In this document: positions 1 through 62,781 of the stretch, in pieces
Numbering within the stretch: the first letter of the stretch is position 1
Layout: the number at the start of each line of letters is the position of its first letter
Source: Candidatus Borkfalkia excrementavium
Lineage (GTDB): Bacteria; Bacillota; Clostridia; Christensenellales; Borkfalkiaceae
Assembly: GCA_019115945.1 (NCBI GenBank)
Contig: DXCO01000034.1
Span: forward strand, 1-62,781
DNA: 62,781 bases
Direction of reading: 5' to 3'
The notes under the pieces: generated by a model
Databases searched by the model: none
What the model was told of the DNA's origin: nothing
The model's input: the letters and a program-made list of their open reading frames with translations, nothing else
Translations under genes and position numbers: made by a program

Positions 1-434
1 AACTCTTCGTTATAATAAAGGGTATAATCGACGATGCCGCCCGTCATATCCTCGTAATAAACCACGTTTTTGATCTGATAACCTTCCCTGTCCGACTCGG
101 AAACCGTGCTCTGAATGTTGCCCTCGGAAAGAAGATTTTCCACAAGCGCCATGTATTTATTGACCGTTTCGATCTGTTCGTCCGTCAAAGACCCCGTGTT
201 CGACGCATCGGACGCGCTCTGTTCGGGAAGAGAGGCGGACATGGATTTTGCCGAAGGCGCTCCTCCCAGATCCAAAGACGAGATGATCGACCCGACGGAC
301 GCCGCACTGTAAGCATAGAAGCCCTCTTTCGAATCGATATCGTTCAATTTGTTTCCCCTTGCATCGTCGCTGCAGGCGGCAAGGCCCAGGCACATCGCCG
401 ACACCAAAAGGATCACTGCCAAGATTTTTTTCAT
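1..434 (-). CDS. Secreted lipoprotein, paralogue of the neighbouring anti-sigma extracellular domain (3' end outside window)
   Basis: The reading frame starts at an ATG at 434 with a good AAGGAG ribosome site and stays open to the window edge, so the C-terminus is missing. The product has a lysine-started hydrophobic signal peptide ending in a lipobox (L-A-A-C, Cys21), so it should be a lipid-anchored surface protein. After a short linker it follows the extracellular part of the protein encoded at 686-1801: both have GNKL, then FYAY.AASVG, then a YMALVENLLSEGNI / YLALAESLLSEGNI block, then a G..V.Y..YY strand. It is preceded by an ECF-type promoter (477-508) nearly identical to that of the sigma gene. 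I do not know the domain family. Inference: it is a regulon member whose domain mimics or partners the sensor domain. Confidence 0.85.
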   Translation of the reverse strand, partial: MKKILAVILLVSAMCLGLAACSDDARGNKLNDIDSKEGFYAYSAASVGSIISSLDLGGAPSAKSMSASLPEQSASDASNTGSLTDEQIETVNKYMALVENLLSEGNIQSTVSESDREGYQIKNVVYYEDMTGGIVDYTLYYNEE

Positions 435-476
435 TTCATTTTTCTCCTTGATCTTTTTATTTTTTTGTCCGAACAC

Positions 477-508
477 CTATATAACAGTTAAGCCGCACAA
501 ATTGTTGG
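477..508 (-). promoter_or_regulatory. ECF sigma-type promoter of the lipoprotein gene
   Basis: On the minus strand CCAACAATTT (499-508) is followed after 11 bases by CTGTTATA (480-487). The same two boxes with the same 11-base gap lie directly upstream of the sigma factor gene (2333-2365). An AAC-containing -35 box is typical of ECF sigma factors. Assignment to the sigma encoded at 1798-2325 is inference. Confidence 0.75.
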
Positions 509-595
509 AAAATTTTTAAAATTTTTTAAAATTATTTTTTGCAGTTTTCCGCAAAATACCCGCCCGCGCAGTTTCCAATTAAAGGGAGTAAAGGT

Positions 596-630
596 AAAGC
601 GCGGAGATTTGCAACAAATCTCCGCGCTTT
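596..630 (-). terminator. Rho-independent terminator after the anti-sigma gene
   Basis: Perfect 16-base arms (596-611 and 615-630) with a 3-base loop lie between the putative anti-sigma stop codon (686) and the lipoprotein promoter. The T-run is better on the plus strand than on the minus strand, so it may work in both directions or insulate the two units. Confidence 0.7.
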
Positions 631-685
631 TTGACAAAATCGGCTGTACCTTTCTCAGGGCCTTTCGCCCCGTCCTTTGCGAGCG

Positions 686-1801
686 TCAGTCGTCGTCATC
701 GTCGAACGCTCCGTAAACAAATTCGTAGCGGTCCGTTCCCTCGCGCACGAACACCAGACATTCCGTGCGCTCGCCGCCGATGTCCGCCTTTACGTGCAGG
801 ACGCCCTTTCGGCCGCTCTCTTCCCAAAACTCGAGCACATCCTCTCTGACCTTTTCCCCGCCGGAATAGTTTTCGACGGTCATTTTTACTTCCGTCTCCC
901 CCTCTTCCTGCTCGTATTCCACGACCGTCCTTTCCAGGCGCTGTCCGTTTTCCACGACGGTATAGACGTACTCTTTTTCCGTTTCCGCCTCCGTGCCGCC
1001 TTCCTGTTCACGTTCCTGCTCTACCATAATATAGGAATTTTCGCCCGTATAAGCGCGGAAGGACAGTTCTTCGCCCTGTTCGTCCCCTTCCGACTCCGTT
1101 TCGTATCTGCCCGATACGGGATAAACGGCCTCTCCCACGGCGAGGACACCGGTGATGGAAAATTTCTCCTCCCGTTCATCTCCGTCCGTTTCGCCGGCCA
1201 AAAACTGTTTGTCGTAGTACATATGGTACACGACCGTTTCGCCGAGAATATCCTGAAAGGTGATCGTCATCGCAAATTCGTAATCGCCGTATCCGCCGCC
1301 CGTCTCCGTTTCGTGTTCGATATTCCCCTCGCTTAAAAGGCTCTCCGCAAGTGCGAGATACTCCGTGACTTTTTTTTCAAACTCCGTATGATCCTGCTCT
1401 GTGCGCGCGAAAGAAAGGGACAGCGCCCGCATTCCGTTTCCCGCGGAGGATTCTGCCAGCAGCGCCCCCACCGACGCCGCGCCGTACGCATAAAATTCGT
1501 CCGTCGTGGTGATGCCGTCCAGTTTGTTGCCGCCCGTGAGATTGCCCTTTTCCTTTCTGAACAGGACCGGCAGCAGAAACGCCGCGCATAAAACGACGAT
1601 CAGCAGCGCCGCGACGGCCGCGATCAGATTCGAACGGTTCTTTTTGACCCTTTCCGCACCGCCGCCCGCAAGCGCCAGTTCGCGCTCGCGCACCTCATCT
1701 TCGATGCCCAGATCGCGGCGGATCTCCTCTTTTATCCTGTCGTCGGGCAGAATTTTGGCAGAATCGGCCTGCAAAAGTTTTTTGACGTCTTTCTCTTTCA
1801 T
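686..1801 (-). CDS. Putative transmembrane anti-sigma factor with an extracellular sensor domain
   Basis: 371 residues: a cytoplasmic N-terminus of about 58 residues (charged, helical), one transmembrane segment at about 59-81, then a large extracellular part rich in Glu, ending in five Asp. The ATG at 1801 overlaps the sigma stop codon as ATGA and has an AAGGAGGG ribosome site; an upstream in-frame ATG at 1861 lies inside the sigma gene and is less likely. Co-translation with an ECF sigma and the one-membrane-span topology are the usual anti-sigma arrangement; I see no zinc-finger anti-sigma motif. Residues from about 90 to 200 are paralogous to the lipoprotein at 1-434, which makes this stretch the likely sensing or interaction domain. 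Function as anti-sigma is inferred from context. Confidence 0.8.
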   Translation of the reverse strand: MKEKDVKKLLQADSAKILPDDRIKEEIRRDLGIEDEVRERELALAGGGAERVKKNRSNLIAAVAALLIVVLCAAFLLPVLFRKEKGNLTGGNKLDGITTTDEFYAYGAASVGALLAESSAGNGMRALSLSFARTEQDHTEFEKKVTEYLALAESLLSEGNIEHETETGGGYGDYEFAMTITFQDILGETVVYHMYYDKQFLAGETDGDEREEKFSITGVLAVGEAVYPVSGRYETESEGDEQGEELSFRAYTGENSYIMVEQEREQEGGTEAETEKEYVYTVVENGQRLERTVVEYEQEEGETEVKMTVENYSGGEKVREDVLEFWEESGRKGVLHVKADIGGERTECLVFVREGTDRYEFVYGAFDDDDD

Positions 1802-2325
1802 CTTCCGCCCTCCTTTTCGAGATATTTTTTCAGTTTTTTCAGCGCCTCGTTGTTTTTCCATGTGACCGTGGCGATCGGCATGGAAAGCATTGCGGAAACT
1901 TCTCTCCGTTTATACCCCGCGACCTGACACAGCATGAGGATTTCGTATTCCTCTTCGGACAAGATCTTGCGCGCCGCCTCGAAAATGAACGGGAGTTCCG
2001 TTTCGGAAGTTCCGTAACGGTAACTTTCCTCCTCAAAATCCGTCGGCATTTCCCGCTTTTGCCGCTCGAGAAAATTGAGCGCAAGATTCTTGCCGACTCT
2101 CATCAGCCACGCCGAAAAATTCGTGCCCGACCGATAGGAGGTTATATTCTGCATGGCGCGTATGTATGTTTCGTGCATCAGATCTTCCGCATGCATTTTA
2201 TCGCGCACGATATAGAGGATGCCGAAATAAACCGCCCGATTGGTCATTTCATATAGATCGTCGAACGCGGCAGTATTGCCCGCTGTATATTCGGCGATCT
2301 TTTGTTCCAAGAGATCTCTTTTCAT
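1798..2325 (-). CDS. ECF-type RNA polymerase sigma factor
   Basis: 175 residues with sigma-70 region 2 at about 22-90 (DAEDL-like segment HAEDLMHETYIRA, then SAWLMRVGKNLALNFLERQKR) and region 4 at about 122-170 (LSEEEYEILMLCQVAGYKRREVSAML helix-turn-helix). There is no region 1 or 3, as expected for ECF sigmas. The ATG at 2325 was chosen because family homology begins there and a promoter lies just upstream; longer in-frame extensions to 2487 run through the promoter and a terminator. The gene directs RNA polymerase to the CCAACAATTT-11-CTGTTATA type promoters in front of itself and of the lipoprotein (inference), giving positive autoregulation held back by the downstream transmembrane protein. 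Confidence 0.93.
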   Translation of the reverse strand: MKRDLLEQKIAEYTAGNTAAFDDLYEMTNRAVYFGILYIVRDKMHAEDLMHETYIRAMQNITSYRSGTNFSAWLMRVGKNLALNFLERQKREMPTDFEEESYRYGTSETELPFIFEAARKILSEEEYEILMLCQVAGYKRREVSAMLSMPIATVTWKNNEALKKLKKYLEKEGGR

Positions 2326-2332
2326 TTCTCCA

Positions 2333-2365
2333 CTATTATAACAGATAAGCGCGCAAAATTGTTGG
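2333..2365 (-). promoter_or_regulatory. ECF sigma-type autoregulatory promoter
   Basis: CCAACAATTT (2356-2365) and CTGTTATA (2337-2344) separated by 11 bases on the minus strand, matching the promoter at 477-508. The expected start of transcription is only about 5 bases before the sigma ATG, so the leader is very short and holds little more than GGAG. Confidence 0.75.
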
Positions 2366-2395
2366 ATATTTTTCGATTTTTTTGCATTTTTCGAT

Positions 2396-2434
2396 AAAAA
2401 ACCGCAGCGGGATCGAAAAACGATCCCGCTGCGG
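2396..2434 (-). terminator. Rho-independent terminator of the rubrerythrin operon
   Basis: Perfect 14-base arms (2402-2415 and 2421-2434) with a 5-base loop, followed on the minus strand by a run of six T. It closes the transcript from rubrerythrin and the two small ORFs. Confidence 0.88.
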
Positions 2435-2470
2435 CCCAAAAACATTTTCTGACAGAACGACGGGTCTTCC

Positions 2471-2593
2471 TTAAAGGTCATCGGCATCCTGTACGGGCTT
2501 GCCGCCGTCTGCGGCGGTCCCCGTGTAACTGCCGTTCTCGTCGTAAGACGATTTCATTTTGCCGACCCGAACGCGCTTTTTTTCAGACTTCAT
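2471..2593 (-). CDS. Small conserved-looking hypothetical protein (40 aa)
   Basis: A 40-residue ORF beginning MKSEKKRVRVGKMKSSYDEN and ending PVQDADDL. Its ATG shares a base with the stop codon of the preceding 41-residue ORF, with a GAAGGA ribosome site 5 bases upstream, and it ends before the operon terminator. Basic N-terminus, acidic C-terminus, no membrane segment or Cys. Function unknown. The one-base coupling and the terminator placement support translation. Confidence 0.65.
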   Translation of the reverse strand: MKSEKKRVRVGKMKSSYDENGSYTGTAADGGKPVQDADDL

Positions 2594-2718
2594 TAGTCCT
2601 TCGCGCCCTTCTGCGTGCTCTTGGAGCAGCATCTTCCGCCCGAAGTTTTGGAATTCGTGGTTTTGCTCTGTGCAGACTTGCTCTGCGTGCTCTTGCTAGA
2701 CGTTTCTTTGTTTTTCAT
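2593..2718 (-). CDS. Small Ser/Lys-rich protein with a Cys pair (41 aa)
   Basis: A 41-residue ORF starting 10 bases after the rubrerythrin stop codon, with an AAGGAG ribosome site at ideal spacing. It is rich in Ser, Lys, Thr and Gln with a repeated S-K-S/T-(A/T)-Q unit (KSTQ, KSAQ, KSTQ), and has a GGRCC Cys pair near the C-terminus. Function unknown. The low-complexity part is probably disordered; the Cys pair next to a diiron peroxidase gene suggests metal or redox chemistry, but that is inference only. Confidence 0.6.
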   Translation of the reverse strand: MKNKETSSKSTQSKSAQSKTTNSKTSGGRCCSKSTQKGAKD

Positions 2719-2728
2719 AATTCTCTCC

Positions 2729-3319
2729 TTATTTATTGTCGAAAGGAAGGCGTATCTCCACAAAGCCCTGGCTCGCCTTACACAGCGGACAGATATGCCA
2801 CGCTTCTTTCGTCGTCGCGCGGTAGCCGCATTCGCTGCACACCCAGAGAGTGGGTTTATCCCGCTTATACAGCGTGCCGTCGCGGAAGGCCTCGTAAAGA
2901 TAATTGAAAACGATATTGTGCTCCTTTTCGACGCCTGCGACCCTGTTGAACAGCGCCGCTACGTCGGGGTAGCCCTCTTCTTCCGCAATTTTCGCAAATT
3001 CAGGATATACCTCGTCGAATTCCGCCTTTTCGTCCTGCGCGGCAAAATTCAGATTTTCTTCCAGCGTGCCGAAATGAAACGGATAACCCGCGTTCAGATC
3101 GATGTTCTCGCTGCTGCCGGCCTTTTGGATAATCGTATCGAAAAAGGTCTTGGCGTGATACGTTTCGTTTTTGGCGATCGAGCGGATGGTATCCGCAAGT
3201 ACGGCATATCCCTCCGCCGTGGCGAGTTTCGCGATCAATTGATAGCGCATGCCCGCCTGGCTTTCGCCCGCAAACGAACGCGCGAGATTCGTATAAGTTT
3301 TCGTGTCCTGGAACTGCAT
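2729..3319 (-). CDS. rbr: Rubrerythrin
   Basis: 196 residues, the usual length. The N-terminal ferritin-like four-helix domain shows the diiron ligands Glu19, Glu52-x-x-His55 and Glu131-x-x-His134; the C-terminal rubredoxin-like iron site has Cys161-x-x-Cys164-Gly and Cys177-x-x-Cys180. Family role: cytoplasmic NAD(P)H-linked peroxide reduction in anaerobes. The ATG at 3319 has a strong GGAGGAGG site; in-frame upstream codons to 3370 are not needed. It is first in a short operon with two tiny ORFs and a terminator. No clear PerR-type operator was recognised upstream. Confidence 0.96.
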   Translation of the reverse strand: MQFQDTKTYTNLARSFAGESQAGMRYQLIAKLATAEGYAVLADTIRSIAKNETYHAKTFFDTIIQKAGSSENIDLNAGYPFHFGTLEENLNFAAQDEKAEFDEVYPEFAKIAEEEGYPDVAALFNRVAGVEKEHNIVFNYLYEAFRDGTLYKRDKPTLWVCSECGYRATTKEAWHICPLCKASQGFVEIRLPFDNK

Positions 3320-3440
3320 GGATTCCTCCTCCTTACAGCGCTTATTATGTTCCCCGATACAAAACTTCATACCTTTCGCGCTATGGAAATTTTAACCGAA
3401 CTTAAAAATTTTACCTTTCCGCATTTTCTTTTCGCATTGC

Positions 3441-3477
3441 ATAAAAACAGCGCCCTTCGGAAAAATCCGAAGGGCGC
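3441..3477 (-). terminator. Rho-independent terminator of the CvpA-like gene
   Basis: 12-base perfect arms (3450-3461 and 3466-3477), 4-base loop, with T-rich sequence following on the minus strand. Confidence 0.8.
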
Positions 3478-3489
3478 ATATACATTTCG

Positions 3490-4074
3490 TTATAAAATAT
3501 TCTGCAACCACGTGCCCAATGGCAGATGCGCGTCGAAATAATTCTGGAACGGATTCGCGCCGAAAATGTACCTGAACACGTAACTGTCCGCACAGAAATC
3601 GCTCGCCTTCGCTACGGGGCCGAACACGTCGAACGTGCCGACAAGCGCGCCGATAACAAGAAATATGGCTGCAGTAATCAAGACCGAATATACGCCGCCG
3701 AGAATCTTATCGATGATCTCGAACGCCTTATAGCAGGAAAGTTTGCGCAACAGCCACTTGACGATCGCCATAACGATGATGACGGCGATGCCGAGCACGA
3801 TCCAGATGCCGAGACGGATGATAAATTCCGCGATTTCTTCCGCCTGAATATTCAGATTATCCTCGAAAGACGCGAGCGAATCGGCAAGGCCGGTATACCA
3901 GCCCGTATTATTCTTGATCGCATTGAAAATCGTGGGCGAAAGGAGAAACCCGACGATCGCAATCAGCGCGAGATCGACGAGCCACCATGCCTTCGTAAGG
4001 AAGCCCTTGCGGTATCCGAGATAAAACACCAGTACCAAAAAAAGTACAAATACAATATCGATAATGATAGACAT
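3490..4074 (-). CDS. CvpA family membrane protein
   Basis: 194 residues with four hydrophobic segments at roughly 4-24, 32-50, 88-110 and 128-150. The N-terminal 'D-x-x-[VF]...Y-x-G-[YF]-R-K-G-F' pattern (LGYRKGFLTKAW) and the later GG.YSV segment are characteristic of the CvpA / colicin V production family, inner-membrane proteins of poorly defined function. The ribosome site is weak (AAAAGCG). It lies downstream of the zinc-ribbon membrane protein, possibly in one transcript, and ends at its own terminator. Confidence 0.8.
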   Translation of the reverse strand: MSIIIDIVFVLFLVLVFYLGYRKGFLTKAWWLVDLALIAIVGFLLSPTIFNAIKNNTGWYTGLADSLASFEDNLNIQAEEIAEFIIRLGIWIVLGIAVIIVMAIVKWLLRKLSCYKAFEIIDKILGGVYSVLITAAIFLVIGALVGTFDVFGPVAKASDFCADSYVFRYIFGANPFQNYFDAHLPLGTWLQNIL

Positions 4075-4130
4075 AACGCTTTTAATTTTTTCTCATTTCT
4101 GCGGATTTTTAAACCGTCTTTCAAAAAAGT

Positions 4131-5222
4131 TCAGCGCAGGCCCGCTTCCGCAAATTTATTGTTTTTCCTGTAAAACGCGAGGAAGATCGCGCGCAGGAAG
4201 TTTGCCCCCGCAGACACCATAAACCAGACGGAGATCTGCTTGAATCCGAATATCCAGCAAAAGACGCCGAACAGGATCGCGGAAACGATGAAGGACATCC
4301 AGGCAAAAAATCTGTGCCAGCCGCGCAACTGAATTTTGCCGCCAAGGCTGAACAGGAGAAACAGGACGCTCAGAACAAGCAGCCCCGCGTACACGATCAC
4401 GCCGTATTCCACGGTATAACGGCAGAACGCGCGGCAGGCTTTTGCCACCCAATCTGCGCCTTTGAAATCAAACTGATCAATATATTCCAAAGCAAACGCA
4501 AACCCTAAAACGTCCGTATTGTCTTTATCGAATATGTAAAGAACCCCGTCATATCCGGTAAAAATATCTTTCAGCGTTAAACCGGAAACGGTCAGTTCAT
4601 TGATCCAATCCATAAAGAACAGCCCGATGGAAAGCCCTGCCAGAAGAAGGCACAGAACGGCAAGCACGATGCGGTTTTTGCTTCTCGGTTTTCCGAGCGC
4701 TTTCGATGAACCTGCGGGGACCTCTGCGGGCCGCGCATACTGCGAATAGACGCCCTGCTGCGCAGCAGGAGCATACGCATACACCACGGGCTGCGGCGCC
4801 GCATAGTTCTGAGAATACGTCTGCTGTTGCTGCACAGGCCTTGCCTGCGCTGCGTTCATGCGGTCGATCTCGCCGTGAAGGGCGCGCAATTCTCCTTTGA
4901 GTTGTGCAACTTCCGTAAGAAGTTCGAACCGCTCTTTATCGCTCTTGTCCTGGCCGTAAGCACCCTGCGGCGCATATGCCACGCCATAAGCGGCGCCCTG
5001 CGGCGTGCTCTGGGCATACGCCGCGCCCTCCGCCGATTGCGCGGGCACAGCCGGCGCAGCGGGAGCAGGGGCCGGTTTTTCCATCTCGGACTTGTACGTT
5101 CCGAGATTGTTTTTCATTTCGGCGAGGATTTTGTCCATATCCTCTTCGAACAGATAGCCGCAATACGGGCAGCGGATCTTTCCGTCTTCCGTCTGACGGC
5201 CGCAATTTTTACAAATTTTCAA
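4131..5222 (-). CDS. Zinc-ribbon membrane protein
   Basis: About 363 residues. The N-terminus carries two CxxC pairs (C-x-x-C-G, then C-P-Y-C-G) as in small zinc ribbons; then a long Ala/Pro/Gln/Tyr-rich, low-complexity linker with a coiled-coil patch (about residues 105-130); then four hydrophobic C-terminal segments. I chose the TTG at 5222, which gives the usual 'MKICKNCG' beginning and has an AAGGG site 8 bases upstream; an ATG at 5255 has no well-placed site. Proteins of this layout are common in Firmicutes and their role is unknown. It follows glnS on the same strand. Confidence 0.75.
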   Translation of the reverse strand: MKICKNCGRQTEDGKIRCPYCGYLFEEDMDKILAEMKNNLGTYKSEMEKPAPAPAAPAVPAQSAEGAAYAQSTPQGAAYGVAYAPQGAYGQDKSDKERFELLTEVAQLKGELRALHGEIDRMNAAQARPVQQQQTYSQNYAAPQPVVYAYAPAAQQGVYSQYARPAEVPAGSSKALGKPRSKNRIVLAVLCLLLAGLSIGLFFMDWINELTVSGLTLKDIFTGYDGVLYIFDKDNTDVLGFAFALEYIDQFDFKGADWVAKACRAFCRYTVEYGVIVYAGLLVLSVLFLLFSLGGKIQLRGWHRFFAWMSFIVSAILFGVFCWIFGFKQISVWFMVSAGANFLRAIFLAFYRKNNKFAEAGLR

Positions 5223-5334
5223 CGCAATCACCCTTAACAAATTTATTTTCGGCATGAGCCGACAAAAACTCCGTCGCTATCATTATAATCTCAAAAATGA
5301 AAAATGTCAATCCGACGACGGATATTCTTTGTCC

Positions 5335-6990
5335 TTACTTCTTGTTAAAATTATCCTTCAGAGATACGATCTCAGACAGGCACAGGCGGCCCCCCTCGGT
5401 ACATTTTTTATAATATCCGGTGCGAAGCAACTGGAAAGGCGTGCCGTCTGCCGCGGCCGCAAGATACGGCTCCGCTTTGGCAGTGAAAATTTTTTCGCTC
5501 TCGCCGTTCATCCGCTCGCCGAAATCCTGCCCTGCATATTCCGCATCGCGCAACAGGCTTTCGTATTGTTTGAGCGTCACGTCCGCCGCCGCGCTGCGAT
5601 CTACCCAATGGATGACGCCCTTTACCTTGATGCCGCTCGTGTCGTTTCCGCTGCGGCTTTCCGGAACGTGCGTGCACAACACCTCGGTCACGTTCCCCTC
5701 CCCGTCCGTCACGACATCTTCGCATTTAACGATATACGCATTTTTCAGCCGCACGTACCCGCCTTTTTTGAGACGGAAATATTTGGGCGGGGGATCGAGG
5801 GAAAAGTCCGTGCTCTCAATGAACAGCCGGCCGGAAAAGCGCACCTTTCTCGTTCCCGCGGAGGGATCCTGCGGATTGACCTCGCAATCGAGTTCCTCCT
5901 CGCCCTCGTAATCGGTCAGCGTCAGTTTCAAAGGAGAAACGACCGCCATCGCCCGCTGCGCGCGCGCATTGAGGTATTCGCGCACGCACGCTTCAAAATA
6001 GGAATATTCGCACTCGGAATTCGCCTTTGCCACGCCGATGCGGGAGCAAAAATCCCGCACCGCTTCCGCGGGGATGCCGCGGTTCCTCAGCCCCGTCAGC
6101 GTGGGCATGCGCGGATCGTCCCACCCGTGCACGGCCCCCTCTTCGACGAGCCTTTTAAGATAACGCTTGCTCATCACGGTATTGGTGATATTCAGACGGG
6201 CAAACTCGATCTGGCGGGGTTTGGGGTTGAATCCGAGGGAGATGCCCACCCAATCGTACAGCGGGCGGTGGTCCTCAAACTCCAGCGTGCACAGAGAGTG
6301 CGTGACTCCCTGCAAATAATCGCAGATGGGATGCGCATAATCGTACATGGGATAAATGCACCATTTGTCCCCCGTGCGGTGATGCGTCGCGTGCAGGATG
6401 CGGTAGATGACGGGATCGCGCATGTTTACGTTGGGCGACGCCATGTCGATCTTGGCGCGCAGGCATTTTTCGCCGTCCTTATACTTACCCGCCTTCATCT
6501 CCTCGAACAGTTTTAAGTTCTCTTCCGGCGAGCGGTTGCGGTAAGGGCTTTCCGTACCCGGTTCCGTGAGCGTGCCGCGCGTGTTTTTGATCTCTTCGGG
6601 AGAAAGGTCGCATACGAACGCCTTGCCCTCTTTGATCAGGCGGACGGCATACTCGTAAATCGTATCGAAAAAGTCGGACGCATAGCATTCGCGCGCCCAT
6701 TCGTAGCCCAGCCAATGGATATCCGCGCGGATGGCGTCGACAAACTCCGTCTTTTCCTTGGACGGGTTGGTATCGTCGAAAAACAGGTTGCACTTGCCGC
6801 CGTATTTGAGCGCGGTGCCGAAGTTGACAAACATGCTCTTCGCGTGCCCGATATGCAGATAGCCGTTGGGTTCGGGCGGAAATCGCGTCTGCACCTGCTC
6901 GGGGCGCAACTTGCCCGCGGCGATGTCCTCATTGATGATCTGTTCGATAAAATTTGCCGCTTCGGGCAGATCTTTACTGATTTCTTCCAT
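5335..6990 (-). CDS. glnS: Glutaminyl-tRNA synthetase
   Basis: 551 residues, class I. The Rossmann domain has the HIGH motif at 46-49 in PPEPNGYLHIGHAKS, and the second signature is the KMSKS variant VMSKR. Active-site surroundings (FDDTNPSKE, YPMYDYAHPICD, FDDR-equivalents) are intact, and the C-terminal anticodon-binding beta barrels are present. It charges tRNA-Gln directly in the cytoplasm. Many Firmicutes lack this enzyme and use GluRS plus the GatCAB amidotransferase, so its presence is informative about lineage. It follows fhs by 46 bases on the same strand. Confidence 0.97.
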   Translation of the reverse strand: MEEISKDLPEAANFIEQIINEDIAAGKLRPEQVQTRFPPEPNGYLHIGHAKSMFVNFGTALKYGGKCNLFFDDTNPSKEKTEFVDAIRADIHWLGYEWARECYASDFFDTIYEYAVRLIKEGKAFVCDLSPEEIKNTRGTLTEPGTESPYRNRSPEENLKLFEEMKAGKYKDGEKCLRAKIDMASPNVNMRDPVIYRILHATHHRTGDKWCIYPMYDYAHPICDYLQGVTHSLCTLEFEDHRPLYDWVGISLGFNPKPRQIEFARLNITNTVMSKRYLKRLVEEGAVHGWDDPRMPTLTGLRNRGIPAEAVRDFCSRIGVAKANSECEYSYFEACVREYLNARAQRAMAVVSPLKLTLTDYEGEEELDCEVNPQDPSAGTRKVRFSGRLFIESTDFSLDPPPKYFRLKKGGYVRLKNAYIVKCEDVVTDGEGNVTEVLCTHVPESRSGNDTSGIKVKGVIHWVDRSAAADVTLKQYESLLRDAEYAGQDFGERMNGESEKIFTAKAEPYLAAAADGTPFQLLRTGYYKKCTEGGRLCLSEIVSLKDNFNKK

Positions 6991-7036
6991 ATATTACAAA
7001 CTCCGAAAAGGATTTCCTCAAATGCGTATGCCCGCC

Positions 7037-8686
7037 TTACGAAAGGCCGGTGATCTCTCCGTTGCCGTCGATATCGATCTTTTCCGCCGCGGGATGCTTG
7101 GAAAGCCCCGGCATGAGCATGATGTTTCCCGCGACGGCGACGACGAATTCGGCGCCGCCCTTGACGATGATGTCCCGCACGCGGACAATGAATTTTTCGG
7201 GACGGGCAAGCAGTTTCGGGTCATCGGACAGGGAATACTGCGTTTTTGCCACGATGACGGGAAGTTTCCCGTACCCGCGCGCTTCCGCTTCCGCGATTTT
7301 TTCAGACGCCGTTTCCGAAAACTCGACGCCCGCACCGCCGTACACTCTGACGACGATGTCCTCTATTTTTTTCTTGATCGGATCGGAAAGATCGTAAGAA
7401 TATTTCAGTTCGCTCTTTTGCTCCGCGGCCTTTACGACCGTTTCGGCAAGTTCTCTGCCGCCCTCGCCCCCTTTCAGGAAAACGTCCGTAAACACGGCAG
7501 CCGACCCCGCCGCCTCCACCGCGCGCATCACCGCGTCGATTTCGGCGGGCGTGTCGCTCGCAAATCGGTTCATGGCGACCACGACGGGCTTATTGTATAC
7601 GTTTTTCATGTTTTCGATGTGTTTGAACAGATTGGGCAGGCCCTTTTCGAGCGCATCCAGATTTTCGCGCGCCAGATCCGCCTTGTCCGCGCCGCCGTGC
7701 AGTTTGAGCGCCTTGACGGTAGCCACGACGACCACGCAGTCAGGCTGAATGCCCGCCACGCGGCACTTTGTATCCAAGAACTTCTCCGCACCGAGGTCGG
7801 CGCCGAATCCCGCTTCGGTAACGACGTAATCGGAGAGCCCCATCGCCGCATACGTCGCCAAAATACTGTTGCAGCCGTGCGCGATATTTGCGAACGGCCC
7901 GCCGTGCACGATGGCGGGGGTCCCCTCCAGCGTCTGCACGAGATTGGGCTTGACCGCGTCTTTCAAAAGGGCCGCCATGGAGCCCTCCACTTTCAGATCG
8001 CGCGCAAACACGTATTCTCCGCGCTTGTTTTCGCCGACGATGATATTGCCCAGCCGCCTTTTCAGGTCGGATAGAGAGGTCGCAAGGCAAAGGATGGCCA
8101 TGATCTCGCTCGCGGCGGTGATCTCGAAATGTTCCTCCCTTTCTATGCCTTCGCCCGCGCGGCCGATAGAAATATTGCGCAGAGCCCTGTCGTTCATGTC
8201 GAGACAGCGGCGGAAATAGATCTTTTCGGGATCCAATTCCAGTTCGTTGCCCCGGAACAGGTGGTTGTCCGCAACGGCACAGAGAAGATTGTTCGCCGCG
8301 GTGATGGCATGCAAATCTCCCGTAAAGTGCAGGTTGATATCCTCCATGGGCACGATCTGCGCGTAGCCGCCGCCCGCGGCGCCGCCCTTGACGCCGAACA
8401 CCGGCCCGAGGGAGGGCTCGCGAAGAGCCAGGCACACGTTTTTGCCGATGCGCCGCATGCCGTCGGCAAGCCCGATGGAAACGGTCGTTTTCCCCTCGCC
8501 CGAGGCGGTGGGATTGATCGCCGTGACGAGAATGAGTTTCGCGCGGCGCGGGCGGGCGGGCGCGCAGATCTTCGCCTTATATCTGCCGTAGCGCTCGATG
8601 TCCTCTTCTTTCAGCCCCAGCGAAGCCGCAACTTCGCCGATGTCCTTCATTTTGCAACTTTTTGCGATTTCGATGTCGCTGAGCAT
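7037..8686 (-). CDS. fhs: Formate-tetrahydrofolate ligase
   Basis: 549 residues, full length. The P-loop-like ATP site PTASGEGKTTVSIGLADGM lies at about 60-80; GVKGGAAGGGYAQ and the HGGPFANIAHGCNS motif are typical. It joins formate to tetrahydrofolate with ATP, giving 10-formyl-THF for purine synthesis and, in acetogenic anaerobes, the methyl branch of the Wood-Ljungdahl pathway; nothing else from that pathway is in the window. Downstream of a 102-residue hypothetical gene (20-base gap), so probably co-transcribed from the promoter at 9018-9046. Confidence 0.97.
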   Translation of the reverse strand: MLSDIEIAKSCKMKDIGEVAASLGLKEEDIERYGRYKAKICAPARPRRAKLILVTAINPTASGEGKTTVSIGLADGMRRIGKNVCLALREPSLGPVFGVKGGAAGGGYAQIVPMEDINLHFTGDLHAITAANNLLCAVADNHLFRGNELELDPEKIYFRRCLDMNDRALRNISIGRAGEGIEREEHFEITAASEIMAILCLATSLSDLKRRLGNIIVGENKRGEYVFARDLKVEGSMAALLKDAVKPNLVQTLEGTPAIVHGGPFANIAHGCNSILATYAAMGLSDYVVTEAGFGADLGAEKFLDTKCRVAGIQPDCVVVVATVKALKLHGGADKADLARENLDALEKGLPNLFKHIENMKNVYNKPVVVAMNRFASDTPAEIDAVMRAVEAAGSAAVFTDVFLKGGEGGRELAETVVKAAEQKSELKYSYDLSDPIKKKIEDIVVRVYGGAGVEFSETASEKIAEAEARGYGKLPVIVAKTQYSLSDDPKLLARPEKFIVRVRDIIVKGGAEFVVAVAGNIMLMPGLSKHPAAEKIDIDGNGEITGLS

Positions 8687-8705
8687 AATCCCTCCGATAA
8701 CCTCT

Positions 8706-9011
8706 TTATTTCCCCGCGCAATCGTGCGGAAGTTTCAATTTATCCCAGGACGAGACGAACAGATCGTCCCGCTTTTCAAATCCGAAACGGGTCAGGTCGC
8801 ATCCCCATTCCCCGCGCGCCCTCACTTCGGGCACGAAATCGTTCATACATTTGCTGACGAGAGCGCGCAGCATCAGATCCCTGTAACAGTCGGGCACGTC
8901 CGATCGCAGCAAGCCGTCCTCGCCCAGTCCTCCGCCGCTGACGCACCGGCCGTCGGTCAGTTCGAAATAAAAGAAAAACCCATCTTTTGGTTTCAATAAA
9001 ACGGATAGCAT
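8706..9011 (-). CDS. Hypothetical protein, predicted leaderless transcript
   Basis: About 101 residues, no recognised family; begins MLSVLLKPKDGFFFYFELTDG, which looks like a beta-strand start, and has a mid Cys. An in-frame GTG at 9017 abuts the -10 box and would not be in the RNA, so the ATG at 9011 is preferred. The promoter TTGCTA-17-TATAAT ends 6 bases before this ATG, leaving no room for a ribosome site, and no Shine-Dalgarno is seen. The gene is followed closely by fhs. Function unknown. Confidence 0.7.
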   Translation of the reverse strand: MLSVLLKPKDGFFFYFELTDGRCVSGGGLGEDGLLRSDVPDCYRDLMLRALVSKCMNDFVPEVRARGEWGCDLTRFGFEKRDDLFVSSWDKLKLPHDCAGK

Positions 9012-9017
9012 ACGCAC

Positions 9018-9046
9018 ATTATAACATAAATGAAAATTTATAGCAA
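9018..9046 (-). promoter_or_regulatory. Sigma-A type promoter, leaderless
   Basis: TTGCTA (9041-9046), 17 bases, TATAAT (9018-9023) on the minus strand. Transcription is expected to start at or within a base or two of the ATG at 9011. Confidence 0.75.
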
Positions 9047-9053
9047 AAAAACA

Positions 9054-9083
9054 TTGTGCCCCGACGGCATTTTATGGTATAAT
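9054..9083 (+). promoter_or_regulatory. Sigma-A type promoter of the PAP2 gene
   Basis: TTGTGC (9054-9059), 18 bases, TATAAT (9078-9083). It is divergent from the promoter at 9018-9046, with only 7 bases between the two -35 boxes. Confidence 0.75.
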
Positions 9084-9136
9084 TTTTTTAATTCCGCATA
9101 TTTTTGCCGATAAAAGAAGCGCGGGAAGGGATTTTT

Positions 9137-9997
9137 ATGGATACTGTCATCTTAAAAGCATTCGAAAGCATACGCTGCGGTTTTCTCGACGTGTTCTTCG
9201 GCATTTTCACCGCGCTCGGCGAAGAAACGATCATCGCGGGAATCATCGCGGTCATCTATATGTGTTTCGACAAAAATCTGGGCGAAAGAGCGCTGATCAC
9301 CGTGCTTACCGCCAGTTGCGCCACGACCGGGGTAAAAGGCGCCGTGCGCAGGCTGCGCCCCTACGAGGCGGGCGTAGTCGGAAAAGTGCAGATCGACAAC
9401 GCCTTTGTCTCCACGGCGGATCTGGATGCGGACATGTCCTTCCCCAGCGGGCACGCGACGGCAACGAGCGGATTTTTTTCATGCATCGCCATCCAAAAGA
9501 GAAAGGCCCCCGTCATCGTGCTGTCCTCCGTATTCACTCTTTTGGTCATGCTCTCCCGCCTGTACCTGGGGGTGCACTATCCTACGGACGTGCTTGCCGG
9601 GCTTGCGGTGGGCGTGGGGTTCGCCTTTTTCTGGCATTTTATCTATACCGGATTTTACGATGCGCGGTTGTACGTTTATCTCGGCATCGGACTTTTGTCT
9701 ATGGTTTTTCTCGCATTCGGCCGCACGGCGACCGAATCCATGTTCCAGATCTGCGCCCTGACGACGGCAACGGCGATCGGCCTGATCATCGAAGAAAAAT
9801 TCATCCGCTTTCAGAACGCGAACAAATGGTGGAAACGGGGCGTGCGGCTTGTGCTGATGGGCCTTCTCGCGGCGATCCCCTACCTTCTGCTCGGCCTTTT
9901 GCCGGCGGGCAACTGGTTCGTATTTCTCCGTTATTTCCTGACGATCCTCATCACGATCACGGGCGCGCCCTTCCTGATCAAACTGTTCCGGCTGTAA
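9137..9997 (+). CDS. PAP2 superfamily membrane phosphatase
   Basis: 286 residues with about seven hydrophobic segments. The three phosphatase signature motifs are present: K-x6-R-P (KGAVRRLRP), P-S-G-H (PSGHAT), and S-R-x5-H-x3-D (SRLYLGVHYPTD). The family dephosphorylates lipid phosphates such as phosphatidate, phosphatidylglycerol phosphate or undecaprenyl pyrophosphate at the membrane surface; the substrate here cannot be told. The ATG at 9137 has a GGAAGGGA site; an in-frame start at 9104 is too close to the promoter. The region after the third motif is longer than in minimal family members. Confidence 0.9.
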   Translation: MDTVILKAFESIRCGFLDVFFGIFTALGEETIIAGIIAVIYMCFDKNLGERALITVLTASCATTGVKGAVRRLRPYEAGVVGKVQIDNAFVSTADLDADMSFPSGHATATSGFFSCIAIQKRKAPVIVLSSVFTLLVMLSRLYLGVHYPTDVLAGLAVGVGFAFFWHFIYTGFYDARLYVYLGIGLLSMVFLAFGRTATESMFQICALTTATAIGLIIEEKFIRFQNANKWWKRGVRLVLMGLLAAIPYLLLGLLPAGNWFVFLRYFLTILITITGAPFLIKLFRL

Positions 9998-10042
9998 AGG
10001 AGAAAGGATTTTTCCGTTTTTGCCCGCAGCATACGTAAATCG

Positions 10043-10070
10043 TTGACTTTTTCGGGCAAATCGATAAAAT
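10043..10070 (+). promoter_or_regulatory. Promoter of glycyl-tRNA synthetase
   Basis: TTGACT (10043-10048), 16 bases, TAAAAT (10065-10070). The leader to the ATG is only about 35 bases, too short for a T-box. Confidence 0.65.
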
Positions 10071-10111
10071 ATATTGTTGAATCATATTTGTAAAGAAAGA
10101 GGTATTGCACT

Positions 10112-11491
10112 ATGGCAGAAAAGCGCGCGGTAACAATGGATAAGATCGTGAATCTGTGCAAGGCGCGGGGCATCATTTTCCCCGGCAGCGAGATCTACGG
10201 CGGAATGGGTAACACCTGGGACTACGGCCCCGTGGGCGTGGAGATCAAAAACAATATCAAGCGCGCCTGGTGGAGAAAATTCGTTCAGGAGAGCGACAAC
10301 TCTTACGGCGTAGACGCGGCCATCCTGATGAATTCGCGCGTTTGGGAGGCGAGCGGGCACACGGCCTCGTTTACCGACCCCAAAATGGACTGCAAAGAAT
10401 GCAAGGCGCGCTTCCGCGCGGACAACCTGATCGAGGCGCATTCCAAAGGGAAAGTCAATCCCGATACCATGACCAACGAGGAAATGGAAGCGTACATCGC
10501 CGAACATAAGGTCGCCTGCCCCAACTGCGGAAAACACAACTGGACGCCCATCCGCACTTTCAACCTCATGTTCGAAACTTCCCGCGGAGTGACCGACGAG
10601 AGCCAGAACAAAATTTATCTGCGCCCCGAAACGGCACAGGGAGAGTTCGTGAACTTTCTGAACGTACAGCGCACGACCCGCGCAAAGATCCCCTTCGGCA
10701 TCGCGCAGATCGGCAAGGCGTTCCGCAACGAAATCACGCCCGGCAACTTTATCTTCCGCACCATCGAATTCGAACAGATGGAACACCAGTGGTTCTGCAA
10801 AGAGGGAACGGACCTGCAATATTACGAAGAATATAAGCAAAAAGCCCGCAATTTTCTTTTGAGCCTCGGCTTTTCGGAAGATCATCTGCGCTTCAAAGAT
10901 CACGACAAACTTGCGCACTACGCAAAATCCGCGTGCGACATACAGTACCTGTTCCCCATCGGCTGGTCGGAACTCAACGGCATTCACGACCGCACCGACT
11001 ACGATCTTTCCCGCCATCAGGAATATTCGGGCAAAAACATGAACTATCTGGACCCGACGACGGGCGAAAAATTCATCCCGTACGTCGTGGAATATTCCAT
11101 CGGCGCGGACAGGCTGATGCTCGCCGTGCTCTGCGAAGCGTACGAGGAGGAAGAACTGGAAGGCGGAGACGTGCGCACGGTCATGCACTTCCACCCTGCG
11201 CTTGCGGCGTATAAGGCGGCGGTGCTCCCGTTGCAGAAAAATCTTTCCGAAAAGGCAAAAGAGATCTACAAAACTCTTTCCAAAAAGTTTATGGTCACTT
11301 ACGACGAAGCGGGTTCGATCGGCAAGCGTTACCGCCGTCAGGACGAGATCGGGACCCCGTTCTGCATCACCATCGACTTCGACACGCTGGAAAACAATAC
11401 CGTCACGATCCGCGACAGGGATACCATGTCGCAGATCCGCCTCGACATCGACGAAGTTGCGTCTTATATCGAAAAGAGTCTGGATTTTTAA
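10112..11491 (+). CDS. glyQS: Glycyl-tRNA synthetase, single-chain (alpha2) type
   Basis: 459 residues, class II. It shows the GSEIYGGMGNTWDYGPVG start typical of the eukaryote/archaea-like homodimeric GlyRS, motif 2 (FRNEITPGNFIFRTIEFEQMEHQWF), motif 3 near GADRLMLAVL, and a CxxC...CPNC zinc-like insertion at about 90-140. The C-terminal anticodon domain is complete. It has a GAAAGAGGT ribosome site. This is the single-polypeptide form, not the bacterial GlyQ/GlyS alpha2beta2 enzyme. Own promoter just upstream. Confidence 0.97.
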   Translation: MAEKRAVTMDKIVNLCKARGIIFPGSEIYGGMGNTWDYGPVGVEIKNNIKRAWWRKFVQESDNSYGVDAAILMNSRVWEASGHTASFTDPKMDCKECKARFRADNLIEAHSKGKVNPDTMTNEEMEAYIAEHKVACPNCGKHNWTPIRTFNLMFETSRGVTDESQNKIYLRPETAQGEFVNFLNVQRTTRAKIPFGIAQIGKAFRNEITPGNFIFRTIEFEQMEHQWFCKEGTDLQYYEEYKQKARNFLLSLGFSEDHLRFKDHDKLAHYAKSACDIQYLFPIGWSELNGIHDRTDYDLSRHQEYSGKNMNYLDPTTGEKFIPYVVEYSIGADRLMLAVLCEAYEEEELEGGDVRTVMHFHPALAAYKAAVLPLQKNLSEKAKEIYKTLSKKFMVTYDEAGSIGKRYRRQDEIGTPFCITIDFDTLENNTVTIRDRDTMSQIRLDIDEVASYIEKSLDF

Positions 11492-11538
11492 TAAACCGAG
11501 CGGGGGCGGCAGGCTCCGCTTACTTATCCGAAATACGC

Positions 11539-11566
11539 ACGGGCGCGGCCGAAAAGCCGCGCCCGT
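11539..11566. terminator. GC-rich hairpin between convergent genes
   Basis: 11-base perfect arms (11539-11549 and 11556-11566), 6-base loop, between glyQS and the convergent alpha-galactosidase gene. T-runs are poor on both strands, so efficiency is uncertain. Confidence 0.5.
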
Positions 11567-11617
11567 TTCCGTATCCGCAGACCGTATTTGCGTTTGCCGA
11601 CCGGCTGTACGCAAATT

Positions 11618-13645
11618 TTATTTCAGGCGGATATCCAACACGAAAGACTGCATGTCCTCAAGGCTGAACCGGATCCCGCTGTCCGTGCAGGTGAAGGCAA
11701 CGGGAAGTTGAGCGGGATACCCGACCCGAACCTCCTTTGCGATCTGGCCGCCGAGGGGGATCTCCGCCTTTTTTGCGAGCCCTAAGTTCCACACCGCCAA
11801 AACAAGCCGCTTGCCCTTGATCAGCCCGACGGATACGACCTCTCTGCCGAAGGAGGTAAAGCCGGTCGGAAAAAACGGCGACGCTTTTTTTCGGAATGCG
11901 GCGATGCTCTTGCCGTAGGCGACGCCCTCCTTTACCAGTTCGAACAGAGGCGCGGAAAGCGCGGACAGGTCAGATGCGAGATGCAGCCTGCCCAGCGCGG
12001 CGTTGACCATGTTCATGACGACCGAATGGGGAACAGGGTTCTTTTCGTCGGGGGTGTCGATGCCCAGCCCCTTCAAAGAACAGTACGGGTAACTCCAGAA
12101 CCCGGCCTGCTCGGGCAGGACCGCCGAAAAAATATTTCCGACGATATAGGGATATTTCTGATAAAAGACCTGATCGGAAGTCGAGATCATCGGGCTGAGG
12201 GACAGCGACTTCCAGTCCATCCTCTGCCCGCCGCTCGCGCAACTTTCGAACAGCACGTGCGGATATTTCCTGCGTTCGGCGGCAAGCCATTTCCAGAAGG
12301 CCGCAGTCGTCTTTTCCAGCCCGTCGCCCACAGAATCGCTCCTGTATTCCGTGCCCGCGCCCGAATCCTGATTGCAGTCTATTTTGATATAATCCGCGCC
12401 GTATTCTTCCACCATGCGGCGGATGGCATCGCTCATCGCCGTGCGCACCGCTCTGCTGCGATAGTCGAGAAAATATCTTCCCGCCGCGATCGCGCGCTCG
12501 CCCCCTTCGCGTATATATCCGTCGGGCGGATACTCTACGCCGCTCAGAGAGCCGACGATTTCCGGCTCGATCCACAGCCCCGCGCGCATGCCGTGCGCGC
12601 GGATCATGTCCGTTATGCGCCGCACGCCGTGCGGAAAACGCTTTTTGCTCTCTTTCCATTTTCCGACGTAAGGATAGATCATATATCCGTCCTCCTCGTC
12701 GTGCCAGCCGCAGTCGATCACGTATACGTCCGCGCCGGCCGCGGCGGCGACGGGTATGAGTTTTTCCGTGCGCGCCTCGTCCGGAGAATCCCAGGAAAGA
12801 TGCATATACTCATTGAAGACGGCAAGTTTTTTATCGTCTGCACGGGTAAAGCGCGCCGTCGCGCGGCGGTACGACGTCATTTTGCCGACGACGTCGTTCA
12901 GGCTGTCTCCCTGCGCGAATGCGACCCAGGGCGTGACGTATTTCCCGCCCGGAATGAGTTTTTTGCGCCATTGCGTGTGCTCTCTGTTGCCGCCGCTCAG
13001 CGTCAGGTAACAACTTTCTCCCGCGTCGGCGATCTCCCAATACCAGCCGCCGCACGATTCGATCTGAAACATGAAAAACCTGCCCGTTTCGCCGTTTTCG
13101 ACGATCGCCTGCGGAAGTTCTTCTTTACACGTCCAACTGCCCGCATTGCATCCGAAAATGCGCTTATAACTTCGGTGATCTGCCGAAAACAACCCGAGAT
13201 CGTCGAAACTCAGCCGGCGCGGCTGGCATTCCATATGATGGCTGTTATGGAAGCGGTATAAAAATACATTCGTCTTCTCCGCGCCGCCGTCGATCCCGCT
13301 CAGCGTGACGGCGGACACGTTGTCGAGCACGATTTTATCGGAAGAAATATTGCGGATCTCCGTTCTGGCGCGCACCCCTCCTCCCCGTTTTTCAAAAAGG
13401 GTAACGGCGCGCAACCGTCCGCTTTCCCGCACGATCTCAAGTTTTTTGTCCGTCTGCGTTTTCCCGACAAATCTGAGAGCGCGCGACTCGCCCGAGCCCG
13501 TCATTTTGGCAGGGCTCTGCTCGTCTATATATCCGCCGGCGACGCGCACGTCGGAAAGCGGAAAGGGCACGCACCCTTCCGACAGAAGTGCGGAGATCTT
13601 CCCCTCCTGTTCAATAAATCGTATGCCGCAAAATTCAAATTCCAT
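11618..13645 (-). CDS. Alpha-galactosidase, glycoside hydrolase family 36-like
   Basis: 675 residues, no signal peptide, so cytoplasmic. Order: N-terminal beta-sandwich (about 1-270), (beta/alpha)8 barrel with VIDCGWHDEEDG, GLWIEPEIV, the nucleophile region YIKIDCNQD, FESCASGGQRMD and the acid/base STSDQ, then a C-terminal beta domain. These are the GH36 retaining alpha-galactosidase landmarks; the enzyme removes alpha-1,6-galactose from raffinose-type sugars or galactomannan. ATG with GGAGAAGG site. It is 71 bases downstream of another sugar-type protein gene, so the two probably form one catabolic operon. No transporter is next to it. Confidence 0.9.
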   Translation of the reverse strand: MEFEFCGIRFIEQEGKISALLSEGCVPFPLSDVRVAGGYIDEQSPAKMTGSGESRALRFVGKTQTDKKLEIVRESGRLRAVTLFEKRGGGVRARTEIRNISSDKIVLDNVSAVTLSGIDGGAEKTNVFLYRFHNSHHMECQPRRLSFDDLGLFSADHRSYKRIFGCNAGSWTCKEELPQAIVENGETGRFFMFQIESCGGWYWEIADAGESCYLTLSGGNREHTQWRKKLIPGGKYVTPWVAFAQGDSLNDVVGKMTSYRRATARFTRADDKKLAVFNEYMHLSWDSPDEARTEKLIPVAAAAGADVYVIDCGWHDEEDGYMIYPYVGKWKESKKRFPHGVRRITDMIRAHGMRAGLWIEPEIVGSLSGVEYPPDGYIREGGERAIAAGRYFLDYRSRAVRTAMSDAIRRMVEEYGADYIKIDCNQDSGAGTEYRSDSVGDGLEKTTAAFWKWLAAERRKYPHVLFESCASGGQRMDWKSLSLSPMISTSDQVFYQKYPYIVGNIFSAVLPEQAGFWSYPYCSLKGLGIDTPDEKNPVPHSVVMNMVNAALGRLHLASDLSALSAPLFELVKEGVAYGKSIAAFRKKASPFFPTGFTSFGREVVSVGLIKGKRLVLAVWNLGLAKKAEIPLGGQIAKEVRVGYPAQLPVAFTCTDSGIRFSLEDMQSFVLDIRLK

Positions 13646-13716
13646 GATCCTTCTCCGTTTCGGTCCTGTCTGCCGTTATAATGGATATCCTGCTTTATGA
13701 CGGATGCGCCGCCCGA

Positions 13717-15678
13717 TCAAAAAACGCCGTCGTTGAACAGCGATTCCGCGGCACGCAGCCATGCGTAGCGGGAAAGGCCGCTGTCGCTCCGGCGCGGAAA
13801 ACCGCGCGCAATGCGGAATTCCACCTGCTCGCACCGGTCGGTGAATCCGCCGCCCGTGATATAATCGGGCTGAAAGACGGAATACATTTTTCCCTTTTTA
13901 TCCGTCTTTGCAAAATTGGAAGCAAACCCGTTGCGGGCGCGGCGCAGATATTCCCGATCCCCCGTAAGATGCGCATACCAATAATCCGCTTCGGCGCGCC
14001 AGATCGTCCAGGCATGGCCGCAGCAAAGCGCGTTGCCGTCTTCGTCCCCCTCCCACTTCGTCTCCCACCAGCGCAGGGTGGAAAAGAACATGGGAGCGAG
14101 GGGCGTTCCGATCACCCACTTGTCATGCACGTCCATGATCTCTTTCGCTTTGGCGATATATTCGTCTCTGCGCTCGATATGCGCACAGTAGTAAAGGAGC
14201 GCGAGCGCCGTACACGAGATCGACCCTTCTTCCATTTCCGTCTCAGCAAGATCGGATACGCCCCCTTCGGTAGGGAAATTCATCCCCCTGCCGAATAAGT
14301 AAGCCGCCATTTTTGCGGCCGCGTCTCTGAAATACGAGGCGGACTTTTCGTCTTTATCTTTCAAAAAATTCGCCATATCGCACACGGGGATCATAGGGCA
14401 GCATACGGTCGTATAATCCTCGCCCGTATCCGCACGGGCAAGGCGCCCGTCTTCTTTCTGGCACAGCCTCAGCACGCTCTTTAACGAACGCACGGCATAA
14501 TCGAGATATTTTCTGATGCCGAAATAGCGGTATGCATCCAATAAAATGGTAATGCCGAAAAACTGTTCCTGCATCCTGCCCGATTCATAGACATTATAAG
14601 CGGGAAAACCGCCGTGCGGTTTATACCAGATCGTCTGGCGGGGCAAAGCCTGCTTTTCGTCGCGCGCGGTGATTGCGGCGAGTTCTTTTTTGACCGCCCG
14701 TTCGTATTTTTTATTCGCCCCGAAGCGCATCATATAGCGCAGCATCGCCGAAACCCAGCATTGATGCTCGCAAAGATTCCCGTCCGTGAACACAAGGTCT
14801 TCTTCCGTGACCGAATCCATCGTCTTTTTCCAAAGACGGAACAGATCTTCCCACCCGTACAGCGATGCGCCGTAACCGCGCTTCCCCCTGTAATAAGGAA
14901 CGAGGAAGGAAGTTCCCTCCCGCCCGATCGTAAAGTCGAACCGGCCGTTTTCGGGCGTATACGTCTTGCGGCCGCAGCGCACCGAATCGCACTCGCCGAA
15001 TACCCGGATGCGGACGCGCGACCCCACTTGTCCGCCGTTCTGACCGTAATACAGAGCGGGGATCTTGCGCCGCTCTGCCAGTTTTGCGAGGCCGTCCTCT
15101 AAATCTTTGCAGGCAAAAAGAGACAATCTGAGCGTTTTTCTATGGCTGCCCGTGCCGTATGCGCGGTCAAAATTTGCCAGTGCTTTCAGATTGTCGAAAT
15201 AGTGCCCGCCCAAAAACAGGGAATAGTCCATTTTCCACCCGTCGGCAGGGCTGTCGAAGGAGAGCATCAGGCTCTCTTTTCCCGGGGAGGTAAAATAGCA
15301 GTAGATCAGCCCGTTGTTTTCAGAAGCGTAAGGCGAGTTGAACAGATATTGATTTTTCCATCCGCCCGCGTTCTTTTTCCCCATAAAGTTAAAGGGCAGA
15401 TTCAGCCCGAATTCCGACAGATCTTCCCGCTCCGTTTTCAGCAAAAAGACAAACGCGCCCTCCCTCTCTTTTACGGATAACGTCGCCCCCGTTTCGGCCG
15501 AATAAAAATTTTCGTCGAATTTCGCGCGGCGGGAAAGATACGGCGTCCCCTGCGGCTTTTCTCCGCGGGTGACGTCGTCGCGCATCAGCGTGTAACTGAC
15601 CGTTATATCATCGATCAGGATGCCCGTCTCCCTCAATTTTCTGACGGAACGCGCCGTCTCTTTCACGGATTTTCTCAT
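13717..15678 (-). CDS. Putative carbohydrate-active protein with a six-hairpin-like helical domain
   Basis: 653 residues, no signal peptide. The first 300 residues look beta-rich (sandwich-like, many aromatics); from about 310 onwards come repeated amphipathic helices with W/Y/H-rich loops (CWVSAMLRYM, GGFPAYNVYESGRMQEQFFG, EGSISCTALALLYY, CCGHAWTIWRAEADYW), resembling (alpha/alpha)6 glycosidases or lyases. I cannot assign a family. Start chosen at the ATG at 15678 (GGGAGA site, promoter upstream); the ORF continues to 15738 but through the promoter. It is the first gene of the unit ending with the GH36 enzyme, so a role in glycan breakdown is likely. Confidence 0.75.
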   Translation of the reverse strand: MRKSVKETARSVRKLRETGILIDDITVSYTLMRDDVTRGEKPQGTPYLSRRAKFDENFYSAETGATLSVKEREGAFVFLLKTEREDLSEFGLNLPFNFMGKKNAGGWKNQYLFNSPYASENNGLIYCYFTSPGKESLMLSFDSPADGWKMDYSLFLGGHYFDNLKALANFDRAYGTGSHRKTLRLSLFACKDLEDGLAKLAERRKIPALYYGQNGGQVGSRVRIRVFGECDSVRCGRKTYTPENGRFDFTIGREGTSFLVPYYRGKRGYGASLYGWEDLFRLWKKTMDSVTEEDLVFTDGNLCEHQCWVSAMLRYMMRFGANKKYERAVKKELAAITARDEKQALPRQTIWYKPHGGFPAYNVYESGRMQEQFFGITILLDAYRYFGIRKYLDYAVRSLKSVLRLCQKEDGRLARADTGEDYTTVCCPMIPVCDMANFLKDKDEKSASYFRDAAAKMAAYLFGRGMNFPTEGGVSDLAETEMEEGSISCTALALLYYCAHIERRDEYIAKAKEIMDVHDKWVIGTPLAPMFFSTLRWWETKWEGDEDGNALCCGHAWTIWRAEADYWYAHLTGDREYLRRARNGFASNFAKTDKKGKMYSVFQPDYITGGGFTDRCEQVEFRIARGFPRRSDSGLSRYAWLRAAESLFNDGVF

Positions 15679-15709
15679 AACATTCTCCCTTTTCGCGTCG
15701 GTTTGTTTT

Positions 15710-15738
15710 ATGGTATCATGTTTTATATGAAAAGTCAA
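15710..15738 (-). promoter_or_regulatory. Promoter of the carbohydrate operon
   Basis: TTGACT (15733-15738), 17 bases, TACCAT (15710-15715) on the minus strand, directly downstream of a long AT palindrome. Confidence 0.6.
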
Positions 15739-15739
15739 C

Positions 15740-15776
15740 GGCAGAGAAAAAATTAAAATTTTATTTTTTCTCTGCC
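15740..15776. repeat. AT-rich inverted repeat between divergent operons
   Basis: Perfect 13-base arms (15740-15752 and 15764-15776) with an 11-base AT centre. It abuts the -35 box of the carbohydrate operon and lies 14 bases before the -35 box of the cat promoter. It could be a regulator-binding site for either side or a bidirectional terminator. Confidence 0.6.
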
Positions 15777-15789
15777 CGATCCTCTGCCG

Positions 15790-15818
15790 TTTACACCGTT
15801 CATAAAAGATGGTATAAT
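15790..15818 (+). promoter_or_regulatory. Promoter of the cat-vat operon
   Basis: TTTACA (15790-15795), 17 bases, TATAAT (15813-15818). Transcription should start near 15825, giving a leader of about 80 bases before the cat gene. Confidence 0.82.
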
Positions 15819-15848
15819 ATCCTTACCGACACGAAAGGAGGAATCGGC

Positions 15849-15878
15849 ATGAAGCGGGGACTTGTATCTGCCTTCTGA
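15849..15878 (+). CDS. Leader peptide of the cat-like gene (9 aa)
   Basis: A 9-codon ORF, MKRGLVSAF, with a strong AAAGGAGGA ribosome site 7 bases before its ATG. It ends 26 bases before the cat ATG and its last codons form the left arm of a hairpin that covers the cat ribosome site. Nine-codon leaders are typical of chloramphenicol-inducible cat genes in Gram-positive bacteria. Chloramphenicol arrest is known to favour Ala, Ser or Thr at the penultimate position of the nascent chain, and residues 7-8 are Ser-Ala. Function as an arrest peptide is inferred. Confidence 0.75.
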   Translation: MKRGLVSAF

Positions 15879-15899
15879 AAAAAATCAATTTTCAGGAGG
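15871..15899 (+). promoter_or_regulatory. Translation attenuator hairpin sequestering the cat ribosome-binding site
   Basis: CCTTCTGAAAA (15871-15881) pairs with TTTTCAGGAGG (15889-15899): 11 pairs with one G-U, 7-base loop. The right arm contains the entire GGAGG used by the cat ATG at 15905. The left arm begins in leader codon 8, so a ribosome stopped at codons 5-9 would open it. Confidence 0.8.
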
Positions 15900-15904
15900 T
15901 TCAA

Positions 15905-16540
15905 ATGCATTACGAAACAATCGACATCGAAACATGGCAAAGAGGAAAACTCTTTCGATTTTTTACCGACAGACTGCGCAACGTGATGAGCATGACTGCC
16001 GATATAGACGTTACGCCGCTCGCGGAATATATCCGTAAAAACGGGATGAAATTCTATCCCGCAATGATCTGGGCCGTATCGAAGGCGGTCAATATGCGCC
16101 CGCAATTCAGATACGGCTGGGACGAGCACGGCAACCTGATCCGTTGGGATCGCGTTTCGCCTTATTACGCGGACTTTCATAAGGAAGACGAATCGTTCGT
16201 AAAACTGGTTACCGAATATTCGGACGACGCGGCCGTATTCCATTCCCGCTTTCTTGCGGACAGAAAAAAATACGGCGATCTGCGGGGTTTTGACCTGACG
16301 GACGTTCCCCGAAACACGTTCGACGTATCCTGTCTGCCTTGGGTACGTTACAGAAGTTTTGACATACACGTATTCGACGAGGGCAAATATCTTGCGCCCG
16401 TCGTCACCTGGGGCAAATACGAAAGGTTTGGCAACAAAACCTTGTTGCCGCTCAGCATGAACATCCACCACGCTGTTGCGGACGGCTGGCATCTGTCCCG
16501 CTTTTTTGCGGACGTACAAGAGATCATTGACAATTTATAA
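15905..16540 (+). CDS. cat: Chloramphenicol O-acetyltransferase-like protein (CatA family)
   Basis: 211 residues, normal for the trimeric CatA family. The catalytic motif HHAVADGWH is at 187-196, with His188 as expected general base; the N-terminal FRFFTD...F segment and the FYPAMIWAVSKAVN helix are also family features. The enzyme acetylates chloramphenicol with acetyl-CoA; diverged members may not confer resistance, so the substrate is not proved. Its start has a strong AGGAGG site hidden in a hairpin behind a leader peptide, the arrangement of drug-inducible genes. Followed by a second leader and a Vat-like gene in the same transcript. Confidence 0.9.
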   Translation: MHYETIDIETWQRGKLFRFFTDRLRNVMSMTADIDVTPLAEYIRKNGMKFYPAMIWAVSKAVNMRPQFRYGWDEHGNLIRWDRVSPYYADFHKEDESFVKLVTEYSDDAAVFHSRFLADRKKYGDLRGFDLTDVPRNTFDVSCLPWVRYRSFDIHVFDEGKYLAPVVTWGKYERFGNKTLLPLSMNIHHAVADGWHLSRFFADVQEIIDNL

Positions 16541-16615
16541 ATTTGCAAAGGAGGAAAACGCGGTGAAACGCTGCATTGTATTTGCCGGAACAGTCTTGCT
16601 GAAATAAATTTATAA
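16535..16615 (+). promoter_or_regulatory. Possible long-range stem enclosing the second leader ORF
   Basis: TTATAAATTT (16535-16544, over the cat stop codon) is exactly complementary to AAATTTATAA (16606-16615), which ends directly against the GGAG of the Vat-like gene. All ten pairs are A-U, so the stem is weak and may be chance. Confidence 0.35.
16563..16607 (+). CDS. Second leader peptide, before the Vat-like gene (14 aa)
   Basis: A GTG-started ORF, MKRCIVFAGTVLLK, with an AAAGGAGGA ribosome site 8 bases upstream. It shares M-K-R-x-[LI]-V-x-A with the leader at 15849-15878; 17 of the first 24 bases match, and the ribosome sites match too. Ends 21 bases before the downstream start codon. 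Two related leaders in front of two unrelated drug acetyltransferases argue that they are real regulatory ORFs, not chance. Confidence 0.65.
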   Translation: MKRCIVFAGTVLLK

Positions 16616-16628
16616 GGAGATGAAAAAT

Positions 16629-17264
16629 ATGGCTGTTCCGGACAGCAAAAAAATATATCCCCGCGAAGGGGACAAAACGATCGTATATCTGAAAAACGTA
16701 ATCAAAAGCCCGAACATCGAGGCAGGAGACTTCACCTTCTATAACGATTTCATAAACGATCCGAAAGACTTTGAAAAGAACAACGTACTGTATCATTACC
16801 CCGTCAACGGCGACAAACTGAAGATCGGAAAATTTTGTTCGATCGCCTGCGGGGCAAAGTTTTTATTCAACAGCGCGAACCATACGATGCGCTCGCTTTC
16901 GACCTATCCTTTTCCCATTTTTTATGACGAGTGGGACCACGGGTTGCGGGCAGACAGGGCGTGGGACAACAAGGGAGACATCGTGATCGGCAACGACGTA
17001 TGGATCGGCTTTGAGGCAGTGATCCTTGCGGGCGTTACCGTCGGAGACGGTGCGATCGTCGGCGCGCGCGCCGTCGTCACAAAGGACGTTCCGCCCTATA
17101 CCGTTGTGGGCGGCGTTCCCGCAAAACCCATCCGCAAACGCTTTTCGGAGGAGACGATCGCCACGCTTTCAGCACTGAAATGGTGGGATCGTCCGCCCGA
17201 AGAAATCCTCAGGCGCATCCCGGGCATCCAGTCGGGAAATCTTGCGGATCTGATCGAGCGGTGA
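16629..17264 (+). CDS. vat: Vat-type streptogramin A / xenobiotic acetyltransferase
   Basis: 211 residues, left-handed beta-helix hexapeptide acyltransferase. [33 protein letters not shown], then [57 protein letters not shown] is the xenobiotic acetyltransferase pattern with the catalytic His in NSANH; the order is closest to Vat, with CatB the main alternative. It acetylates streptogramin A (or chloramphenicol) with acetyl-CoA in the cytoplasm. ATG 16629 has AAGGAG at 9 bases; the in-frame ATG at 16620 touches the ribosome site. Second gene of the cat operon, ending at a strong terminator. Confidence 0.88.
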
Positions 17265-17304
17265 AGAAAAAGCGCCTTCCCTTTTCGAAGCGCTGTAAAA
17301 AATC

Positions 17305-17336
17305 AGGGGGTCGCCCAAACGGGCGGCCCCCTCTTT
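17305..17336 (+). terminator. Terminator of the cat-vat operon
   Basis: 12-base arms (17305-17316 and 17321-17332) with one G-U pair, 4-base loop, then CTTTTC. Confidence 0.82.
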
Positions 17337-17372
17337 TCATTATGACGCTGTTTTTGAAACAGATGCGCGGCG

Positions 17373-18770
17373 TTATTGTTTGGATGAAATATACTCGTCG
17401 ATCGCCTCTGCGGCCGTCTTGCCCGCGCCCATCGCCAGGATCACGGTCGCCGCGCCCGTTACGGCATCGCCGCCCGCATAGACGCCTTCGCGCGAAGTGA
17501 GGCCCTTTTCGTCCGCAATGATCCCGCCCCATTTCTGCGTTTCAAGCCCCTTGGTCGTGTTTTTGATGAGCGGGTTGGGAGAAGTGCCGAGCGCCATGAT
17601 CACGCAGTCGCAGTCGAGGGTGAACTCGCTGCCCGGTTTTTCGACGGGACGGCGCCTGCCGGACGCATCCGGCTCGCCCAGTTCCATCTCGATGCAGGTC
17701 ATGCCGCGGACCATGCCGTTTTCCCCTTCCAGTATGGCGGTGGGGTTTGTGAGGAATTTGAAGATGATCCCCTCTTCCTTCGCATGTTCCACTTCTTCCG
17801 CACGGGCGGGAAGTTCCTTTTCGCTGCGGCGGTAGACGATATACACCTCGTCCGCACCCAAGCGTTTGGCACTGCGCGCGGCGTCCATTGCGACGTTGCC
17901 GCCGCCTACGACCGCGACGCGCTTCGAATGCAGGACGGGAGTCCTGGAATCTTCTTTATAAGCCTTCATCAGATTTACGCGCGTCAGAAATTCGTTTGCG
18001 GAATATACGCTTTTAAGGTTTTCGCCCGGGATATTCATAAAACGGGGAAGCCCCGCGCCGCTGCCGATAAATACGGCCTCGAACCCGTATTCGCCCATCA
18101 GTTCGTCGACGGAAAGCACCTTGCCGACGACCATGTTCGTTTCCAGTTTCACGCCGAGCGCTTTGAGATTGTCGATCTCTTTCTGTACGATGGACTTGGG
18201 AAGACGGAATTCGGGGATCCCGTATTCCAGAACGCCGCCCGCAAGGTGAAGCGCTTCGAACACGGTGACGTCATAGCCGCGTTTGGCAAGGTCGCCTGCG
18301 CAGGTCAGCCCCGCGGGGCCGCTGCCCACGACCGCGACTTTGTGCCCGTTCGGTTCCGCTTTGACGGGCAGATCGCAACTGTGCGCGTTGTGCCAGTCTG
18401 CGACGAAGCGTTCCAGCCTGCCTATGCCCACGGGCTCGCCCTTGATGCCGCGCACGCACTTTGCCTCGCACTGCGTCTCCTGCGGGCACACCCTGCCGCA
18501 TACCGCGGGAAGGGAACTCGTCTGCTGTATGATCTGATACGCCTCTTCGAAAGCGCCTTCGGCGACTTTCGCGATAAACTCAGGGATGCGGATCTTTACG
18601 GGGCAGCCGCCTACGCAGGGCATGTTTTTGCAGTGCAGGCAGCGCTTTGCCTCGTCGATCGCCGTTTCGGCTGAATAGCCGAGCGCAACTTCGGAAAAAT
18701 TTTTATTGCGGATATCGGGTGCCTGAGAAGGCATCGGATTCTTTTTCAAAGACATGTTGGGCATGATCAT
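17373..18770 (-). CDS. nfnB: NfnB / glutamate synthase small subunit-like flavoprotein
   Basis: 465 residues. N-terminal double iron-sulfur domain with CLHCKNMPCVGGCP and CGRVCPQETQCEAKC, then FAD-binding GSGPAGLTCAGDLAKRG and NAD(P)-binding GGGNVAMDAARSAKRLGADEVYIVYRR. Alone this could be a GltD-type or NADPH-dependent glutamate synthase subunit, but the adjacent NfnA-like gene makes it the large subunit of electron-bifurcating NADH-dependent ferredoxin:NADP+ oxidoreductase. The ATG at 18770 overlaps the NfnA stop as ATGA and has AGGAGG just upstream. Cytoplasmic; balances NADPH, NADH and reduced ferredoxin. Confidence 0.9.
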   Translation of the reverse strand: MIMPNMSLKKNPMPSQAPDIRNKNFSEVALGYSAETAIDEAKRCLHCKNMPCVGGCPVKIRIPEFIAKVAEGAFEEAYQIIQQTSSLPAVCGRVCPQETQCEAKCVRGIKGEPVGIGRLERFVADWHNAHSCDLPVKAEPNGHKVAVVGSGPAGLTCAGDLAKRGYDVTVFEALHLAGGVLEYGIPEFRLPKSIVQKEIDNLKALGVKLETNMVVGKVLSVDELMGEYGFEAVFIGSGAGLPRFMNIPGENLKSVYSANEFLTRVNLMKAYKEDSRTPVLHSKRVAVVGGGNVAMDAARSAKRLGADEVYIVYRRSEKELPARAEEVEHAKEEGIIFKFLTNPTAILEGENGMVRGMTCIEMELGEPDASGRRRPVEKPGSEFTLDCDCVIMALGTSPNPLIKNTTKGLETQKWGGIIADEKGLTSREGVYAGGDAVTGAATVILAMGAGKTAAEAIDEYISSKQ

Positions 18771-19609
18771 CTGACCTCCTTTTTGAAGAGATTGCACGCC
18801 TTTTCGCGCTCTTTCGCCTCAAATTCTTTATAGGTGGAGGCGCGTTTGAGAATTTCGTCGTAGTCCACCTCGTGCCCGTCGAAATCGGGCCCGTCCACGC
18901 AGGCGAATTTCATTTTTCCGCCGACCGTGAGGCGGCAGCAGCCGCACATGCCCGTACCGTCGATCATGATCGGATTCATGCTCACGACCGTTTTGATGCC
19001 GTACTGCTTCGTGAGCAAAGAGACGAACTTCATCATCACGACGGGGCCGATGGCGATCACTTCGTCGTACTTTTCACCGCTCTCGATGAGCGCTTTGAGC
19101 GCATCCGTCACGAGTCCCTTTTGCCCGTAACTGCCGTCGTCCGTCATCATTTTGAATACGTCCGAAACGGCGGCGAATTCCTCTTCCAAAATGACGAGAT
19201 CTTTATTGCGAAAGCCCACCACGGAGTGCACTTCCGCACCGAGACGATGCAGTTTTTTTGCGACGGGATAAGCGATCGCACATCCCACGCCGCCGCCGAT
19301 GACCGCAACTTTTTTCAGTCCTTCCGTATGGGAAGGCTCGCCGAGCGGGCCCACAAAATCCTGTATAAAATCGCCCTCGTTCAAGTGATTGAGTCTCTCC
19401 GTCGTTCCGCCCACGATCTGGAATATGATCGTGACGGTACCCTTTTCCCTGTCGTAATCGGCCACGGTGAGGGGGATCCTTTCCCCTTCCGCATCGACAC
19501 GGAGAATGATGAACTGTCCGGGTTCCGCCTTTTTCGCCACGAAAGGCGCCTCTATATCCATAAGCGTGACGGTCGGATTCAGTTCTTTCTTTCTTAAAAT
19601 TTTGTACAT
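18767..19609 (-). CDS. nfnA: NfnA / sulfide dehydrogenase-like ferredoxin-NADP reductase subunit
   Basis: 280 residues. FAD-binding ferredoxin-reductase fold (GQFIILRVDAEGERIPLTVADYD), NAD-binding region (KKVAVIGGGVGCAIAYPVAKKL) and a C-terminal [2Fe-2S] cluster site with GTGMCGCCRLTVGGKMKFACVDGPDFDGHEVD, as in NfnA and PyrK-like proteins. It forms the small subunit of the bifurcating transhydrogenase with the overlapping downstream gene. Confidence 0.92.
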   Translation of the reverse strand: MYKILRKKELNPTVTLMDIEAPFVAKKAEPGQFIILRVDAEGERIPLTVADYDREKGTVTIIFQIVGGTTERLNHLNEGDFIQDFVGPLGEPSHTEGLKKVAVIGGGVGCAIAYPVAKKLHRLGAEVHSVVGFRNKDLVILEEEFAAVSDVFKMMTDDGSYGQKGLVTDALKALIESGEKYDEVIAIGPVVMMKFVSLLTKQYGIKTVVSMNPIMIDGTGMCGCCRLTVGGKMKFACVDGPDFDGHEVDYDEILKRASTYKEFEAKEREKACNLFKKEVR

Positions 19610-19667
19610 TTGACCTGATACCTACCTTTATAGATTTTCTATCATTTTCCCGTGAAAGCGATTTTTT

Positions 19668-20645
19668 TCAGTCCTTTTCGAGCAAAGAGCGGTTGAATGC
19701 CTCGTAATCTGTGTTCTGCGCTCTGACGCACTCGATCGCGTCGCGCGGATGAGCGTTCAGCCTGCCCGTAAGAAGGTAAGGGATATCGTAGCCCCATACG
19801 GTGCCCGACTCTCTGAGCGGGAGCATATAGTCGGTTATAAAACGGAGGACGGGCGGCAGATGATATTTCGGATTTTTCAGAAATCCCAACAAAAGTTCCA
19901 TGGGGCAGTTGCCCGCGCCGCGGCCCATCCCGTTGACGGTGCAATCGAGCAGGCTCGCGCCCCAACTTGCCGCCTCGATGGTGTTGCCGAAGGCAAGTTG
20001 CTGGTTGTTATGCGCGTGCACGCCGATCGATTTTTTATATTTTTCTCCCGCTTCGAGATATTTGAGCGTCAGTTTTGCCACCTGTTCGGGATAAAGCGAA
20101 CCGTAACTGTCTACGAGATAAATGCAGTCTACGGGGCTTTCGCCCAGCATCTCCAGCGCAGAGTCGATCTCCTCGTCGCGCGCTTTGGAAACGGCCATCA
20201 CGTTGACGCAGGTCTCGTAACCCAGATTCGCGCAGTATTCGATCATCTCGATCGCGGCGGGGATCTCCGTTATATAGCAGGCGACGCGCACGGTATCGAT
20301 GACGCTGTCCTTTTTGGCGATGATGTCTTTCCGAAAATCCGTCCTGCCCACGTCCGCCATGACGGAAATTTTCAGATCCGTCTGATTATCCCCCACGATC
20401 TTGCGGAGATCTTCTTCGTCGCAGAACTTATATTTGCCGAATTTTTCCCTGTCGAACATGGTTTTGGAAGCCTTATAGCCCATCTCCATATAATCGACGC
20501 CCGCGGCAAGATTCATCTTATAGAGCGCGGTAGCAAATTCGTCGGTAAATCTGAAATTATTGCAAAGCCCGCCGTCCCGCAAGGTCGCGTCCAGCACCTT
20601 GATATCCGGACGGAAGGACAGAAGGGAACCCTTTCTCTGCTGCAT
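19668..20645 (-). CDS. DRE-TIM metallolyase family aldolase-like protein
   Basis: 325 residues. The DATLRDGG signature at about 19-26, the metal ligands HAHNN near 214 and the GMGRGAGN motif near 243 place it in the HMG-CoA lyase / citramalate synthase / 4-hydroxy-2-oxovalerate aldolase superfamily. It lacks the C-terminal regulatory domain of isopropylmalate synthase, and the exact substrate is unknown. It has an AAGGAG site and sits 90 bases after hisIE on the same strand, so it may be the last gene of the his transcript. Confidence 0.8.
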   Translation of the reverse strand: MQQRKGSLLSFRPDIKVLDATLRDGGLCNNFRFTDEFATALYKMNLAAGVDYMEMGYKASKTMFDREKFGKYKFCDEEDLRKIVGDNQTDLKISVMADVGRTDFRKDIIAKKDSVIDTVRVACYITEIPAAIEMIEYCANLGYETCVNVMAVSKARDEEIDSALEMLGESPVDCIYLVDSYGSLYPEQVAKLTLKYLEAGEKYKKSIGVHAHNNQQLAFGNTIEAASWGASLLDCTVNGMGRGAGNCPMELLLGFLKNPKYHLPPVLRFITDYMLPLRESGTVWGYDIPYLLTGRLNAHPRDAIECVRAQNTDYEAFNRSLLEKD

Positions 20646-20735
20646 ATATTACTCCTTCCGGCGGCGCGATCCGTTCAGAAAACGATCCGCCGCCCGTATG
20701 ATCTTTTCTTTCGGCCCTTGCAAATCAGCGGCCCG

Positions 20736-21332
20736 TCAGTGCCTGTTCTTCAGTTCCGTACATACGTCCGAAAGGCTTACGCCCGCATCCGAAAGCAGTA
20801 CGAGCGTGTGATAGAACAGGTCGGCACATTCCCCCACGATCTCCTCTTTGTTTCTGTTTTTCGCGGCGATGACCAGTTCTACGGCCTCTTCTCCCGTCTT
20901 CTTGGCGATCTTGTCCACCCCTTTGTCGAACAGATAACAGGTATAACTGCCCTCTTCGGGGTTCGCCTTGCGCTCCGCCACGATCCGCTGCAGGATGCCG
21001 AGCATTTCGGCGCCCGCGCCGCATTCTTTGACGGGAGTATAAAAACACGTATAATTGCCCGTATGGCAGGCCGCGCCCGTCTGTTCCACTTTCAAAAGCA
21101 CACAGTCTCTGTCGCAATCGAGGTAAATGCCGCGCACTTTCTGCAAGTGCCCGCTCTCCTCGCCTTTTTTCCATAACTTATTGCGCGAGCGGCTCCAATA
21201 GTGCGCGTAACCCGTTTCCAGCGTCTTTTCGTATGCTTCGGCATTCATATATGCCTGCATGAGCACTTCGCCGCTCTCATAATCCTGCGCGATCGCGCAG
21301 ATCAGTCCTTTTTCGTCAAATTTCAGTTCCAT
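20736..21332 (-). CDS. hisIE: Bifunctional phosphoribosyl-AMP cyclohydrolase / phosphoribosyl-ATP pyrophosphatase
   Basis: 198 residues. The N-terminal HisI half has the zinc-site segment [27 protein letters not shown], and the C-terminal HisE half begins near [19 protein letters not shown] with the [24 protein letters not shown] helices. It performs steps 2 and 3 of histidine synthesis. Start at the ATG 21332, where homology begins; in-frame codons up to 21386 reach back almost to hisF. Last his gene of the operon. Confidence 0.95.
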
Positions 21333-21399
21333 CGTTTCACTCTGCAATGTTCTTATTCCTTCCGGCACATATGCCGCGCCGCGCACCTTTGCCGCGCTT

Positions 21400-22161
21400 T
21401 CAGATCTCGCGCACGGGAACGCCCTTGTCTGCGAGATACCTCTTCAGTTCTTTCAGCCTGATCTGCCCGAAATGAAAGAGGGATGCCGCCAGCGCCGCGT
21501 CTGCGCCGCCCTCCGTCAGCACGTCGTAAAAATCTTCCTTTTTGCCCGCTCCGCCGGAGGCGATGACGGGAATGTTGACCGCCTCTGCGGCCCGTCGCGT
21601 GAGTTCGAGATCGTACCCGGATTTCGTTCCGTCCCTGTCCATACTGGTCAGAAGCACTTCTCCTGCCCCAAGTTTTTCCGCGTGGGCGATCCATTCGATC
21701 GCGTCGAGGTCCGTTCTGACCCTGCCGCCGTTCAGATAAACGTCGTATCCGCCCCTCTCGTTCCGCTTCGCGTCCACCGCGAGCACCACGCACTGGGAAC
21801 CGAATCTCTCCGCCGCCTCGCTGATCAGGGTAGGATTTTTGATCGCCGCGGAATTGACGGCGATCTTATCCGCCCCCGCAGAAAGCATGACGCGGAAATC
21901 TTCCACCGTGCGGATCCCTCCGCCCACGGTGAGCGGGATGAACACCTTTTCGCTCGCGCGGCTGAGGATATCGACCGCAGTCTTGCGCCCGTCGCTCGAG
22001 GCGGTGATGTCCAAAAAAACGATCTCGTCTGCGCCGATCTTGTCGTATGCGTCGGCGACCTCCACGGGATCGCCCGCATCGACGAGGTTTATGAAGTTGA
22101 CTCCCTTGACCACCCTGCCCCCGTTGATGTCGAGACAGGGAATAATTCTTTTGCTGAGCAT
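21400..22161 (-). CDS. hisF: Imidazole glycerol phosphate synthase, cyclase subunit
   Basis: 253 residues, full TIM barrel. Catalytic Asp in [19 protein letters not shown] (Asp11) and the second in [15 protein letters not shown], with phosphate loops VGGGIRT and ASGGAGK. Works with HisH, which supplies ammonia from glutamine. It lies 24 bases downstream of hisA. Confidence 0.97.
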
Positions 22162-22185
22162 ATTTTTTATGACCTTGCGAAAAAA

Positions 22186-22899
22186 TCAGTCTTTCGCCGT
22201 GCGGAAAGCGTCTTTCAGGCGGACGGCGCCGTCGTAAATGCTTCTGCCCAAAACCGCGCCGTACACGCCGCGCGCTTTGAGCCCCGCTATATCTTCGAGA
22301 GAGGAAACCCCTCCCGACGCGATGACCTTCAGCCCCGTCTCTTCCTGCATGCGGACGGTTTCGGGGATGTTGACGCCCTGCATGGCGCCGTCTTTGGAAA
22401 TATCCGTGAACAGGGCGTAACCGAGCCCCATGCGGCGGCATTTTCTGCCGAATTCGTCGGCGCGCACGGGCGTCGTTTCCGTCCAGCCTTTGACGGCGAA
22501 AAATCCGTCCTTTGCGTCGATCCCCGCAACGATCTTTTCGCCCCAGCGATAGACGGCAAGCGCAAAATCGTCGGGGTGCGCAACGGCCATCGTGCCGATC
22601 ACGACCCTGTCCGCTCCCGCGTCGAGACGGCGGGCGATATCGTCTAAGGTGCGCAAGCCTCCACCGCTCTGAATTTTTACGCCGACGCGCTTTTTGATCT
22701 CGGAAATTTCGGAATCGATGCCGCTCTCTCCGGAAAAAGCGCCCGAAAGGTCAACGACGTGCAGCCATTCGGCGCCCTCGTCCGCCCATTTTTCGGCAAA
22801 TCCGAGCGGATCGCCGTAGTCGGTCACGCGGGATTTGTCGCCCTTGAACAGGCGCACCGCCCTGCCTTCCAGAATATCGATCGCGGGAAATAAAATCAT
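22186..22899 (-). CDS. hisA: Phosphoribosylformimino-AICAR-phosphate isomerase
   Basis: 237 residues, TIM barrel paralogous to HisF. Starts MILFPAIDILEGRAVRLFKGD with catalytic Asp8; second acid in ALFTDISKDGAMQG; phosphate loops SGGGLRT and ASGGVSS. The ATG at 22899 is preferred over 22905 because AGAGG lies 7 bases before it. About 120 bases separate it from hisH, with no gene between. Confidence 0.95.
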   Translation of the reverse strand: MILFPAIDILEGRAVRLFKGDKSRVTDYGDPLGFAEKWADEGAEWLHVVDLSGAFSGESGIDSEISEIKKRVGVKIQSGGGLRTLDDIARRLDAGADRVVIGTMAVAHPDDFALAVYRWGEKIVAGIDAKDGFFAVKGWTETTPVRADEFGRKCRRMGLGYALFTDISKDGAMQGVNIPETVRMQEETGLKVIASGGVSSLEDIAGLKARGVYGAVLGRSIYDGAVRLKDAFRTAKD

Positions 22900-23019
22900 T
22901 TTCATACCTCTGCCGCATATACGGCGGCGCCGCTTGCCGTTCGGAACATATGCCTTTTGCCGCATATCCCCGTAAACCGGGGATAAAGGCGGCCGTATCT
23001 TCCGTTTGTATGCAAAGTG

Positions 23020-23607
23020 TTACATATTACAAAAATTCGCGAGCAGTTTTAAACCCGCTTCGCCGCTCTTTTCGGGATGGAACTGCACCCCGTATACGTT
23101 GCCCGACCATACCGCCGAAGGATAAGTGACGTAATATTCCGTCTTTGCGGCAGCATATTCGTCGGGACTGTCCGCACGGTAACTGTGCACGAAATAAAAG
23201 CGCGTTCCCTCTGCTATGCCTGCAAAAAGCGGCGTTTTCAGATCGGTCACGGCGTTCCAGCCGATCTGCGGGATCTTGCCCTCCGAAAAACGCACGGCGC
23301 TGCCACGGATAAAACCGAGGCCCTGCGTTTCCCCGTCTTCGAAACTCCGCTCCAAAAGAAACTGCATGCCCAGGCAGATGCCTAAAATTTTCGTATCCGC
23401 CGCCCGCTCCTTTATATAGGCGGCAAGCCCGGAGCGCTCCATTTCCTTCATGCCCGCGGCGAAAGAGCCGACGCCCGGCAAGATCAGTTTATCGCACCCG
23501 TCGAGAATGCGCCTTTCGCCCGAGATCACCGCGGCAAAGCCGATATGTTCGAGCGCTTTCTGCACGGAACGGAGATTGCCCATCCCGTAATCGAGTATGC
23601 CGATCAC
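23020..23607 (-). CDS. hisH: Imidazole glycerol phosphate synthase, glutaminase subunit
   Basis: 195 residues, class I glutamine amidotransferase. Catalytic Cys in GICLGMQFLLERSFEDG, His and Glu in GVQFHPEKS. Gives ammonia to HisF. One base separates it from hisB. Confidence 0.97.
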   Translation of the reverse strand: MIGILDYGMGNLRSVQKALEHIGFAAVISGERRILDGCDKLILPGVGSFAAGMKEMERSGLAAYIKERAADTKILGICLGMQFLLERSFEDGETQGLGFIRGSAVRFSEGKIPQIGWNAVTDLKTPLFAGIAEGTRFYFVHSYRADSPDEYAAAKTEYYVTYPSAVWSGNVYGVQFHPEKSGEAGLKLLANFCNM

Positions 23608-23608
23608 C

Positions 23609-24184
23609 TTATAAAACTCCTTTGGAAGAGGGCACTTTGTCGGATACGATCTTCACCGCGTCCTGCACGCATTTTGCGAGGGCCTTGAAAATCGCCTCCG
23701 CCTCGTGATGCATGTTGCCGCCCCTGAGCAAATCGATATACAGATTGACGCCCGCGTTAAAAGCGAACGCGCGCATGAACTCCTCTACGAGTTCCGCGTC
23801 GAACTGCCCGATCTTGCCGGACAGTTTCTTTTCAAAATTCAGATACGGGCGGCCGCTGATGTCCAGCGCGACGAGCGCGGCGCATTCGTCCATGGGGATC
23901 ACCCTGTCCGCAAACCGCGCGATCCCCTTTTTATCGCCCAAGGCCGCTTTGAGCGCCTGCCCGAGACAGATGCCGACGTCTTCCACGCTGTGGTGGAAGT
24001 CCACCTCCGTGTCTCCCTGACAGCGCACCGTCAGATCAGCACCCGAATGCACGCTGAAAAGTTCGAGCATGTGATTGAAAAATCCGACGCCCGTATCGAC
24101 GTCGCAGCGCCCGCTGCCGTCGAGATCGAGTTTGAGATAAATTTTCGTCTCGCGCGTGTCGCGCGTAATTTCCGCCGAACGCAT
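23609..24184 (-). CDS. hisB: Imidazoleglycerol-phosphate dehydratase
   Basis: 191 residues, the monofunctional form without the histidinol phosphatase domain. Metal-binding motifs FFNHMLELFSVHSG, DFHHSVEDVGI and MHHEAEAIFKA are intact. Step 6 of the pathway. Confidence 0.97.
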   Translation of the reverse strand: MRSAEITRDTRETKIYLKLDLDGSGRCDVDTGVGFFNHMLELFSVHSGADLTVRCQGDTEVDFHHSVEDVGICLGQALKAALGDKKGIARFADRVIPMDECAALVALDISGRPYLNFEKKLSGKIGQFDAELVEEFMRAFAFNAGVNLYIDLLRGGNMHHEAEAIFKALAKCVQDAVKIVSDKVPSSKGVL

Positions 24185-24217
24185 GGCCTGTTCTCCTTTT
24201 ACCGTAGTTATTTCAGA

Positions 24218-25498
24218 CTATCTGTCTTTCATCCGCGCGCGCACCGCTTCCGCATGAGCGTTCAGCCCCTCCGCTTCCGCAAGCCGCACGATATCCTCCG
24301 CATCCTCTTCAAGCGCCTTCCGCCCGTAGCGGATCACGCTCATCTTGCGCAGAAAGATGTCCTGGTTCAGTACCTGGAAAAAACGCGCCGTGCCGCCCGT
24401 AGGGAGGGTATGATCGGGCCCGGCAAAGTAATCCCCCACCGGTTCGGGGGTGTAACTTCCCAAAAACACCGCGCCCGCGTTGCGTATTTTTTCCAGCAGT
24501 TCTTCCGCATTGTTTACCGCAAGTTCGAGATGTTCCGGCGCGATCTCATTGGCGAGCGCGCACGCCTCGTCCATATCTTTTACGAGAATGATCCCGCCCG
24601 TATGCGAGACGGAATATTCGGCGATCTCTCTGCGGGGAAGTTTTTCCAGCCTGCGTTCCACCGCGGCCTGTACCGCCTCGGCAAGCGTTCTGCTGTCCGT
24701 AAGCAGAATCGCGCGGGACAGTTTGTCGTGTTCCGCCTGCGAAAGCACGTCCGCCGCCACAAACTCGGGATCCTGCGCGCCGTCGGCGACGATCAAAATC
24801 TCGCTCGGGCCCGCGAGCATATCGATGCCTACCCTGCCGTACACTTCCTTTTTCGCGAGCGTCACGAATATATTGCCGGGGCCTGCGATCACGTCAACGC
24901 GCTCTACGCTCTGCGTACCGCAGGCAAGCGCGGCGATCGCCTGCGCGCCCCCCGCTTTCAATATTTTTTCCGCGCCGCAAAGGTCCGCCGCGACGATGAC
25001 GGCGGGCGCGATCTTTCCGTTTTTGGCCGGCGTCGAGACGACGATATGCTCCACCCCCGCCGCCTTTGCGGGAAGAACGCCCATCATGACCGAACTGAAC
25101 AGGGGCGCCGTGCCGCCCGGAACATAAATCCCCGCGCGCTCCACCGCGCGGACGACGTATCCCGTCGTTCTGCCTCCGCTTTCTCGAACATCCCCTTGCA
25201 TCGGGCTGCGGCTGTGATAGTCGAGCACGTTTTTGGCCGCTTTGCGCATGGAAGCGAGCAGATCCTGATCCACCTGTGCGTATGCCGCGACGATCTCCTC
25301 TCTGCTCACGTACAGCGTTTCGGGCGTAAGATGCGTCCCGTCAAATTTTTCACAGTATGAAAAGAGCGCCGCATCTCCGTTTTCCGCCACGTCGGAAACG
25401 ATCTGCCGGACCTTTTGCGCGAGTTCTTCGTCTCCCAAACCGCCGCGGGAAAGCATGTCCTTTGCCGCCGCGGCATTTTCGTAAATCTTCATTTTCAT
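24218..25498 (-). CDS. hisD: Histidinol dehydrogenase
   Basis: 426 residues, full length. NAD/zinc landmarks: YVPGGTAPLFSSVMMGVLPAKAAGV, GPGNIFVTLAKKEVYGRVGIDMLAGPSEILI and EHLELAVNNAEE, with DHTLPTGGTARF near the C-terminus. It carries out the last two oxidations to histidine. Two in-frame ATGs are 6 bases apart; the first is used. Confidence 0.97.
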   Translation of the reverse strand: MKMKIYENAAAAKDMLSRGGLGDEELAQKVRQIVSDVAENGDAALFSYCEKFDGTHLTPETLYVSREEIVAAYAQVDQDLLASMRKAAKNVLDYHSRSPMQGDVRESGGRTTGYVVRAVERAGIYVPGGTAPLFSSVMMGVLPAKAAGVEHIVVSTPAKNGKIAPAVIVAADLCGAEKILKAGGAQAIAALACGTQSVERVDVIAGPGNIFVTLAKKEVYGRVGIDMLAGPSEILIVADGAQDPEFVAADVLSQAEHDKLSRAILLTDSRTLAEAVQAAVERRLEKLPRREIAEYSVSHTGGIILVKDMDEACALANEIAPEHLELAVNNAEELLEKIRNAGAVFLGSYTPEPVGDYFAGPDHTLPTGGTARFFQVLNQDIFLRKMSVIRYGRKALEEDAEDIVRLAEAEGLNAHAEAVRARMKDR

Positions 25499-25519
25499 GG
25501 TTTTGCATGCTCCGACCGC

Positions 25520-26146
25520 TCAGTCTGCGGTATATTGCTTCATCGCCCGCACGAGCGGCAAAATTTCTGCCGCCTTGGTTTTCAGGCTGACTTTATTTGC
25601 GACGAGCCGAGCGGAAATATCGAACACCTCTTCCAGCACGACGAGCCCGTTCGCTTTCAGCGTGCCGCCCGACTGAACGATATCGAAAATGACGTCGGAA
25701 AGCCCCGTAAGCGGCGCAAGTTCGATGCTGCCGTTCAGTTTGATGATCTCCACGTCCTCGCCGCGCGAGAAAAACAATTTTTTCGCCGTGTTTACGTACT
25801 TTGTGGCCACCCGAAGGCGGGGCGACGAGAGCGCCGCTCGCTTTTCCGGAAACCCGGCAAGGCACAGTTTGCATTTTTCGAATTTCAGATCGAGCAGTTC
25901 GTACAGATCGCACTCCGCCTCTAAAAGCGTATCCTTTCCCACGATCCCAATATCCGCGATGCCGTATTCCGCATACGTGGGTACGTCGGCCGGCTTTACG
26001 AAAAAGAAACGGAATTTTTTATCCGGCGTTTCGAGAACAAGTTTTCTTGTCTCTTCGCGCAGGATCTCTGCGCGCACGCCGCACTTTATAAACAGATCCG
26101 CACAGGAGGCGGCAAGCCTTCCCTTTGCGAGCGCAACGTTCAGCAT
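25520..26146 (-). CDS. hisG: ATP phosphoribosyltransferase catalytic subunit, short form
   Basis: 208 residues: the short HisG lacking the C-terminal regulatory domain, which needs HisZ for activity. LNVALAKGRL start, then GIADIGIVGKDTLLE and DIVQSGGTLKANGL (PRPP-binding). The ATG at 26146 has a GGAGGGGG site and overlaps the hisZ end by 7 bases. First step of histidine synthesis. Confidence 0.96.
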   Translation of the reverse strand: MLNVALAKGRLAASCADLFIKCGVRAEILREETRKLVLETPDKKFRFFFVKPADVPTYAEYGIADIGIVGKDTLLEAECDLYELLDLKFEKCKLCLAGFPEKRAALSSPRLRVATKYVNTAKKLFFSRGEDVEIIKLNGSIELAPLTGLSDVIFDIVQSGGTLKANGLVVLEEVFDISARLVANKVSLKTKAAEILPLVRAMKQYTAD

Positions 26147-27300
26147 TTTTGCACCCCCTCCGCTGTCGCGACGTATTTTTCTCCGCCCCGATCGGCCGGC
26201 CATGCGTCCGCGTCGGTCAGAAGGGTGCACGCCCTGCCCTCTTTCAGCATTTTCAGATAGGCGCGGTATCCCTGCGCTTCTCCCCCCTCTTTACAGAGAA
26301 TGACTGCGGGCGCCTGCCGCACGGCAGGCACGGGATCTTTCCTTTCGAGCGCGGAAAGCACGCGCGTAAGCCCGATCGCAAACCCGACGGCGGACAGATC
26401 TTTGCCGAATTCCGCGGCAAGGCGGTCGTACCGGCCGCCCGAAAGCACGGGAGCGCCCACGCCGTCCGCAAGGCCGGTGAATACCATTCCGGAGTAATAG
26501 GAAAGGCTTTTGACCGTACCCAGATCGAAAGAGACCACGTTTTCGTAGCCCATCTCTTTCAGATAACCGTAAACTTTTTTCAGGTGCGCAAGCGCTGCCA
26601 ACGCGCCCGCGTTCGAGGTGAGTTTTTCCGCTTCGTCGAGCACTTCCGCCCCGCCGAACAGGGAAGGAAGCGCCAGAAACGCCTCTTCCGCCCTTCCGCC
26701 CGAACCGTACTTTTTCAGCAGAAGTTCGGTATTGACGCCGTCTTTCGCGTTTACGTAAAGGCGGAGTTCCTCGCGCCTCTCCTCGTCCAGACCGACTTCT
26801 TCGAGCAATCCCTTGAAAAATCCGACGTGGCCGATATCCACGATAAAATTATCCAACCCCGCCGCGCGCAGGCAGTCCGCCGCGAAAGCGACCGCATATG
26901 CGTCCGCAAACGCGCCCCGCTCGCCGAAGATCTCTACGCCGGCCTGCTCCACTTCGCGCTGGCTGTTGCCGCGCGCGGAAAAATCGTATACTTCCGAAAA
27001 GTAGCAAAGGCGCGCCGCGCTTTTGAGTTTTGCCGCGGCGATGCGCGCGCAGGCGAGCGTCATATCCGGCCGCAACACGATCAGGCTGCCGTCGTAATCG
27101 GTCATTTTGAAAAGCCTGGTCTGCGCGACGGGGCTTTTGATCCCCGCATACGCATCGTAATATTCCAAGCCCGCCGTTTCGACAAATTCGAACCCGGACT
27201 GCAAAAAGCGCTCTTTCAGTTTTTCCTTGACGCCCATCAGGCGGCGGCACTCGTCGGGAAGGACGTCGCGCACGCCCGAAGGCAATTTGAAATACGCCAT
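26140..27300 (-). CDS. hisZ: ATP phosphoribosyltransferase regulatory subunit
   Basis: 386 residues, class II aminoacyl-tRNA-synthetase-like fold related to HisRS. LPSGVRDVLPDECRRL start, RLFKMTDYDGSLIVLRPDMT, and GGRYDRLAAEFGKDLSAVGFAIGLTRVL. It has no tRNA anticodon domain and serves as the histidine-sensing partner of short HisG. ATG at 27300 with AGGAG; the ORF track could start at 27318 but that codon precedes the site. First gene of the his operon. Confidence 0.95.
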   Translation of the reverse strand: MAYFKLPSGVRDVLPDECRRLMGVKEKLKERFLQSGFEFVETAGLEYYDAYAGIKSPVAQTRLFKMTDYDGSLIVLRPDMTLACARIAAAKLKSAARLCYFSEVYDFSARGNSQREVEQAGVEIFGERGAFADAYAVAFAADCLRAAGLDNFIVDIGHVGFFKGLLEEVGLDEERREELRLYVNAKDGVNTELLLKKYGSGGRAEEAFLALPSLFGGAEVLDEAEKLTSNAGALAALAHLKKVYGYLKEMGYENVVSFDLGTVKSLSYYSGMVFTGLADGVGAPVLSGGRYDRLAAEFGKDLSAVGFAIGLTRVLSALERKDPVPAVRQAPAVILCKEGGEAQGYRAYLKMLKEGRACTLLTDADAWPADRGGEKYVATAEGVQKC

Positions 27301-27372
27301 GAATTCTCCTGCGCGCAAAAATAACGCGCTTTGAAATATTTTAATAAATTACAGAATATTTTTCCGATATAT

Positions 27373-27401
27373 ATTTTATCACGTTTGTGCTTTTAAGTCA
27401 A
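27373..27401 (-). promoter_or_regulatory. Histidine operon promoter
   Basis: TTGACT (27396-27401), 17 bases, TAAAAT (27373-27378) on the minus strand. The leader is about 65 bases, with no T-box or His-codon leader peptide seen. Confidence 0.8.
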
Positions 27402-27434
27402 TAATATGAGGTGTGCACGGCACAAATACCCTAT

Positions 27435-27460
27435 AAAAAGGAGCCGCGCAAAAGCGCGGC
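27435..27460 (-). terminator. Terminator after recG
   Basis: 7-base GC arms (27443-27449 and 27454-27460), then TCCTTTTT on the minus strand; separates recG from the his promoter. Confidence 0.8.
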
Positions 27461-27477
27461 CCGGACAGAAGAATTTT

Positions 27478-29481
27478 TCAGTTGAGTACGACTTCGCGCA
27501 AAGAATCGTATTTTTTTAACGCGAACTCGCGCAAAAGCGCGTTTTCCCCGAGCGCGAACGCCTCGTCCGACAATTTTTTAGCGGTAAAGATGACCGCGGG
27601 GGGATAGCGCAGATTTTTGATTTCGGAGAGCATTTTCCCGCTCTGGCGGGTACCGAGGAAATCTCCCCCGCCGCGCATTTCCAGATCGTATTCGGCGATC
27701 TTGAACCCGTCCGTATTGTTTTTGATCACGGACAGGCGCTCGCGCGCCTCTTCGCTCTCGGAGCCGCACAGGAGGAAACAATAACTCTTTTTGGTGCCTC
27801 TGCCCACCCTGCCGCGCAACTGATGCAACTGAGAAAGCCCGAACCGTTCCGCGTTATAGATGACCATGATGGTCGCGTCGGGCACGTCCACCCCCACTTC
27901 CACGACGGTCGTGGAAACGAGGCAGTCGTACTTTTTCTGCTTGAAATCCTCCATGACCGCCGCCTTTTCCCTGTCCTTCATTCTGCCGTGCAGAAGGGCG
28001 AAGCGCACGCGCGGGAGGCGGTTTTTCAATTCGTCGAAAAGTTCGGTCACGCTCATGAGCGAACCTTCCTCGTCCTCGTCGATCTTGGGACAGACGAAAT
28101 AACTCTGATTGCCCTTTTTCGCCTCGCCGCCGATATATTCGAGCATGTCGTCGTATCTGCGGGCGGAAACGATCGCCGTGACCGTCTCGGCGCGGGCTTT
28201 GGGTTTATCCTTGATCTCCGAAATATCGAGATCTCCGTAGAAGATCAGCGAAAGGGTGCGCGGGATGGGCGTGGCGCTCATGACGAGCATGTCCGTCCCC
28301 TCCCCCTTTTCGCCGAGGGCGCTGCGCTGCGCGACGCCGAAGCGGTGCTGTTCGTCGCACACGCACAGGGCGAGATCTTTGAAGGCGACGTCGCTCTGAA
28401 TGACCGCATGCGTGCCGCACACGATGTGCGCCTCGCCCGACGCGAGCAGGGCTTTCGCCTCTCTTTTCTCCTTCGCGGTCGCCGAGCCGGACAAAAACAC
28501 CGAATTGTATTCGGGGAAATACTGCCTGATCAGACGGAAATTTTGTGCGGCGAGCACTTCCGTCGGCGCGATGAACGCCGCCTGCCGGCCGCTTTTGACC
28601 GCCATGTAAAGGGCGCACAACGCCACGGCTGTCTTGCCGCTGCCCACGTCTCCCTGCAAAAGCCTGTTCATGCGCGAGGGAGAATGCAGATTTTCGTAAA
28701 TTTCGTTGACCGCCTTTTTCTGCCCTTCCGTGAACGCAAAGCCGAAACGGGAGGCAAACGCTTTGACATCGCGCGCGGTGCACGAATACTGCCGCGTGCG
28801 CGCGTCGTTCCTGTCCCCTTTTATGTATTTGAATGCGGAAATGAGGACAAAATATTCTTCCAGCGCGATGCGGGCGGACGCCTCGTCTTTCTTTTCGAAG
28901 GAGGAGGGATTGTGTATCTCGCGATATGCCTCGGCAAGGGAGGAAAGGTCATATTTTGCGGCGAGCGGCGCGGGGATCACCGTGCGGGGCAGGCACCTGG
29001 CGAGCGCCTCTTTCACGAGGGTGCGCATCACCTTCTGCGTGAGCGAGCCCCTGACCGTATAGACGGGCACGATGCCTTTCAGCCAAAAATTTTTGTCCAT
29101 CGGTTCGAAAGTGGGGTTGACCATGGAAACGGCGCCGAACCTGTTCTGGATGCGGCCGTAAAACAGATATTCTCCGCTCCGCAACTTGTCCTTCACGTAG
29201 GGCGCGTTGAACCAGACGGCGGAAAAGCGCTCCCCCTCCTGTTCGCACCAGACTTTTATAAACGAACGCTTGCCCGTATAGACGACCTGCGGCAAAGAAG
29301 CCACGCGGCAATGCACGAGCACGACGTCGTTATGGTAGCACTCGGAAAGTTTTACGCGGCGGGTTAGGTCGAGATAGGCGCGCGGATAATACCGCACGAG
29401 ATCCTCCGCGGAAAAGATATTCAGTTTGTTGAGGTCCTTTTCCCTTTTGTCGGAAATGCCCCGAAGATCGGTGAGCCGCAT
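27478..29481 (-). CDS. recG: ATP-dependent DNA helicase RecG
   Basis: 667 residues. N-terminal wedge/OB domain (about 1-230), then helicase motifs: Walker A GDVGSGKTAVA, DEQH, SATPIPRTL, LHGRMKDREK, STTVVEVGVDVPDATIM and the QLRGRVGRG motif VI. It remodels stalled forks and branched DNA. ATG 29481 with an upstream GGAGG; the longer ORF frame to 29535 is not needed. Last gene of the asp23-fakA-recG unit, ending at a terminator. Confidence 0.97.
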   Translation of the reverse strand: MRLTDLRGISDKREKDLNKLNIFSAEDLVRYYPRAYLDLTRRVKLSECYHNDVVLVHCRVASLPQVVYTGKRSFIKVWCEQEGERFSAVWFNAPYVKDKLRSGEYLFYGRIQNRFGAVSMVNPTFEPMDKNFWLKGIVPVYTVRGSLTQKVMRTLVKEALARCLPRTVIPAPLAAKYDLSSLAEAYREIHNPSSFEKKDEASARIALEEYFVLISAFKYIKGDRNDARTRQYSCTARDVKAFASRFGFAFTEGQKKAVNEIYENLHSPSRMNRLLQGDVGSGKTAVALCALYMAVKSGRQAAFIAPTEVLAAQNFRLIRQYFPEYNSVFLSGSATAKEKREAKALLASGEAHIVCGTHAVIQSDVAFKDLALCVCDEQHRFGVAQRSALGEKGEGTDMLVMSATPIPRTLSLIFYGDLDISEIKDKPKARAETVTAIVSARRYDDMLEYIGGEAKKGNQSYFVCPKIDEDEEGSLMSVTELFDELKNRLPRVRFALLHGRMKDREKAAVMEDFKQKKYDCLVSTTVVEVGVDVPDATIMVIYNAERFGLSQLHQLRGRVGRGTKKSYCFLLCGSESEEARERLSVIKNNTDGFKIAEYDLEMRGGGDFLGTRQSGKMLSEIKNLRYPPAVIFTAKKLSDEAFALGENALLREFALKKYDSLREVVLN

Positions 29482-29561
29482 TCTGTACGATACCTCCCTC
29501 CTTGATCCGCCGCGAAAATAAAAGGGCGGGTGCAATGCCCCGCCGCGCTTTTGTCATTCGC

Positions 29562-31208
29562 TTATTCCAAAGATACGATATAATAATACACGGGCTGGCC
29601 GCCGTAGTGGAAATCCACGTCGCAGTCGGGGAATTTTTCCGCGACCTTTTCCGCAAGCGCCTCCGCGTCTTCCTCGCGGACGTCTTTGCCGTAGTAAAGG
29701 GTGATGATCTCGTGCGTGTTTTCTTTCAGTTTGTCGATGAGGGCGAGCATGGTATCTTCCGCGTTGCTGCCCTTGGCCAAAATCTTTTTATCGTCCAGCC
29801 CGATGATATCCCCTTCTTTGAGATGGAAGCCGTTCACCGTGGTGGAACGGACGGCATAAGTGACCTGCCCGGCCTTTACGTTGTCCATCGAATGGATCAT
29901 GTCCGTCTTGTTTTCTTCCGCCGTAGCCTCGGGATTGAAGGCGAGCGCCGCCGCAAAGCCCTGCGGGATGTTTTTGGTGGGGATCACGTGAATGGTGCGG
30001 TTGGAAACGAGCGCTTTCGCCTGTTCCGCCGCAAGGATGATGTTCTTGTTGTTCGGGAACACGAATACGTGCTCCGCGTTGATCTTCTGTACGGCGGCGG
30101 CGATGTCGTTCGCGCTCGGATTCATCGTCTGCCCGCCCTCGATCACGCCGTCGACGAGCAGATCTTTGAAGATCTCGGCGATGCCCTCGCCCGCGCAGAC
30201 GGCGAGCATGCCCATCTCTTTTTTCTCCGCCTCGCGCTTGGCGCGCAGCGCCCTGTTCTGTTCGAGCATGTTTTCGATCTTCACGCGGTCGAGTTCGCCC
30301 AGTTCCACCGCATAAGAAAGCGCCTGCCCGGGATTGTTGGTGTGCACGTGCACTTTGACGAGTTCAAGATCGCCGATACAGATGACGGAATCGCCGATCT
30401 CCATCAGCCGTTCCTTCAACTTGTCTATGTCCGCAAGGGTGGTCTGCTTTTTCAGATTGATGATAAAAAATTCGGTGCAGTAAGCAAAATCGATCTCCCC
30501 GAGATCGAGATTGATGATATCGGAATTGTCGCCGAATACGTCCTCTTCCGCCTTGGCCGCATCCGCAAGATCGGATACGTCGTCGGAGACCTCTTCGCCG
30601 GTGACGACCATGAGGAAGCCGCGGTACACGCACAGGAGCCCCATGCCGCCCGAGTCGACCACCCCCGCCTTTTTGAGAACGGGAAGAAGTTCGGGCGTTT
30701 TGGCCAGCGCCTCTTCACCCTTTTTGATGACGTCGGTCAGAAAAGCGGCGAAATCTCTGTATTTCGAGCAGGATGCTTTGGCAAATTCGCTCATGAGACG
30801 GGCGACGGTGAGCATCGTGCCCTCTTTGGGCTTGGACACTGCGGAATAGGCGACTTTGGTGCCGTTTTCCATGGCCTTTGCAAAAACTTTGACGGTGATC
30901 TCTTCGCAATTTTTGATTTCCGAACACATGCCCCGGAAAAGTTGCGAAAGGATGACGCCCGAATTTCCGCGGGCCCCTTTGAGCGCGCCCTTGGAAACGG
31001 CGTCGCAGATTTCCGATAGACGATTGGACGAACACACGGACAGTTCTTTGACCGCCGATTGAATGGTGAGAGACATATTCGTGCCCGTATCGCCGTCGGG
31101 AACGGGAAACACGTTGAGCGAATCGACCTTCGTTCTGTTTATTTCGAGCACTTTCGCGCCGGAGATGATCATGCGGCGGAAATCCGTGCTGTTTACCGTT
31201 TTAGGCAT
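29562..31208 (-). CDS. fakA: DAK2-domain fatty acid kinase catalytic protein (FakA/YloV)
   Basis: 548 residues. N-terminal DAK2 nucleotide-binding domain with LNVFPVPDGDTGTNMSLT and RGNSGVILSQLFRG, a middle domain, and a C-terminal DegV-like region. In Firmicutes FakA phosphorylates fatty acids held by a FakB protein; no fakB is in the window. It follows the Asp23-family gene by 34 bases. Confidence 0.93.
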   Translation of the reverse strand: MPKTVNSTDFRRMIISGAKVLEINRTKVDSLNVFPVPDGDTGTNMSLTIQSAVKELSVCSSNRLSEICDAVSKGALKGARGNSGVILSQLFRGMCSEIKNCEEITVKVFAKAMENGTKVAYSAVSKPKEGTMLTVARLMSEFAKASCSKYRDFAAFLTDVIKKGEEALAKTPELLPVLKKAGVVDSGGMGLLCVYRGFLMVVTGEEVSDDVSDLADAAKAEEDVFGDNSDIINLDLGEIDFAYCTEFFIINLKKQTTLADIDKLKERLMEIGDSVICIGDLELVKVHVHTNNPGQALSYAVELGELDRVKIENMLEQNRALRAKREAEKKEMGMLAVCAGEGIAEIFKDLLVDGVIEGGQTMNPSANDIAAAVQKINAEHVFVFPNNKNIILAAEQAKALVSNRTIHVIPTKNIPQGFAAALAFNPEATAEENKTDMIHSMDNVKAGQVTYAVRSTTVNGFHLKEGDIIGLDDKKILAKGSNAEDTMLALIDKLKENTHEIITLYYGKDVREEDAEALAEKVAEKFPDCDVDFHYGGQPVYYYIVSLE

Positions 31209-31242
31209 GGAAAAAAATTCTCCTTGGAATAAGGGCCGCGGA

Positions 31243-31593
31243 TCAGAGTTTGACCCCGATGATATTTACGTTGACCGTATCCACGATCATGCCCGTAAAT
31301 TTTTCGACCCTGTATTTAACGCTCTCTTTGAGCGATTCGGCGACCGCGTTGATGGATACGCCGAATTTGATGATGACGTATACGTCGATATAGATGCGGT
31401 CTCCGCTGGTGGTGACTTTGACGCCCCTGCCCTGCGGTTCTTTGCCGAAAAGTTCGGAGAGGCTGTCGGTAAAACGGCGCGAAACGGTTTCGACGATGCC
31501 GTAACATTCCATCGCCGCCTGAGATGCGACCTTTGCGATTGCAAGGTCGGATATCGTTATTTTGCCGTAAGCATTGCTCGTATTCACTGACAT
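31243..31593 (-). CDS. Asp23/Gls24 family envelope stress response protein
   Basis: 116 residues. GKITISDLAIAKVASQAAMECYGIVE and the long strand-helix GDRIYIDVYVIIKFGVSINAVAESLKESVKYRVEKFTGMIVDTVNVNIIGV are family hallmarks (YloU). Family members associate with the cell envelope; the neighbour fakA is the conserved partner. The ATG at 31593 has GGAG 8 bases upstream. Confidence 0.93.
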   Translation of the reverse strand: MSVNTSNAYGKITISDLAIAKVASQAAMECYGIVETVSRRFTDSLSELFGKEPQGRGVKVTTSGDRIYIDVYVIIKFGVSINAVAESLKESVKYRVEKFTGMIVDTVNVNIIGVKL

Positions 31594-31715
31594 AAAGCAC
31601 ACTCCATATCAACAGTATTTTATACTATTTTTGACCGTTTTGCAAGGGAAATAAGAAATCGGAGGCAAAATTTTTTTATTTCATGATATTTTTATGCTTT
31701 TAAGGGCAAAATCGA

Positions 31716-31744
31716 TTGCTTTTTTTTCCGCATTTTGTTATATT
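31716..31744 (+). promoter_or_regulatory. rpmB promoter
   Basis: TTGCTT (31716-31721), 17 bases, TATATT (31739-31744), leaving a leader of about 80 bases. The remaining intergenic sequence back to asp23 (31593) is AT-rich with no gene. Confidence 0.7.
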
Positions 31745-31832
31745 ATTACTGCTCGCTCGGCAAGAGGGCCTTTTTTTCGATGCCCCGCGGAGCGCGATCG
31801 TATCGAAATTTACTACCGTGGAGGTCAAAAAT

Positions 31833-32021
31833 ATGTCGAGAGTTTGTATCGTCTGCAATAAGGGGCAGAATTCGGGAAACAACGTCAGCCACAGCCACAG
31901 AAAAACGAGAAGGACTTTTAAGGCAAACGTGCAGAAAGTCAAAATCGTGAAAGAAGGAAAGGTGGAAACCGCCTACGTGTGCGCCCGTTGCCTGAAAAGC
32001 GACAAAGTGGAACGCGCATAA
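31833..32021 (+). CDS. rpmB: 50S ribosomal protein L28
   Basis: 62 residues. SRVCIVCNKGQNSGNNVSHSHRKTRR is typical, and two CxxC pairs (CIVC and CARC) mark the zinc-binding form. GGAGG site before the ATG at 31833; the longer in-frame ORF from 31716 runs through the promoter. Divergent from the asp23-fakA operon, as in Bacillus. Confidence 0.97.
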   Translation: MSRVCIVCNKGQNSGNNVSHSHRKTRRTFKANVQKVKIVKEGKVETAYVCARCLKSDKVERA

Positions 32022-32039
32022 TCGGATTGCAAAAACAAA

Positions 32040-32069
32040 CCCCTGCCGCAAATGCGGCGGGGGTTTTTG
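32040..32069 (+). terminator. rpmB terminator
   Basis: 10-base arms (32040-32049 and 32054-32063), 4-base loop, followed by TTTTTG. Confidence 0.85.
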
Positions 32070-32119
32070 TCTGCTTAAAATTCGGTTCGGCGTTCGGCGG
32101 CTTTTCGCCGGACGCGCAA

Positions 32120-32506
32120 TCAGGGCTCGGCCCCTTCCTCTGCCGCGTGCAGTTCCCGCGCTTTCAGATAAGAGGAAAGGTGCCTTAAAATCATGTCGCG
32201 CTCCCACGCGGGCAAACGCCTGAGCCTGATGAAAATAAAATTTTCTTTGCTGTATAAAAATTCATTTGCGCGCGAGCGGTAGTATCCGATCACGGCATCC
32301 GCTTCCGTCTCTCCCTCCTTCGGCGAAACGCCCAGAACGCGCATGACGCTTTCCGTCAGCGCGGCAGACGCTTCTTTGCCCGTTCCGGCAAAAAACCTCT
32401 GAAGTTTTCTGCGGCCGATCTGCAACCTGCTTTCCATCTCTTCCAGACCGATCCCCTTTTGCGCCCTGATTTCCTCTAAATAAAAATGTATCCTGCCTTT
32501 TTCCAT
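32120..32506 (-). CDS. Hypothetical protein with a possible N-terminal helix-turn-helix
   Basis: 128 residues. Residues 8-40 (LEEIRAQKGIGLEEMESRLQIGRRKLQRFFAG) resemble an XRE-type helix-turn-helix; the rest is helical and charged, unknown. It is divergent from the small XRE regulator across a palindrome-rich region, with its own promoter (32538-32566). A partner or target of that regulator is likely but unproven. Confidence 0.65.
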   Translation of the reverse strand: MEKGRIHFYLEEIRAQKGIGLEEMESRLQIGRRKLQRFFAGTGKEASAALTESVMRVLGVSPKEGETEADAVIGYYRSRANEFLYSKENFIFIRLRRLPAWERDMILRHLSSYLKARELHAAEEGAEP

Positions 32507-32537
32507 TTTACTCGCTCCCGTATAGCCTTTTTATAAT

Positions 32538-32566
32538 ATTCTACTTTTCGTTTTCAAAAAAGTCAA
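32538..32566 (-). promoter_or_regulatory. Promoter of the 128-aa hypothetical gene
   Basis: TTGACT (32561-32566), 17 bases, TAGAAT (32538-32543) on the minus strand. Confidence 0.7.
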
Positions 32567-32602
32567 TGTATTTGCAAATATTTTATGAGTTTACGTATAT
32601 TT

Positions 32603-32620
32603 TTATGAGATTACTCATAA
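32603..32620. promoter_or_regulatory. Candidate operator palindrome of the XRE regulator
   Basis: TTATGAG-ATTA-CTCATAA, perfect 7-base arms. The half-site TTTTATGAG.TTAC also occurs 20 bases to the left (32581-32594). It lies just upstream of the XRE -35 box and between the two divergent promoters. Confidence 0.6.
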
Positions 32621-32621
32621 T

Positions 32622-32650
32622 TTTATAAAAAAACGAATATTTGTTATACA
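32622..32650 (+). promoter_or_regulatory. Promoter of the XRE regulator, probably leaderless
   Basis: TTTATA (32622-32627), 17 bases, TATACA (32645-32650). The expected start is about one base before the ATG at 32659. Confidence 0.5.
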
Positions 32651-32658
32651 GTATTGAT

Positions 32659-32862
32659 ATGGGATTCGGAAAGAAATTAAAGGAATTGAGAATAGAAAGA
32701 CGATTGACGCAAGAAGAATTGGCGGAAGCGCTCGGATGCTCTCAGGCCATGATCGCGCGCTGGGAAGCGAACGAGCATCAGCCGAAAGAAGAGCATATCG
32801 TAAAGGCGGCAAAATTTTTCGGCGTTTCGACCGATTATATTTTGGGACTGAGCGATTATTGA
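32659..32862 (+). CDS. Small XRE-family transcriptional regulator
   Basis: 67 residues: little more than a Cro/C1-type helix-turn-helix. LKELRIERRLTQEELAEALGCSQAMIARWEANEHQPKEEHIVKAAKFFGVSTDYILGLSDY covers all five helices. No ribosome site is visible before the ATG, fitting a leaderless transcript; the frame could open at a TTG at 32641, also without a site. It probably binds the palindromes upstream and controls itself and the divergent gene. Confidence 0.9.
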   Translation: MGFGKKLKELRIERRLTQEELAEALGCSQAMIARWEANEHQPKEEHIVKAAKFFGVSTDYILGLSDY

Positions 32863-32870
32863 ATATAAGA

Positions 32871-32903
32871 GCGGCGGCTGAATTTTCAGCCGCCGCTTTC
32901 TTT
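32871..32903. terminator. Bidirectional terminator between XRE gene and rseP
   Basis: 12-base perfect GC-rich arms (32871-32882 and 32885-32896), 2-base loop; T-rich after it on the plus strand. Confidence 0.8.
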
Positions 32904-32906
32904 TGA

Positions 32907-34034
32907 TCAGAACAGTTGCAACAGATCGACCAGCACCGCAAACCCGAGAAGAAGGACAAACCCCACTGCGTGGATGACCGCTTCCACTTTGCGGTTGACG
33001 GGCTTGCCGCGGATCCACTCGATGACGGTGAATACGATTTTCGAACCGTCGAGCGCAGGTATGGGCAGAAGGTTGAACACGGCAAGGTTCACGCCGATAA
33101 ACGCGGCGATCTCTAAAAATTGCTGTACGCCGCGGGAGGCGATTTCGGAAGTGAGTTTGATGGTGCTGACAGGGCCGCCGAACGCCTCTAACCCGAGGTC
33201 GCCCGTGAGCAACTGCCCGAGCACTTTGAATATGGTGCCTCCGATGCGGAAGGAATAGGTAAACGAACGCCCGACCGTATCGAAAAAGCCGAAATCTTTA
33301 TAGGCGACGGAGTAAATGAGAAATTGTTCTTCGCCGTTTGTTTCGCGCGTCGCCACGCCGAGTGCGCGCCAAAGCGCGGTCGTATCGGTCAGGTTTTTGA
33401 AATCGGCATCGCTGCGGAGCATGACTTCTGCGTCGACGACCTTTCTTGCGTCCCCTTCCGCACGCGAAACGGTAAAGGTGACTTTGTCGCCCTGCTTTTT
33501 GCCGTCAAGACGCTCCATAAGATCGCTCGTGAGATACACGTTCTTTCCTTCGCAGGCGATGATCACGTCGCGGTCGTGCAGGGCGTAAACATTATAGACG
33601 GGTTCGGGCGAGGGTTCGATCTCGTACGTCATCAGCAGAAGTTGACCGTACGAGAAAAAGGAGACCATGATCAGCAACAGGGCGAGCAGGTAATTCATGA
33701 ACGCGCCCGCAAACAGGACGATAATCCTCTGCCACGGCTTTTTGTTGTTGAAGGCGTCCGGATGCGGCGCGTCCGTGTCTTCCCCTTCGAATGCGCAGAA
33801 TCCGCCGAGCGGCAGACAGCGCACCGAAAACACTTCTCCGTTCTTTTTGGTGTGCTTGAAGATCCGCGGCCCGAAACCGATCGCAAATTCGTTGATTTTG
33901 AATTTGAAAATTTTTCCCGCCACGTAATGGCCGAATTCGTGCACCGTGATCATGACGAGCAAAATCAGGATCGCCAAAAGCACGGAACCGATCACGCCCA
34001 TCACGCCGGAAAAAGACAATAAATTGTATGCCAT
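32907..34034 (-). CDS. rseP: Site-2 intramembrane zinc metalloprotease RseP/RasP
   Basis: 375 residues. Zinc site HEFGH in the first membrane segment (about 32-36), the second catalytic motif NLLPIPALDG near the C-terminus, a PDZ-like region between, and four hydrophobic segments. It cuts membrane proteins, including anti-sigma factors, within the bilayer; it might act on the anti-sigma at 686-1801 but nothing here shows it. Overlaps the dxr end by one base. Confidence 0.95.
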   Translation of the reverse strand: MAYNLLSFSGVMGVIGSVLLAILILLVMITVHEFGHYVAGKIFKFKINEFAIGFGPRIFKHTKKNGEVFSVRCLPLGGFCAFEGEDTDAPHPDAFNNKKPWQRIIVLFAGAFMNYLLALLLIMVSFFSYGQLLLMTYEIEPSPEPVYNVYALHDRDVIIACEGKNVYLTSDLMERLDGKKQGDKVTFTVSRAEGDARKVVDAEVMLRSDADFKNLTDTTALWRALGVATRETNGEEQFLIYSVAYKDFGFFDTVGRSFTYSFRIGGTIFKVLGQLLTGDLGLEAFGGPVSTIKLTSEIASRGVQQFLEIAAFIGVNLAVFNLLPIPALDGSKIVFTVIEWIRGKPVNRKVEAVIHAVGFVLLLGFAVLVDLLQLF

Positions 34035-35185
34035 CAGTCACCGTATCTGCTTATAAATGTTTCCGCTGTTTCGCGGGCGCGCGCTTCCGTCTCGCACAGA
34101 TGCGCGTAATCCCCCGCGGCGCCGCGGGGTGCACGGCAGAGTGTACTCTCTAAAATTTGCGCAATTTGCGTGAATTTTATTTGCCCGCGCAAAAACGCGC
34201 GGACGGCCGCCTCTCCCGCGCCGATCAGGGTGCAGGGCGCGTCTCCCCCCTCGCGGGCGCAGGCAAGCGCCAATGAAAAACAGGGATACCTTTCAGGGTC
34301 GGGTTCGGAAAAGTGCAGCGCGCCCAGTTTGGCAAGATCGAGGGCCGGCACGCCAGCATATATGCGCTCGGGATAGGTCAGCGCGATCTGAATGGGCAGT
34401 TCCATGGACGGATAACTCATCTGCGCCAGCACCGCGCCGTCCGCAAACGCGACCATCGAGTGCACGATGCTTTCCCTGTGCATGACGACGGATACCTTTT
34501 CCAGCGGCACGCCGTACAGGCTCATCGCCTCCATCACCTCGTATCCTTTGTTGAGCATCGTGGCGCAGTCAACCGTAATTTTATCGCCCATCTGCCAGGT
34601 GGGGTGCGCAAGCGCCTCTTTGGCGGTCATTTGCGGCAGTTTTTCTTTCGGCACGTCGCGGAGCGCACCGCCGCTTGCCGTGAGGATGATCTTTTCAAAG
34701 GGGGCGCGACGGTCAAAGCCCAACGCCTGCCATACTGCGGAATGTTCGCTGTCTACGGGCAGGATCTTCGCCCCTGCCTTTGCCGCGGCGGCGTTGACGA
34801 GATGCCCTCCCGCGACTAGACACTCTTTATTGGCCAGCGCGACGTCTTTGCCGGCGGACAGTGCCAAAAGCGCCGCTTTCAGCCCCGCAAAGCCGCTTAC
34901 AGCCACGAAAACCACGTCCGCAGACGGATAGGCGCACGCCTCTTCAAAGGCCTGTTCGCCCCTTTCAAACCGCGTAACTGCGGGCAGCGGAAGATCTTCC
35001 CCTCCGTTTGAACGGAGAGCCGCAAATTCGGGCGCGAGTTCCTTTGCCTGTTCAAAAAACAGGCGTCCCCCCTCGTTTGCCGCCAGCGCGACGATGCGGA
35101 AGCGGTCGGGATATCTTTTGACGACTTCAACGACCTGCCTGCCGACGGACCCCGTACAGCCGAGCAGGGAAATCTTTTTGATCAT
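34034..35185 (-). CDS. dxr: 1-deoxy-D-xylulose 5-phosphate reductoisomerase
   Basis: 383 residues. NADPH site LLGCTGSVGRQVVEVV, metal and substrate motifs LPVDSEHSAVWQAL, TASGGALRD and ATMLNKGYEVMEA with HRESIVHSMV. Second step of the MEP isoprenoid pathway, feeding UppS in the same cluster. A terminator separates it from cdsA. Confidence 0.97.
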   Translation of the reverse strand: MIKKISLLGCTGSVGRQVVEVVKRYPDRFRIVALAANEGGRLFFEQAKELAPEFAALRSNGGEDLPLPAVTRFERGEQAFEEACAYPSADVVFVAVSGFAGLKAALLALSAGKDVALANKECLVAGGHLVNAAAAKAGAKILPVDSEHSAVWQALGFDRRAPFEKIILTASGGALRDVPKEKLPQMTAKEALAHPTWQMGDKITVDCATMLNKGYEVMEAMSLYGVPLEKVSVVMHRESIVHSMVAFADGAVLAQMSYPSMELPIQIALTYPERIYAGVPALDLAKLGALHFSEPDPERYPCFSLALACAREGGDAPCTLIGAGEAAVRAFLRGQIKFTQIAQILESTLCRAPRGAAGDYAHLCETEARARETAETFISRYGD

Positions 35186-35250
35186 GTTGCATAAACTCCG
35201 CTATTATTCTACGCGGGCAGTGCCGCACGTTATGCGGACTTGCCCCGATT

Positions 35251-35284
35251 AAGAAAAAATACCCGCGAAAAATTGCGGGTATTT
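35251..35284 (-). terminator. Terminator after cdsA
   Basis: 10-base arms (35257-35266 and 35275-35284), 8-base loop, then TTTTTTC on the minus strand. It lies inside an otherwise conserved gene string, so dxr-rseP may be partly uncoupled from the upstream genes. Confidence 0.8.
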
Positions 35285-35301
35285 GCATTTATTTTCCGCT
35301 T

Positions 35302-36192
35302 TTATACGATAAACAGCGCAAAAACGATATAGACGAAGGCGCTTGCGAACAGCGTGCCGTCGATGCGGTCGAGCACGCCGCCGTGCCCGGGCATGATCTT
35401 GCCCATATCTTTGATGCCCGCCTTGCGCTTGATGATGCTCTCCACAAGGTCGCCGAATTCCGTAACGATCGAAGCGATCAGCCCGACGATCGCCATCAGA
35501 AGCCAGGGATTGACGGGCCCCGCGATGGGATTTTTGGTGACCAGCGTATACAGCCAGTACAGCAAAACGCTCGCGCCCGTGCCGAACACGATGCCGCCCA
35601 CGGCGCCCGAAATCGTTTTGTGCGGACTCACCTTCGGGCAGAGTTTTTTGCCCTTGATCAGGCTGCCCACGACGAATGCGAAGGTGTCCGCGACGGGCGA
35701 AATGACAAAAATCAACAGCAGCGCCAGCGTGGAGTAGGAAGGAAGATCGTTCGCCAAAAGCATGGTCGAGAGGATCGCCGTAGGATAAAACCCCGCAAGC
35801 ATCGCCCCGCCCGCGCCCTGCAGCGTCGATTTTTCGTGATCGAAAACCAACAGGCACAAAAGGGCGAGCGCAAACACGAAGGACAGGATCAGAAGCCCCC
35901 TCGTTCCGCTGCCGGGAAGAAAATGCTCCACAAAATAATACGAGGGCACGAACAGGACGGTATAGGCGTAAACGGCAACCTTCTGCGTAAAGGACATGGC
36001 CATCGCGGCAGGCTGCAGCGTACCGCTTTCGTCCTCTTTGCGGAAATTGAGAGCGCGCACCATTTCATATGTGCCGATCAGCGAGAACGCATAGACGAGT
36101 ATGCCGAAAAACCACGGATGGATGTTTCTTAAAAAGAAAAAACCGACGATGATGCCGATATAGATGATCCCCGTTGCAAGCCGTTTTATCAT
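35302..36192 (-). CDS. cdsA: Phosphatidate cytidylyltransferase
   Basis: 296 residues, about eight membrane segments. The C-terminal signature G..K.HKTISGAVGG...D..ES..KR..G.KD.G...PGHGG.LDR.D is intact (PHKTISGAVGG, VESIIKRKAGIKDMGKIMPGHGGVLDRIDG). It makes CDP-diacylglycerol for phospholipids. Overlaps uppS by 4 bases. Confidence 0.96.
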   Translation of the reverse strand: MIKRLATGIIYIGIIVGFFFLRNIHPWFFGILVYAFSLIGTYEMVRALNFRKEDESGTLQPAAMAMSFTQKVAVYAYTVLFVPSYYFVEHFLPGSGTRGLLILSFVFALALLCLLVFDHEKSTLQGAGGAMLAGFYPTAILSTMLLANDLPSYSTLALLLIFVISPVADTFAFVVGSLIKGKKLCPKVSPHKTISGAVGGIVFGTGASVLLYWLYTLVTKNPIAGPVNPWLLMAIVGLIASIVTEFGDLVESIIKRKAGIKDMGKIMPGHGGVLDRIDGTLFASAFVYIVFALFIV

Positions 36193-36890
36193 GAATCGTT
36201 TCCTCTGACGTTTCCGAATCTTCTGTCTCGGGCGGAATAATTTTCGATCGCCTTTTCAAGGTCGCGTTTGGAAAATTCCGGCCACATTTTGTTGGAAAAA
36301 TACAACTCGGAATACGCCGCCTGATACAGCAGAAAATTGCTCAGCCGTATCTCCCCGCCCGTACGTATGATCAGATCGGGGTCGGGAATGCCCGACGTGG
36401 AGAGAAAATTTTTGAAACTTGCCTCGTCGACAAACCTGCCGTGCGAGACCGCTTCGTTCACGGCGCGCACGATCTCCTGCCGCGCGCCGTAGTTGATGCA
36501 GATGTTCATGAGCCCTTCGGAATAATTCGCCGTCTCTTCCGTAACGCGGAGTATATCTTCCTGAATGTCTTCGGGAAGTACGGTGATGTCGCCGATCACG
36601 TTGATCTTGACTTCGAGTTCTGTCAGGCGCTCGCGCTTTTTACCGAAATAAGAGCGGAACAGGTCGAACAGTTCGTCCAGTTCCTCTTTCGGGCGCATCA
36701 GATTTTCCGCGGAAAGCGCGTAAACCGTAACGATCCGCACCCCCAGCCGGAAAGCGTGCGTGCAGATTTTTGTCATATTCTGCACGCCCATTTTGTGGCC
36801 GAACGCGCGGGGGCGGAAACGCCGCTTCGCCCATCGGCCGTTGCCGTCCATGATAAACGCGACATGGACGGGCAGTTTGATTCTTCTCAT
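36189..36890 (-). CDS. uppS: Undecaprenyl diphosphate synthase
   Basis: 233 residues. VAFIMDGNGRWAKRR with the catalytic Asp, GVRIVTVYALSAENL and the end motif DLIIRTGGEIRLSNFLLYQAAYSELYFSNKMWPEF. It makes the C55 carrier of cell wall synthesis. ATG 36890 (GGAG 9 bases upstream) is chosen over a TTG at 36908 that overlaps frr. Confidence 0.96.
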   Translation of the reverse strand: MRRIKLPVHVAFIMDGNGRWAKRRFRPRAFGHKMGVQNMTKICTHAFRLGVRIVTVYALSAENLMRPKEELDELFDLFRSYFGKKRERLTELEVKINVIGDITVLPEDIQEDILRVTEETANYSEGLMNICINYGARQEIVRAVNEAVSHGRFVDEASFKNFLSTSGIPDPDLIIRTGGEIRLSNFLLYQAAYSELYFSNKMWPEFSKRDLEKAIENYSARDRRFGNVRGNDS

Positions 36891-36904
36891 AAATAAGCGC
36901 TCCG

Positions 36905-37477
36905 TCAAACGGACATAATGTCTTTTTCTTTTTCTGCGGTATGCTTATCGATCTGTTCGATCGTTTTGGAGACGATCTTTTCCACCTCTTTTTCCTGAGA
37001 AGCGCATTCGTCCTCGGAAATCTCTTTGGCGGTCTTCATCTTTTTGAGCGCGTCCATCGCGTCGCGGCGGATGTTGCGCGCGGCGACTTTCGCGTCCTCG
37101 CTGAGCGCCTTGATCTGCTTGGCAAGGTCGCGGCGGCGTTCTTCGGTAAGATCGGGGAAAATCAGGCGGATCACCTTGCCGTCGTTGGTGGGCGTAAGCC
37201 CGATATTCGAGGAAAGGATCGCTTTTTCGATGTTTTTGAGCAAACTCGTATCCCACGGGCTGATCACGAGGCACTTGGCATCGCTCACGGCGATGTTGCC
37301 CACCTGGTTGATGGGAGAAGGTGTGCCGTAATAATCCACCGTGATCTTATCCAGCACGTGCGGATTTGCCCTGCCCGCGCGGATGCTCGTGAATTCTTCG
37401 CGCAGGACGCTGACCGTCTTTTCGAGTTTTTCTTCCAGTACGAGCATGATCTCGTCCAGTTTTTCGCTGTTTTCCAT
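36905..37477 (-). CDS. frr: Ribosome recycling factor
   Basis: 190 residues. LREEFTSIRAGRANPHVLDKITVDYYGTPSPINQVGNI and the two-domain coiled-coil pattern are typical. ATG 37477 with GGAGG; longer in-frame sequence to 37534 lies in pyrH. Confidence 0.97.
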   Translation of the reverse strand: MENSEKLDEIMLVLEEKLEKTVSVLREEFTSIRAGRANPHVLDKITVDYYGTPSPINQVGNIAVSDAKCLVISPWDTSLLKNIEKAILSSNIGLTPTNDGKVIRLIFPDLTEERRRDLAKQIKALSEDAKVAARNIRRDAMDALKKMKTAKEISEDECASQEKEVEKIVSKTIEQIDKHTAEKEKDIMSV

Positions 37478-37490
37478 GTTTTTTCCTCCT

Positions 37491-38204
37491 TTAATTTTCC
37501 GCTGTAATGAGGGTGCCCGTCTTTTCGCCCGCAATGGCGCGGACGATCGCGTCTTTTTCGGAGAGCGCGAACGCGAGCACGGGGATATTGTTGTCCATGC
37601 ACATGGTGATCGCCGTCGTATCCATCGCTTTCAGCCCGCGGTTGATCACTTCCATGTGCGTGATCTTATCGATCTTTTTTGCTTTCGGATTGACTTTGGG
37701 GTCGTCGTCGTAAATGCCGTCCACGTTTTTGGCCAAAAGCAGGATATCCGCGTTCGTCTCCGCCGCACGGAGCGCCGCGCCCGTATCCGTCGAACAATAG
37801 GGATTTCCCGTACCGCAGGCAAAAATGACGATGCGCCCCAGTTCGAAGTGCCTGAGAGCCTTTCTCAGAATAAACGGTTCGGCAACGCTGATCATGTTCA
37901 GCGCGGTCTGCACGCGGGTCGGGACCCCTTTCTGCTCGATTGCATCCTGCAGGGCAAGCGAGTTGATCACGGTCGCGAGCATACCCATATGGTCCGCCGT
38001 CGTCCTGTCCATGCTCGTTCCCTGCCTGCCGCGCCAAAAGTTGCCGCCGCCGATCACCAGCCCGATTTCCACGCCCATATCGTGCACGCGGATCAGTTGA
38101 TCGACCACGTTTGCGATGATCGTTTCGTCCAGGCCGAAGCCCTTGTCTCCGGCGAGCGCTTCGCCGGACAGTTTGAGAATGATCCTTTTATATTTGGGTT
38201 TCAA
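37491..38204 (-). CDS. pyrH: UMP kinase
   Basis: 237 residues, amino acid kinase fold: [30 protein letters not shown] (glycine loop), and [19 protein letters not shown] at 38204 with GGAGGGGAG 3-4 bases upstream gives the normal N-terminus; no ATG fits. Confidence 0.95.
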
Positions 38205-38253
38205 CGATCTCCCCTCCGTATTGCGTTTTTGCGCCGCAACGCGCAAATTTTTC

Positions 38254-38286
38254 AAAAAAGGGCACACAAATTTCTATTGTGCGCCC
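38254..38286 (-). terminator. Terminator after tsf
   Basis: 10-base arms (38260-38269 and 38277-38286) with one A/C mismatch, then TTTTTTG on the minus strand. Confidence 0.75.
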
Positions 38287-38295
38287 TCTCGGTCT

Positions 38296-38955
38296 TTAGC
38301 CTTTCATCTTGGATACTTGTTTTTCGACCTCTTCCGCAAGATCGTCTTTTCTCTTTTCCAGCCCTTCGCCCATTTCAAAACGAGCAAAACGGCGGACGGT
38401 GATCTTTTCTCCGATCGCGGCGACCGCTTCGGTGATCAGTTGCCCGATCGTCTTGGAGGGATCCTTGACGAACGGCTGTTCGAGCAGGCAGAAATCTTCA
38501 TAATACTTTTTGATCCTGCCCTGCACCATTTTCTCGGCGATCGCTTCGGGTTTGCCCTCGTTCATCGCCTGAATTTTCAGGATCTTCTTTTCCTCGTCGA
38601 GCACGCTCTCGGGAACTTCTTCTTTCGTGATATAGGTAGGCTTGCTCGCCGCGATCTGAAGCGCAATGTCGTGCACGAGCGCTTTGAACTGATCGCCGCG
38701 CGCGACGAAGTCCGTTTCGCAGTTCACTTCGACCAACACGCCGACCTTGCCGCCCATGTGGATATAACTGTCCACAACGCCTTCCGCTGCGATCCTGCCC
38801 GCCTTTTTCGCGGCCGCGGCCATCCCCTTTTCGCGGAGGATCTCGATCGCTTTGTCCATATCTCCGTTCGCTTCGGTGAGCGCCTTTTTGCAATCCATCA
38901 TGCCTACGCCCGTCTTCTGGCGCAGTTCGTTTACATCGCTTGCCGTAATTGCCAT
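38296..38955 (-). CDS. tsf: Elongation factor Ts
   Basis: 219 residues, the short form. [37 protein letters not shown] is the N-terminal domain, then [30 protein letters not shown]. Nucleotide exchange on EF-Tu. Follows rpsB by 57 bases, as usual. Confidence 0.97.
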
Positions 38956-39012
38956 ATCTTTTTACCTCTTTTCTCTATATTTATCCAAAAATCAGCGTCT
39001 GTCTGCGCAGAA

Positions 39013-39804
39013 TTATTCGGCTGCAGGCTCTTCCGCCGCAACCTCCGCTTCTTCGGCGGCGGTCTCTTCTGCTGCAATCTCTTCCGCTGCGGGTTCTTCC
39101 GCCGCTTCGGGCATGACCGCTTCGCCCTGATTCGCTTCGATGACCGCATTCGCGATGACCGAGGAAATCAGTTTGACCGCGCGGATCGCGTCGTCGTTGC
39201 CGGGGATCACGTAATCGATCAGGTCGGGATCGCAGTTGGTATCGGTGATCGCAACGATGGGGATGTGCAGTTTTCTCGCTTCCTGCACCGCGATGTCTTC
39301 GTTATGAGGATCGACGACGAACATCGCTCCGGGAAGCGACTTCATCTCGCGGATACCGCCGAGGTTCGTCTGCAATTTATCCATTTCTTTTTTCAGGCCG
39401 AGCACTTCCTTTTTGGGAAGAAGATCGAACTCGCCCGACTCTTCCATCCTCTGCAGTTTGTTGAGGCGGTCGATCCTGGAACGAATGGTCTTGAAGTTGG
39501 TGAGCGTACCGCCCAGCCAACGGGAATTCACAAAGAACTGTCCGCAGCGTTCCGCTTCTTCCTTGATGGCTTCCTGCGCCTGTTTTTTCGTGCCTACGAA
39601 CAGAATGCTCTTGCCCGCCTTCACGGTGTCGACGACGAAATTGTACGCCTCTTCGATGAGTCCCACGGTGATCTGCAGATCGATGATGTGGATGTCGTTC
39701 CTCTCCGCAAAGATGTACTTTTTCATCTTGGGATTCCATTTCCTGGTCTGATGACCGAAGTGTACGCCCGCTTCGAGCAACTGCTTCATGCTGATAACTG
39801 CCAT
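39013..39804 (-). CDS. rpsB: 30S ribosomal protein S2
   Basis: 263 residues. [32 protein letters not shown] and [16 protein letters not shown] equivalents, then [39 protein letters not shown]-terminal tail of about 30 Ala/Glu residues is added. ATG with AACGGAGG site; promoter 39922-39950. Confidence 0.97.
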
Positions 39805-39921
39805 ATAAAAAACCTCCGTTTATTCCTCCCCCGCGCGTATGGCTCCCGCGCATTGCCCGCCTTCGGTGAATTTTGCGGGAACGGAACGCGGTGCGCGCAA
39901 GGTGTGAATTTTAGCCTTACT

Positions 39922-39950
39922 ATTTTAGCATAAGAAAGCGCTAAAAGCAA
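39922..39950 (-). promoter_or_regulatory. rpsB-tsf promoter
   Basis: TTGCTT (39945-39950), 17 bases, TAAAAT (39922-39927) on the minus strand. The leader is about 110 bases; no known S2 leader motif was recognised by eye. Confidence 0.75.
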
Positions 39951-39951
39951 G

Positions 39952-40003
39952 AAAAAACGCGCCTTTCGGGAAAATTTTCCCTTTTTTTCGAAAGGGGAGC
40001 GCG
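39952..40003 (-). terminator. Terminator after the DUF1292 gene
   Basis: An outer stem (39958-39968 with 39989-40003, bulged) holding an inner palindrome GGGAAAATTTTCCC (39968-39981), followed by a T-run on the minus strand, just upstream of the rpsB promoter. Confidence 0.65.
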
Positions 40004-40082
40004 GTCTGTACCCGTACTCCCCTTTCGTGCGATCGCAAAAGCCCGAAATACGCGGCAAACGCCGGCGGAACCGGGCACAAAC

Positions 40083-40487
40083 TCAGTTCTTTTCGTGTTT
40101 ATGGTCGTGGTTTTTACAGCCGCAGCCGCAGCCTTCCTCGTAGTCGGTATCGAGGGAAGCGGCTTCGTCCGCATCGTCGTCCTCTTCCATGATGCGGCAG
40201 AACTCGTCGAACACCCGATCGAGCAGTTTATCGTCTTCCACGGGCACGAGTTCCTCTTCGCCCTCTTCGCCGACGATCTCCAAAATCGTGACGTCCGTCT
40301 CCTCGCTGTCCTCCTCTTCGGCGGGCTGGAAAAAGGCGAACCACCTCTTTTCATATTCGATGGTGCCGATATGATAGCATTTATGCACTTTGCCCTCGTC
40401 GTCCACGAGTTCTACGACGTTGACTTCCTCTTCGTCGCAGCAGCCGCAGTCGCAGCCCTCTTCGTGCATCTTTTTTTCTTCGCTCAT
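40083..40487 (-). CDS. DUF1292 domain protein with Cys-rich ends
   Basis: 134 residues. The core (VNVVELVDDEGKVHKCYHIGTIEYEKRWFAFFQPAEEEDSEETDVTILEI...LVPVEDDKLLDRVFDEFCRIME) is the DUF1292 (YrzB) family, common in Firmicutes and of unknown function, next to ruvX as usual. Unusually, the N-terminus has CDCGCC and the C-terminus GCGCGCKNHDHKHE, two clusters that look metal-binding. Very acidic between them. 12 bases after ruvX. Confidence 0.85.
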   Translation of the reverse strand: MSEEKKMHEEGCDCGCCDEEEVNVVELVDDEGKVHKCYHIGTIEYEKRWFAFFQPAEEEDSEETDVTILEIVGEEGEEELVPVEDDKLLDRVFDEFCRIMEEDDDADEAASLDTDYEEGCGCGCKNHDHKHEKN

Positions 40488-40499
40488 TTTGAAACTCCT

Positions 40500-40922
40500 T
40501 TACTTGTTTATTTTATTCAGATACCCTTCCAGAATATAGGAAGCGGCAATGCTGTCGATGGTGCGTTTTCTGTTTTCCCGCCGAACGCCGCCCGAGATGA
40601 GCACGCGTTCCGCTTCCATGGTGGTAAAGCGTTCGTCCTCGAACACGATTTCGATCTGCGTCTTTTGCCGCAGGCGTTCGGCAAAACGGCGCGTCTTTTC
40701 CGTCTGAACGGATTCCGAACCGTCGAAATTGAGCGGCAGCCCGCACACGATCCGCCCCGCGCCCTTTTCCTCCGCGATCCGGACAAGATTCGCCGCGTCC
40801 GCATCCGCGTCCTTCGTGCGCCAATACGTTTCGGCGGGAAGCGCAAACATATTGAAGGGATCGCTCACCGCGACGCCCACTCTTTTATCGCCTATATCGA
40901 ATGCGACGATACGTCCTGTCAT
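40500..40922 (-). CDS. ruvX: Holliday junction resolvase-like RuvX (YqgF)
   Basis: 140 residues, RNase H-like fold: IVAFDIGDKRVGVAVSDPF, CGLPLNFDGSES, EIVFEDERFTTMEAERVL and the final DSIAASYILEGYL. The family acts in 16S rRNA 5'-end maturation and possibly on DNA junctions. An extended -10 (TGCTATACT) lies at about 40962-40972. Confidence 0.95.
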   Translation of the reverse strand: MTGRIVAFDIGDKRVGVAVSDPFNMFALPAETYWRTKDADADAANLVRIAEEKGAGRIVCGLPLNFDGSESVQTEKTRRFAERLRQKTQIEIVFEDERFTTMEAERVLISGGVRRENRKRTIDSIAASYILEGYLNKINK

Positions 40923-41280
40923 AACAATTCTGCTTCTCCTGATGTCCGGCGGTTTTTAACAAGTATAGCACACTTTGTCCGTTCCGTCCACAATTTTTCG
41001 TAAAATATGAATAAAAACCGCATGAAAAAAAGCGCACAAACAAATATCCGCCGCACCCGGACGGATACGGCAGACATTGAAGAAAAAAGTATATTTGTGT
41101 AAGCGAAACGTACAGCCGGATTTTTTCCGACCGGCGAAGGCTTCCTGTCCGCCCGTTTCCGACGCCCCCTTTTCCGAACGGCCCCGCAACGCGGACGCAC
41201 CCCTTTCGCATTTTCAGTATAGCGCGGGAATGTATAAAGTTTTCCGCGAAGTTGTAATAAATTTGTAATAAATCCGAAAA
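40923..41280. other. Intergenic stretch without a recognisable gene
   Basis: About 360 bases between the ruvX start and a shared terminator. It holds a probable extended -10 for ruvX near 40962-40972 and, near 41251-41272, a tandem TTGTAATAAA repeat. Open frames here have no ribosome site or family pattern. Confidence 0.6.
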
Positions 41281-41316
41281 GCAAAACCCCGCCCGAAAAA
41301 TCGGGCGGGGTTTTGC
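41281..41316. terminator. Strong bidirectional terminator
   Basis: 16-base perfect arms (41281-41296 and 41301-41316) with a 4-base loop and flanking A/T runs; closes the small membrane protein gene. Confidence 0.9.
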
Positions 41317-41319
41317 CGT

Positions 41320-41523
41320 TTATTCTGCCTTTTTCGCCGCTTTGGCTTTCGGCTGTTCGGCCTCGCCGTTCATGCCGGCAAGTTTTTCATCGATATACGC
41401 ATCGATCTTCTCTTTGAGGTCTTCCTGGCTCTTTTTGACGAGCGCGCGCGTCTTGTTGCTGTTGGCAACCAGCACCGCGCCGCCGATCATGCCCAACGCA
41501 AGACCTGCAATGAATTTTTCCAT
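41320..41523 (-). CDS. Small membrane protein, YtxH-like
   Basis: 67 residues: one N-terminal hydrophobic segment with glycines (about 4-21, AGLALGMIGGAVLVA), then a charged amphipathic helix and an Ala/Lys tail. It resembles YtxH-type gas-vesicle-like small proteins; function unknown. AGGAAA site; own terminator. Confidence 0.7.
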   Translation of the reverse strand: MEKFIAGLALGMIGGAVLVANSNKTRALVKKSQEDLKEKIDAYIDEKLAGMNGEAEQPKAKAAKKAE

Positions 41524-41615
41524 AGTGTTTCCTCCGAACAGAGCGTTCCGCTCTTTTAGGAGTATGTGCCCGTGAACCTGTTTTATACATTCACGCGCCG
41601 CAAACGCTCTGTTTT

Positions 41616-42254
41616 TCAGCCGCAGTCCGCCTCGCCGTGCTTGCCGCCGCCCATACGGCGCAGAAGTTCATTCTCTTCCGTCAGTTTCTGCACCGTCTTT
41701 TTCAGGCGGTCGTTTTCTTCGCGCAGATTGAGCGCAAGGCGGTCGTACAATTCATTGATCTCCCGTTCAAGGCGCTTTTGCAGGAAAGAATCCGCTTCCC
41801 TGCGGCGAGCGCTGACGAAATCTTCCATCCCCATCTTCGCGGCAACGGCGCGGATCTCGTCCGGCTGTTTTTTCAGCATATTGCGGTACTTGTTCTGATA
41901 CCTGAGCATCAGTTTTTCGTCTTTGCCGCATATGTTGGCGATGGAACGGCGAACGGAAAATCCCTTTCCCCGCTCGGTAAAAATTTTTTCGAGCATGTCG
42001 TCCGTTTCCTCTTTGGTGAATTCGCGGATCTTGCCTGCGCGGAGTTTTCTTCCGCGTACGAGCGCTTTTGCGCGCGCGTCGTCCGATTTGAGCAGTTGAT
42101 AGTAGTAATTCCGCACGCTTCCGCCCGCACGGCCGTGTGCCTTTCCGTACGTTTCAAAAAGATCGGAAAGGGTCTTGCCCGACTTCTTTCCCTCCGCAAT
42201 GTAGTTGACCAAAGATTCCGCTTCTTCCGCGGTGTAGCCGTTGATTTTTTCCAA
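41616..42254 (-). CDS. Myb/SANT-like DNA-binding protein with C-terminal coiled coil
   Basis: 212 residues. Two SANT/Myb-like three-helix repeats, GYTAEEAESLVNYIAEGKK...RNYYYQLLK (about 5-55) and EFTKEETDDMLEKIFTERGKG...RYQNKYRNMLK (about 78-130), then a long coiled coil (about 150-200). The layout recalls RsfA-type regulators of Bacillus, but that is only a likeness. Starts at a TTG (42254) with GGGAGG 8 bases upstream. The divergent neighbour has an almost identical start region. Confidence 0.75.
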   Translation of the reverse strand: MEKINGYTAEEAESLVNYIAEGKKSGKTLSDLFETYGKAHGRAGGSVRNYYYQLLKSDDARAKALVRGRKLRAGKIREFTKEETDDMLEKIFTERGKGFSVRRSIANICGKDEKLMLRYQNKYRNMLKKQPDEIRAVAAKMGMEDFVSARRREADSFLQKRLEREINELYDRLALNLREENDRLKKTVQKLTEENELLRRMGGGKHGEADCG

Positions 42255-42288
42255 AACGATACCTCCCGTTGTTTTGTTGTTTCATGTA

Positions 42289-42319
42289 TTGACATATATA
42301 AATCTTTTTATACATATAT
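42289..42319 (+). promoter_or_regulatory. Probable promoter of the 319-aa gene
   Basis: TTGACA (42289-42294) followed by AT-rich TATACATATATTTTAAT; the exact -10 is ambiguous (TACATA at 16 bases or TATATT at 20). Confidence 0.5.
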
Positions 42320-42356
42320 TTTAATTTAGAATTTCAAATTTCGGGAGGGCATCGTT

Positions 42357-43316
42357 TTGCGCGTATATTTCACCGCATCGCAACCGTGCGCGCTCAGGCT
42401 GGGAGGAATCATGCTCGGCTTCTGCGGCGGGCACGAAAAATTTGTAGACGTCGACCCCGAGTCAAAGACGCTGGCCGAATTTATTCCGGAAAACGCGGAT
42501 TTTCTCCCCGCGGACCTGGTACTGGAAAAGTCTTTTTTTCAGTCTCCGCCCGCCTTTTGCGACGTTTACCGCTACGGATTTGCCGTACACCTGCATATCC
42601 GGGAATTTTCCGCGCGGTATTCGGGGATCTCCGTCCTGGCGCAGGAAAGGGTATGCGGCGCGCTGGTCACGCTTTACAAAAACGGGGGGATACAACTTTC
42701 GATCGAAAAAACGGATGGTTTTTACACCGAATCTCTTCCTGCGGCTTTTGCGGACGCACAAATTTTTTCGGAAACGGTCGGCGGCAAAGAACTGATCTTT
42801 CTTGCGGCCGCGGAGGGTGAGGATACCCTGCTGTTTATTTACGACGGGACCAGGCCGCTGTTCAAAAACCGCGTTTTATCGTACGCCGCGGGGGAATTGC
42901 TTTCTGCAAAACTTGCATTCCGCGACTGCGCGGGACACATCGCAGAGAGCGGCTGGAAACTTGATAACGGCAGGTTTGCACTCGCCTCCTATACCGTTCG
43001 TGAACGGGACGGATTTGAGGCGGACAGCCTTGACGAAAAACTTTTGCCCTTTGCGTTTTTTCAGACTTTTTTGGCGCGTGGGGACTATCGGAAATACCTC
43101 TCACCCGAACTCATCGGCAGGGCGGACGATCTGAAAGACTATCTGGGAAACTTTGCGGATGTCTGCATTCCCCCTTCCGCATTCTATCTGCATTGCGGCA
43201 AAATCAACGCGACGGGCCTCGTCTATCCCGCCGCGGAAAACGTATTTGACGTTAAATTTTTCTCTCTTGAAATCAAAAGCGGAAAAATTTGCAACATTCT
43301 GCCCGTAGAAATCTGA
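42357..43316 (+). CDS. Conserved-looking protein of unknown function
   Basis: 319 residues, no signal peptide or membrane segment. Beta-rich with a central FIYDGTRPLFKNRVLSYAAGELLSAKLAFRDCAGH stretch and a C-terminal region that looks like a second domain (DLKDYLGNFADVCIPPSAFYLHCGKINATGLVYPAAENVFDVKFFSLEI). I recognise no family. TTG start at 42357 with GGGAGG 8 bases upstream. Divergent from the Myb-like regulator, which may control it. Confidence 0.75.
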   Translation: MRVYFTASQPCALRLGGIMLGFCGGHEKFVDVDPESKTLAEFIPENADFLPADLVLEKSFFQSPPAFCDVYRYGFAVHLHIREFSARYSGISVLAQERVCGALVTLYKNGGIQLSIEKTDGFYTESLPAAFADAQIFSETVGGKELIFLAAAEGEDTLLFIYDGTRPLFKNRVLSYAAGELLSAKLAFRDCAGHIAESGWKLDNGRFALASYTVRERDGFEADSLDEKLLPFAFFQTFLARGDYRKYLSPELIGRADDLKDYLGNFADVCIPPSAFYLHCGKINATGLVYPAAENVFDVKFFSLEIKSGKICNILPVEI

Positions 43317-43400
43317 AAAAACGTTTTTCCTTTTTCCCGATTTGTGGTATACTGATACCATAAATACAATTTGCGGATCTTTCCGCGCGAGGCGTCGAAC

Positions 43401-44138
43401 ATGTTTTTTTCGGATTTATACCTCATCTATCTGTTCAGCGGCATCATTATCCTGCCGTGCATCGTGCTCTCCCTTTGGGCCAGCGCAAGAGTGCATACGG
43501 CATACAACAAATACAATAAAATCCCCACTTCTACGGACTGGACGGGGGCGGACACCGCGCGCATGCTTTTGGAAAAGAACAACATCGGCGGGATCGACGT
43601 GATCCGCGGCAAAGGAAAACTGACCGACCACTATGATCCCAAAAATATGACAGTCAGCCTTTCGGAAAGCACGTACAGTTCCAATTCGGTGGCGGCCGTT
43701 GCCGTCGCCGCACACGAAATCGGACATGCTGCGCAAAAAGAGGACGGTTATCTCCTGTTTTCACTGCGTTCCGCGCTCGTTCCGATCACGAATTTCGGGA
43801 CGATGATCGCCCTGCCCCTCGTGATCATCGGCGTCATCCTCGAATGGACGCTCGCCACGACGACGGTCGGGAACATCATCGTGTTTATCGGGATCTGCCT
43901 GTACGGCCTTTCCACTCTGTTTACGCTCGTGACGCTGCCGGTGGAGTTAAACGCCTCAAAAAGGGCAAAACGGATGCTCGCCGAAACGGGCGTACTTGTC
44001 ACCAAGGAAGAGCAGAAAGGCGCTTCGAAAGTGCTTTCCGCCGCGGCGATGACGTACGTAGCGGCGCTGCTGACCTCTCTCGTCTACTTTATCCGCTTTC
44101 TCTTCTACGTACTTCTCATCTCCAGAAAGGACAACTGA
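43401..44138 (+). CDS. Zinc metallopeptidase, YugP family
   Basis: 245 residues. One N-terminal membrane segment, then the zinc motif HEIGHAAQ in VAVAAHEIGHAAQKEDGYLLFSLR, followed by two or three membrane segments and ELNASKRAKRMLAETG near the end, as in YugP membrane peptidases of Firmicutes. Substrate unknown. ATG 43401 chosen for the family-typical start; an upstream TTG (43371) has no better site. Confidence 0.9.
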   Translation: MFFSDLYLIYLFSGIIILPCIVLSLWASARVHTAYNKYNKIPTSTDWTGADTARMLLEKNNIGGIDVIRGKGKLTDHYDPKNMTVSLSESTYSSNSVAAVAVAAHEIGHAAQKEDGYLLFSLRSALVPITNFGTMIALPLVIIGVILEWTLATTTVGNIIVFIGICLYGLSTLFTLVTLPVELNASKRAKRMLAETGVLVTKEEQKGASKVLSAAAMTYVAALLTSLVYFIRFLFYVLLISRKDN

Positions 44139-44180
44139 GTTAAAAGTAAACCGTTATACGGGCGTTTATGCGACCGGTCA

Positions 44181-44204
44181 TCCGCATCCGCCCGAGCGGA
44201 TGCG
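44181..44204. repeat. GC hairpin downstream of yugP
   Basis: 10-base perfect arms (44181-44190 and 44195-44204), 4-base loop, without a T-run; not clearly a terminator. Confidence 0.45.
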
Positions 44205-44291
44205 GCGGAAGACCCGTTCGCGCAATGAGTGCCTGCAAATAAAAATCCCGCATGTTGAACATGAAGGATTTCCAGTAAATGATAAAAAATC

Positions 44292-44324
44292 AAAGCCCCT
44301 CCGCAAAAGCGGAGGGGCTTTTTC
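44292..44324. terminator. Bidirectional terminator between convergent genes
   Basis: 13-base perfect arms (44292-44304 and 44309-44321), 4-base loop, T-run after it on the plus strand. Serves yugP and the convergent lipoprotein. Confidence 0.85.
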
Positions 44325-44350
44325 TGCCGGTCTTTTCAGTCGGCCGAAAA

Positions 44351-45229
44351 TCAATATTTTGTGACGCGGACACTGGTGATGACGATGGGCTCGACGGGGA
44401 TATTGAAGGTGGCCGTATAAGAACCGCCGTCCGCCTCCCAATATTCGTCATAGATGGTCATATCCTTCTCTTCGGTGAAGGACGCTTCATCCTCGGAATT
44501 TTCGGAAAGATTCGTCGTATACTCTTCGATCGCGGCGAGAAGGTCGCTGAACGCGTCTTTCGACTTGCTGTTTTTCAAAACACCGAACGTGCAGTAATTT
44601 TCGTCGGAAGTCGTGGTGTTCGAAATGTAGAAGAGACTCGTCGTGCTGTTGTAGCAATAAGGACGCTCGACGATATCGCCGTTGCGGCTCGTCTTTACCC
44701 AAACTTTTTGAGCGGTCCTAGCAGGCGTATAATAATAAGCGCCGAGAGAACCGATCTCGTTGGTAAGCGGGTTATTCGTGACTTCGAAACCGCCGTTCGC
44801 GGAAAATTCTCCGTACACGGTATTGTACGCGGTCGTTTTATCTGCGTCAGACCAAACGGATTTGGAAAGATTCAGAGCATCGTACTCATCTTCTTTGCTC
44901 AATATATCGTCCGCAGGATCGGTGCCGACATTCTCGTCGTAATAATACCCGCCGCCGACAAGATAATTCGTCTGATAATCGTGAATGACGGTGCCGTCAT
45001 AAAATTTCTTTTCGATCAGTTCGATATAGTGGGCGACCGTCTGCGGATACATATTGCGGTACAACTTGTATTCAAGCGTATAACTCTCGCCGTTAAACTG
45101 GATTTTTACGGTGATTTCGGGGCGCTTGGTTTCGCATCCCGTGAACATGAACAGCGCGGCGACGAAGAGCAGCGCGGCGAAAAGGACGGCCGCAAACTTC
45201 GACGCGAACGAACGCAAACTCTTTGCCAT
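44351..45229 (-). CDS. Cyclophilin-like lipoprotein (putative peptidyl-prolyl isomerase)
   Basis: 292 residues. Signal peptide with lipobox FTGC (Cys at about 32), so anchored outside the cell membrane. The segment YPQTVAHYIELIEKKFYDGTVIHDYQTNYLVGGGYY follows the cyclophilin pattern P.TV.NF..L...GFYDGT.FHR...F..GG, but the Arg of FHR is replaced by HDY and the rest is diverged and enlarged, so catalytic activity is doubtful. A role in folding of exported proteins is the family guess. Confidence 0.7.
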   Translation of the reverse strand: MAKSLRSFASKFAAVLFAALLFVAALFMFTGCETKRPEITVKIQFNGESYTLEYKLYRNMYPQTVAHYIELIEKKFYDGTVIHDYQTNYLVGGGYYYDENVGTDPADDILSKEDEYDALNLSKSVWSDADKTTAYNTVYGEFSANGGFEVTNNPLTNEIGSLGAYYYTPARTAQKVWVKTSRNGDIVERPYCYNSTTSLFYISNTTTSDENYCTFGVLKNSKSKDAFSDLLAAIEEYTTNLSENSEDEASFTEEKDMTIYDEYWEADGGSYTATFNIPVEPIVITSVRVTKY

Positions 45230-45355
45230 GATTCCTCCTTACGATCGGAAAAAATTTCTGAATTGATACCCTTTTATTTTACCCGTATTTTATGAAATCG
45301 TCAAGCACTTTTAAGCAAAATGAAGATTTTCCCGATGATTTCCCCTTTCTATCAC

Positions 45356-45386
45356 AAAAAGAAAACCGCCGTCCGTGAACCGGCGG
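45356..45386 (-). terminator. Terminator of the ribosomal alpha operon
   Basis: CCGCCG (45366-45371) pairs with CGGCGG (45381-45386), followed by T-rich sequence on the minus strand, about 35 bases after rplQ. Confidence 0.7.
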
Positions 45387-45419
45387 CGTTTTTTCTTGTC
45401 AGTGGATTCCACTTTGCAA

Positions 45420-45935
45420 TTATACGAGTTCGATGATCGCCGTTTCGGCAGCGTCTCCGCGGCGTTCGCCCAACGTGATGATGCGGGTGTAACCGCCAGC
45501 ACAATTCTTTTCGTCATTGCGCTGCGCATATTTAGGCGCGATCTCGTTGAACAATTTTTCGATCAGAGGATGTGCAACTTCATCCGTACGCGCCTTGTAT
45601 GCGGACTTGCTTTCATTAAACGCTTTGATCTCCTGCAGATCGTAAAGTTTCGCCATGATCCTGCGGCGGGCGGCAAGTTTCTTCGGGCCGTCTTTTACGA
45701 CGGTGACCGTAACTTCCTTTTCCTTTTTGCCGGTTTTTTCGGTGACGACCTTCGTGCTTTCGATGGTGTCGTCATACGTATTGATCGCGGCGGTAATGAT
45801 TTTTTCGACGTAGGAACGCAACTGTTTCGCGCGGGCCTTGGTCGTTTCTATTTTTCCGTACCAGAGAAGGCAGGAAGCCTGATTTCTCAGCATGGCAATT
45901 CTCTGCTCGCTGGTTCTGCCTAATTTTCCGGGCAT
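45420..45935 (-). CDS. rplQ: 50S ribosomal protein L17, with a large internal insertion
   Basis: 171 residues, about 50 more than usual. The N-terminus (KLGRTSEQRIAMLRN...KIETTKARAKQLRSYVEKIITAA) and the C-terminus (AGGYTRIITLGERRGDAAETAIIELV) are standard. Between them is an added Lys/Glu/Thr-Val-rich stretch (about 60-95, ESTKVVTEKTGKKEKEVTVTVVKDG) not found in the Bacillus or E. coli protein. Last gene of the alpha operon, 4 bases after rpoA. Confidence 0.96.
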   Translation of the reverse strand: MPGKLGRTSEQRIAMLRNQASCLLWYGKIETTKARAKQLRSYVEKIITAAINTYDDTIESTKVVTEKTGKKEKEVTVTVVKDGPKKLAARRRIMAKLYDLQEIKAFNESKSAYKARTDEVAHPLIEKLFNEIAPKYAQRNDEKNCAGGYTRIITLGERRGDAAETAIIELV

Positions 45936-45939
45936 GATG

Positions 45940-46911
45940 TTAGTCCTCCTTTTTTTCTAATGAAAGCCCGTAAGACGCGAGTTTCAAGATAACTTCGTCG
46001 AGCGACTTTCTTCCGAGGTTACGCACTTTGAGCATCTCTTCCTCGGTCTTTTTGGTAAGATCTTCGACAGTGTGAATGTTGGCGCGCTTGAGGCAGTTGT
46101 ACGAACGCACGGAAAGATCCATGTCTTCGATCGCCATCGCAAGGACCTGCTGCTGTTTGTCGTCTTCGTTTTTCACGAGGATATCCATCCCCTTGATAAA
46201 ATCGGAAAGATTTACGAACAGGCTGATGTGATCCTGCATGATTTTGGCAGCCAGCGAAACGATTTCCTTTGCGGAAAAGGCGCCGTTGGTCTCCACTTCC
46301 ATGATCAGTTTATCGTAGTCGATACTCTGACCGACGCGCGTGCTTTCCACGTTATAATTGACTTTTTTGACGGGCGTATAAATGGAATCGATGGGGATAT
46401 ATCCGATCGGATGGTTCTTGTTGGAACCCGCACCGCGGTAACCCCTGCCCCTGCCGATCGTGATCTCCATGTCAAGTTTCGCGCCCTCGTCGATCGTGCA
46501 GACGTACTGGTCTTTGTTGATGACTTCGACCTCCGCATCCTGTCCGACGATGTCGCCGCCCTTGATCACTGCGGGACCCTCTTTGCAAAGATGCACGGTC
46601 TTCGTGAAATCCTTGTCGACCGACGCCGTCTGGATGGCGAGCGTTTTCAGATTGAGGATGATTTCGGGCACATCTTCCTTCACGCCCTCGATCGCAGAAA
46701 ACTCGTGCTTCACGAGGCCGTCGGGGTAAAACCGGATTCCCTGCACCGCCGCCCCGGGGAGAGCGGAGAGGAGTATTCTTCTCAAGCAGTTGCCGATCGT
46801 GAGACCGAAGCCCTTTTCGAGCGGTTCGACGACGATTTTCGCGTAACTTTTCGGATAACCGTTTCTGTCTTCCTCTACCACTTCGATTTTGGGCATATCC
46901 ATTTCGATCAT
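45940..46911 (-). CDS. rpoA: RNA polymerase alpha subunit
   Basis: 323 residues. N-terminal dimerisation domain (KIVVEPLEKGFGLTIGNCLRRILLSALPGAAV) and C-terminal DNA-binding domain (MDLSVRSYNCLKRANIHTVEDLTKKTEEEMLKVRNLGRKSLDEVILKLASYGLSL), both complete. Confidence 0.98.
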   Translation of the reverse strand: MIEMDMPKIEVVEEDRNGYPKSYAKIVVEPLEKGFGLTIGNCLRRILLSALPGAAVQGIRFYPDGLVKHEFSAIEGVKEDVPEIILNLKTLAIQTASVDKDFTKTVHLCKEGPAVIKGGDIVGQDAEVEVINKDQYVCTIDEGAKLDMEITIGRGRGYRGAGSNKNHPIGYIPIDSIYTPVKKVNYNVESTRVGQSIDYDKLIMEVETNGAFSAKEIVSLAAKIMQDHISLFVNLSDFIKGMDILVKNEDDKQQQVLAMAIEDMDLSVRSYNCLKRANIHTVEDLTKKTEEEMLKVRNLGRKSLDEVILKLASYGLSLEKKED

Positions 46912-46945
46912 GCGAATTTACCTCCTTTTATTAGGGCGTACCCGA

Positions 46946-47569
46946 TTACTTCGAATACAACTCGACGATCATATGCTCCGCAATCTGACTGTCGATATCC
47001 TCCCTCGTAGGGAGAGCCAATACCTTTCCTTCCAATTTTTCAGGATCGAATTCAAGCCATTTGGGCATGTTTCCGACTTTCATCGTTTTGATCTGTTCGA
47101 AATATTTGTCCTTTTTCCTGTTCTCTTTGACGGCGATCACGTCTCCCGCCTTTACGATATAGGAGGGAACGTCGACCGTTCTGCCGTTGACGGAAAAATG
47201 CGCATGGTTCACGAGTTGCCTTGCCTGCGCGCGGGAACCGCCCACGCCCATTCTGTAAACCACGTTATCGAGACGGCGCTCCAAAAGGGAGAGCATGTTT
47301 TCACCGGTGATGCCCTTCATGCGGTCGGCCATCTCGTAATATTTTCTGAACTGGCCTTCCTGTACGCCGTAGATCCTCTTGGTCTTCTGCTTTTCACGCA
47401 ACTGCAGTCCGTATTCGGAAACCTTTTTCCTGCCGGCGCCGTGCGCTCCGGGAGGCGTGGGGCGTTTGTCGAACGCGCATTTGCCCGTATAGCATCTGTC
47501 CCCTTTCAAAAAGAGTTTTGCGCCCTCTCTGCGGCAGAGACGGCATTTGGATTCTCTGTATCTTGCCAT
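46946..47569 (-). CDS. rpsD: 30S ribosomal protein S4
   Basis: 207 residues. Zinc-type N-terminus (CRLCRREG...[10 protein letters not shown], four Cys), then the S4 RNA-binding fold ([50 protein letters not shown]). First to bind 16S rRNA in assembly. Confidence 0.98.
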
Positions 47570-47586
47570 TTCTTTCTCTCCTTAAA

Positions 47587-47985
47587 TTAAACTCTGCGGC
47601 GCTTCGGGGGCCTGCATCCGTTGTGAGGAATCGGCGAAACGTCGGTAATCATCGTCACTTCGAGATCAGCCGCGGCAAGCGCGCGGATCGCCGCTTCTCT
47701 TCCGGCGCCGGGTCCCTTTACATAAACTTCCACCGAGCGGAGGCCGTGCTCTTTTGCAGCCTTTGCCGCGGTGTCAGCGGCCATCTGCGCCGCAAACGGG
47801 GTGCCCTTTCTCGATCCTTTGAAGCCGAGGCTTCCCGCGCTCGACCAAGAGATCGCGTTGCCGCCCATATCCGTGATCGTAACAAGCGTGTTATTGAACG
47901 AGGACTGGATATGCGCCTGACCTTTGTCAACTTTTTTAAGCTCTTTGCGGCGCCTTGTCTGCACCGCTTTTTTCGCTGTTGCCAT
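47587..47985 (-). CDS. rpsK: 30S ribosomal protein S11
   Basis: 132 residues. [46 protein letters not shown] and the end [16 protein letters not shown] are diagnostic. Confidence 0.98.
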
Positions 47986-48001
47986 ATCTTAAATCCTCCT
48001 C

Positions 48002-48370
48002 TTACTTCTTTTTCTTCGCGACGGTACGGCGGGGTCCTTTCCTCGTCCTCGCGTTTCTCTTGGAACTCTGTCCCCTGACGGGCAGTCCCTTTCTGTGACG
48101 GATGCCGCGATAGCAGCCGATCTCCATCAGGCGTTTGATATTCAGGTTCACTTCTCCGCGAAGTTCGCCTTCCACTCTGAGATTGTGGTCGATGTATTCT
48201 CTCAATTTGGATACGTCGTTTTCGTCGAGATCTTTTACGCGCGTGTCGGGATTGATACCCGTAGCGGCAAGGATCTCTTTAGACGTGGTGAGACCTATTC
48301 CGTAGATATAAGTCAGTCCGATTTCTACCCGTTTCTCTCTGGGTAAATCTACGCCGGCAATACGTGCCAT
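48002..48370 (-). CDS. rpsM: 30S ribosomal protein S13
   Basis: 122 residues. [26 protein letters not shown] start and the basic tail [28 protein letters not shown]. Confidence 0.98.
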
Positions 48371-48478
48371 TTGTCCTTTTGACCTCCGTTTGGATTTTTT
48401 CTCTTATCTCTATATGCCATTCAGCCGGGTGCGCCGGTCTGGAATGAAACCTGCGCGCCGCCTGAGATTGTTTTCCGA

Positions 48479-48595
48479 TTAACCCTGCCTCTGCTTGTGG
48501 CTCTTGTTTTTGGAGCAGATGACCATGACTTTGCCGTTCCTTTTGATGACCTTGCACTTGTCGCACATGGGTTTTACTGACGGTCTTACTTTCAT
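48479..48595 (-). CDS. rpmJ: 50S ribosomal protein L36
   Basis: 38 residues, one longer than usual. [21 protein letters not shown] then [14 protein letters not shown], with the zinc ligands CDKC, C and His. ATG 48595 after a GGAGG; the long ORF extension to 48688 is not coding. The 127-base gap to infA holds a hairpin (about 48625-48653) and no gene. Confidence 0.97.
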
Positions 48596-48721
48596 TTTTA
48601 ATTCCTCCGAAAAATTAGTGCTCGCAAAGCGCTTTTCAAAACGCTTTTTGCAATGGGCTCCGCCCCGATAATGCCTTCCGCGCCGCAAAAGCGCCGAAAG
48701 CCTGCTTTGACACCTTGCGGG

Positions 48722-48943
48722 TTACGATTTGCCGCGCCAGGTGATTCTGCCTTTTGTCAGATCGTAGGGGCTCATTTCCAATTTCACCGTATCGCCGGGA
48801 ATGATCCGGATGTAATTCATTCTCAGTTTACCGGATATATACGCCGTGATGACATGGCCGTTGGAAAGTTGTACCCTGAACGTCGCGTTGGGCAACGCTT
48901 CCACGATTTTGCCTTCCGTTTCGATTACGTCGTCTTTGGACAC
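48722..48943 (-). CDS. infA: Translation initiation factor IF-1
   Basis: 73 residues, single OB fold: [68 protein letters not shown]. Confidence 0.98.
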
Positions 48944-48961
48944 GAATGCTTCCTCCGATAC

Positions 48962-49264
48962 TTATTGATCAATTTTAGATTTTCCGCTCTTTGCACGCTC
49001 TTGCCCGAGGCGCAAAAGCACGGACCGTACTTCGCTGTCTTCGTCCTTTCCCTCCGCGATCTTTGCGGAGATCTCGGGATAAAAAGCGGGCAGCAGGCGC
49101 ACATGCCTGCGGTTTTTTCTTTTGGGATTTTTGCAGCTTCTGTATTTTCCGTCACAGAGCAGGAGCGTTTCTCCGTCCTTTGCGGATATCAGATACAGTC
49201 TGCCTTTGTCCCTGCCGGATATACTTTCGCAGGCGCCGCCGATCTCGGGTGTCTGAACCTTCAT
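48962..49264 (-). CDS. KOW-domain RNA-binding protein (L14e-like)
   Basis: 100 residues. N-terminal KOW-like barrel (GGACESISGRDKGRLYLISAKDGETLLLCDGKYRSCKNPKRKNRRHVRLL) as in the small L14e/L6e/L27e-like proteins found between map and infA in Clostridia; function unknown, probably rRNA-linked. ATG 49264 with GGAGAAG. Confidence 0.85.
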   Translation of the reverse strand: MKVQTPEIGGACESISGRDKGRLYLISAKDGETLLLCDGKYRSCKNPKRKNRRHVRLLPAFYPEISAKIAEGKDEDSEVRSVLLRLGQERAKSGKSKIDQ

Positions 49265-49283
49265 GTTGTCTTCTCCGCGGGGA

Positions 49284-50027
49284 TCAAAGTGTGAGCACTT
49301 CCACCCCGTCTTCACGGATCACCACGGTATTCTCGTAATGCGCGGAAGGTTTTTTGTCCCGCGTTTCCACCGTCCAGCCGTCGTCGAGGAAATCTACCTG
49401 CCAGGTACCCATATTGATCATGGGCTCTATGCAGATGACCATGCCCGCTTTCAGGCGGATCCCCGTGCCGGCTTTCCCGTAGTTGGGGACGGACGGATCT
49501 TCGTGCATTTCCCTGCCGATGCCGTGGCCGACCAAAGCGCGGACGACGGAAAAGCCGTTTTCCTCCGCGTGTTTCTGCACCCTCGCGCCGATGTCGTAAA
49601 GGGGCGTTCCCGCGCGCAGATTTTCGATCGCTTTGAAAAAACATTCCTTCGTCACGCGGACAAGTTTTTTCTTTTCTTCGCTGACTTCGCCGACCAGAAA
49701 GGTACGGGCGCCGTCGCCGTGAAATCCGTTTTTATAAGCGCACAGATCGATGCTGACGATATCCCCTTCGCGGATCACGCGGTCGCCCGGGATCCCGTGC
49801 ACGACCTGTTCGTTGACGGATGCGCAGATGCTCGCGGGATATCCGCAATAACCGAGTTCCGAAGGGATCGCCCCCCTCGAACGGATGTATTTTTCCGCGT
49901 ACTCGTCCAACTCTTTCGTCGTGACGCCGGGCTTTATTTTCGAACCGACGTATGCGAGCGTGTCGCGCACGATGGCGCACGGCTCGCGCATCAGATCGAT
50001 CTCTTGTTCCGTCTTGATATGGATCAT
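49284..50027 (-). CDS. map: Type I methionine aminopeptidase
   Basis: 247 residues. Metal ligands in SIDLCAYKNGFHGDGARTF (Asp pair), VGHGIGREMHEDPSVPN (His) and GMVICIEPMI / SAHYENTVVI (Glu). Removes the initiator Met. Fits the conserved secY-adk-map order. Confidence 0.97.
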   Translation of the reverse strand: MIHIKTEQEIDLMREPCAIVRDTLAYVGSKIKPGVTTKELDEYAEKYIRSRGAIPSELGYCGYPASICASVNEQVVHGIPGDRVIREGDIVSIDLCAYKNGFHGDGARTFLVGEVSEEKKKLVRVTKECFFKAIENLRAGTPLYDIGARVQKHAEENGFSVVRALVGHGIGREMHEDPSVPNYGKAGTGIRLKAGMVICIEPMINMGTWQVDFLDDGWTVETRDKKPSAHYENTVVIREDGVEVLTL

Positions 50028-50040
50028 CTTTCTCGCCCGG

Positions 50041-50661
50041 TTATTTCAATGCGGCGACGATGCGGGCAAACACTTCGTCGATGGTGCCCACGCCGTCAAT
50101 GTCGATCAGAACGCCCTTGTTTTTGTAATAATCGATGAGAGGGGCGGTCTGTTCCGAATAAACTTTCAGGCGGTTGCCCACCGTTTCCTCGTTATCGTCC
50201 TTTCTCTGATACAGTTGGCCGCCGCACTTGTCGCATACGGTCTTTCCGCCGAGGAAATTTACGTGATAACTTTCGCCGCATTCCTTGCACACGCGCCTGC
50301 CGCACAGTCTGTCCATCAGCAGAGAAAGATCGATATCGATATTGATGACCGCGTCCACTTTGGAAAATTTGTCAAGTTCCTGCGCCTGGAAGAGGTTGCG
50401 GGGAAACCCGTCGAGAAGATAGCCCTTTTCGCAATCTTTCTCTTTAAGGCGCCCTTCGACGATCTTGCAGGTGACTTCATCGGGAACGAGTTGCCCTTTA
50501 TCGGTATAAGATTTCGCAAGAAGCCCGATTTCCGTACCGCGCTTGATGTTGTCGCGGAAAATATCTCCCGTGGAAATATGCGGCAGATCGTATTTTTCGG
50601 AAATGCGGACAGCCTGCGTGCCCTTACCCGCGCCGGGCGCGCCGAGAAGGATAATGTTCAT
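50041..50661 (-). CDS. adk: Adenylate kinase
   Basis: 206 residues. P-loop GAPGAGKGTQAV, LLDGFPRN and a zinc LID with CKECG...CDKCGG. Confidence 0.98.
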   Translation of the reverse strand: MNIILLGAPGAGKGTQAVRISEKYDLPHISTGDIFRDNIKRGTEIGLLAKSYTDKGQLVPDEVTCKIVEGRLKEKDCEKGYLLDGFPRNLFQAQELDKFSKVDAVINIDIDLSLLMDRLCGRRVCKECGESYHVNFLGGKTVCDKCGGQLYQRKDDNEETVGNRLKVYSEQTAPLIDYYKNKGVLIDIDGVGTIDEVFARIVAALK

Positions 50662-50682
50662 AAACGAATGACTCCTTTTTTC

Positions 50683-51999
50683 TTATTTCAGGAAGCCTTT
50701 ATAATTTTTCATCATCAACTGCGACTGCAACTGTTTATCGAATTCCAGCGCAACGGAAACGATAATCAAGATACCTGTCGTAGAGAATACGTTGACGTAT
50801 CCCGCCCCCGCGAAACTGAACGCGAACGAAGGCACGAACGCGACCAGCGAGAGGAAGATCGCACCAAACAGCGTGATGCGGTTAGATATCTTTTTGAGAT
50901 AATCCGCCGTAGGCTTGCCCGGACGGATACCGGGAATAAAGCCGCCGTTCTGCTGGATACTCTTGGAAATATCTTCGGGATTGAACTGGATCTGCGCGTA
51001 GAAGAAAGAGAACGCGAAGATCAGCAGGCAGAGGACGAGAATATACACCCACGCCCACGGCCCCGTGCCGCCGCTGATGTTCTGGGCATACCAACTGCTC
51101 GAATAACCGTCCCAGAACAGCCCCATGAACAGGTCGGGAAGGCTGATGATCGCAAACGCGAAGATCAAAGGCATGACGCCGCTGCCCGAAATTTTGATGG
51201 GGATGACCGTAGCCTGACCGCCGTACATCTTTCTGCCCTTCACCTGCTTTGCGTACTGCACCGGAATGCGGCGCTCTGCAAGGTCGACCAAAACGATGAG
51301 TGCGAAGATCACGATCGCGATGACGATAAAGACGATGGTAGACACGAGCGTGCTCGCGCTGAACCCGCTCTCGACCGTATTCTGGATAGGCGCAATGATC
51401 AACTGATTGCCGGCCGTGGAAATGATGCCGATGAAGATGATCATGGAAATACCGTTTCCGACGCCGTATTCGGTAATGCGCTCGCCGAGCCACATCGTGA
51501 TCATCGCGCCGCCGGTATAGACCACCGCCATATAAATATAGGTCAGCCATTCCTGATCCCAGAAATAGGTGAAGTTTATTGCATTACGTGTACTGGCAAA
51601 ATTGATGATGACGCCGATCGCCTGTACGATCGCGAGCACGAGCGTCAGGATACGCGTATAGGTGGCGATCTTCTTTTTGCCCTCTTCACCCTGCTTGGAC
51701 AGGCGTTCGAGAGCGGGGATGCCGACCGCGAGCAACTGCATGATGATGGATGCGTTGATATACGGCCCGATACCGAGCGCGAACAACGTGCCGTTCGCAA
51801 GCGCGCCGCCCGTGACGGCGCTCATAAGAGCGAGAAAATTGTTTCCGCCATCCTCTACGTACTCGCTGAACACGCTGCTCCTCAAACCGGGAACGGGAAT
51901 ATAGCAGCCGATCCTGTATACGAGCAGAAGCGCGAGCATGATAAAGATTTTTTTTCTGATCTCTTTGACTTTGAAAGCGTTTTTTAGAGTTTCAAACAT
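50683..51999 (-). CDS. secY: Preprotein translocase subunit SecY
   Basis: 438 residues, ten membrane segments. ALGIGPYINASIIMQLL, RRIPVQYAKQVKGRKMYGGQ and GGFIPGIRPGKPTADYLKKI are SecY signatures. Channel of the general secretion pathway. Confidence 0.98.
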   Translation of the reverse strand: MFETLKNAFKVKEIRKKIFIMLALLLVYRIGCYIPVPGLRSSVFSEYVEDGGNNFLALMSAVTGGALANGTLFALGIGPYINASIIMQLLAVGIPALERLSKQGEEGKKKIATYTRILTLVLAIVQAIGVIINFASTRNAINFTYFWDQEWLTYIYMAVVYTGGAMITMWLGERITEYGVGNGISMIIFIGIISTAGNQLIIAPIQNTVESGFSASTLVSTIVFIVIAIVIFALIVLVDLAERRIPVQYAKQVKGRKMYGGQATVIPIKISGSGVMPLIFAFAIISLPDLFMGLFWDGYSSSWYAQNISGGTGPWAWVYILVLCLLIFAFSFFYAQIQFNPEDISKSIQQNGGFIPGIRPGKPTADYLKKISNRITLFGAIFLSLVAFVPSFAFSFAGAGYVNVFSTTGILIIVSVALEFDKQLQSQLMMKNYKGFLK

Positions 52000-52082
52000 C
52001 TTCTTTCCCTTAAAAATGAGGTTTTCCGTCTCCCGCCGTCACTGCGGAACGGTCGAAAGCGGATCGGGTGCGGTACGGGAAA

Positions 52083-52529
52083 TCAAAGAATTTCCACCGT
52101 GCCGCCTGCCTTCTCGATCGCTTCCTTTGCGGAAGCGGAGAACTTCGCTGCTTTAACAGTTATCGACGCCTTGATCTCGCCCGAGCCGAGCACTTTGAGC
52201 CCGCAGTTGTCCTTTACCTGTTTGGCAAGTTTGTTTGCCATAACATATTCGTAATCGACCACGGTGCCCGCGGCAACCCCTTCCAACTGGGAAAGATTGA
52301 CGATGACGTATTCTTTTCTGAACTTATTGTTGAAACCGCGCTTGGGGAGCCTTCTGTGGATGGGAGTCTGGCCGCCTTCGAAACCGGGACGGACACCGCC
52401 GCCCGAACGCGCCCACTGGCCCTTGTGGCCCTTGCCGCTCGTTTTCCCGAGGCCCGAACCGATGCCCCTGCCCAGCCGTTTGGCGGGCGTGTTGGAGCCG
52501 ATCGCGGGTTGAATGGTATCAATTCTCAT
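52083..52529 (-). CDS. rplO: 50S ribosomal protein L15
   Basis: 148 residues. [27 protein letters not shown] and [17 protein letters not shown] are diagnostic. Confidence 0.98.
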
Positions 52530-52542
52530 AATGCTAAACTCC

Positions 52543-52722
52543 TTATGCGTTCTCCACTTTCACCAGGTGCGAGACCTTTTTGATCTGCCCCATGATCGCG
52601 GGCGTATCTTCGTGAATTTTGAAAGAACGGATCTTCTTGAGCCCGAGCGCGGCGACGGTCGCTTTCTGCGTTTCCGTGCAGCCGATGGTGCTCCGAACCA
52701 ACGTAACTTTGATCTGTGCCAT
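52543..52722 (-). CDS. rpmD: 50S ribosomal protein L30
   Basis: 59 residues, beginning [20 protein letters not shown] and ending [10 protein letters not shown]; matches bacterial L30 (IKVTL.RS.IG......T..LGL.KI). It sits between rpsE and rplO as expected, with an AGGAGG site. Confidence 0.97.
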
Positions 52723-52734
52723 TGTTCGCCCTCC

Positions 52735-53256
52735 TCAGCCTGTGATCTCTTCGACGGTCTTGCCGCGGAGCGCCGCGACCTCTTCCGCCGTTTTCAGTTC
52801 CGCAAGGCCCGCGATGACCGCTTTGACGCAGTTGACGGGATTGCTCGTTCCGTGAGATTTTGTTCTGATGTCCTTGATTCCCGCCGCTTCCATGACGGCA
52901 CGCACGGGACCGCCCGCGATAACGCCCGTACCTTCGGCTGCGGGCATCATCAGCACGACGCCTTTGCCGAATTTTCCGAGAACTTCGTGCGGGATGGTCG
53001 AGTCCATCATGGGCACGGAGATGAGATTCCTCTTTGCCTGCGCCTGCGCCTTTTCGATCGCTTCGGGAACTTCGTTCGCTTTACCCGAGCCGACGCCCAC
53101 TTTGCCCTTGCCGTCGCCTACGACGACCAGAGCGGCAAAACGCATATTGCGGCCGCCTTTGACGACCTTCGTTACGCGGTTGACCTGGATCAACTTTTTA
53201 ATGAAGCCGTCGTTTTCTTCCTGCCTCCTCTGAGGCCTTCTGTCTTCTCTTGCCAT
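52735..53256 (-). CDS. rpsE: 30S ribosomal protein S5
   Basis: 173 residues. [43 protein letters not shown] and the [22 protein letters not shown] segment. Confidence 0.98.
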
Positions 53257-53270
53257 TTGCCTTTCTCCTC

Positions 53271-53639
53271 TCAGAATTTAAGCCCGGCTTCTCTTGCGCC
53301 GTCCGCAACGCTCTTCACGCGGCCCGTATAAATGTAGCCGCCCCTGTCGAATACGACCGTTTCGATGCCTGCCGCAAGCGCTTTCTTCGCCGCTTCTTCG
53401 CCGACGATCTTCGCCGCTTCCGTCTTGGTCAGATCTTTGATCTTTTCCTTGACTGCCTTTTCCATCGTGGAGGCGGACACGAGCGTTACGCCTTTCACGT
53501 CGTCAATTACCTGAACGTAAATGTGATTGAGGCTCCTGTAAACGCTGAATCTGGGCGTTTCCGCCGTGCCGGCAATCTTTTTTCTTACGCGCGCGTGCCT
53601 CTGCACTCTGTCTGCGTTTTTATCTTTTTTCGATATCAT
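53271..53639 (-). CDS. rplR: 50S ribosomal protein L18
   Basis: 122 residues. [42 protein letters not shown] and the end [24 protein letters not shown]. Confidence 0.98.
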
Positions 53640-53652
53640 GTTTTACGCTCCT

Positions 53653-54192
53653 TTATTTACCGGCTGTCTTGCCTTCCTTGCGCTCGATCACTTCGTCTTT
53701 GTAACGAATACCGTAGCCGTGATAGGGTTCCGGCTCGCGGATGGAACGGATATTCGCCGCGACCTGGCCGACCTTCACTTTATCGATGCCGGAAACGGTG
53801 ATTTCCGTCTGCGTGGGGCAATCGAGTTTGATGCCGTCCGACTCGGGAAATTCGATCGGGTGGGAATAACCGACGTTGAGTACGATCTTGTTCCCCTGCT
53901 TTGCGACCTTATAACCGACGCCGTTGATCACGAGGCCTTTCGTGTATCCCTCGGTAACGCCGACGACCATGTTATGCAAAAGCGCTCTGTATAAGCCGTG
54001 CTTTGCGCGCAATTCTTTGGAATCGTTCGCGCGGGTAAGGGTGGCATGCCCCCCTTCGACGGCAACGTTTATCTGAGTATCGATGTCCTGCACGAGCGTC
54101 CCTTTGGGGCCTTTTACGGTCATAACGCCTTCTTTGACGTCGACCGTAACGCCTGCGGGGATCGCTACGGGCGCTTTTCCTACTCTCGACAT
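53653..54192 (-). CDS. rplF: 50S ribosomal protein L6
   Basis: 179 residues. MSRVGKAPVAIPAGV start and the final RSIREPEPYHGYGIRYKDEVIERKEGKTAGK. Confidence 0.98.
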   Translation of the reverse strand: MSRVGKAPVAIPAGVTVDVKEGVMTVKGPKGTLVQDIDTQINVAVEGGHATLTRANDSKELRAKHGLYRALLHNMVVGVTEGYTKGLVINGVGYKVAKQGNKIVLNVGYSHPIEFPESDGIKLDCPTQTEITVSGIDKVKVGQVAANIRSIREPEPYHGYGIRYKDEVIERKEGKTAGK

Positions 54193-54206
54193 ATCTTCTT
54201 GCCTCC

Positions 54207-54599
54207 TTACCAGACAAAGCAGAGCACTTCGCCGCCTACATTCGCGGCTTTGGCCTGTTTATCCGTCATTATTCCTTTGGAAGTGGAAACGATCGCCGTT
54301 CCGAGGCCTCCCAAAACTTTGGGCATGTTGTCCGCGCCCGAATATTTGCGAAGCCCGGGTTTGGAGACGCGCTTCAAGCCGGAAATAACCGATTTGCCGC
54401 CCTGCGCGTATTTGAGAGTGATGACGATCTTGCCGGAAAGTCCGTCGTCCGCAAAGTCTACGCCTTTTACGTACCCTTCTTCCAAAAGAATGGCTGCGAT
54501 CGACTTTTTCATATTGGAGGCGGGCATTTCCACCGTGTCGTGATGCGCAGTGAGCGCGTTTCTGATTCTTGTGAGCATATCTGCGATAGGATCTGTCAT
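54207..54599 (-). CDS. rpsH: 30S ribosomal protein S8
   Basis: 130 residues. [27 protein letters not shown] and the [26 protein letters not shown] tail. ATG 54599 is the family start. Confidence 0.98.
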
Positions 54600-54610
54600 G
54601 ATGCGCCTCC

Positions 54611-54796
54611 TTACCAGCTCGCCTTTTTCACGCCGGGGATCTGCCCCTTGTACGCGAGGTTGCGGAAACAGATACGGCAGATGCCGTATTTGCGCAGAAC
54701 CGCATGGGGCCTGCCGCAAATGCTGCAACGCGTGTACGCTCTCGTGGAATATTTCGGCGTTCTCTGCTGTTTGTTTATCATTGATTTTTTAGCCAT
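54611..54796 (-). CDS. rpsN: 30S ribosomal protein S14, zinc type
   Basis: 61 residues. [38 protein letters not shown] carries the four-Cys zinc site. Confidence 0.98.
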
Positions 54797-54810
54797 GTCA
54801 CACTTTCTCC

Positions 54811-55368
54811 TTATTTTTTGAAGGGCATTCCCATCGCCCCGAGAAGTTCTTTCGCTTCCTCGTCCGTCTTGGCAGTGGTCACGATGCACACGTCGTAGCC
54901 GCGGATCTTTTCCACCTGATCGTAGGAGATCTCGGGGAAGATCAACTGCTCTTTGATGCCGAGCGCATAATTGCCTCTGCCGTCGAAAGAATCTGCGGGC
55001 ACGCCGCGGAAGTCTCTCATCCTCGGCAGCGCTATGGACACGAGCTTATCGTAAAAATCGTACATTCTGTTCTTTCTGAGGGTCACTTTGAGACCGACGC
55101 TCATGCCTTCCCTCACTTTGAAGTTCGCGACCGATTTTCTCGCCTTGGTGATGACGGGTTTCTGGCCGGCGATCGCCTTGAGTTCGTCATGCGCGATCTG
55201 GACGCTCTTGGCGTTGTCCTTGATGTCGCCCAGGCCGGAATTGATGACGATTTTGACGATTTTGGGAACTTCGTTCACGTTTGTATAGTTGAACTTTTTG
55301 ATGAGATAGGGAACGACTTCGTTATCGTAAGCCTCTTTTACCCTGCTCTTATATACTTTTTCAGCCAT
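54811..55368 (-). CDS. rplE: 50S ribosomal protein L5
   Basis: 185 residues. [35 protein letters not shown]-type segment and the end [24 protein letters not shown]. Confidence 0.98.
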
Positions 55369-55387
55369 TTTTCAGTTCTCCTCCGCC

Positions 55388-55822
55388 TCAGTCCTTATTC
55401 TCTTGCGCGGAAGCCTCTTCCGTCTTAGCGGTCCTCTTCCTCGTCCTCTTTTTAGGCGCCTCTTCCTGAGGTTTCGCGGCGGTCTTCGACTGCTTCTTGA
55501 ATGCCTTATCGAGCACGTTGCCGCATTTGCAGACGCGCACTTTCTTTTTCTTTCCGTCCGTTTCGACGAACGCGTGCTTTACGCGCGTCGCTTTGCCGCA
55601 TTTGTCGCAGATGACCATGACGTTGGAAACGTCGATCGCGCCTTCGCGCTCGATGATCTGCGAAACGGCGTTCGCCTTTCTTGCTTTCTGGTGCCTTTTC
55701 TGGAGGTTTACGCCCTGCACCGTCACGCGGCCCGCTTTGGGGGAAGTGGCAACGACTCTGCCCGTTTTGCCTTTGTCCTGGCCCGCGATGACCACGACGT
55801 TATCGTTTAATTTTACGTTCAT
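55388..55822 (-). CDS. rplX: 50S ribosomal protein L24 with C-terminal extension
   Basis: 144 residues; the first 105 are normal L24 (KOW motif DNVVVIAGQDKGKTGRVVATSPKAGRVTVQGVNLQKRH). It has a zinc-like CDKCG...CKCG pair and an added Lys/Ala/Glu-rich tail of about 35 residues (KKQSKTAAKPQEEAPKKRTR), probably disordered. Confidence 0.97.
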   Translation of the reverse strand: MNVKLNDNVVVIAGQDKGKTGRVVATSPKAGRVTVQGVNLQKRHQKARKANAVSQIIEREGAIDVSNVMVICDKCGKATRVKHAFVETDGKKKKVRVCKCGNVLDKAFKKQSKTAAKPQEEAPKKRTRKRTAKTEEASAQENKD

Positions 55823-55835
55823 ACCGGGAACCTCC

Positions 55836-56204
55836 TTACAGCACTTCGGGCGCGAGAGAGATGATTCTCATGTAATCTTTGTCTCTCAGTTCGCGCGCGA
55901 TGGGCCCGAAGATACGGGTGCCCCTCGGCTGTTTCTGGTTGTCTATGATAACGGCGGCGTTGTCGTCGAAACGGATATACGTTCCGTCCGCCCTTCTGAT
56001 GCCTTTGCTGGTTCTGACGATGACGGCCTTTACGACTTCGCCCTTTTTCACGGCGCCGTCGGGAGCGGCGGTCTTGACGCTTGCGATGATCACGTCGCCG
56101 ATGTTGCCGCTTTTCCTGAACGAACCGCCCAGAACCCTGATGCACATAAGCTCTTTCGCGCCGGAGTTGTCCGCCGCTTTAAGCCTTGTCTGTGGTTGTA
56201 TCAT
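55836..56204 (-). CDS. rplN: 50S ribosomal protein L14
   Basis: 122 residues. [27 protein letters not shown] and the [28 protein letters not shown] end. Confidence 0.98.
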
Positions 56205-56228
56205 ATGGCTCTTACTCTCCTTATTAAA

Positions 56229-56483
56229 TTACTTCGCCTTCTCGATGATTTCGGCAACTCTCCAGTTCTTGTCTTTGCTGAGTTTTCTCGTTTCCACGAT
56301 CCTGACTCTGTCTCCGACGCCGCACTCGTTCTCCTCGTCGTGCGCCTTCACTTTTTTGGTCTTGGTGATGGTCTTTTTATAGAGGGGGTGCGATCTTTTA
56401 TCCGTAATGGCTACGACGACCGTCTTGTCCATCTTGTCGGAAACGACAAGCCCGACGATTTCTTTTCTAAGATTTCTTTCCAT
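56229..56483 (-). CDS. rpsQ: 30S ribosomal protein S17
   Basis: 84 residues. [30 protein letters not shown] and the [29 protein letters not shown] segment. Confidence 0.98.
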
Positions 56484-56497
56484 AACTTATACCTTCT

Positions 56498-56698
56498 TTA
56501 ACCCTTCGCCTTGAGTTCTCTCTCGCGGATGACCGTATTGACCCGCGCAATGTCCTTCTTGCACGACGCGATCGTCATAGGGTTTTCGAGTTGACCCGAT
56601 GCATGACGGAAACGGAGATTGAAAAGTTCACTCTTGAGTTCGCCGAGTTTGTTTTTCAACTCTTCGTCAGTCATGTTGTGAAATTCCTTTGCTTTCAT
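56498..56698 (-). CDS. rpmC: 50S ribosomal protein L29
   Basis: 66 residues, [40 protein letters not shown]. The ATG at 56698 overlaps the rplP stop. Confidence 0.97.
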   Translation of the reverse strand: MKAKEFHNMTDEELKNKLGELKSELFNLRFRHASGQLENPMTIASCKKDIARVNTVIRERELKAKG

Positions 56699-57171
56699 CA
56701 ACCCTCACCGCCTTCTGTGATTTTTTCGCTGCCCTCGGGCAGTTCTCCCGTTACGGGATTGACCTGGCCTTTGACCATGAATTTCGTTTTGATCGGCAGT
56801 TTGTGCCCTGCAAGGCGCATCGCTTCGCGCGCAGCCTCTTCGGGAACGCCCGCCATTTCAAAGAGCACGCGGCCCGGCTTTACGACCGCGACCCAGTACT
56901 CCACCGCACCTTTACCGGAACCCATACGGGATTCGGCGGGGTGCCTCGTGATCGGTTTGTGCGGGAAAATGTCGATCCAGACCTGTCCGCCGCGCTTGAT
57001 AAATCTCGTCATCGCGATACGCGCCGCCTCGATCTGGCGGGAGGTGATCCTCGCGCCCTCGACGGCCACGAGGCCGAATTCGCCGTAAGCGACCTTATTG
57101 CCCTTATGTGCCTGGCCCTTGATTCTGCCGCGATGCTGTTTTCTTCTCTTTACTCTCTTCGGAATTAACAT
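56698..57171 (-). CDS. rplP: 50S ribosomal protein L16
   Basis: 157 residues. [19 protein letters not shown] and the [34 protein letters not shown] stretch; a short acidic tail is added. Confidence 0.98.
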
Positions 57172-57833
57172 TACGCTTCTCCTCCTTCATGCGCCTTCGC
57201 CGCTTTGAGGATCTCGCCTTTGTAGATCCATACTTTGACGCCGATCATGCCGAACGTGGTATGCGCTTCCGCGAAGCCGTAGTCGATGTCCGCGCGCAGC
57301 GTCTGCAGAGGAATGGACCCCTCGTGATACTGCTCGCAACGGGCGATTTCCGCCCCGTCCAAACGGCCGCTGACCATCATCTTGACGCCCTTGACGCCCG
57401 AACGCATTGCCCTGCCGATCGCCTGTTTCATCGCTCTTCTGAAAGACATTCTCTTTTCCAGCTGCAGAGCGACGCCCTCGGCGACGAGTTGCGCGTCCGA
57501 ATCGGGCTTTCTGACTTCGGTCACGTTGATGACGATGTTTTTGCCCTTCGTGAGTTTGGAAAGGTCTTTTTTGATCACTTCGATCTCAGAGCCCGCCTTG
57601 CCGATCAGAACGCCGGGTTTGCCCGTATATACGGTGACGACGATCCTGTTTGCCGCGCGCTCGATGGCGACCCTGCTGATGGCCGCGGAATAATATTTGT
57701 CTTTGATGAATTTGCGGATCTCGTAATCCTCTTTCAAAAATTTACCGAAATCCTTTTTATCGGCGTACCACTGCGTATCCCAGCCCTTGATGACGCCGAC
57801 TCTCAGACCGTGCGGATTAACTTTCTGTCCCAT
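57171..57833 (-). CDS. rpsC: 30S ribosomal protein S3
   Basis: 220 residues. [31 protein letters not shown] domain ([16 protein letters not shown]) and [12 protein letters not shown]. Confidence 0.98.
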
Positions 57834-57847
57834 ACAGTACTCTCTCC

Positions 57848-58237
57848 TTACTTACTCTTGACATCAAGGATGACCGTGATGTGGCTGGTTCTTTTGAGAA
57901 TGGAATGCCCTCTCCCTTTGGAAACGGGCTGCATTCTTTTGAGCGTGGGGCCCTGATCGGCGAACGCTTCGGCGACGATGAGGTCGCCCCTGTCCATACC
58001 GAAGTTGTGCTCCGCGTTGGCCGCTGCGGAAAGGAGGACTTTTTTGACCGGTTCCGCCGAAATGATGTTCGCATACGCGAGGATCGCCTCCGCCTCGTTG
58101 ACGCTCTTTCCGCGGATCAGCGCGAGCGCTCTCCTCACTTTATAAGGAGACATCCTGATATGTCTTGCGACCGCGAAGGGACGTCTGTCCCTGTTCTCCG
58201 CGATCTTTTTGGTTTTTTCACGGGTATTCGTAGCCAT
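57848..58237 (-). CDS. rplV: 50S ribosomal protein L22
   Basis: 129 residues. [30 protein letters not shown] and [23 protein letters not shown]. Confidence 0.98.
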
Positions 58238-58253
58238 TTATCCTGCGCCTCCT

Positions 58254-58532
58254 TTACTTCTTACCGGTTGTCTTACCGCCGGAGTGCCCCTTAAAGGTCC
58301 TTGTCGGAGCGAACTCGCCGAGTTTGCAGCCGACCATATCTTCCGTGATATAGACGGGCACGTGCTTTCTTCCGTCGTGAACGGCAATCGTGTGCCCTAC
58401 CATCTGAGGGAAGATCGTCGACGCTCTCGACCACGTTTTGAGTACTTTTTTATCGTTTGCCGCGTTGAGCGCCTCGATCCTCTGCATAAGGCGCGCTTCA
58501 ACGTAAGGCCCTTTCTTTACACTTCTGCTCAT
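58254..58532 (-). CDS. rpsS: 30S ribosomal protein S19
   Basis: 92 residues. [15 protein letters not shown] start, [45 protein letters not shown]. Confidence 0.98.
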
Positions 58533-58546
58533 TTGATGATCCTCCC

Positions 58547-59374
<828 letters not shown>

Positions 59375-59401
59375 TTTACTGTGTTCCTCCGTTTAGACTA
59401 A

Positions 59402-59692
59402 TTAGGACAGCGAATTGAAATATTCGATGGGTTTGCTGTCTTTTTTCAGTTGCACGACGGCTTTCTTATAGGAGGAAGTCAAACCTTCGTTTCTGCCCAT
59501 TCTCTTCAATTTGCCGCGCACGTTCATGGTGTTCACGCTTTCCACTTCCACCCCGAAGAGTTGCTCGACGGCAATTCTGATCTCCGTCTTGTTCGCACTC
59601 TTGGCCACCTTGAAGGTATATTTTTTCGAGGCGATGCCGTCGTAACCTTTTTCGGTGAGGATGGGCTTTATAATAATGTCTTCCGCTCTCAT
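59402..59692 (-). CDS. rplW: 50S ribosomal protein L23
   Basis: 96 residues. [53 protein letters not shown]. Overlaps the rplD stop by one base. Confidence 0.98.
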
Positions 59693-60318
59693 TATGCTCC
59701 GTAGACCTCCTCGATTTTTTCCACCGCGCCTTTCGTGAGAACGACTTTACCGTTCGCCACGACTTCGTAGGTGCTGATCTGCGCCACGGGCAGCGTGCTG
59801 AGTTTCTGGATGTTTCTGCTCGCAAGGATCACGTTTGCGTCGTCATTGTCCATGACCACCAGAGTACGCTTGTCGAGTTTGAGCGCGTCGAGGAACTTCA
59901 CGATCTCTTTCGTTTTGGGAGCGCTCACTTCGAGTTTGTCCACAACGATCAGTTCGCCGTCCGCCACTTTTTTGGAAAGGGCGGAGAACAATGCGTTCCT
60001 CCTCGCTTCCACGTTCATCTTTTTGGAAAAATCCCTGCTCTTGGGTGCGAATACGACGCCGCCCTTTCTCCACTGCGGTGCGCGGATGGAGCCCTGACGG
60101 GCGCGGCCCGTACCTTTCTGCCTCCAGGGTTTTGCGCCGCCGCCGCGCACTTCCGTGCGGGTGAGGGTGCTCTTCGTGCCCTGGCGTTCGTTCGCAAGGC
60201 GGGCAACCACCGCCTGATGAATCAAAGGTTCGTTGTATTCGGCGTTAAAAATTTTGTCGGAAAGTTGCATTTCTCCGGCTACCGAGCCGTCCATTTTATA
60301 TATCTTAACTGTAGGCAT
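59692..60318 (-). CDS. rplD: 50S ribosomal protein L4
   Basis: 208 residues. [56 protein letters not shown] is the tunnel-loop signature. L4 is the S10-operon autoregulator in E. coli; whether it acts here is unknown. Confidence 0.98.
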
Positions 60319-60330
60319 CTTCTTCTCTCC

Positions 60331-60966
60331 TTATTTGGCCTTGACGCTGTCGCTGACGGTGACGACGCTGCCCTTCGCTCCGGGGATCGCGCCTTTGATG
60401 AGGAGGGCGTTCCTCGCTGCGTCCACTTTCACGATTTCGAGATTCTGAACGGTTACCCTTTCGTTACCGTACTGGCCGGGCATGTGCTTTTGTTTGAATA
60501 CCCTGCTCGGCGTGCTGTTCGCGCCCATGGAACCCACTTCCCTGTGTACGGGGCCGACGCCGTGCGTCTCTTTCAGGCGGCGCTGGTTCCATCTTTTGAT
60601 AACGCCGGAATAGCCGTGGCCCTTCGTCGTGCCGACGACGTCCACTTTGTCGCCGTCCTTGAACACGCTGACCGTAACTTCTTTGCCCACTTCATAAGAG
60701 GACAGGTCGTCCAGTCTGAATTCTTTGAGCACTTTCTGCGGCTTCACGCCCGCCTTTTTGAACTGCCCGAGTTCGGGTTTGTTGACCCGCTTTTCGCTCG
60801 TCTCGTCAAAGCCGAGTTTCAGAGCGGCATAGCCGTCCTTTTCCACGGTCTTGATCTGCACTACGGGGCAGGGGCCGGCTTCCACGACCGTAACGGGGAT
60901 CACTTTCCCTTCCGGCGTGAAGACCTGTGTCATTCCGACTTTTCTTCCGATGATTGCTTTATTCAT
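60331..60966 (-). CDS. rplC: 50S ribosomal protein L3
   Basis: 211 residues. [30 protein letters not shown] and the [36 protein letters not shown] region. ATG with CAAGGAG site. Unlike the usual tight spacing, rpsJ lies 330 bases upstream. Confidence 0.98.
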
Positions 60967-61296
60967 AGATAAAGTTCACTCCTTGTTTTATTTTCGAATA
61001 CCTTGAATTTACAAAGTATTACCTATCTTATTCGTTCACGAAAATTTGTTTTTTTTGCGGCAAAAACAAATTTTCGTGATTTTGATGGAGACACCGCCGT
61101 ACGGTGCTTTGCACCTATCGGCGTTTTCTCCCTCTTTTTGCCCTTTTAGGCGCCCACACTATTATTGAATGGGCAAAAATTCACTCTCTTCCCACAAGCC
61201 GAATGTTTTCGGCAAATCGGGGGCACTTTTTGAAAAATGTGATTTTCAAACGCGCAGGTGATTATTGGATCAGAGGCAGCGCCTCGTACGAACCTG
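60967..61296 (-). ncRNA. Hairpin-rich intergenic region between rpsJ and rplC, possible rplC leader
   Basis: No gene. At least six hairpins follow one another: 61036-61079 (18-base perfect arms, 8-base loop), 61087-61131 (three stacked stems: GGAGA/TCTCC, CGCCG/CGGCG, GGTGC/GCACC), 61135-61179 (9-base arms TTTTTGCCC/GGGCAAAAA), 61198-61213 (GCCGAA/TTCGGC), 61229-61250 (TTTGAAAA/TTTTCAAA), 61273-61285 (GAGGC/GCCTC). None has a classical T-run. It matches no r-protein leader I know. The strand cannot be told from symmetry; the minus strand is within the operon transcript. Confidence 0.5.
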
Positions 61297-61596
61297 TTAC
61301 AGTTTGATCTTGATATCTACGCCGGCGGGAAGATGAACGCTGTCCAAAAGTTTCGCGTTGGGGCTGTAGATATCGATGATCCTTTTATGCGTGCGGATCT
61401 CGAACTGCTCGCGGCTGTCCTTATATTTATGAGGAGAACGAAGAATGGTGACGATCTCCTTTTCGGTGGGCAGAGGGATGGGGCCGCTGATTTTTGCGCC
61501 CGATTTCGTCATCGCGTCTACGATGCGCTGTGCCGCCAGGTCTACGAGTTCGTGGTCGTAGGCCGCGAGTTTGATCCTGATTTTCTGACTTGCCAT
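61297..61596 (-). CDS. rpsJ: 30S ribosomal protein S10
   Basis: 99 residues. [78 protein letters not shown] site. First gene of the S10 cluster, under the promoter at 61845-61873 and a long structured leader. Confidence 0.98.
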
Positions 61597-61840
61597 GTTG
61601 ATTCCTCCGATTTTTATACTAACTTTATGTCAACTGTGCCGTGTGTGTCGGAGCGCCGAGCAAAAAGAAAAACCATTCGATATTTGCTATTGAATGGCTG
61701 TACTCCGGTTAGTCGCAGGGGTCTGGCCCCCACATTTGTCGGTATAAATTATCTTCGCCAAGGGCGCGATTGTGCTGTATTTATCCTCGCAACCCAAAGC
61801 GATTGAAGTAACTTTATACCTCAACCCTATTACACAGCCT
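61597..61840 (-). ncRNA. Structured S10 operon leader RNA
   Basis: A 240-base untranslated leader. Visible pairings: GGTATAAA (61813-61820) with TTTATACC (61741-61748); GGGG/CCCC near 61718-61731; a terminator (61660-61697); CGGAG (61703-61707) with CTCCG (61648-61652) enclosing the terminator; and the RNA 5' end GGCTGTG (61833-61839) with TACAGCC (61696-61702), which takes two bases of the terminator stem. Suggests transcription attenuation. No small ORF with a ribosome site was seen in it. Confidence 0.6.
61660..61697 (-). terminator. Attenuator-type terminator in the S10 leader
   Basis: CCATTCAATA (61688-61697) pairs with TATCGAATGG (61673-61682), one A/C mismatch, 5-base loop, followed on the minus strand by TTTTTCTTTTTG. 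There is no gene on this strand upstream within the window, so it terminates the rpsJ leader itself, 64 bases before the rpsJ ATG. Confidence 0.75.
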
Positions 61841-61844
61841 AAAA

Positions 61845-61873
61845 ATAATACCATATCTGTCCGGATAAGTCAA
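61845..61873 (-). promoter_or_regulatory. S10 operon promoter
   Basis: TTGACT (61868-61873), 17 bases, TATTAT (61845-61850) on the minus strand; transcription start expected at 61838-61840. Confidence 0.82.
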
Positions 61874-61931
61874 ACAAAAATCGATAAATTTTTTATTTTT
61901 TTCGGAATTTTTTGGGAGAATGCGCGAATCG

Positions 61932-61960
61932 TTGACATGCACAGATTTATTCGCTATAAT
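61932..61960 (+). promoter_or_regulatory. Consensus promoter of the frameshifted lipoprotein
   Basis: TTGACA (61932-61937), 17 bases, TATAAT (61955-61960): a perfect sigma-A consensus, 30 bases before the ATG. Confidence 0.9.
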
Positions 61961-61990
61961 AAGTTCAATAATCAAAGAGAGAATCGTTTT

Positions 61991-62631
61991 ATGAAAAAAA
62001 TCGTTCTGTTTTTTGTCGCCACCCTTCTCTGCTTCAGCACCGGCTTGGGTTTGACCTCATGTTCCGCCCCCCCGAAAGCGCGAACGACTCGATTTCGATC
62101 GGAATACCCGCAAGTAACCTCTCAGAAAAAGAACAAGCCTATTACGGTACCTATATCAAAGATTATGTGAATTTGATCAAATTTTCTGTTTGTCAATATA
62201 TACAAAAAAATTCCTCTTGGTTTACATGGAATACAACCGTTGTAATTGACCGTTTTTATATTTATGATTTTTCGCAAATAAACCCCGAAACTTTAACCGA
62301 AGAAGAAAAATACACTTTCGAACAAATCAATAATGTGATAGATAACTGCCAAATGATAATATGTTGCAATGGGTATTGGAATTTTTATTCGGAAAACACT
62401 TGGATACCAAGTGAGGGTAGCGCCCGAATCCCTGACATGTTTATTAGCAATAATCAATTTCATCAGTCACGTTTGCTAAGTTTATTTGCTTCTGGTGCCT
62501 TCAATCTTCCCAAAGAAACCCGCATTCTTGATTTCGGGAACGAATACGCTTTCCGATATCAGCCGACATATGAAGAAGCCATTTCTTTTACTCCGCAGTA
62601 TAAAACAGTAACCCCCGTTGCCGCCGAATAA
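61991..62631 (+). CDS. Lipoprotein gene interrupted by a C7 tract (possible phase variation)
   Basis: The ATG at 61991 opens a signal peptide with lipobox L-T-S-C (Cys24). Four codons later the frame enters C7 (62067-62073) and is then wrong: the first frame ends at 62170 in nonsense, while the good mature sequence (PESANDSISIGIPASNLSEKEQAYYG... to 62631) is in the frame that one extra C would restore. Joined, it is about 213 residues. The second frame could start at an ATG at 62059, but this has no ribosome site and no signal peptide. The gene is clearly more AT-rich than its neighbours, suggesting transfer. No family recognised. A sequencing or assembly error is the plain alternative. Confidence 0.7.
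62067..62073 (+). repeat. Homopolymeric C7 tract at the frameshift
   Basis: Seven C just after the lipobox codon. Eight C, or five, would put signal peptide and mature domain in one frame; seven does not. Confidence 0.85.
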
Positions 62632-62659
62632 CCGTTGCTATATTCATATAAGTAACTAT

Positions 62660-62728
62660 CCCCCACTAAAAGTGGGGGCTTTAAGAAACCCTAAAGGGCA
62701 AGATTACCGGCACGGTGCTAAAGCACCG
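62660..62728 (+). terminator. Two hairpins after the lipoprotein gene
   Basis: CCCCCACT (62660-62667) with AGTGGGGG (62671-62678) followed by CTTTAAG, then CGGTGC (62713-62718) with GCACCG (62723-62728) followed by ATTTTAA. The first is probably the gene terminator. The rest to 62781 has no gene; an element end is possible but unproven. Confidence 0.6.
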
Positions 62729-62781
62729 ATTTTAACCCGCCTACCGCACACAAGCAAGCCGTCCTTTTATTTCTTCAGATT

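Follow-up and report, generated by a model that had tools for sequence, protein, structure and literature searches.

Organization of the cat-vat locus

The window that we analyzed, a stretch of 62,781 nucleotides that constitutes contig C28 of a 1.55-Mb genome, carries on its forward strand, from position 15790, a promoter, a short leader open reading frame (ORF), a hairpin, a CatA-type gene, a second leader ORF, a long-loop hairpin, and a Vat-type gene, in that order. The promoter-like sequence (15790 to 15818) is TTTACA-17-TATAAT with a TG-extended -10 element, a near-consensus arrangement with 11 of 12 consensus matches. The gene at 15905 to 16540 is predicted to encode a CatA-type chloramphenicol acetyltransferase, with a PF00302 match of 200 bits that lies over the family cut-off, a match to the CatIII structure 3cla (E = 9.5e-45), and an NCBIfam CatA score of 213.7 bits, which is under the equivalog cut-off of 270. 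The second gene (16629 to 17264, with a further in-frame ATG at 16620) matched the VatD structure 1khr (E = 2.6e-53) and had NCBIfam Vat NF000311 as its best match, at 245.2 bits. This score is under the cut-off of 300, so we describe the product as a putative Vat-type streptogramin A O-acetyltransferase and assign it to no named Vat. A terminator-like hairpin lies 3' of vat at 17305 to 17332. Between 15700 and 16700, Rfam returned three matches, all under their gathering scores and none meaningful. An inverted repeat, GGCAGAGAAAAAAT...ATTTTTTCTCTGCC, detected as a self-match on the other strand, occupies 15740 to 15776, 5' of the cat promoter.

The cat leader and hairpin

The initial annotation had proposed a translational attenuator in front of cat, built from a nine-codon leader and an 11-pair stem that holds the cat ribosome site, and had suggested folding the region as a check. 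A short leader ORF that has a ribosome site of its own does lie 5' of cat: MKRGLVSAF and its stop codon occupy 15849 to 15878 (ATG at 15849 to 15851, codons to 15875, TGA at 15876 to 15878), with AGGAGG starting at 15836. The predicted fold reproduced the proposed stem exactly, pairing 15871 to 15881 with 15889 to 15899, and added one G15870-U15900 pair, so that the hairpin spans 15870 to 15900 (5' arm, 15870 to 15881; 3' arm, 15889 to 15900). The left arm begins within leader codon 8, in the last leader codons as had been claimed, and the whole cat GGAGG (15895 to 15899) sits in the right arm with a pairing probability of about 1.0. The stability of the whole 106-nucleotide fold was ordinary (z = -1.45; 15 of 200 shuffles were as stable). 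A stem of at least 11 pairs against a fixed GGAGG arose in 3 of 3000 dinucleotide shuffles, and the cat stem was the longest among 100 ribosome-site-plus-ORF instances in the window, which were matched by a simple pattern that may count a single site more than once.

We modeled a ribosome on the leader by masking 17 nucleotides from the P-site codon during folding. With the mask at codons 5 to 9, the pairing of four of the five cat GGAGG bases dropped from about 1.0 to between 0.2 and 0.4; that of the last G stayed at 0.74 to 0.78. The hairpin is thus predicted to sequester the cat ribosome site with its 5' arm within reach of a leader ribosome, and the covariation described below agrees with this prediction. 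Transcription attenuation at this cat was rejected, as no T-run lies 3' of the hairpin, where the terminator list has no entry. The anatomy, covariation, and codon-level conservation all fit the proposed attenuator and support a classical cat-type translational attenuator, at which a drug would stall the leader ribosome. The proposal was incomplete, having missed the second element, in front of vat.

The vat leader and hairpin

The second leader ORF, MKRCIVFAGTVLLK with its stop codon, lies between cat and vat at 16563 to 16607; it starts with GTG, and an AGGAGG of its own begins at 16549. The left arm within this leader is predicted to pair with the start region of vat in a long-loop hairpin (16585 to 16641), whose 5' arm (16585 to 16595) lies in leader codons 8 to 11 and whose 3' arm (16631 to 16641) is at the vat start. 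The loop contains the vat ribosome site, 16614 to 16619. This site was mostly unpaired in the predicted fold (0.02 to 0.5), and repression would therefore need to act via the start region. Masking codons 7 to 10 left the site open, with pairing of at most 0.13, and masking codon 5 or 6 gave pairing of 0.28 to 0.81, above the unmasked values. The vat leaders compared here have 9 to 15 codons and a conserved internal motif.

Conservation of the leader peptides

The cat and vat leaders have a common motif, K-x-[G/C]-[I/L]-(GNN codon)-x-[A/T], in which the GNN codon encodes V, A, D, G, or E; the hairpin begins at the last codon of this motif. We counted residues at codons 2 to 9 in distinct leader stretches (14 cat and 22 vat), which represent different sequences and not independent events. 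The long Oscillospiraceae-type cat leaders L048, L050, L051, L134, and L136 (Gly4 by eye) and leader L146 (Cys4 by eye) were left out. Lys2 occurred in 12 of 14 cat and all 22 vat leaders. Position 4 was Gly in 13 of 14 cat leaders and Cys in 22 of 22 vat leaders, and position 5 was Ile or Leu in all 14 cat leaders and Ile in 20 of 22 vat leaders, the exceptions being one Ser5 and one Met5. Codon 6 had G as its first base in all 36 leaders. Position 8 was Ala or Thr in 12 of the 14 cat leaders and 18 of the 22 vat leaders (exceptions: Pro8 in two distinct cat leaders, Met8 in three vat leaders, and Asp8 in one), and codon 9 encoded Gly in 18 of 22 vat leaders.

At codons 4 and 5 of 22 distinct leaders (13 cat and 9 vat), the mean pairwise difference was 0.49 at base 1, 0 at base 2, and 0.55 at base 3. 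The reading frame of the cat leaders was the best conserved of the three frames (BLOSUM mean of 1.75 versus 0.39 and -0.27). When vat leaders were taken alone, the conservation of frame +2 came close to that of the reading frame (3.16 versus 3.35), and constancy at the RNA level is therefore possible in these leaders. Gly at codon 9 is unfavorable for chloramphenicol stalling and speaks against the proposed mechanism, as do the leaders that lack Ala8 or Thr8. Chloramphenicol and linezolid stall ribosomes best with a penultimate Ala and less well with Ser or Thr, according to the available part of one report (PMC8987054). With codon 9 in the P site, Ala8 or Thr8 fits this rule; the second and third bases of codon 8 are part of the stem, and its Ala or Thr could thus reflect RNA pairing, which makes the fit weak support.

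Covariation of the hairpins

The cat hairpin covaries across relatives, and the vat stem does likewise. Two pairs of the cat stem (11 sequences) had changed on both sides (UA/CG and AU/GC/GU), giving 7 cells with two-sided changes compared to a shuffled mean of 2.4, a value reached in 0 of 500 shuffles. In this stem, neither the number of two-sided pairs (117 of 500 shuffles) nor that of further pair types (499 of 500) rose above the shuffled values. When we swapped arms among sequences (8 distinct arm pairs), a cat arm formed 10.62 of 12 pairs with its own partner versus 9.73 with a swapped one, and 12 of 5000 swaps were as good. For the vat stem (10 sequences), two-sided changes were matched by 6 of 500 shuffles; the cells paired (52 of 500), covariation score (81 of 500), and pair types (453 of 500) were in some cases not above shuffles. 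Arm swaps among 5 distinct vat arm pairs were as good in 196 of 5000. A wider set, 12 of the 14 distinct arm pairs after L139 and L140 with L143 were dropped for a register shifted by one base, gave 8.83 of 9 pairs for own arms versus 7.66 for swapped arms (0 of 5000). Because the 3' arm of the vat stem is itself coding sequence, protein constraint accounts for part of its constancy.

Relatives of the cat element

We applied a motif rule to the upstream stretches of cat homologues (58 distinct ones, the window's among them). It identified a leader in 16 of the 20 stretches with at least 60% identity, in 7 of 15 at 50 to 60%, and in 0 of 7 at 40 to 50%. Below 40% identity, the single match among 16 was pC194, which we rejected as a false positive: the rule fires there on an upstream TTG start whose frame runs through the ribosome site. 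The leaders recovered include MKMGLDVAF, MKIGIVSAF, MHIGLVSTF, MKRGLGVPFR, and MKRGLDAAPCKA. Longer leaders such as MKKQKSSKIGIAAASLNI were found in Gastranaerophilales records, where the motif lies farther from the start codon and its distance to the hairpin is unchanged. Four loci assigned to differently named genera (L051 to L054) have, as printed, identical 140-base stretches 5' of cat, which suggests transfer. The cat relative on a Pusillibacter plasmid had no leader by the motif rule.

A cat covariance model matched 2 of 391 class genomes, one match being a locus with the leader MKRGLDEAF in front of a 58% identical cat (L129). This model undercounts; both the cat-model and the vat-model searches were run with stricter filters, at the cost of weak matches. 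Two vat-model loci in genomes of another family (L134 and L136) have a cat homologue within about 3.1 kb, with the leader MKRGLDAAPCEA or MKRGLDNAPCEA, and the doubly leadered cat-vat pair therefore recurs. Both leader types also occurred together in G000, G201 (same genus), and G168 of the family sample and in four public contigs (L041, L044, L045, and L058). The G168 cat match (L010, G168:C4) was counted in the genome search with one in-frame TAG. The leader-controlled cat of L012 and L043 lies near another, distant cat-like gene (26% identity), which has no motif leader. Two further loci (L046 and L049) have, in place of a motif leader 5' of cat, a common other short ORF, read by eye (MNKDHALTATTLLP and MSKDYALTATTFLP), whose start is just 3' of a promoter-like TATTAT and whose stop overlaps the cat ribosome site; it may be translated without a ribosome site of its own.

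Relatives of the vat element

The same rule on 50 distinct vat upstream stretches, again including the window's, identified a leader in 21 of the 25 stretches whose identity was at least 60% and in none of the 9 at 50 to 60% or the 16 at 40 to 50%. Two of the four relatives missed at 60% or more have a leader by eye, L135 (Ser5) and L146, in which the leader MKRCIVIAGIDHLKVN is about 200 nucleotides from the vat start in class genome G390, compared to 21 nucleotides in the window. The long spacer of L146 may be an inserted element.

A vat covariance model matched 14 of 391 class genomes, the window's and 13 others from 10 other families; the model contains the first vat codons and by construction matches only before vat. 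The proteins downstream of 12 of the 13 loci (L139 was left out of the comparison) shared 62 to 71% identity with the window Vat. A K-x-C-I leader pattern that contained no vat sequence matched 6 of 291 class genomes and nothing in a reversed control. All six matches precede vat; five are also vat-model places, and the sixth is L146. Within the family, a pattern written from the known leaders gave 20 matches in 14 of 301 genomes and none in the reversed control. Thirteen of these were identified as leaders of cat or vat; five run into ORFs of 50 codons or more and were rejected as gene starts, and L081 and L087 were left out of this sorting.

Among plasmids, a nucleotide search with the two attenuators gave short, weak matches, in 2 and 3 records. 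A Staphylococcus aureus plasmid match (H59) was rejected because it has a replication gene on one side and a small hypothetical ORF on the other and does not lie at a cat gene. The plasmid-borne vat relatives of Enterococcus faecalis (vat(E)), Bacteroides fragilis, and Phocaeicola, three of 2834 matching plasmid records, had no such leader.

Proposed control of the cat-vat operon

With the leaders, predicted hairpins, conservation, covariation, and recurrence of the pair observed here, we consider it very probable that two tandem translational attenuators control the cat-vat operon via drug-stalled leader ribosomes. Without drug, ribosomes would complete each leader and the hairpin would form, hiding the cat or vat initiation region. 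A drug bound at the peptidyl transferase center, perhaps a phenicol for cat and streptogramin A or a related drug for vat, would stall the ribosome near leader codons 7 to 9; the stalled ribosome would cover the 5' arm, which starts from codon 8, and free the initiation site. The motif K-x-[G/C]-[I/L]-(V/A/D/G/E)-x-[A/T] would be the nascent-chain part of the sensor.

Any ribosome held on a leader should open its hairpin, and pairing constrains codons 8 and 9, so the leaders might instead be general sensors of slowed translation, with repressing hairpins and an irrelevant peptide sequence. We regard this as unlikely because codons 2, 4, and 5, which lie outside the stem, are conserved as residues in both the cat and the vat leaders, whose hairpins differ, and keep a fixed distance to the hairpin even when the leader N terminus is longer. 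The short ORFs and hairpins could also be constitutive regulatory RNAs or mRNA-stability elements unrelated to drugs, a reading favored by the many cat and vat homologues that lack the element. The layout that the cat element shares with the pC194 cat attenuator, and the position of both elements in front of genes whose relatives inactivate peptidyl transferase center drugs, make it highly improbable.

A variant compatible with two attenuators is that a single drug class induces both genes via one shared sensor. The common K-x-[G/C]-[I/L] motif and the common operon favor it; Gly4 in cat leaders versus Cys4 in vat leaders suggests separate tuning, although the difference may reflect ancestry, and we are inclined to doubt this variant. 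The two-attenuator explanation can also be extended. The K-x-[G/C]-[I/L] leaders could make up an undescribed arrest-peptide family that senses peptidyl transferase center drugs and controls two unrelated acetyltransferase families, with Gly or Cys at position 4 tuning the response and K-x-C-I acting as an elongation-stage streptogramin A sensor. This extension is tentative, and we lean only slightly against it.

Comparison with known attenuators

The cat element belongs to a known kind of attenuator. In pC194, cat likewise has a short leader with its own ribosome site, followed by a hairpin (GCCTCCTAAATT...AATTTAGGAGGC) containing the GGAGG of the CatA gene, and its GCCTCCTAAATT arm is close to that of the relatives described here. 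However, the pC194 stem begins after the leader stop codon, whereas that of the window begins inside leader codon 8, and the two CAT proteins are 34% identical. The initial annotation had also held that the leader peptide differs from known ones; it is indeed unlike MKKADK of pC194, the sole leader compared. The gene cat-86 is an attenuated cat of the pC194 kind.

A leader ORF likewise controls vmlR of Bacillus subtilis, a factor against streptogramin A, lincosamides, and pleuromutilins, by both transcription and translation attenuation, as described in the accessible portion of PMC9226507. That source gives a predicted three-codon ORF (MIN) with arrest at initiation, unlike the 9- to 15-codon vat leaders with their internal motif. 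Leader stalling also opens the ribosome site in ermC-type attenuators (PMC4191407 and PMC5418344, in excerpt), which have four arms, in contrast to the single stem-loops of the window.

An attenuated vat gene and a motif common to both leaders look new. The available parts of a review table name cat, cmlA, fexA, and erm among attenuated resistance genes and no vat (PMC5418344), and among the literature matches listed, with subscription papers mostly out of reach, we recognized no report of either. If our interpretation is correct, vat genes would join the attenuated resistance genes, and Clostridia would possess an arrest-peptide motif that recurs, can be tested, and has natural variants. A comparison of the leaders of the two genes could then reveal how a nascent chain reports which drug occupies the peptidyl transferase center.

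Three Oscillospiraceae-type loci (L048, L050, and L051) have longer, multi-arm regions 5' of cat, with the leaders MKIGLDAAPCKA, MKRGLDIAPCKA, and MKRGLDAAPCKA. Folding with a leader mask predicted no release of the ribosome site in L050 and L051, and in L048 the site was mostly unpaired already; these leader regions may work by alternative pairing.
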